A stretch of 22,761 bases of DNA from IMG/VR virus record IMGVR_UViG_3300045743_000053, positions 1 through 22,761 of that record. One strand, given 5' to 3'. Position 1 is the first letter of the stretch; the number at the start of each line of letters is the position of its first letter. Both the position numbers and the translations under genes were made by a program. Source of the DNA: a virus. Under the pieces are notes generated by a model. The model saw only the letters and a program-made list of their open reading frames with translations, had not been told where the DNA came from and made no database searches. Shown here in pieces: positions 1 to 22,761 of this stretch.

Positions 1-78
1 GGTGGCCGGCGGCGCAGCGGTTGTCGTTGGCGGTTGCGCCGTGGCCAGAAGGCCGCCGGTCGGGTCAATTGCTGCCAT
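1..78 (-). CDS. 5' end of an unidentified gene, cut by the window edge
   Basis: An ATG at 78-76 opens a reading frame that runs off the left edge with no stop. The 26 visible residues begin MAAIDPTGGLL and continue rich in Ala, Pro and Thr. A GAGG Shine-Dalgarno lies 7 bases upstream of the ATG and overlaps the stop codon of the tail fibre gene, so the gene follows in the same operon with a 9-base gap. The product cannot be identified from so few residues. By position after the tail genes it could be another virion or internal protein, which is inference only. Confidence 0.6.
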   Translation of the reverse strand, partial: MAAIDPTGGLLATAQPPTTTAAPPAT

Positions 79-87
79 GTAGGTGCC

Positions 88-3000
88 TCAGTAGTTGGGC
101 CAGGGGATGACGCGCTCGGATGACAGCAGCGATGCCGGGTTCAGCGACTGGTGTGCACCGTAGCGCGCTGCGCTGTTGACGCGAACCTCGTCAATCGCGC
201 CACTGAACAGGACTTGCGCCGGGTCGCGCTGCTGCAAGACGTACTGCAGGCCACTGAGCGTGCCGCCGAGTTGCAGCCTGGATGTCGAGCTCACCGCGAG
301 CGATGACATGGGAGCGTAAGCCGAGTACAGGTCAGGCACTGCATCGAGCCATGTGGTCTGCCAGAACTGCGTGCCGGAGTAGATGACGCGGCCGGCGGCC
401 AGGTGGACAAAGCGCTCGGGCCTGGACGGCATGACGGGCGCGATGCTGGCCAGCGCTCCAGGCTTGATCGCTGATGTGCTGCCGCTCAGGCTCGTCAGCG
501 ACTGCCAGAACATCGGCACCACGATCCGAACCAGCCGAGTGCCGGCGTAGCTCACGCGCCAGCTTGCGAAGCCCAGCGACCAGATCACCGATCCTGCCGA
601 GTTGATGGCCGACAAGACCGGGCAGAAGCGCTCGGCGTCCGTGCTGTCGTCGGTCAGGGTCGCCCAGGCTGTCGCGTCGATGTTCGCCCAGCAGTCCAGC
701 GCCAGGCTGCCGTCCGATCCGTCAATTCCCGCCACGCTCGATGCCGTGGCGTTGGAGCCGGCGCTGAACGATCCTGCCTCGGCGACCTCGCCAGTCGTTG
801 AGGAAACCGGGGTGCCGCTGCTGTTGACCCAGGTGTTGCCCTTCACGTCCGTCAGCAGGCCGGTCGCACTGTCGAAGTGCAGCAATGCTTTGTTGGTGGA
901 CTGGTAGGAGTCGGGCCCAGCGCCGGGCGCCGGGGCGGGTGATGGCGCGGGCGGCGCCGTGTACGGCGCTGGCGCCGGAGCCGGGGCGGGCGCTGGTGCC
1001 GGTGATGGCGCGGTGTAGGCCGGGACAATGACCACCTGATGGGTTGATGTCCCCAGCACGATAGGCGACGCCTCGACTGTCGTGTACGTCACGGTGAGCG
1101 TCAGGTTGCAGATGGCCCCCACGGTCGGCGTGCCGTACATGCGGAGCTCGCCGGCAGAGCTCGATGTCCCTGGCGTCCAGCTGAACTCCAGCATTTCCGC
1201 CGACAACCCGCCGGAGTAGTACCGCGTGTGCGAGTCCGATGGGAAACTCACACTGGCCGATGCGTTGACCACCACATTGCGCGCAAGCGTCGGGCTGCAC
1301 AGAACCGCATTCAGCGGCACACCGACCCGGCCGCTGACGTTAGCGCAGGAGCCGACCACGATGGCGATGGACGTGTCAACGATGCTGACGCCATGCACCG
1401 TGCTGCCGCGCACCGAATAGCTGCCATCGCTGGCGATGTAGCTCACCACCACCCGGTGCGCCTGGCCGGGCGCTGTGGGCGTGCCGGATACCTTCAGCAC
1501 GTTGGCCGCGTAGCTGAAGGTCAGGCCGGGCACCGTCTCGCTCAGGCTGATCGTCATGGCCGCGTCGGCGCAGGTGATCGTGGCCAGCGTGGTCAAGCCG
1601 ATGGCGACGCCGACTTGTCCGCTCAGGGTTGAAACCGTGACGGCATCGAAGGCGATGGGCTGCGCGATTGGGGGCTGCGGCGCTGGTGCTGGGGCAGGCG
1701 CTGAGATAGGGGCAGACGGGCCGGAGTAGTCGCAGCTGACCATCGTAGGCGGCGTGAAGGCTGCGGCGTAGCGGGCGACGCCCTTGGTGATTCGCATGTC
1801 ATCGACGTAGCCGTCAATGGTTTCTGCGCCGCTGGTCGACCCGCCGATTCGCCAGCCTATCGCTGCGCTGTAGTTTGTGGAATCACTCACCGATCCCGTG
1901 AGTGCCCCGCCCTCGAACAAGCGCAGCACGCCGCCAGTCCGAGTCAGCGCGACATGGACAAAGGCCCCGGCACTGATGACCGACGATGACGTGATCGTCA
2001 CCGTGCCGTCGATCAGGACAACCAGCGGGTGCGGCGCGGTGTTCCTGAATGCCACTTGCACTCGGCCCGCTGTCGCCGTCCCGTTTTCCTGACCGAAGAT
2101 CGTGGCAAAGTTGACGTTGGCCACGCTGTTCATGTAGACCCAGCACTCGGCCGTGAAGTCCGATGTGCCCATCTGCAGATCCATCATGTCTGCGGCTGAC
2201 ACCCACTGGCTGAACGTGCTCGAAAAGAGCATCGACCCGGCGCCAAACTTCTTCTGCACTGCCGATATGGTGGGCACAGTCGCGCCAGCCAGCGTGATGG
2301 TCTTTGGTTGCGACGAGGAATCAACAAAGGCCTCGCCGTGCAGGGAGAGGACAGTGTGAGCCGTGCTTCCTGTTCCTAGTGAATTTGGGAATGCCGCCGT
2401 CGGAACGAAAAAGGTTCCGGTGTAGCGGCACACGCCTTGGGTAAATCGGATGTCGTCAAGTTGCCCGGTGAATGCTGTGAACCCGCCTCCGGCCAAGTTC
2501 AGCACCGTGAGGTCAATGGCGGCCGTAGACGTGGTTGCGTCTGTAGCAGAGGATGTCAGTACGCCATTTTTGAAAGTACGGCATACATTGCTGCTATCGC
2601 GCGTGTAGGCAAAGTGAAACCAGACCCCATAAGTCAGGCCAGTTATTCCTGGGCTTCCTGGCCAGCCTGCTGAAAAGATAGACGTTGCACCATCGCTGGT
2701 GAAATAACTTGTGCCACCGCCTTTAGAAAACAGGTAACCGCCAGCGCCTGCTGAGAGCTTTACCCAAAACTCAAGCGTAAAGACTTGTTGAAGCGCCCAT
2801 GCGGTGCTTGATGCGTAACCCAGGACCGACGCAGAGTTTGACGAAATGGCAGCAGATCCGAACTTCGGTCCGCTGGTATCGGTGGTGACGCTGCTCGCCG
2901 CCAATGGAGTGCGTGCAAAACTACTGCTGTCCGTGAACGTCGTTCCGCCATTCGCGCCGTCCCCATGCAGAAGCAACACCACACTGTTGAAGTACGGATC

Positions 3001-3093
3001 GTTGTTCGGCGCGTCGTAGTACGGGTCGAGCACGCAAGTCGTGCCGACCGCTGGGGTCGGGATAACCTGCAGCCCGACATAGGCAGGCAGCAT
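88..3093 (-). CDS. LamG-domain tail fibre / adhesin (1001 aa)
   Basis: Probable receptor-binding or surface-binding virion protein. Three concanavalin A-like (LamG/jellyroll) domains are recognisable from their pattern of an opening hLLxHxD/E stretch, a central FTxExWV-type strand and a closing hDDhRhTxGVxRY motif. They lie at about residues 33-235, 247-452 and 735-985; the third is more diverged. Two Ala-Pro linkers (about 460-480 and 695-725) flank two Ig-like He_PIG-type repeats (480-690), each with an LxxxGTPT signature. An upstream ATG at 3123 would add ten residues, but ATG 3093 overlaps the stop of the preceding gene as TGATG with a GGGGA further upstream, so I prefer it. The DNA of the first LamG domain is clearly less GC-rich than its surroundings, as expected for an exchanged host-range module. 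The gene stands last in the tail block. Binding of glycans is inferred from the fold. Confidence 0.75.
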   Translation of the reverse strand: MLPAYVGLQVIPTPAVGTTCVLDPYYDAPNNDPYFNSVVLLLHGDGANGGTTFTDSSSFARTPLAASSVTTDTSGPKFGSAAISSNSASVLGYASSTAWALQQVFTLEFWVKLSAGAGGYLFSKGGGTSYFTSDGATSIFSAGWPGSPGITGLTYGVWFHFAYTRDSSNVCRTFKNGVLTSSATDATTSTAAIDLTVLNLAGGGFTAFTGQLDDIRFTQGVCRYTGTFFVPTAAFPNSLGTGSTAHTVLSLHGEAFVDSSSQPKTITLAGATVPTISAVQKKFGAGSMLFSSTFSQWVSAADMMDLQMGTSDFTAECWVYMNSVANVNFATIFGQENGTATAGRVQVAFRNTAPHPLVVLIDGTVTITSSSVISAGAFVHVALTRTGGVLRLFEGGALTGSVSDSTNYSAAIGWRIGGSTSGAETIDGYVDDMRITKGVARYAAAFTPPTMVSCDYSGPSAPISAPAPAPAPQPPIAQPIAFDAVTVSTLSGQVGVAIGLTTLATITCADAAMTISLSETVPGLTFSYAANVLKVSGTPTAPGQAHRVVVSYIASDGSYSVRGSTVHGVSIVDTSIAIVVGSCANVSGRVGVPLNAVLCSPTLARNVVVNASASVSFPSDSHTRYYSGGLSAEMLEFSWTPGTSSSAGELRMYGTPTVGAICNLTLTVTYTTVEASPIVLGTSTHQVVIVPAYTAPSPAPAPAPAPAPAPYTAPPAPSPAPAPGAGPDSYQSTNKALLHFDSATGLLTDVKGNTWVNSSGTPVSSTTGEVAEAGSFSAGSNATASSVAGIDGSDGSLALDCWANIDATAWATLTDDSTDAERFCPVLSAINSAGSVIWSLGFASWRVSYAGTRLVRIVVPMFWQSLTSLSGSTSAIKPGALASIAPVMPSRPERFVHLAAGRVIYSGTQFWQTTWLDAVPDLYSAYAPMSSLAVSSTSRLQLGGTLSGLQYVLQQRDPAQVLFSGAIDEVRVNSAARYGAHQSLNPASLLSSERVIPWPNY
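925..1017 (-). repeat. Ala-Pro repeat linker in the tail fibre
   Basis: This GC-rich degenerate repeat encodes an (AP)n-type run of about 30 residues, with a few Ser, Tyr and Thr, between the second Ig-like domain and the third LamG domain. A shorter run of the same kind lies at about 1657-1719, between LamG 2 and the Ig-like domains. Such runs form stiff extended spacers. The repeated codons also make the site prone to slippage or recombination that would change domain spacing. Confidence 0.6.
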
Positions 3094-3653
3094 CAGGCTG
3101 CCCGGTCCCCGCCGATGACCCACTCATCGGTGCCGACCTTGATGGCCGTGACCTGAGAGAACTGCACCCGGGTGGACAGGAGTCCATCGGCCGCGCGCAG
3201 CGTGACGCCGGAGCCTGGCGCCAGCGTGACCTTGCCGGCGCCGTACTGCGCGACGATCAGGGCTGTGCCGATGTCAAAGGCGACTGAGGAATTCGGCGGG
3301 ATGGTAGCCGTGACCGCGGTCGCTGCGCTGAACGAAATGAAGGAGCCCGAGTCGGCCAGCACCAGCGTGTAGGCCGTCGCCGCGCTGGTCTTGTAGTTCA
3401 GCGTGCCACGCGCCGCGAAGACGACAGCCGTCTCGGCGGTGTTCACCAGCAGCTGCTTGCCGGCCTGACCGGAGAACGAGGCCGGGAAGCCTTGCAGTGT
3501 GGTGATGCCCGTCAGTCGGGTCAGCGCGTCGAGCTCCGTGGCCACCGCGTCGAATCCGGCCTGGATCAGCTGGAACTGCGCATCGAGCGGCGCCGACTTG
3601 GCCAGCGAGCCGAACGGCGCGTTGAAGCTGTCGTTGAAGAACCGATTGCTCAT
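3093..3653 (-). CDS. Short tail protein, fibre-associated (186 aa)
   Basis: The N-terminal half (about 1-60) is predicted helical and includes FDAVATELDALTRLTG. The C-terminal half is a beta-rich segment of a kind seen in many phage tail fibres, with YTLVLADSGSFISF, then IPPNSSVAFDIGT, GAGKVTLAPGSGV and a final IKVGTDEWVIGGD. It begins at an ATGA overlap with the nozzle-like gene and ends at a TGATG overlap with the LamG fibre gene, so the three are probably translated together. A role as connector or base of the fibre is inferred from position and the shared beta motif. I do not recognise a named family with certainty. Confidence 0.7.
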   Translation of the reverse strand: MSNRFFNDSFNAPFGSLAKSAPLDAQFQLIQAGFDAVATELDALTRLTGITTLQGFPASFSGQAGKQLLVNTAETAVVFAARGTLNYKTSAATAYTLVLADSGSFISFSAATAVTATIPPNSSVAFDIGTALIVAQYGAGKVTLAPGSGVTLRAADGLLSTRVQFSQVTAIKVGTDEWVIGGDRAA

Positions 3654-5671
3654 CGCTTGATCTTCCGTGGGGTGTGCAGCACCGTGATTGAGTACAGGGT
3701 GTGCGAAAGCTCGCTGGCCGATGACCCGCCGACCAGCAGAGCCACGGCCGTGCCAACACCGTCAATCGGGATGGTCTTGCTGGACGTTCCGGCCGTGTCC
3801 CAGTAGGTCTGGTCGAAGTTGTTGAGGTTGTAGAGAAGGCCCGTGCCGTACTGCGTCAGGCTGTTGGTCGAGGTTGCCGAAGGCCCATCCTCGGCGTTGA
3901 ACTCGAAGGCCGTGCTGATGTTGCAGGCGCTGGTGGCGTTGACCTCGAGCGAGCCGAAGCGGTAGGCCTTCTCGACCTGCGGGCTGCGCTGGTTCAGCGG
4001 GTGCAGCTTCAGGGCGTACTGGATCGTTCCGCCAGCGAAGGACCGGCCCTTGTCGGCCTCGTAGACCCAGCCGGTGCTGTCGCCGTAGAAGGTGCGCGCC
4101 TGGCTGGCGATTTCCGCATGCTCGGCAGCCACCACGATGACGCCGTAGTTGAGCGCCGACCACGCGAACTGGTTGTTGTCGGTCGGCAGACCCGACAACA
4201 CCGTGCCGTCGCTCAGGAAGATCCGGTACTTGTACAGGCCGGTGATGAACGCGCTGCAGTTGGCGATCTGGTCGCGCGCCAGCGGCTGGATCGACATGCT
4301 CACCGTGTCGGTGGCGTAGTTGCCAAAGCTCTTGGTTGCCGGGTAGCGGACAACCCCGGGCGTGTCGAGCGCCACCGCGCCACCGATGTCCTGCGCGGTG
4401 AAGGCCTGGGCGCCCTGGATGTGGCTCAGTGGAACCATGTTCCAGTTGAGCGTGCTGTCGCCGTACAGGACGTGCAGCGAGTCTTTGCCCATGACCATCA
4501 GGGCGGATGCGTCCGTCGCGCCGCCGAGTGACAGCAGGTTGGTGATCGTGTCGCCAGTCCCAAGCTCACCCGCACCGAACACGGCCGACCAGACGTAGGG
4601 CGTGCCGATGCCGCAATGCTGCAGGCTGCCGCGGTAGGCCAGGAACAGGTAGTTCTTGTGGCACTTGGCCACGCTGGCGCGGATCGAGCCCATGCCGGTG
4701 GTCAGTTGCACCAGCACCGTACCGTCGAACTCGAATTCAGGGTTCAGCGCGTCGCAGCCGTACAGGCGCTTGGTCGACAGCGCGGCGGTGAAGTTGTACA
4801 CGTCGTGCGACACCATATGGTCGTTCGTCGTGCCGGGCGCCAGCGTGATCGCAGTCTGGATGCCCGACAGCGTGCAGGCCCCGCCGCCCACCGCGGCGCC
4901 GGCCGCGAAGTTGCCGCCCGTTGGTGCGCCGATGACCAGCCTCCCGGCCGCCGTCGTGCCCCACGATCCCGACTCGAGCACCACGCGCAGCACGGTCGCA
5001 TTCACAGCGCCCTGCGTCAGTGTGGAGCCCTCGGCATAGACCGCGGTGCCGGCGGTGAAGCTGACTTGGTAGTTCAGTGCCACCAGCGTCCAGCCTGACG
5101 CGCTGGACTTGTAGATGGCCATTGCCGTGTTGCCGGCGTTGTTGCGCCAGGCGTAGACCACATCGTTCAGCGCAGCGATGCCGCGAATCCGGCCGGCGCC
5201 TGGCACTTGCCCGATGCTGGTCTGGTACTCGTCGGCTGCCGCCTTGTTCAGCGTGTTGTCGAGGAAGCCGTCCACCGCGGCAGTCAGGCTCAGGACGGTC
5301 GCCCGGGTGATGCCGCCAACTTGCAGGCCCTCGACCACAAAGGTGCCGGTGATGCGCGTGATGGCGATGTACGCGCCGCTGATGTAGATGACCTTGCCGG
5401 CCGCGCCCGATGTGGCCCCGGTGACGGTATCGCCCACCACGATGACGGCGATCGTCGCCGTGCACTGGTAGTAGGAATAGACGGCAGAGCTCGGCGCCGT
5501 GTGGCCGTCGAACGGCTCGATGCCACGCACCCGGTCCAGGCCGCCATTGACGCTGTACTCGTAGTTGTAGGCCAGCAGCGCGGACCCAGGCTTGGCAAAC
5601 AGAGGGCTGACCACCACGTCCATGCCGCCGCCGATCAGGGCAGCAGCGGGCACCAGCTTGACGCTGGGCAT
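3650..5671 (-). CDS. Putative tail nozzle / tube protein (673 aa)
   Basis: A large beta-rich protein with no obvious signal peptide or membrane segment. The start includes FAKPGSALLAYNYEYSVNGG, resembling the opening of P22 gp10 / T7 gp12-class tail proteins, in which sites on the DNA-exit tube are built from propeller-like repeats. The centre has several short repeats around YGCDALNPEFEFDG and YLFLAYRGSL, and the end has VEKAYRFGSLEVNA followed by a YWDT motif. It directly follows the adaptor gene, exactly where P22- and SU10-type phages place the nozzle. An SD-like GAG lies seven bases before the ATG. The nozzle role is inferred from position, size and fold class; a structure-based search would be needed to confirm it. 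Confidence 0.65.
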   Translation of the reverse strand: MPSVKLVPAAALIGGGMDVVVSPLFAKPGSALLAYNYEYSVNGGLDRVRGIEPFDGHTAPSSAVYSYYQCTATIAVIVVGDTVTGATSGAAGKVIYISGAYIAITRITGTFVVEGLQVGGITRATVLSLTAAVDGFLDNTLNKAAADEYQTSIGQVPGAGRIRGIAALNDVVYAWRNNAGNTAMAIYKSSASGWTLVALNYQVSFTAGTAVYAEGSTLTQGAVNATVLRVVLESGSWGTTAAGRLVIGAPTGGNFAAGAAVGGGACTLSGIQTAITLAPGTTNDHMVSHDVYNFTAALSTKRLYGCDALNPEFEFDGTVLVQLTTGMGSIRASVAKCHKNYLFLAYRGSLQHCGIGTPYVWSAVFGAGELGTGDTITNLLSLGGATDASALMVMGKDSLHVLYGDSTLNWNMVPLSHIQGAQAFTAQDIGGAVALDTPGVVRYPATKSFGNYATDTVSMSIQPLARDQIANCSAFITGLYKYRIFLSDGTVLSGLPTDNNQFAWSALNYGVIVVAAEHAEIASQARTFYGDSTGWVYEADKGRSFAGGTIQYALKLHPLNQRSPQVEKAYRFGSLEVNATSACNISTAFEFNAEDGPSATSTNSLTQYGTGLLYNLNNFDQTYWDTAGTSSKTIPIDGVGTAVALLVGGSSASELSHTLYSITVLHTPRKIKR

Positions 5672-5679
5672 GCCTTTTC

Positions 5680-6345
5680 TCAGAGCGATGGCAGCCTCGC
5701 TTGGTCGAACATCAGCTTGTCGTACAGGTCGCCGTAGTTCTTTTCGGCCTTGGCCAGCAGTTCCGGTGCCGCGTCGGCCTTGGCGGCGTCTTGCAGCGCA
5801 CGCCAGACCAGCAGCATGTGGAAGCGGTCGGGCATGTCGGGCGTGTCAGCGTCCACGGCCAGTGTCGACGGCTCTTTCCAATACTCGGCGCGCAGCATGT
5901 AGGCCAGCGCCGGCTGCGGGCCGATCAAGAACTGGTTGCTCTCATCGAACGTCCAGGCAATGGGCGTCGTGGACGCCACCAGGCGGTAGATGAACAACTT
6001 GCGGAAGTTGTCCAGATCCCAGTAGGCCATTTCCCACAGGGTATTGAGGCTGCCGGCGAGGTAGAGGATCGGCGCGTAGTTGCTGTCGTCGTGGCGCCAC
6101 CGGCCGAAGCGCGTGGCAATGCCCAGCTGCGCCGCGGTGTAGGTCTGCTGGCCAATCGTCAGCGGCGTGTCGGTGGTCGCGCGCATCCAGCGCCAGTCGC
6201 GCTCGGCCTGGAGCTCGGCCCACGCATCTGCCACTGCGTCGATGATGCGCTGGTTGCGGTCTGAAGCACCGACCACGGTGGTCGGCGCAGCAGTCGAGCG
6301 CAGCGTCTCGCGGTGCACGCGCTGAACGATGGCCAGGAAGTTCAT
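5680..6345 (-). CDS. Head-tail adaptor protein, SU10/P22 gp4-like (221 aa)
   Basis: This protein forms the ring below the portal that joins the head to the short tail. The N-terminus shows the family pattern FLAIVQRVHRET, then a TVVG turn, IIDAVADAWAELQAERDWRWMR and a YTAAQLG segment. The middle has paired aromatic strands (LYLAGSLNTLWEMAYWDLDNFRK), and the C-terminus a helix rich in Ala, Lys and Asp (DMPDRFHMLLVWRALQDAAKAD). Length (about 220 aa) fits phage adaptors of this type. It starts one base after the stop of the upstream gene and is followed eight bases later by the nozzle-like gene, matching the assembly order. Confidence in the family is good; the ring function comes from knowledge of the family. 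Confidence 0.8.
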   Translation of the reverse strand: MNFLAIVQRVHRETLRSTAAPTTVVGASDRNQRIIDAVADAWAELQAERDWRWMRATTDTPLTIGQQTYTAAQLGIATRFGRWRHDDSNYAPILYLAGSLNTLWEMAYWDLDNFRKLFIYRLVASTTPIAWTFDESNQFLIGPQPALAYMLRAEYWKEPSTLAVDADTPDMPDRFHMLLVWRALQDAAKADAAPELLAKAEKNYGDLYDKLMFDQARLPSL

Positions 6346-6346
6346 G

Positions 6347-6904
6347 TCAGGACTCGCGCATGACCTTCATCAACCAGGCCGAACCGCGCGGGTTCTTGTC
6401 CTCGACCACAGTGAACGGGTAGGCGGCCGACTGGTGGCGGTGCGTGAAGTTTTCGCACACGGCTTGCTCGCCCTTGTCCTCGTTCTTGTTGTAGTTGGTC
6501 GTCACGTCGTAGGGCTGCGCCCGGGCGATGACCTCGAGGAACTTGCGCTGGATGCGCGTGGGCGTGTCGCACCAGATGCGAACGCCTTTGCCGTTGACGT
6601 GGAAGTCGTAGACGTTGGGGGCGAACTTCTCGCGCTTCTTGTAGAGCACGATGGTGACCATTTCTTCCATGAAGGCCAGTTCCTGGGCGTATCCGCCGTG
6701 GAGCACCGCGTCGGTGGCCACGATGACATCGGCCTCGCGGTCGTCGGGCATCAGGTTGGCGGCCAACTCCGGCGGCTGCGTGATGGGCAGGTCGTCGCTG
6801 TGCAGTTCGCGGGCAGAGCGGCTGATGACGGGCGCAACACGGGCGGCGACTTGCGCGGCCTGCGCGATGGGGTCGGTGTTGGACGGCGCGGCTTGACGGG
6901 ACAT
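6347..6904 (-). CDS. Conserved phage protein of unknown function (185 aa)
   Basis: I do not recognise a functional family. The N-terminal 60 residues are Ala/Pro-rich and probably flexible. Residues about 60-185 look folded, with mixed alpha/beta character and motifs such as ADVIVATDAVL, FMEEMVTIVLYKKREKF and VRIWCDTPTRIQRKFLEVIARA. A TTG at 6916 is in frame, but the ATG at 6904 has a GGAG six bases upstream and is the better start. The gene sits between the capsid-associated proteins and the adaptor, directly after an intrinsic terminator whose U-run touches its SD. A structural or assembly role is inferred from position only. Confidence 0.75.
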   Translation of the reverse strand: MSRQAAPSNTDPIAQAAQVAARVAPVISRSARELHSDDLPITQPPELAANLMPDDREADVIVATDAVLHGGYAQELAFMEEMVTIVLYKKREKFAPNVYDFHVNGKGVRIWCDTPTRIQRKFLEVIARAQPYDVTTNYNKNEDKGEQAVCENFTHRHQSAAYPFTVVEDKNPRGSAWLMKVMRES

Positions 6905-6912
6905 TGGACTCT

Positions 6913-6942
6913 CCAAAAGAAAAGGGCCCCCGAAGGGGCCCT
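6913..6942 (-). terminator. Intrinsic terminator with UUCG loop, abutting the next RBS
   Basis: On the minus strand a perfect 8-bp stem (AGGGCCCC / GGGGCCCT) closes a TTCG tetraloop and is followed at once by TTTTCTTTT. The GGAG of the 6904 gene starts right after the U-run. It should end or reduce transcription coming from the capsid genes before the adaptor and tail genes. Confidence 0.85.
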
Positions 6943-6982
6943 GTTGTGATGCCCCTGGTGGGGCTCGGCTTCTCGCCGTCGA

Positions 6983-7534
6983 TCAGCTGACCTGCGGGCG
7001 ATCCGGCAGGTAGCCGATGGTGTCCACGAAGGTGTGAACCACGCCGGTCGGCGGGCCAGCCAGGTTGCTGGCGCCGAACGTCCAGGCAGTCGCCGTGCTG
7101 TCCGTGCGGGTGATGATGTAGCCCACCGGGTAGAAGTCATCGGGCAGCGTCGGGAACTTGGGCACCGACTGGGTTTTGAACTTGCTGGAGGCGACGGCCA
7201 GCGAGTCGGTCTGCTCGATGCTGCCCTGCGCCACCTTCAACGTGCCGGCGGCGTTGAAGCCCACCACGAAGACACAGCCGTAGCCGTAGCCATCGACGTA
7301 GCCGCCGAAGCCGTTGGCGGCAGCGGCCACGCCGACCGGAACCGGCAGGAAAGTCACACCCGTCACCGCGTCGGTGGTGGGCGTGGCCTGGTTGGAGGCA
7401 GCGGCCTTGGTGTAGGCCTTGCCCTTGATGCCGCCGATGACGGCATTGGCCCAGGTCAGGGTGGTGGTGGTGCCGGCAGCGATGCCGGCTTTGGTCGTGT
7501 TCCCCGTGAAGGGGGTTTGCTGAAGTGCGTCCAT
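6983..7534 (-). CDS. Small structural protein, paralogue of the next gene upstream (183 aa)
   Basis: A Gly-, Ala- and Thr-rich, beta-type protein lacking charge clusters, a signal peptide or membrane helices, as is common in virion decoration proteins. Its second half (VFVVGFNAAGTLKVAQG, then KFPTLPDDFYPVGYIIT) matches the same region of the 7568-8083 product in order and spacing, so the two are probably diverged tandem duplicates. It ends with GYLPDRPQVS. AAGGAG stands eight bases before the ATG. It lies just downstream of the major capsid gene in transcription order and is followed by a terminator, which suggests a capsid decoration or head-fibre protein made in large amounts. That role is inferred. 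Confidence 0.75.
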   Translation of the reverse strand: MDALQQTPFTGNTTKAGIAAGTTTTLTWANAVIGGIKGKAYTKAAASNQATPTTDAVTGVTFLPVPVGVAAAANGFGGYVDGYGYGCVFVVGFNAAGTLKVAQGSIEQTDSLAVASSKFKTQSVPKFPTLPDDFYPVGYIITRTDSTATAWTFGASNLAGPPTGVVHTFVDTIGYLPDRPQVS

Positions 7535-7567
7535 GTCTGGAACTCCTTGAAAGGTTGTTGCCCGGGA

Positions 7568-8083
7568 TCAGGCGTAGAGAAGGGTCGGGTCCACAGCGCC
7601 CACAGGGCTCATGTAGACAGCGTTCGGCACAACGGTGACATCGCCCAGCGCAGTGGTGCCGCCGACGAAGTTGCCGGTGCCAGTCGGGTTGATGAGCACC
7701 CAGCCGATGGGCGCTTTGTTGATCGGGAAGTCGGGCCACTTCAGGGCGCCAAGCGTCGCGCCTTCCGTCCCCATCGCCACGCTGGTGGTGCCAGCAGAAT
7801 CGACAAAGAAACAGAACACGTTGAACTTGGCATTGGTCACGGTGCCGACCAAGACCGGCATGTCAGTGCCGGCCGTGATCTTCACCAACACGCCCTTGAC
7901 GCTGGCGTAGTAGTCCGCAGCGCCGGTCTTCACCTTGGTGGTCGTGGCGCTGATGACGAGGCCCGCCGTGGTCAGCGACACGGAAGAGAACTGATCGGCC
8001 ACGAATGCGAGGATGTTTCCAAGGGCTTCCTTGGTCATCGCATTTGTGACGTTCATCAGGTATTGGATGACTCGGTTTTGCAT
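7568..8083 (-). CDS. Small structural protein, paralogue of the following gene (171 aa)
   Basis: Residues about 1-30 look helical (VIQYLMNVTNAMTKEALGNILAFVADQF); the rest is beta-rich. The segment VFCFFVDSAGTTSVAMGTEG followed by KWPDFPINKAPIGWVLI corresponds to the matching part of the 6983-7534 product. The start is supported by a strong AGGAG seven bases upstream. The gene immediately follows the major capsid gene, separated by 46 bases that contain a UUCG hairpin. A capsid-decoration or head-fibre function is inferred from position, composition and duplication; I cannot name the family with certainty. Confidence 0.75.
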   Translation of the reverse strand: MQNRVIQYLMNVTNAMTKEALGNILAFVADQFSSVSLTTAGLVISATTTKVKTGAADYYASVKGVLVKITAGTDMPVLVGTVTNAKFNVFCFFVDSAGTTSVAMGTEGATLGALKWPDFPINKAPIGWVLINPTGTGNFVGGTTALGDVTVVPNAVYMSPVGAVDPTLLYA

Positions 8084-8107
8084 AGTGGTGCTCCTGTTGG
8101 GTTGAAG

Positions 8108-8127
8108 TCAGGGGCCGAAGCCCCCGG
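8108..8127 (-). other. UUCG hairpin after the capsid gene, no U-run
   Basis: On the minus strand GGGGC-TTCG-GCCCC forms a stable hairpin (core 8111-8124) that can be lengthened by a G-T and a C-G pair. It lies just past the capsid stop codon. It has no T-run behind it, so it is more likely a 3'-end protecting or processing hairpin than a terminator. Confidence 0.5.
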
Positions 8128-8129
8128 CT

Positions 8130-9191
8130 TTACAGCGCCTTGGCGCCCACGTTGCCGACCGCCATCCAGCCCGAGTTTTCGATCATGGCGGCCTTCCACC
8201 ACGTCGTCCCGGCGTACCCGCGCTGGCCGTGCGGGTCGGACTTCGACTTCTGCGACGGCGGCAGGAAGGTCGGGTCCAGCGTGTCGGTGCCGCGCACGGC
8301 GACCTGGCTCCACGCATCCTCGGCCGCCACGATGAACTGGTACACGTCGAGGGACGTACCCAGGTTCGAGGTCAGGCCGGTTGCGCCGATGGCCGCGCCG
8401 CCGTCGAGGATCGACACCAGTTCGGGGCTGGTGATGAAGCGGAAGCGCTCGCACTTGCCCAACTCGTTGGCCATCGGGGTGCCGCTGGCGTACTTCTCGG
8501 CCGGGATGAAGCCGGGCAGGTCGCGGATGTCCGGTTCCAAGTCCGTGCTGCAGTAGACCAAGAAGCCGGCGGCCACCGGGTCGGTGCCGAAGCGGTTGCC
8601 CGCGTTCAAGACCCTCGTCACCATCATGCCGTGGTTGGCCATCAAGCTCTTGGCGATCTTGCGCAGCATCGGCAGCGTGATGCCGCCGTTGACTGTCGCC
8701 CGGCTGGTGCCGGTGCCGCCGTAGTACACGTTCGGGCAGGCCTTGAGCACACCGAACAGGATGAGCTCGTTGACCAGCGTCACGCGCTCGCCGACCTGCT
8801 GGATCATGGCTTGAGGAATGTCGTCCTCGTACATGTCGTAGGTCTTGTCGGTGAAGCCGTACAGGCAGCTGTACTGCTGCATGACGACGCTGATGTCCTG
8901 CGGCGTGATGCTGTCCGGAGTCGGCGTGATGCCTTCCGACGTCTGGTGCGCCTGCACGATGGCGTTGCCGCGGTCCACGGCGGTCGTGGTGCCGAAGAAC
9001 TGGTTGGGTTGCACCGCGGTCGCGCCGTAGGGAATCCAGCGGCGGGCAACGTAGGTATCCGAGGAATTGCGCGGGAAGCGGACCTGGCGGCCCGTCTTGC
9101 TCAGGCATTCCATCGGGACGGCATGGGCCAGGATCTGGCCCTTGAACTTGTTGATTCGGCCCGGGGTGAGGGCGAAGCCTTGCATGGTCAT
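8130..9191 (-). CDS. Major capsid protein, N4-gp56 family (353 aa)
   Basis: Main shell protein of the head, of the HK97-fold type found in N4-like and related podoviruses. Family-like features are the N-terminal LAHAVPMECLSKTGRQVRFPRNSS, the segment with TEGITPTP-like sequence (SEGITPTPDSITPQDISVVMQQYSCLYGFTDKTYD, about residues 85-120), the helix ERVTLVNELILFGVLKA, and the C-terminal DVYQFIVAAEDAWSQVAVRG...GYAGTTWWKAAMI, where the E-loop and A-domain strands would lie. GGAG seven bases before ATG 9191 supports that start; a second ATG two codons later is also possible. The stop of the scaffold gene lies 12 bases upstream. Assignment to the family is from remembered patterns, not from a search. 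Confidence 0.85.
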   Translation of the reverse strand: MTMQGFALTPGRINKFKGQILAHAVPMECLSKTGRQVRFPRNSSDTYVARRWIPYGATAVQPNQFFGTTTAVDRGNAIVQAHQTSEGITPTPDSITPQDISVVMQQYSCLYGFTDKTYDMYEDDIPQAMIQQVGERVTLVNELILFGVLKACPNVYYGGTGTSRATVNGGITLPMLRKIAKSLMANHGMMVTRVLNAGNRFGTDPVAAGFLVYCSTDLEPDIRDLPGFIPAEKYASGTPMANELGKCERFRFITSPELVSILDGGAAIGATGLTSNLGTSLDVYQFIVAAEDAWSQVAVRGTDTLDPTFLPPSQKSKSDPHGQRGYAGTTWWKAAMIENSGWMAVGNVGAKAL

Positions 9192-9203
9192 GGTGAATCT
9201 CCG

Positions 9204-9989
9204 TTAGGTTGATCTGCCGGTTTTGAAGCCGGCGTCGAATTCGTCGTCGGTGTTGGCGCTCGGCGTGGAGCCGGTGCCGCGTGGAGTCACAGCCGCAGCG
9301 AGGCGGCCTTTTCGAGTGGAGGGGTTGGCGTCAGCGGTCGGCGTGGGGGCCGGCTTCTGACGGGATGCCTTGAACTCGGTCAACTTCTTGGTGATGAAGT
9401 TCGCGTTCCAGTCGTTGTCCAGGCGCTGCTGGTCGGCAGTGCTTTGCTTGGCCTTCCAGGCTTGGAATTCCGGGGTCAAGACTTGATCGCGCCAGTCGGG
9501 GTGTGCGTCGTCGACGGCCTCGATCTGCAACTCGCGCTTGATCGACACGCGAAGCTCTGCTTTGTCGTCATCGCCCAGGGTTGCCCCCGTGCGGACGATT
9601 TGCAGGTCGCGGATCTTTTCCAGCGCACGCGCATGCGACTCGAAGCCATCGCCGCGCAAGGCGTCGATGTCCGTCTGGTCGATGGGTACGCCGGCCTTGC
9701 CGAGATTGCGTTCGATGCCGCCGATCTTTCCGAAGGCAGTTCCCAGGCCCTTTTCCTGCGATGTCTTCAGCGACTCGATCAGCGCTTCCGCGCTGGCCAG
9801 CCGTTCTTCCATCGTCGGTTGACGCGGTGCATCGGGCTCTTCTGCGGCCTGTACCTGCTCCATCCCCGGCGTTTCCGTGGGGGCGTTGGGCTTGGCAAAG
9901 CCGTCATCAAAACCTTCATCGTTCTCGTCCTGTTGCTCTTCAGCGCCAGGCGCGTCAATCACGGGCAGTTCACTGTCTTGGCCGCTCAT
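9204..9989 (-). CDS. Putative capsid scaffolding protein (261 aa)
   Basis: A strongly acidic N-terminus (rich in Asp, Glu, Gln; about 1-60), a helical central part with a likely coiled coil (TMEERLASAEALIESLKTSQEKG and following), and a basic, disordered, Pro/Thr-rich C-terminus ending DAGFKTGRST. This layout and its position directly upstream of the major capsid gene are typical of phage scaffolds, whose basic tail binds the coat protein. A TTG at 10004 is in frame, but the ATG at 9989 has a GGAG seven bases before it, so I use that. It follows an intrinsic terminator whose U-run touches the SD. The scaffold role is inferred from layout and context. Confidence 0.75.
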   Translation of the reverse strand: MSGQDSELPVIDAPGAEEQQDENDEGFDDGFAKPNAPTETPGMEQVQAAEEPDAPRQPTMEERLASAEALIESLKTSQEKGLGTAFGKIGGIERNLGKAGVPIDQTDIDALRGDGFESHARALEKIRDLQIVRTGATLGDDDKAELRVSIKRELQIEAVDDAHPDWRDQVLTPEFQAWKAKQSTADQQRLDNDWNANFITKKLTEFKASRQKPAPTPTADANPSTRKGRLAAAVTPRGTGSTPSANTDDEFDAGFKTGRST

Positions 9990-10003
9990 CCTTCTTCTCC
10001 ACA

Positions 10004-10030
10004 AATGAAAAAGCCCGCTCTAGGCGGGCT
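10004..10030 (-). terminator. Intrinsic terminator between the portal block and the scaffold
   Basis: On the minus strand AGCCCGC and GCGGGCT form a 7-bp stem with a 5-base loop, followed by TTTTTCATTT. The T-run is followed within a few bases by the GTGGAG that serves as SD for the scaffold gene. It would reduce read-through from the portal genes into the scaffold/capsid genes, or give a defined end to the upstream transcript. The 74 bases between it and the stop codon at 10105 hold no gene I can support. Confidence 0.8.
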
Positions 10031-10104
10031 GCGTATCCACCGGCGCGCTTGGCGTGGGTGGGTCTTTGCCGTGGGCCCGGGTGGGCCGGCGGCGGGGTCT
10101 GGTG

Positions 10105-10308
10105 TCAGTCGGCGCGGGGGCGGTCGTCCTCGAGGCCCAGCAGAGCATTGAGCTCGGCGATGCGCCCGCGCAGCTTCTCGGTCTTCTCGACCGACTGGCT
10201 GGCGTCGTTGTGGGCGCGGTGCATCGCAAGGCGCTCGTGCAAGTGTTCAGACAGGGCCAGCCACAGCGGGCTGCGCTTGTCAGCCGCGGTCAGCGTGAAG
10301 TCGCTCAT
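10105..10308 (-). CDS. Small conserved phage protein (67 aa)
   Basis: A short protein with the pattern LTAADKRSPLWLALSEHLHERLAMHRAHND followed by TEKLRGRIAELNALLGL; two amphipathic helices are predicted. I recall similar short proteins next to portal genes in other phages, of unknown function. The ATG overlaps the portal stop codon as ATGA, so its translation is probably coupled to the portal. The sequence ends with an Asp/Arg-rich tail. An assembly chaperone or small head-completion role is possible, but nothing in the sequence shows it. Confidence 0.7.
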   Translation of the reverse strand: MSDFTLTAADKRSPLWLALSEHLHERLAMHRAHNDASQSVEKTEKLRGRIAELNALLGLEDDRPRAD

Positions 10309-12695
10309 GCTTGGAACGCATGGCCATTCGGTGCGCGGCCGACAGGCTCGACGCCACTCGGCGCCACCTGGGCGGTCGGGTCGTCTTCCGGGTGCCCCGC
10401 CAGTGCGGCTTGGGTGCGCAGTTGCATCGTGACCTTGGCAAGCTCGACCTTGGCATCCGAAATGCTGATTTCGCGCTTCATGGCGAACTCGGCCACCTTG
10501 GTCTGGTAGTTCAGGTCGGCGATGCGCTCTTGCAGTTTCAGCGTGGCCATCGCGTGCTCTTGCACAGCCTGGTCGCGGCGGGCCTGCGACTCCACGAATG
10601 CCGTGTCGCGGTCGGTGTCTGCCTTGATGGCCTGCGATTTCAGGTTGTCGGCGCTCTCGGCCACCTTCGTCTGAACCTCGGCGCGGATCTGCGCGGCCTG
10701 CACAACGGGCGCCACGGGCGGCGGTTGCTTCTTGCGCTCTTCAATCTGCGCGTCGGTCAGCCTGAAGTGGGCCGGCGTCATGCGCTTGCTGCGGATGACC
10801 TCTTCCATGCACTTGGCCGGGTCCAGTTCGTAGGCCGGGTTTGCCGATGCCGTCAGCAACTGCAGCACGAAGATGTCCTGCAGCGACTTCTCGATCAGCG
10901 CCAGCGCGCCGCTGGTGTCGACGTGATAGTCGCCCTTCTCGTCGTCGGGCACGTCCTCGTCCAGCAGCAGCCATTCGTAGAACTGATCCACCAGCGGGGT
11001 CGTGATGCAGTCGTTGACTGTGAAGCCCACATCGCGCAGCAGCTGGTTGGCGTTGTTGTCCTGCAGTTGCTGGCCACCGAACGTGTCGGGGGTGGTCTTA
11101 CCGCTCTGTCCCTGGCTGATGAGCGGGATGTTCGAGTGCTCTTCGGCCAGCTTGAAGCCGTACTCGACAATCTTCATCAGGTGGTCGGTGGTGTTCGGCC
11201 ACTCGAACGAGGCGAACACTTTGCGGACATCCTCGACGCCCGCGCCGTTCTTGATGAACCAGAGCTTGTCGGGCGTGATCCGCATGTCGCGGTTGGCCGG
11301 CTCGACGGCGTTGGGGTCCATGATGACCTGGGCGCCGCTCGAGTTGCCGGCGTTGTTCAGCATGGCCCGCGTGGCGGCCGTCACGATGCGGCCCGGGGTG
11401 CGAACCTGCTCGCCGACCCCAACACCAGCCCAGTGCCCGGCGCGGCGGCTCCACGGCGCCGTGTGGTACGGCAGCCGGCCGGAGTCCATCGGGCTTTGCA
11501 CCGCGCGGATCACGGTGTCGTTGATGAGGGTGATGACAACATCGACCCGGTTCATGGCCTTGTCGACCTTGGACGCCTGTTCCTCGTTCGCGGCCTCGAA
11601 GTCAGACTTGGAAATGCTGCCGCGGAAGTTCCACAGCGCGTAGGAATTCTTGTCTCGCTGCTGGCTGTTGTCGCCGCCGTCTGTTCTGCACTTGCCCGGG
11701 CCCTCTTCGATCACCTTCTTGATCTGCTCGGGCAGGTAGAACAGATCGCCTTGCTTGGCCAGCTTGGCGAGCTCGCTTTCGGTGATTTCGTCCGACTCGA
11801 AGCAGTGCGAGCCCTTGTGGATGTTCTCGCCGCAGCCTGGCGCGGGGTAGAAGTTCCACGGATCGACCCAGCGCGCGATGGGCTTGAGCTCGTCCACCAC
11901 TTCCACGCTGATCGCCGCGGCCTGGGCGGTGGGCGTTGCCTGCAATTCAGGCGGCATGTCGGGATCTGCGGCGGCCGGCGTGGCGGGCTTGGTCTTGTGC
12001 ACCACCACCACGCGCTTGGACTCAGGGATCGGGCCGCACAGCACGCCAACACCCAGTCGCGCCATGTCGAAGATGACCTTGCGCATCTCGGCGTTGTGCT
12101 TGTACTCGACCAGCCAGTCGTAGATCCGGGTGGCGGCCTTCTCTGCTGCCGATTCCGCCTGCTCGATGGCGTGCTTGGCCAGGGCGTCCACGGTCACGGG
12201 CTGTCCGTCGTGCCCGGGCATGGGCTGGCCGGTGATGTCCTGCGCCGGCTGCATGTTGCCGACCCCGCCTGCGAGCTCGGGCAGCGGCGTGGCCTTGAGC
12301 GTGAATGCTTTGCCGTCCGCGGGCAGCACGATTTCGCAGACCTTGGCATGGCCGGCGTCCACATAGCGCGCCACCAGCTTGACGTAGGCGGTCGCCTTGT
12401 TCGAGTCGGCCTTGCCCGTCTCTTTCATCAGGCCGCCGGTCATCGTCGTGGCCTTCGTCCACTTGGCGCCCTTGAACTCGTCGCGGTTCAGGTCGTCAAT
12501 CCCGACATAGGCCTCTTCGCACTCGCGCCAGGTGTCCTCGATGCCCGACGATTTGCGCGCGGCCACGGCTTCATCGCGCAGTTCGGCAATGGTCGTGCTC
12601 AGCGCCTCGAGCGCCGCGGCCTTGAGCACCTTGGGTCGCTCGATCAGCGCCCGAACTTCGTCGGGCAGCTGGCTCATCAGGTCTTGTTCGTTCAA
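10305..12695 (-). CDS. Portal protein (796 aa)
   Basis: Forms the dodecameric ring at one head vertex through which DNA enters and leaves. The size (796 aa), a helical N-terminus with DTWRECEEAYVGIDDLNR, the long central mixed region containing WVDPWNFYPAPGCGENI and SRRAGHWAGVGVGEQVRTPGRIVTAATRAMLNNAGNSSGA, and a C-terminal helix/coiled coil (about residues 665-775, rich in Ala, Lys, Glu and Gln) fit the large podovirus portals with a barrel. It begins with TTG at 12695, overlapping the preceding stop codon as TTGA, with AGAGGG seven bases upstream. The next in-frame ATG (12677) has no SD, so the TTG start is more likely. It lies upstream of scaffold and capsid genes as expected. Confidence 0.85.
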   Translation of the reverse strand: MNEQDLMSQLPDEVRALIERPKVLKAAALEALSTTIAELRDEAVAARKSSGIEDTWRECEEAYVGIDDLNRDEFKGAKWTKATTMTGGLMKETGKADSNKATAYVKLVARYVDAGHAKVCEIVLPADGKAFTLKATPLPELAGGVGNMQPAQDITGQPMPGHDGQPVTVDALAKHAIEQAESAAEKAATRIYDWLVEYKHNAEMRKVIFDMARLGVGVLCGPIPESKRVVVVHKTKPATPAAADPDMPPELQATPTAQAAAISVEVVDELKPIARWVDPWNFYPAPGCGENIHKGSHCFESDEITESELAKLAKQGDLFYLPEQIKKVIEEGPGKCRTDGGDNSQQRDKNSYALWNFRGSISKSDFEAANEEQASKVDKAMNRVDVVITLINDTVIRAVQSPMDSGRLPYHTAPWSRRAGHWAGVGVGEQVRTPGRIVTAATRAMLNNAGNSSGAQVIMDPNAVEPANRDMRITPDKLWFIKNGAGVEDVRKVFASFEWPNTTDHLMKIVEYGFKLAEEHSNIPLISQGQSGKTTPDTFGGQQLQDNNANQLLRDVGFTVNDCITTPLVDQFYEWLLLDEDVPDDEKGDYHVDTSGALALIEKSLQDIFVLQLLTASANPAYELDPAKCMEEVIRSKRMTPAHFRLTDAQIEERKKQPPPVAPVVQAAQIRAEVQTKVAESADNLKSQAIKADTDRDTAFVESQARRDQAVQEHAMATLKLQERIADLNYQTKVAEFAMKREISISDAKVELAKVTMQLRTQAALAGHPEDDPTAQVAPSGVEPVGRAPNGHAFQA

Positions 12696-13900
12696 GTGCC
12701 AGCCCTCTCGGATGTCTGCGACTGCGCCAGCATTTCAGGCGTCACTGTGTTTCGGGCCACTTCGCCGTATCGCGCGCTGTAGGTGATCGCGGTCACCTGG
12801 CGTTCGCTGATCCAGCCGCCACGCGCTGCGTAGGAATCCCGCGCGGCCAGCGTCGGGTGCTGAACCAGCGTGAAGCCACTGCTTTCCAACTCATGCCGGT
12901 GGTGTCGATGGCCGGCGTGGATGTATCTCTTGGTGGTCTGACCGAAGTCCTCCGCAAACGATGCAGAGAAGACGCCCGGCAAAGACTCAAATTTCTTCAA
13001 GTGCCCGTGATGCCAGCACAGCATGGTCTTGCCATGCCGGATGACGTAGTAAGGCAACTCGCTGTCGATCACAGTCACGCGCGGCTCGCGCTCGTACAGC
13101 AGGGCGAACATCTGCCGCAGCCAGACGGAGCCAGCCAGGTCGTGATTGCCTTCGGCGATCAGAACCTCCACCTGTCGGTGATGTTGCAAAGCGTCGTCAA
13201 CCGTGGCCCGAAGTGTGCGAATCGCAACACGGATCACTTTGCTGTAGCGGCTGTCGGCATCCAGCGGGTGCTTGTGGCCTGGCGTCTCGGCCACCAGCGA
13301 ATCGAGGTGCAGAAAATCGCCCAACTGCGCTATCACGCACCTATCGGCCCTGGGCGATGACCGCACCATGTGCTGGAAAGCACCGATCAGCACAGCCTCT
13401 GCGATGTCCAAGTCCCAGGCTTCTCCGGTTTCCTTGGCCCAAGACTTCATGCCGACGTGGCAGTCGGTCAACGTGTAGACGTTGCACAGGTCGGCCGCTG
13501 TGTCGCCGCTGAACGCGACTGGCGCAGCGCGCGGTACGTCTTCCATCAGCGCCTCGACCGACTCTCGGATGATCCTGTCGCGCGCCTCGGCGTCCGCGCT
13601 GGATTTGACCCACTGCAACACGGGCTCCGGCTCGCCGCGCCGGTACAGCGTGCTGGCGCCGCGCAACTTCTGGCCTGGGGCCACCGGCCGGGTCAGGTCG
13701 TGCTCGGGGCTGTAGCCCTGCAGCGCGGCCTTCTTCTTGACCTGCGCCAGCGCGTTGCGAATCAGGGTCTTGTTGCACCCCAATGCTCTCGATGCGGCGC
13801 GGGTGCTCTTGTGCTCGTTGACCGCCTTCAGCAACTCCAGTTGTCTGACGGTGCAAAACTCATACAGGCGCCTGTCGACCATGTAGACAGGCGACGGCAT
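12692..13900 (-). CDS. Metallophosphoesterase with N-terminal helix-turn-helix (402 aa)
   Basis: A calcineurin-like phosphoesterase. The metal-site motifs are in canonical order: DCH (D146, H148), GDFLH (from G194), GNHD (251-254), HHGH (297-300) and GHRH (330-333). Before them (about residues 18-55) is a helix-turn-helix segment, QLELLKAVNEHKSTRAASRALGCNKTLIRNAL, as in DNA-binding proteins, then a linker with RPVAPGQKLRGASTLYRRG. All catalytic residues look intact, so the enzyme should be active, probably on DNA or nucleotides, but the substrate cannot be read from sequence. ATG 13900 overlaps the preceding stop codon as TAATG; a GTG at 13930 is possible but less likely. Its place beside portal genes suggests a part in DNA packaging or repair of packaged ends, which is inference. 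Confidence 0.8.
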   Translation of the reverse strand: MPSPVYMVDRRLYEFCTVRQLELLKAVNEHKSTRAASRALGCNKTLIRNALAQVKKKAALQGYSPEHDLTRPVAPGQKLRGASTLYRRGEPEPVLQWVKSSADAEARDRIIRESVEALMEDVPRAAPVAFSGDTAADLCNVYTLTDCHVGMKSWAKETGEAWDLDIAEAVLIGAFQHMVRSSPRADRCVIAQLGDFLHLDSLVAETPGHKHPLDADSRYSKVIRVAIRTLRATVDDALQHHRQVEVLIAEGNHDLAGSVWLRQMFALLYEREPRVTVIDSELPYYVIRHGKTMLCWHHGHLKKFESLPGVFSASFAEDFGQTTKRYIHAGHRHHRHELESSGFTLVQHPTLAARDSYAARGGWISERQVTAITYSARYGEVARNTVTPEMLAQSQTSERAGT

Positions 13901-14121
13901 TACTGCAAACGCCTCTTCAACTCCCCGCACACGAAAGGCAGTTCAACCCAAGGCGTCACGCACGATATTGGCGACTCACTCTCGCCCGTGTACGTCGGCA
14001 CCGGGGGATGCGCCTGGCACAGCCCCCACCGAACTTCATCCTGCGATTCAGTCTGCTCATGCCAGTGGACACAATCAGCGCAAGAGTCCAGAACTGGACT
14101 CGGCTGCTTGGGCTGGCTCAC
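13900..14121 (-). CDS. Small Cys-rich protein, possible zinc ribbon (73 aa)
   Basis: The product carries a CADC pair (C14, C17), then WGLCQAHPP (C35), C54 and FVCGE (C65), a pattern seen in small phage proteins that may bind zinc. The start is GTG at 14121, overlapping the Rz stop codon as GTGA, with AAGGG about eight bases before it. The frame stays open further upstream, but that part would lie fully inside Rz and Rz1, so I reject the longer form. It ends in a TAATG overlap with the phosphoesterase gene. Function unknown; tight coupling to the lysis genes on one side and the phosphoesterase on the other gives no clear hint. Confidence 0.65.
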   Translation of the reverse strand: MSQPKQPSPVLDSCADCVHWHEQTESQDEVRWGLCQAHPPVPTYTGESESPISCVTPWVELPFVCGELKRRLQ

Positions 14122-14681
14122 TCGGTCGGCCCTTTCAGGGAGTCGTAGGACTGCTCGCAGGCTGTGCCGGCGGCTCCGCGATCGTCGGCAACTCGAGCAA
14201 GGAGTTGACCTCGCTCGAGTAGCCGAATGAGCACGTCGGCGCACACTCCGGCGGCGCTTTTGGCTGGCGGGCCGACGCGGATAGCGGGGGAATTGCTGGT
14301 GCCTGCACTGTTGCTGGAGGCAACGAGGCTGGCGACACGCTCGCGCAGCCGGCCAGCAGCAGAGTCAGCAATGGCAGCGTCAGCGCGGGCCCGCCGCATT
14401 TCAGCTTCGTGTGCATCCTCGACCTCCTTCTGCGCCGCGGCACGGCGTTGTTCTTCGGTGCGCGCCACCTCGGTTGCGGCCAGTGCGCGCAATTTCATTT
14501 CCGCATCCAGGGCGACCCACTCGGCATGGCCCCTGCTGTAGCCGGCCATGTCTGCAGCGCGCTCGCGGTGGTGAGCCCATGCGACAGCCGCGACCACGGC
14601 CAGGATGAGCGCAATGACGCGCGGTGAGAGCGAGCGGAAAAGTCCGCTGACGACAGCCAGGATCGCGGCCAGAGCGCTCAC
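14118..14681 (-). CDS. Rz: Inner-membrane spanin, Rz-like (DUF2514-type, 187 aa)
   Basis: Inner-membrane half of the spanin pair that fuses the two membranes at the last step of lysis. It has an N-terminal membrane anchor (about residues 20-37, VIALILAVVAAVAWAHH), a periplasmic Ala/Glu/Arg-rich coiled coil (about 50-115) and a C-terminal part ending CEQSYDSLKGPTE, resembling Rz-like proteins of the DUF2514 type from Burkholderia-type phages. The GTG at 14681 overlaps the holin-like stop codon as GTGA, with GGAG eight bases upstream. An earlier start at 14813 would sit inside the holin-like gene and is rejected. Rz1 lies entirely within this gene in another frame, a classic arrangement that supports the call. 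Confidence 0.8.
   Translation of the reverse strand: MSALAAILAVVSGLFRSLSPRVIALILAVVAAVAWAHHRERAADMAGYSRGHAEWVALDAEMKLRALAATEVARTEEQRRAAAQKEVEDAHEAEMRRARADAAIADSAAGRLRERVASLVASSNSAGTSNSPAIRVGPPAKSAAGVCADVLIRLLERGQLLARVADDRGAAGTACEQSYDSLKGPTE
14135..14416 (-). CDS. Rz1: Outer-membrane spanin lipoprotein, Rz1-like, nested in Rz (93 aa)
   Basis: Outer-membrane half of the spanin pair. A short signal sequence with a lipobox, LTLLLAGCAS, places the lipidated Cys at about residue 24, after a basic start (MHTKLK). The mature part is rich in Pro, Ala and Ser, typical of Rz1 proteins. The ATG at 14416 has GAGG six bases upstream; an in-frame start at 14443 would put nine Arg-rich residues before it and is less likely. 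The whole gene lies inside Rz in a different frame. Together with Rz it shows that the host has an outer membrane. Confidence 0.85.
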   Translation of the reverse strand: MHTKLKCGGPALTLPLLTLLLAGCASVSPASLPPATVQAPAIPPLSASARQPKAPPECAPTCSFGYSSEVNSLLELPTIAEPPAQPASSPTTP

Positions 14682-14905
14682 GGCTTGGGCTCCGTCGTTT
14701 CCTTCAGCCGCAGCGCCGCGCCCACGCTGGCACACAGCGCGCCGAACCCGGTCCCGAACGTCAGCAGATCGAAGGGCTGGCCCTTGAGCACCACCACATA
14801 GACCTGCAGGCACAGCGCCGTCAGCGCGCCGCCCAGGCCGATCCAGCGCATGAAGTCGTGCGTCACGTTGTCCGCGCCCGTCAGCAGCTGGGTGAAGATG
14901 CTCAC
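14678..14905 (-). CDS. Holin-like small membrane protein (75 aa)
   Basis: Two hydrophobic segments, about residues 21-42 (IGLGGALTALCLQVYVVVL) and 47-66 (LLTFGTGFGALCASVGAALRL), joined by a short loop and followed by a charged tail (KETTEPKP) fit a class II-type holin or related phage membrane protein. The motif TFGTGFGALCASVGAAL followed by a TEP tail recalls small membrane proteins common in phages. The start is GTG at 14905, overlapping the previous stop as GTGA; the SD is weak, so coupling to the upstream gene is likely. It is directly followed by Rz. Holin function is inferred from topology and position, since many such proteins are untested. Confidence 0.65.
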   Translation of the reverse strand: MSIFTQLLTGADNVTHDFMRWIGLGGALTALCLQVYVVVLKGQPFDLLTFGTGFGALCASVGAALRLKETTEPKP

Positions 14906-15216
14906 GGCTTGTTGCCTATCGTGAGCGTGTGGGTCAGCAGGAAATAGGCGCCCGATGCGATGGCGCCCAGCACCGTCAGCACCCAGGGCGCGTTCTTGCG
15001 GACATACTGCATCAGCCAGGTTGCGTGCTCGTCCTGCTCCTTGCGCTGCAGCAGGTAGGCGTACTGGGCCGGCGTGAGAGCCGTGCGCTGGAGCTCGGCG
15101 ACCACGTCGGCCAACTGCTCGTCGGTCTTTGGCGTGGCTGCGTCGCGGCTGAATGATGATGTCGGACCGGCGTCATCCCGCTCGAACGGGATGGTGTCCA
15201 TCGCGGCGGTCATCAT
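14902..15216 (-). CDS. Single-helix membrane protein in the lysis block (104 aa)
   Basis: About 75 polar residues with helical character (DEQLADVVAELQRTALTPAQYAYLLQRKEQDEHATWL) lead to one hydrophobic segment at about 78-97 (WVLTVLGAIASGAYFLL) and a short tail. It begins at an ATGA overlap with the spike-base-like gene and ends at a GTGA overlap with the holin-like gene. The placement suggests a lysis partner, for example an antiholin or a second holin, but the sequence gives no direct evidence. A further in-frame ATG at 15201 is possible; the overlap supports the first. Confidence 0.6.
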   Translation of the reverse strand: MMTAAMDTIPFERDDAGPTSSFSRDAATPKTDEQLADVVAELQRTALTPAQYAYLLQRKEQDEHATWLMQYVRKNAPWVLTVLGAIASGAYFLLTHTLTIGNKP

Positions 15217-15476
15217 CCGACACGCACCAGCAGCGTGGCGGTGGTGTTGGTCGCCATCACGCGGCTGACCAGCACCGGCAGCACCGACCCAACAGGCGGC
15301 GCGGTGAACGTGACAGCGGTCGGGCTGGCTCGGCCTTCTTGTGCGGCGGGCATGACGGCCACATTGCCAGCACCCCCGACGTAGATCAGCGATGGCGGGA
15401 AAACCGTGGCATCGGCTGGAGTGACGGCCGCAGCATCGTTGCCTGGCAGGGAAGTGACGGGTACGGGCTGCGCCAT
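15213..15476 (-). CDS. Spike-base-like virion protein, RCAP_rcc01079-type (87 aa)
   Basis: The sequence has DATVFPPSLIYVGGAGNVAVM, then VTFTAPPVGSVLPVLVSRVMATNTTATLLVRV. This is the usual pattern of the small beta-rich proteins annotated as spike base proteins of gene transfer agents and found in many phages: an hYVGGAGxhxV strand, a hinge with PxGxhLPh, and TNTTAT near the end. It is preceded by an intrinsic terminator and a strong AGGAG seven bases before ATG. It would form the base of a capsid or tail spike, consistent with the collagen-like fibre gene upstream, though interaction with that fibre is inference. Confidence 0.7.
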   Translation of the reverse strand: MAQPVPVTSLPGNDAAAVTPADATVFPPSLIYVGGAGNVAVMPAAQEGRASPTAVTFTAPPVGSVLPVLVSRVMATNTTATLLVRVG

Positions 15477-15490
15477 GTGTTGGCTCCTGA

Positions 15491-15520
15491 AATGAAAAAG
15501 CCGCCCGAAGGCGGCCTGGT
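15491..15520 (-). terminator. Intrinsic terminator with UUCG loop before the spike-base-like gene
   Basis: On the minus strand GCCGCC-TTCG-GGCGGC forms a 6-bp stem, extendable by two outer pairs, followed by TTTTTCATTTC and then the AGGAG of the next gene. It separates the three virion genes upstream from the spike-base and lysis genes. Confidence 0.85.
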
Positions 15521-15542
15521 TGACTGGGATCGCGGCTTAGGC

Positions 15543-15914
15543 CTAGGCCACGCCAACTTCACCCTCGCCCTGGATCGTCAGGGACGTGCCGGCGCTCGCG
15601 CCACCGACAAGGAAGTCGGCCGCGTCCAGCCGCACCGCGCCGTACCAGTCGACGTAGCTGTTGGCTGGGATCGAAGTGCCGAACCCCATGAACGAATTGG
15701 CAGAGCTCGCCGTCGCGCCCGTGGCACCGATGCACAGCGTGAAGGTCACGGCGCCTGCGGTGACGTTGGTGATGCGGACGTGGCGCAGGATGATGTACTG
15801 CGCTGAAGTTCCACCGTTGACGCCGCCAGATGCGGCGGCCGGATTCAGGATGTTGGTGGTCAGGACGGCCGTCAGTGCGACAGGCCCTAGGCGGAAGGCT
15901 TTGTTCGATGCCAT
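15543..15914 (-). CDS. Small virion-type protein of unknown function (123 aa)
   Basis: A Gly/Ala/Thr-rich, largely beta protein with no membrane helix or signal peptide. It contains ALTTNILNPAAASGG, a strand with YIILRHVRITNVTAGAVTFTLCIGATG and an end with GTSLTIQGEGEVGVA. Short proteins of this look occur next to fibre and spike-base genes in other phages. AAGGAG seven bases before ATG gives a strong start, and it follows the preceding gene after 11 bases. A structural role is inferred from composition and neighbours. Confidence 0.65.
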   Translation of the reverse strand: MASNKAFRLGPVALTAVLTTNILNPAAASGGVNGGTSAQYIILRHVRITNVTAGAVTFTLCIGATGATASSANSFMGFGTSIPANSYVDWYGAVRLDAADFLVGGASAGTSLTIQGEGEVGVA

Positions 15915-15925
15915 GAGAGTTCTCC

Positions 15926-16510
15926 TTAGAAGGCTGCGATTTCGGTCCAGGCCACGTCAACGGCGAGGTTTGCTGTGCCGGCCACACCAAATGCCACTGA
16001 GGGCCCCTGGATGATGAAGCCCTCGTTTTGGGCGAAGACCAGCGGATGCGCCGTGCCTGAGTCGAGGTCGAGGTCGACCACATAGAGGCTCGCATTGGGC
16101 GTGGTGATGGTCGAAGAAACGGGAAGCTGCATGATTGGGTCGGCATCCAGCGTTCGGGTGCCTGCGGTAAGGCCCGCCGCGAGAGCGCTCTTGCGGATGT
16201 CTGTCACCAGCGTTGTTCCCATGCTAGTGCGCTTCTTGAACGAGTTGGTCGTCAAGGTCAGCGCCGTTCCTGCGCTGTCAGAAACAGACCAGGCCCGCGC
16301 TTGGAACACGCTGAACACCGGCATGATCGTTGCCGTGGCTGCGGCCGTCTGCATGAACTGGATGCGGATGTCCTGAATCACGCAGATGCGCGAAGCATCG
16401 CCCCAGCGGAAGGAGAACAGTGTGCCGTTCGCCGCCTGGGAAACGGTCAGCGCGATGGTCGTTGACAGCCGGTAGCTGCCGAACGCACCGTAGTCCAGCG
16501 GCTTTTGCAC
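15926..16510 (-). CDS. Virion-type beta protein, start apparently lost to the HNH insertion (194 aa from GTG)
   Basis: The reading frame (DYGAFGSYRLSTTIALTVSQAANGTLFSFRWGDASRICVIQDIRI... to AVDVAWTEIAAF) matches a kind of protein common in phage structural clusters, in which I recall an N-terminus close to 'xxLQhQGxxGxVAEVExxxFRAhR' before the YG motif. Those residues are present here: the frame stays open upstream without a stop to 16600 and reads IALQIQGNGGVVAEVEG and on, but the first codon of that block is ATC where ATG would be expected. The only usual start codons are the GTG at 16510, with a poor SD, or a CTG at 16521. The ATC at 16585 has AGGA seven bases upstream. So the gene has probably been decapitated by the HNH gene upstream, or else starts at a rare codon. 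Function: probable virion structural protein. Confidence 0.7.
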   Translation of the reverse strand: MQKPLDYGAFGSYRLSTTIALTVSQAANGTLFSFRWGDASRICVIQDIRIQFMQTAAATATIMPVFSVFQARAWSVSDSAGTALTLTTNSFKKRTSMGTTLVTDIRKSALAAGLTAGTRTLDADPIMQLPVSSTITTPNASLYVVDLDLDSGTAHPLVFAQNEGFIIQGPSVAFGVAGTANLAVDVAWTEIAAF

Positions 16511-16585
16511 TGTCCGCAGCGCTCGGAAGCCTGTTCCTTCGACTTCAGCGACTACGCCACCATTACCTTGGATCTGGAGCGCGAT
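16511..16585 (-). other. In-frame leftover N-terminal codons of the 15926 gene
   Basis: Twenty-five sense codons, beginning ATC-GCG-CTC (Ile-Ala-Leu) and reading on to ...FRALRT, lie in the same frame as the 15926-16510 gene and lack a normal start. They look like the original N-terminus. The HNH stop codon is at 16592-16590, five bases before the ATC. Confidence 0.6.
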
Positions 16586-16589
16586 AGCT

Positions 16590-17096
16590 TTATCCTGCCT
16601 TTCTGGCGCTATAGCCTAATTGCCGAGTGTTTTTGCACGTCTTGCAGGTTCTCATACCACGGCCTAATGCGTGCGTGACCAAATTACCTGCTATCAATGC
16701 ATGCCCATTTAGGCAGTGAGTTTTTGCAGCGTTTGTGGCATTGAACGTTTCTCCGCGCAGCAAATTTTCTTTGCGCGAAACTGCTTCCAAATGGTCTGGG
16801 TTAGCGCACTTTCTGTTTCGGCACAGATGGTCAATGTCCAGTCCGACTGGAATTTCGCCAAACTTTCGTTCATATGCAAACTTGTGAGCCGATACAGTTT
16901 TCCCGTCTAGCCAGAATGCGCCGTACCCTGTACCAGAAATCCCACCCAAGAACTCGTGGCATCCGCTTTGCGTGAGTCTGATCTTGGAATCAAACCTGTC
17001 GTCTGCGTTCTCTGTCTTTCTGCCAACGCCCATGCCGGCAGTGAGGCCGACGATGCCCTTGTTCCAAGGGATTGATCCAGTCTTAAACAGTGCCAT
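16590..17096 (-). CDS. HNH homing-type endonuclease (168 aa)
   Basis: A free-standing phage HNH nuclease. It opens with FKTGSIPWNKG, a NUMOD3-like DNA-binding motif, then carries HKFAYE and the catalytic block LDIDHLCRNRKCANPDHLE (D89-H90, C92, C97, N99, H102), followed by EN-LLRGE and a second Cys/His pair region CLNGH...CKTCK near the end. All usual HNH residues appear intact. The DNA is markedly poorer in GC (about 43-55% in the rows I counted) than its neighbours, which speaks for recent transfer. It lies ten bases after the collagen-like gene, uses a GAGGAA SD overlapping that gene's stop region, and has taken the start position of the structural gene downstream. It probably cleaves phage DNA that lacks it. 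That last point is inferred from the family. Confidence 0.85.
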   Translation of the reverse strand: MALFKTGSIPWNKGIVGLTAGMGVGRKTENADDRFDSKIRLTQSGCHEFLGGISGTGYGAFWLDGKTVSAHKFAYERKFGEIPVGLDIDHLCRNRKCANPDHLEAVSRKENLLRGETFNATNAAKTHCLNGHALIAGNLVTHALGRGMRTCKTCKNTRQLGYSARKAG

Positions 17097-17105
17097 TTCA
17101 GTTCC

Positions 17106-18635
17106 TCAATTCCAAGTCCAGGCCACTGTCCACAGCCCGTAGATGCGCGTGCCGGCGCCGCCGCCGTATGCGCGCTTGCCAGGCTGTGCGTTCTTCATCG
17201 CAATCGCCGTGCCGGCCGTGCTGCTGACGATGCTGTTGGCGTTCGGCGGGTAGTCAATCGGCTCGTTCAGCGCGTTGCTGTTGCGCGCGTAGATCGTGAA
17301 GCCAGTCCCTGCGACCACATTCCCGGCCGTGACAAAGATCGACTCGGCGAAGTGCTCGTCTGCGCTGTGGTCAGCGGTGGCTGTCGGGTAAATCTGCGCA
17401 ATGACGACACTGCCGGCCACGATGGATGCCTGCCCAGTCACCGCGACTGACGCATCCGAACCGCCTGGGAAGGCGCCGAAGTTGATCGTCGTCGTGCCCT
17501 TCGCGCTCGATCCGCCGCCGCCACCGCCCGATCCTGCTGGGCCAGTCGCGCCAGTTGCGCCAGGGATCGGCGGGTCAGGCTCCGGCGGGTCGTCGTACAG
17601 CCACATCGCAATGCCGGCCGGGCCTTGCGCGCCTTGAGCGCCGTTCGATCCGTTCGCGCCGGCCGGGCCGGGCGGCCCTTGCTCGCCATCGGCACCAGCT
17701 TCCGCATCCATGAACACAGCCGGCCCCATTGGGCCTGCCGCGCCGGGTGATCCTGCAGATCCTGCTGCTCCAGCAGACCCAGCAGCACCGGGCGGGCCCG
17801 GCTCACCGTCTGCGCCGTCCTCTGCCGCCATGAAGATCGCCATGCCCGCCGGGCCTGCAGTGCCGGTTGCGCCGGCTGATCCAGCGGCCCCAGGCTGGCC
17901 GGGGGGTCCAGGCTGCCCCTCTTCGCCCTGCTCGGCGTCCATCCAGGCCATCGGGCCAACTGAACCGGCGGATCCCGCGGGGCCTGTCGCGCCTGCCGGG
18001 CCTTGCGCACCGGGCGGGCCCGGCGGGCCATCTTCGCCTTGCTCGGCCTCGAGGAACACCGCAGGCCCCATCGGACCCTGCGACCCGGCTATGCCTGCAG
18101 CACCAGCCACGCCCGCAGCACCTGGCGGTCCGGGTTGTCCGTCCTCGCCCGGCTCCGGCTCGATGTAGATGGGGTAGCCCGATGCACCCGCGGCGCCTGT
18201 CGCTCCAGCCGATCCAGTTGCGCCCGCAGGGCCAGCAGCGCCAGGGGGTCCAGGCTCGCCGTCGGCTCCGTCGTCCATCAGCACCAGCATGGTCGCGCCG
18301 GCCGGGCCCGTTGCCCCCGTCGCGCCCGTGCCGCCGCCCGGGATCGTGACCAGCGTCTGCGTGCCGGTGTCGGTGGCCGTGACGCCAGCGCCCACGAAGT
18401 TCAATGTCGTGCGCGCCGTCAGCGGCGCGCCCTCGTCTGCAATCGTGTGGCCGCCACTGCCGCCGCTGCCACCGAACGCCACGAAGGCCATCGTCGTGCG
18501 GTCGTAGTAGTAGGCCGTGCCCGTCAGGCGGTTGATGACGATGGGCGCCGCGTTGCCGTTCAAACTGGTGTAGAGGCTGAAGTCAGCGCCCGGCACGCCG
18601 TCGAACAGGACGACGGTCTTGGTGTTCTCTCCCAT
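17106..18635 (-). CDS. Collagen-like virion fibre protein (509 aa)
   Basis: A beta-rich N-terminal head (about 1-99) is followed by a collagen-like Gly-X-Y region (about 100-375) and a C-terminal globular domain (about 380-509) with [21 protein letters not shown], a TADHSADEH motif and a closing [11 protein letters not shown], a pattern seen in phage fibre proteins. The collagen region is made of blocks about 36-41 residues long, each ending in a short hydrophobic plus acidic stretch such as [12 protein letters not shown] and then PGPPG. Such regions form trimeric fibres; no enzyme motif is seen. It starts three bases after the large terminase stop codon with only a weak SD. A role as a surface fibre or adsorption aid is inferred. 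Confidence 0.75.
17511..18338 (-). repeat. Collagen-like Gly-X-Y region with seven acidic modules
   Basis: Seven copies of a module are visible in the protein: hydrophobic run, acidic patch, often GEDG or GADG, and PGPPG, separated by plain Gly-X-Y triplets rich in Ala, Pro, Ser and Thr. Spacings between modules are about 36 to 41 residues. The last copy ([13 protein letters not shown]) is diverged. At the DNA level the copies are clearly related but not identical. Confidence 0.75.
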
Positions 18636-18638
18636 GTG

Positions 18639-20162
18639 TCAGCCCAGCACGCCCGTGGCGCGGTCGGCGATGTGGAACTCGGGGCCGGCTTGCTTGCGGA
18701 TGACCTGCGGCGTCTTGGCGTGGCGCAGCATCATCAAGGCGTAGCGGGTGGCGCTCATCAGGTCGTCGCCTTCCTTCACCACCTTGCCATCCTCGCGGTG
18801 GTACAGCCTGAACTCTTCCCACCAATCGCCCAGGTGCTTGGCGACCTTGAGGCGCCCGGTCTGCATGCGGTCCAGCATGTCCATCAGCCCAGCCTCGACG
18901 CCGTTGCCGCCCTCGCCTTCCTTCTCGCCCTTGCTCTTGTCGGGCGCGTGCGTGGCCTTGTCCTTGAGCATCTTCACGCCGTAGCTGGCGTACTGCTTGG
19001 CCAGCGTCTCGCCGCTGCCCTTGTCGTGCTGCAGGCCGTCATGCGGCCAGGCCACTGGAATCCACTCGCCGCGCGCCTTGATCGCCAGGCTGTGCACCGC
19101 GGGCGTCGCTTCTTTGACGCGGTAGGCGTCGTAGACGTGCACCACGTCGTTGTCGCGGTCCAGCGCCATCCACACTGCCGCGGTCGGGTGATCCCAGCCG
19201 AAGTCCAGGCCGCAGATGCGCGGCCAGTGCGTCGGGATGGCCACTTGGCTTTCCTGCAGCACTTCATCGGCCAGGGCGAAGATCCGGCCGCTGCCCAGCG
19301 TTGGCGTGCCGTTGATGCGCGCTTCCTTCTCATGCGCCGGGTAGGTGGCGATGATTGCCGCGCGCTGCTCGGGCGTGTAGTGCGCGGCGTCGTGGATGGT
19401 CATGTTGATGACCGTTGAGCCCGCCGGCTTCTCTTGCAGGAATCGTCGGACCACGGCGCTCATCCCCTTCAACGGCGTGAACGTCAGCGTCACGATGCCG
19501 GCCCGGGCATTGGTTCGCGTCAGGCCCTCGAAATAGATGTCCTCGGGCGGTTCCTCGTCAAACCAAACCCAGTCCAGCGTCTCGCCCTGCCAGCGCAGCC
19601 GGCCCTGGTCGTAGGTCTTGATCGTCACGCGGCTGGTGCCGGCCTGCACATCGCCGCCGCCGCCGTGCTTGACGAGGATTGTTTCCACCAGATCAGGCAC
19701 GCCGCCGGCCGCGCGCTTGGGGTCGCCCACCAGCGCATCGCGCGGGATCGCTCCGGTGCCCCAGCTTCCGACCTGGCCCAGCAAGATCCGCTGCACGGTG
19801 TCGCGCGTCGTCTGCCCCGTCTCGCTGGCGGCCCAGCCTATCGTGGGCTCATCGAAAGTCGTGCCGCGCCACCAGCTGGGATAGCGGCCGGTCAGGTGCA
19901 TCGCGTGCTCGAAGCCGGCGCTCCACGTCTTGCCGACCTGATTGCCGGCTTTCAGCAGCCGCTCGCGGATGTGCAGCGGCCCGCCGGCTCGGTGGAAATC
20001 GTCCTGCTTTGGGTACGGGCGGTAGTCGGCCAACTGGTTGCCGGCCAGTCGCCTGTTCGCCTCAGTGAGTAGCGCGGCCCTCGCTGCCGGTGACAGGCTC
20101 TGCAGCCATGCCAGCTTGGCTGAATTCAAGGAGCGCGTCACGGATTTGCTTGAGTTCGTCAT
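18639..20162 (-). CDS. terL: Terminase large subunit (507 aa)
   Basis: ATP-driven packaging motor and nuclease. The ATPase part shows a Walker A motif KAGNQVGKT (about residues 71-79), a Walker B motif WVWFDEE (about 198-204) and a TFTPLKG coupling motif. The nuclease part has GLDFGWDHPTAAVW (catalytic Asp about 320), a DRDNDVVHVYD stretch and DDLMSATRYALM near the end. Similar layouts occur in the T7/P22/N4-type podovirus terminases. I chose ATG 20162; an in-frame GTG at 20198 would add twelve residues, and neither has a good SD. Either start lies inside the small terminase gene, an overlap of about 100 bases. Family call is firm; the start is not. Confidence 0.85.
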   Translation of the reverse strand: MTNSSKSVTRSLNSAKLAWLQSLSPAARAALLTEANRRLAGNQLADYRPYPKQDDFHRAGGPLHIRERLLKAGNQVGKTWSAGFEHAMHLTGRYPSWWRGTTFDEPTIGWAASETGQTTRDTVQRILLGQVGSWGTGAIPRDALVGDPKRAAGGVPDLVETILVKHGGGGDVQAGTSRVTIKTYDQGRLRWQGETLDWVWFDEEPPEDIYFEGLTRTNARAGIVTLTFTPLKGMSAVVRRFLQEKPAGSTVINMTIHDAAHYTPEQRAAIIATYPAHEKEARINGTPTLGSGRIFALADEVLQESQVAIPTHWPRICGLDFGWDHPTAAVWMALDRDNDVVHVYDAYRVKEATPAVHSLAIKARGEWIPVAWPHDGLQHDKGSGETLAKQYASYGVKMLKDKATHAPDKSKGEKEGEGGNGVEAGLMDMLDRMQTGRLKVAKHLGDWWEEFRLYHREDGKVVKEGDDLMSATRYALMMLRHAKTPQVIRKQAGPEFHIADRATGVLG

Positions 20163-20592
20163 GCGGCAGTGCGTCCAGTTCACCCGTGCGGACTTCACGG
20201 CGCTCGATGAACATGCCCAGTTCCTTGCCGATCAGGCTCAGCGCCGTGTTGGCGGCCGGCAGATTCGCGGCCTTGAGCTCGCCCGTCTCGCCGTCAGGGC
20301 CGGTCACTGTGCCGATGGCCATGCCCATGTCGACCACCTTGGTCAGCTTGTCCAGCACCCAGGCCTTGCTGACTGCGGCCTTCTCGATGGCGCGTTCGCG
20401 GGCGGGCTCTTCGACTGCTTTGCGTAGCTCAGCAATTCTTGAGCAAACATTAGCGTCTCTTAGCAACCGGCAAGCAGACGGTGCTGCACCGTTCTTGCTG
20501 AACCCTGCCGCTACATAGGCGTCGGTCTGGTCTTTACCCCCTGCAACCAACTGAGCAAAATGCTCATGGCGCGCGTTCTTCAGCAGCGGCAT
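20062..20592 (-). CDS. terS: Terminase small subunit (176 aa)
   Basis: Recognises the packaging site and brings DNA to the large subunit. The N-terminal HTH-like segment (HEHFAQLVAGGKDQTDAYVAAGFSKNGAAPSACRLLRDANVCSRIAELR, about residues 9-57) is the typical DNA-binding head of this family. The middle is helical (ERAIEKAAVSKAWVLDKLTKVVDMGM), and the C-terminus (IGKELGMFIERREVRTGELDALPHDELKQIRDALLEF) should bind the large subunit. GAAGG lies about six bases before ATG, one base after the previous stop. The 5' part of the gene is somewhat less GC-rich than its neighbours, possibly a sign of exchange of the DNA-recognition domain. The position just before terL supports the call. Confidence 0.8.
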   Translation of the reverse strand: MPLLKNARHEHFAQLVAGGKDQTDAYVAAGFSKNGAAPSACRLLRDANVCSRIAELRKAVEEPARERAIEKAAVSKAWVLDKLTKVVDMGMAIGTVTGPDGETGELKAANLPAANTALSLIGKELGMFIERREVRTGELDALPHDELKQIRDALLEFSQAGMAAEPVTGSEGRATH

Positions 20593-20593
20593 G

Positions 20594-20872
20594 TCAGGCC
20601 TTCACCAGATCCGCAAACGTCCAGGGCGCCGACTCGGCTAGCTTTGGTATCACGCGCACATACAGCGCGCACTCCCGCGGGTTTTCCGAAACCTCGACGA
20701 TGTTGTCGACCTTCTGCAAGCCGAGGTCACGCCAAAGGTCGCGCATGCTGCGCAGGCGCAGGCCATCTGCCCCCATGTCGATGCAAAGGTCCAGGCCTGC
20801 GATGACGCTGTGATCCTGGGTGGAGCGGAAGGCGGCCAGCCTGTCGCGCGCCTGGGTGATGGTTTCACGCAC
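20594..20872 (-). CDS. Hypothetical protein (92 aa)
   Basis: I do not recognise a family. The protein is mixed alpha/beta, with LIDMGADGLRLRSMRDLWRDLGL-like helical sequence in the middle (visible as CIDMGADGLRLRSMRDLWRDLGLQ) and a strand-rich end ECALYVRVIPKLAESAPWTF. It starts with GTG, one base after the preceding stop codon, and a strong SD (GAGGAAGG, about six bases before) supports the start. It is translated together with the small terminase gene that starts one base after its stop. Role unknown; a small packaging or recombination factor is a guess I do not make. Confidence 0.65.
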   Translation of the reverse strand: MRETITQARDRLAAFRSTQDHSVIAGLDLCIDMGADGLRLRSMRDLWRDLGLQKVDNIVEVSENPRECALYVRVIPKLAESAPWTFADLVKA

Positions 20873-20873
20873 T

Positions 20874-21101
20874 TCAGGCCTTCCTCGCCCTGTCGCCCTC
20901 CACCACGATCAGCCCCGGCTGCTCGATGGTGGTGGCGGTCTGCGGGATGGGGCCCAGGTTGTCGCACAGGCCGTCCATCATGCTGATGAGCATTTGTGCA
21001 GCCTGGTGGGCGCGGCTGCTTGGGTCGTAGCCCTCGGAGAAGGCGACCTTGCAGGCGACAGCCTCGCCGTCGTCCTCCAGCACGAATGTGGCGGTCTTCA
21101 C
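20874..21101 (-). CDS. Hypothetical protein (75 aa)
   Basis: A small acidic, partly helical protein, beginning MKTATFVLEDDGEAVACKVAF and containing AHQAAQMLISMMDGLCDNLG. The start is GTG at 21101, overlapping the upstream stop as GTGA; a longer frame reaching to 21464 would pass through the neighbouring gene and is rejected. No membrane segments, no known motif. It is coupled to the genes on both sides. Confidence 0.6.
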   Translation of the reverse strand: MKTATFVLEDDGEAVACKVAFSEGYDPSSRAHQAAQMLISMMDGLCDNLGPIPQTATTIEQPGLIVVEGDRARKA

Positions 21102-21433
21102 TGGCCGCTCATGCGCGAGGTCGCGCCGGCCGTGCCGCCCTTGAAGCCGCTGTCGAACTGGGCCTGCGGGTCTCCGCCTTGCTTGGCGGTCACCTGGCGG
21201 TACATGTCCAGCACCTTCTTCAGCGCGTCGCCGATGTCGGCTGCGGGCTGCTTCTGATCTTCGCCGGTTTCCTGCTCGCCCTGCTCCATGTAGACGCTCA
21301 GGTTGCCGTCCTGGGCAACCTCGATGCAGAGCTCGGTGGTGCCGGTGTCGACATCGCCTGCGCCCTCGCCGTTTGGATCGGCGCCCGGGTCCATGTCGGG
21401 GTCGGGCTGCTGCATCATCGGTTGAGTGGCCAT
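21098..21433 (-). CDS. Acidic hypothetical protein (111 aa)
   Basis: The first 30 residues are Gln/Asp/Pro-rich and probably unfolded (DPDMDPGADPNGEGAGDVD). A folded-looking part follows with TELCIEVAQDGNLSVYMEQGE and a helix DIGDALKKVLDMYRQVTAKQGG. I do not recognise the family. GGAG lies five bases before ATG, just behind an intrinsic terminator. It is the first gene of the packaging block, so whatever controls that block acts through the gap upstream of it. It ends in a GTGA overlap with the next gene. Confidence 0.65.
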   Translation of the reverse strand: MATQPMMQQPDPDMDPGADPNGEGAGDVDTGTTELCIEVAQDGNLSVYMEQGEQETGEDQKQPAADIGDALKKVLDMYRQVTAKQGGDPQAQFDSGFKGGTAGATSRMSGQ

Positions 21434-21443
21434 GTTGGCTCCA

Positions 21444-21473
21444 GAAACGACAAAACCGCCTCAATGGGCGGTT
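21444..21473 (-). terminator. Intrinsic terminator before the packaging block
   Basis: On the minus strand AACCGCC and GGCGGTT form a 7-bp stem with a 6-base loop, followed by TTTTGTCGTTT and then the GGAG of the next gene. It would separate the small genes at the right end from the packaging genes, unless transcription reads through. Confidence 0.8.
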
Positions 21474-21621
21474 CTGCGGGTTTTGATTGGGGATAGCTCC
21501 GCCTATGGCGATGCCTGGCAGACCCAGGTTCTCGGGTCACGGACCCGGCGGCTATGGCCCCAGTGGGCGATTGGCGGGAGTGTACTGCTGTTGATTCGCA
21601 CAGTGTGATGGCGGCTGTAGG
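21474..21621 (-). other. Gap between operon segments; contains a structured element
   Basis: This stretch holds no gene I am sure of. Most of it is taken up by an inverted-repeat region (21489-21561). A 25-codon frame (ATG 21629, stop at 21554-21552) enters it from the gene upstream. No convincing sigma-70 promoter is visible on the minus strand; a lone TACACT has no matching -35 box. Confidence 0.5.
21489..21561 (-). other. Inverted-repeat element, possible three-way-junction RNA or packaging-site structure
   Basis: Two arms (21489-21503 and 21547-21561) can pair over 13 bases (GGGG, ATAGC and CGCC), interrupted by a 2-base unpaired step on each side. Between them are two hairpins: GGGTC-CGT-GACCC and CCTGG-GTCTG-CCAGG (minus strand). 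Together they would make a compact three-way junction. Other short pairings are also possible, so the fold is not certain. Confidence 0.4.
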
Positions 21622-21629
21622 TCACGCAT
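21552..21629 (-). CDS. Possible short leader ORF (25 aa)
   Basis: ATG at 21629 overlaps the end of the upstream gene by eight bases and opens a frame of 25 codons (MRDLQPPSHCANQQQYTPAN...) that stops inside the left arm of the inverted-repeat element. GGGGG lies close before the ATG, closer than ideal. It could be a leader peptide tied to the structure downstream, or chance. No similarity to a known product is recognised. Confidence 0.2.
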   Translation of the reverse strand: MRDLQPPSHCANQQQYTPANRPLGP

Positions 21630-21891
21630 CACCCCCTGCGCGAATCTGATCCCTGACCTCGCGTAAGTTGTCCATCGTCCACTCTGCCGCTAGTTCGCCC
21701 GCACGGCTGTTGCCGACGGAGATGGCGTATGTCTCCGCGATGCGGATGCAACGCTCGCGTTCCTCTGCCACACAGGCAGCGGCGTAGGCTTCAGCGTAGT
21801 TTTTGACGTAGCTTGCTGGGAAGCCGGGGATGTAGCGGATGGCGTCGTAGCCAAGAGCCTGCTCTTGGTCAACGGTTGGCAGCGGGATCAT
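21622..21891 (-). CDS. Hypothetical phage protein (89 aa)
   Basis: Beginning MIPLPTVDQEQALGYDAIRYIPGFP, the protein is mostly helical and contains the segment ACVAEERERCIRIAETYAISVGNSRAGELAAEWTMDN, rich in charged residues. I have seen similar short helical proteins among phage early or accessory genes, but I do not know a function. The ATG overlaps the preceding stop as ATGA. It is the last of three small coupled genes before the gap. Confidence 0.65.
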   Translation of the reverse strand: MIPLPTVDQEQALGYDAIRYIPGFPASYVKNYAEAYAAACVAEERERCIRIAETYAISVGNSRAGELAAEWTMDNLREVRDQIRAGGDA

Positions 21892-22436
21892 TTCCCACCC
21901 CCTGTAGCCCGTGCGATAGCGGCGCGGGCAAGGTCGAACTCGACGGTTGCTCGGTCAGCCACGCGCACCACGGCTTGCAGCGCCTCCAGCAAGTCAGGCG
22001 CGGCAGCGATCAACTGCGCATCTGCAAACGCTGAGATGGTTTCGGGCATAGGCTCACCCTGCGGCTGGGTGGGCTGCGCCGGCTGTCCGCACATCGCGCA
22101 AGCTGTGCAGCCTGATTCGTCTGGCGCCACCGGCTCAGTAGCGACGCCAAGCGACATCGACGCGATCACCTTGTCGGAAAGTTCTTTCATCGCATAGTTG
22201 ATGGCAACAGTTTCCTGAACGCCGCTGATCCGCTGTGCGTTTTCGATCATGTGCCAGATCAACTTGTCGCTGGGCGCAAGCATCACGGCGGTGGGCTGCG
22301 CCAGGACAGCGCGGAGGTTGTCGATCAGCGCGCCATCGAATGTGAACTTCGTCGGGGCAGGGTTGGAATTGACGCGCTGGATGTGTTCCAGCGCTTCCAG
22401 TGCCGACTGTGCGGCTGCTCGCTCGGCGGTGTTCAT
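21888..22436 (-). CDS. Hypothetical phage protein with ISAFADAQLIAAAPDLLEAL motif (182 aa)
   Basis: The C-terminal part has ISAFADAQLIAAAPDLLEALQAVV followed by ARAAIARATG, a motif that occurs at the end of many small phage accessory proteins of unknown role. Before it is CTACAMCGQPAQPTQP, with three Cys that might bind a metal (CxxCxxC). The first 60 residues are helical and include SALEALEHIQRVNSN. It overlaps both neighbours by four bases (ATGA). No enzyme motif is seen; the role is unknown. Confidence 0.65.
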   Translation of the reverse strand: MNTAERAAAQSALEALEHIQRVNSNPAPTKFTFDGALIDNLRAVLAQPTAVMLAPSDKLIWHMIENAQRISGVQETVAINYAMKELSDKVIASMSLGVATEPVAPDESGCTACAMCGQPAQPTQPQGEPMPETISAFADAQLIAAAPDLLEALQAVVRVADRATVEFDLARAAIARATGGGK

Positions 22437-22747
22437 GCTGTCGCCTCCCTCGAGGCATCGGCCACGGTTCTCTGCAGGGCCTCTTTGATTGCCAGGATTT
22501 CGCCGCGCTCGGTGAGTACGTCCATCAGGTGCCGAAGCAGCGCCTTGTTGCGCTCGGCCCTCTCCTTGGCGACTTGTGCCTCGACTTCATCTTTGACGGT
22601 GTAGTCCAGGCGCAGCCGGCGCAGGCGAAGTGCCGCCAGTTCCGCGTTGAGCGTGGCGCGCTCGGCCAGCGGGGTAGCTTTGCCCTCGACAACCCAGGCG
22701 CGCGTGGCTTCGTAGGTTTCGGCCTCAATTTCATGGATTCGCTCCAT
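22433..22747 (-). CDS. Hypothetical helical protein (104 aa)
   Basis: The sequence is almost entirely helical and rich in Glu, Arg, Leu and Ala (ERATLNAELAALRLRRLRLDYTVKDEVEAQVAKERAERNKALLRHL), as for a coiled coil. GAGAA lies about three bases before the ATG at 22747, so the start is reasonable, but the upstream gene is outside the window. It ends in an ATGA overlap with the next gene. No family recognised. Confidence 0.6.
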   Translation of the reverse strand: MERIHEIEAETYEATRAWVVEGKATPLAERATLNAELAALRLRRLRLDYTVKDEVEAQVAKERAERNKALLRHLMDVLTERGEILAIKEALQRTVADASREATA

Positions 22748-22761
22748 GACTTCTCGGCGCT

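What the first reader, a model, noticed from the sequence alone, without database searches (positions are those of the whole stretch)
16510..17096. HNH endonuclease gene has taken over the start of a virion gene
The HNH gene sits exactly between the collagen-like gene and a virion-type gene that now lacks a normal start. Its own first codons read ATG-GCA-CTG (Met-Ala-Leu). Behind its stop, the block ATC-GCG-CTC (Ile-Ala-Leu) leads straight into 25 in-frame codons that look like the original N-terminus of the virion gene. The two 9-mers share six bases; two of the three differences are synonymous and the third turns ATG into ATC. It appears that the HNH gene entered at the start codon, kept the old RBS and Met-Ala-Leu for itself, and left the virion gene with an ATC preceded by AGGA at seven bases. 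The virion protein is then made from ATC, from the GTG at 16510 as a shortened form, or not at all. The HNH gene is also clearly poorer in GC than its surroundings.
Basis: partly seen in the sequence, partly recalled or inferred. Interest (0 to 1): 0.7.

Follow-up and report, generated by a model that had tools for sequence, protein, structure and literature searches.

The report
Phage virion gene with AUC start
In this bacterial virus a selfish DNA-cutting gene sits in front of a particle-protein gene whose normal start signal ATG reads ATC, and relatives show that this loss of the start signal recurs at the same spot, probably because the protein is made from the weaker ATC signal.

Summary
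A free-standing HNH_3 endonuclease gene (16590-17096, minus strand, 168 aa) lies between a collagen-like tail gene and a structural ORF whose N-terminus begins at an ATC (16585). In related viral loci the homologues align from exactly this codon, nearly always as ATG-GCN-ATH-CAR (MAIQIQGNGG...). The 25 codons upstream of GTG 16510 are therefore the true, conserved N-terminus.

The causal story needs revision. The 9-mer resemblance is not significant (11% of ATG ORFs match as well). The loss of ATG is not peculiar to HNH insertion. Among 53 distinct homologues, ATC occurs in four, and ACG, TTG and GTG in one each, needing six to seven changes on the gene tree. Five of the seven share one junction: an upstream tail ...AAGGCnGGrTAr (KAG-stop), exactly 4 nt, then a non-ATG codon (5/5, versus 2/48 elsewhere; Fisher p=7e-6). 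The upstream gene is HNH in two, a small non-HNH ORF in two, and only a relic tail in one.

Best reading: the inserted gene took the old RBS/start slot, and its 3' end now supplies the Shine-Dalgarno for initiation or re-initiation at a near-cognate codon. Initiation at ATC is inferred, not shown. A +1 frameshift fusion is the main rival.

The parts
17106..18635 (-). collagen-like tail gene (upstream neighbour); its end (..WTVAWTWN*) marks the slot
   Evidence: Pfam Collagen E 2.7e-20, PHROG tail fiber; same WVWN-type end upstream of the virion gene in relatives
17102..17107 (-). Shine-Dalgarno GAGGAA used by the HNH gene, at the position of the ancestral virion-gene RBS
   Evidence: anti-SD pairing -6.2 kcal/mol; distance to ATG as in HNH-less relatives
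16590..17096 (-). free-standing HNH endonuclease gene, 168 aa
   Evidence: PF13392 HNH_3 E 7.5e-15, phrog_826 E 4e-44; 56% identity to the HNH in the same slot of L003
16593..16601 (-). AAGGCAGGA inside the last HNH codons (K-A-G), candidate Shine-Dalgarno of the virion gene
   Evidence: anti-SD pairing -6.9 kcal/mol; same element in L003, L022, L032, L056
16583..16585 (-). ATC codon in place of the ATG start
   Evidence: ATG at this codon in 46 of 53 distinct homologues
16511..16585 (-). 25 codons of the conserved N-terminal arm (IALQIQGNGGVVAEVEGTGFRALRT)
   Evidence: conserved in homologues, replacement changes few relative to synonymous ones
15926..16585 (-). structural (virion-type) ORF read from the ATC, 219 aa; beta-sandwich fold predicted
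16508..16510 (-). GTG that a gene caller would choose as start; probably not the start
   Evidence: no good SD; lies inside the conserved region

Best explanation
A mobile, free-standing HNH endonuclease gene occupies the slot between a tail gene and a structural gene and uses the position where the structural gene's RBS and start used to be (shown by comparison; the insertion event itself is inferred). The structural gene is still made, from its original N-terminal codon, which is now ATC. The end of the HNH coding sequence (AAG GCA GGA TAA) supplies the Shine-Dalgarno, so ribosomes finishing the HNH gene, or binding there afresh, initiate with fMet at the near-cognate ATC 4 nt after the stop (inferred). 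This should lower the structural protein's yield and tie it to translation of the upstream gene (inferred). The same arrangement (a KAG-stop tail 4 nt before a non-ATG codon) recurs in related phages whose upstream gene is not HNH (shown).
For: Homologues align from the ATC codon as ATG-GCN. Non-ATG start at the same codon in 7 of 53 distinct homologues (ATC 4, ACG 1, TTG 1, GTG 1), 6-7 changes on the tree, none with a canonical in-frame start upstream, so a sequencing error is very unlikely. KAG-stop+4 nt always with non-ATG (5/5) versus 2/48 elsewhere, p=7e-6. L036 has a very strong SD (GAGGAGGG, -12.2 kcal/mol) before ATC. Codons 2-25 look constrained in ATC lineages: window-L003 dN 0.19 with dS saturated; L036-L076 dN 0.02, dS 1.26. 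Precedent: infC starts with ATT in E. coli and ATC in Streptomyces, sigR with GTC (PMC5472188); AUU/AUA starts with extended SD in S. aureus (PMC13009471).
Against: No expression data. In L003 the best SD lies too close (TGGGTAGG, 3 nt). SD strength of the ATC/ACG group is not significantly above that of the ATG group (p=0.23). It is unexplained why ATG is not restored and why the gap is exactly 4 nt in five lineages. The constraint on codons 2-25 may partly predate the loss of ATG. All relatives are metagenome contigs; no cultured phage matched.
Confidence: 0.6

Rival explanations
1. A +1 ribosomal frameshift at the HNH stop (AAG GCA GGA-T|AA A) carries ribosomes from the upstream gene into the virion frame, giving an HNH-virion fusion; the old start codon is then not needed and drifts.
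For: The 4-nt gap puts the virion gene in the +1 frame in all five KAG-stop cases and the frame is open through the junction; an SD-like AAGG lies just upstream of the Gly-stop pair, as in the E. coli RF2 gene (RF2 comparison from memory); GGG-U in L003, L022, L032 could re-pair in +1.
Against: In the window and L056 the P-site codon is GGA followed by U, which would re-pair badly as GAU. L032 has no upstream gene to shift from. L036 is in another frame (2-nt gap). The most conserved residues are at the extreme N-terminus, which a 168-aa fusion would bury.
Confidence: 0.15
2. The virion protein is made only from GTG 16510 as a shortened form.
For: GTG 16510 is the first canonical start in frame.
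Against: Best anti-SD pairing is only -3.2 kcal/mol at 1 nt spacing; it removes the conserved N-terminal arm; the position is not a start codon in L003 (residue 26 is Thr), so it does not explain the other ATC cases.
Confidence: 0.08
3. The virion gene is silenced or dying in these phages (no start codon, no product).
For: No canonical start; ATC/ACG are poor starts; contigs could come from defective phages.
Against: ORFs are intact from the ATC to the end in the window, L003, L032, L036 and L056 and keep the conserved protein sequence in several separate lineages.
Confidence: 0.08
4. An intron or other spliced element restores ATG-GCA-CTG to CAG-ATC-CAA in the RNA (MALQIQGNGG).
For: Joining ATGGCACTG to the codons after ATCGCGCTC would read MALQIQGNGG, as in L013 (MALQFQGNGG).
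Against: No Rfam intron match; the HNH ORF fills almost the whole insert, leaving no room for a ribozyme; L032 has ATC without an insert; the 9-mer match is at chance level.
Confidence: 0.03

Closest known systems
Free-standing HNH homing endonucleases of phages (T4 mob genes; PMC2988022)
   Same: HNH gene without intron between conserved phage genes, patchy presence among relatives, lower GC
   Different: It sits at the start codon of the next gene, which has lost ATG; the T4 cases are described as intergenic insertions that must fit into neighbouring expression
Genes with near-cognate start codons (infC ATT/ATC, sigR GTC; PMC5472188)
   Same: Conserved N-terminus that begins at a codon such as ATC
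   Different: A phage structural gene directly downstream of an inserted gene, variable among relatives (ATC, ACG, TTG, GTG, ATG) rather than fixed in a family; IF3 control untested
ShiLan element, hidden out-of-frame HNH in a phage methylase (PMC11855218)
   Same: HNH gene that invaded a coding region in another frame without any splicing element
   Different: There the host ORF reads through the insert; here the insert has its own stop and the host ORF follows it

Membership tests
Free-standing HNH homing endonuclease | HNH catalytic motif | tested here: met
   PF13392 E 7.5e-15; D89-H90, N99, H102 and the Cys residues shared with L003
Free-standing HNH homing endonuclease | no surrounding intron or intein | tested here: met
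   no Rfam intron match; own start and stop
Free-standing HNH homing endonuclease | present or absent at a fixed site among relatives | tested here: met
   present in window and L003/L005, absent in L001, L002, L004, L006 and others
Free-standing HNH homing endonuclease | cleaves the HNH-less allele and is inherited by homing | not testable with these tools
   needs cleavage assay and mixed infection
Gene with near-cognate (AUC) start codon | conserved N-terminus begins at a non-AUG/GUG/UUG codon with no canonical in-frame start upstream | tested here: met
Gene with near-cognate (AUC) start codon | Shine-Dalgarno at usable spacing | tested here: met
   AAGGCAGG, with AGGA 7 nt before ATC; weaker in L003
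Gene with near-cognate (AUC) start codon | initiation there shown by experiment; repression by IF3 | not testable with these tools
   no expression data
Group I intron with HNH | ribozyme core around the HNH ORF | tested here: not met
   no Rfam match
+1 programmed frameshift (RF2-like) | shift-prone P-site codon before the stop, downstream gene in +1 frame | tested here: inconclusive
   frame is +1 with 4-nt gap in five cases, but the codon is GGA-U in window and L056, and L036 and L032 do not fit

The most novel reading that the evidence does not exclude
Across a group of uncultured tailed phages, genes that invade the slot before a structural gene repeatedly end in a KAG-stop Shine-Dalgarno tail, and that gene's start becomes AUC or ACG. 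This would be a recurrent, possibly selected switch that makes a virion protein depend on re-initiation behind, or frameshifting out of, an inserted gene.
Probability: 0.3. Interest if true: 0.75.

Novelty: new variant of a known kind. Interest (0 to 1): 0.55.

Why it matters
Near-cognate start codons with a known role are rare in bacteria and are missed by gene callers, which here would cut 25 residues off the structural protein (GTG 16510). A recurrent, phylogenetically replicated loss of ATG behind inserted genes is a natural experiment on how selfish genes fit into operons, and on whether an insert can make a host gene dependent on it. It is testable with a simple reporter.

Tried and rejected
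Phages collection by protein and DNA: no homologue of the virion gene. Genome contigs pattern scan: two unrelated chance hits. Intron: no Rfam match. 9-mer duplication: chance level. RNA structure at the junction: not more stable than shuffles. SD strength of non-AUG versus ATG starts: no significant difference. HNH relatives elsewhere have different starts and ends, so MAL is neither a family feature nor proven to be borrowed.

Full report
Observation. The window is a phage contig (virus record) with terminase, portal and tail genes on the minus strand. HNH 17096-16590 lies between a collagen-like tail gene (18635-17106) and an ORF that is open from 16615 to 15926 but has no ATG/GTG/TTG before GTG 16510. 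The HNH gene is poorer in GC (0.50, GC3 0.53) than its neighbours.

The 25 codons are real. A viral-contig search with the ORF read from the ATC gave 34 loci, of which 29 match from residue 1. Their DNA mostly reads ATG GCN ATH CAR... at exactly the ATC position. The motif (M)AIQIQGNGG.. is well conserved. AlphaFold gives residues 1-25 low confidence, in front of a beta-sandwich; Foldseek finds uncharacterised phage proteins, and weakly viral jelly rolls. A conserved but flexible N-terminal arm, perhaps for docking in the particle, is inferred.

HNH slot. HNH-less relatives start the virion gene 0-19 nt after the tail gene's stop. The HNH starts 9 nt after it in the window and 0 nt after it in L003. 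L003/L005 carry a 56% identical HNH in the same slot, the best match among those held in both directions, ending RKAG-stop 4 nt before ATC. A different HNH-like ORF sits in the same slot in L020 with ATG intact (named HNH by eye, not by a family search). On the virion tree the window pairs with L001, which has no HNH and ATG, not with L003. So the element was either gained twice or lost in between, as expected of a mobile gene.

Non-ATG starts recur. In 53 distinct homologues the start codon is ATG in 46, ATC in 4 (window, L003, L032, L036), ACG in L056, TTG in L022 and GTG in L057, needing 6-7 changes on the tree. The junction AAGGCnGGrTAr + 4 nt occurs in window, L003, L032, L056 and L022 and never with ATG (Fisher p=7e-6; the test treats rows as independent). 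A scan for that junction with any start codon returned only those loci and L005. The upstream genes are HNH (window, L003), a small ORF ending ..LRKAG (L022, and L056, where only its end was read), and nothing but the tail in L032. The same small gene with other endings precedes ATG starts in L021, L044, L074 and L076, and precedes ATC in L036 with a strong SD. So the loss of ATG goes with the junction, not with HNH.

Are the codons translated? Codons 2-25 show many synonymous and few replacement changes in ATC lineages (window-L003 dS saturated, dN 0.19; L036-L076 dS 1.26, dN 0.02). The constraint could partly predate the loss of ATG; the window's own branch is not separable. Initiation at ATC is the simplest account that covers all cases including L032 and L036, and precedents exist (PMC5472188, PMC13009471). 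A +1 frameshift would explain the strict 4-nt gap but not L032, L036 or the poor slip codon GGA in the window and L056.

The 6/9 match is not significant (10.8% of ATG ORFs do as well), and the L003 HNH starts M-G-R at the equivalent of window HNH residue 24. Entry at the start codon is plausible from the slot position but not shown by the 9-mers.

Limits. All evidence is comparative and from metagenome contigs; the host is unknown; the mechanism of expression is untested. The counts depend on homologues that match the N-terminal pattern used to collect them.

Noticed in passing
L021, L022, L027, L036, L044, L056, L074, L076: A small non-HNH gene family (..EIARxxEYGWTKxTIHMDLPDAxxLAxFLRKAG-like C-terminus) sits in the same slot between the tail gene and the virion gene in many relatives; function unknown.
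   Followed up: partly
L032:3977-4003: A bare tail GGAAAGGCAGGGTAG + 4 nt + ATC follows the tail-gene stop with no upstream gene: looks like a relic of a deleted insert.
   Followed up: partly
window 17028-17096: The window HNH has a 23-residue N-terminal extension (MALFKTGSIPWNKGIVGLTAGMG) absent from its closest relative in L003.
   Followed up: partly
L020:3485-3991: A different HNH-like ORF occupies the same slot but leaves the ATG intact, so the slot is a repeated target.
   Followed up: partly
window 16511-16585: The first 25 virion codons have low GC3 (0.52 versus 0.77 in the rest of the gene), which could mark a co-conversion tract carried in with the HNH gene.
   Followed up: partly
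L057, start codon at 7317 counted on the minus strand of the locus: A GTG-start homologue behind yet another upstream gene (..GRTLEL*), also with a 4-nt gap between stop and start.
   Followed up: no
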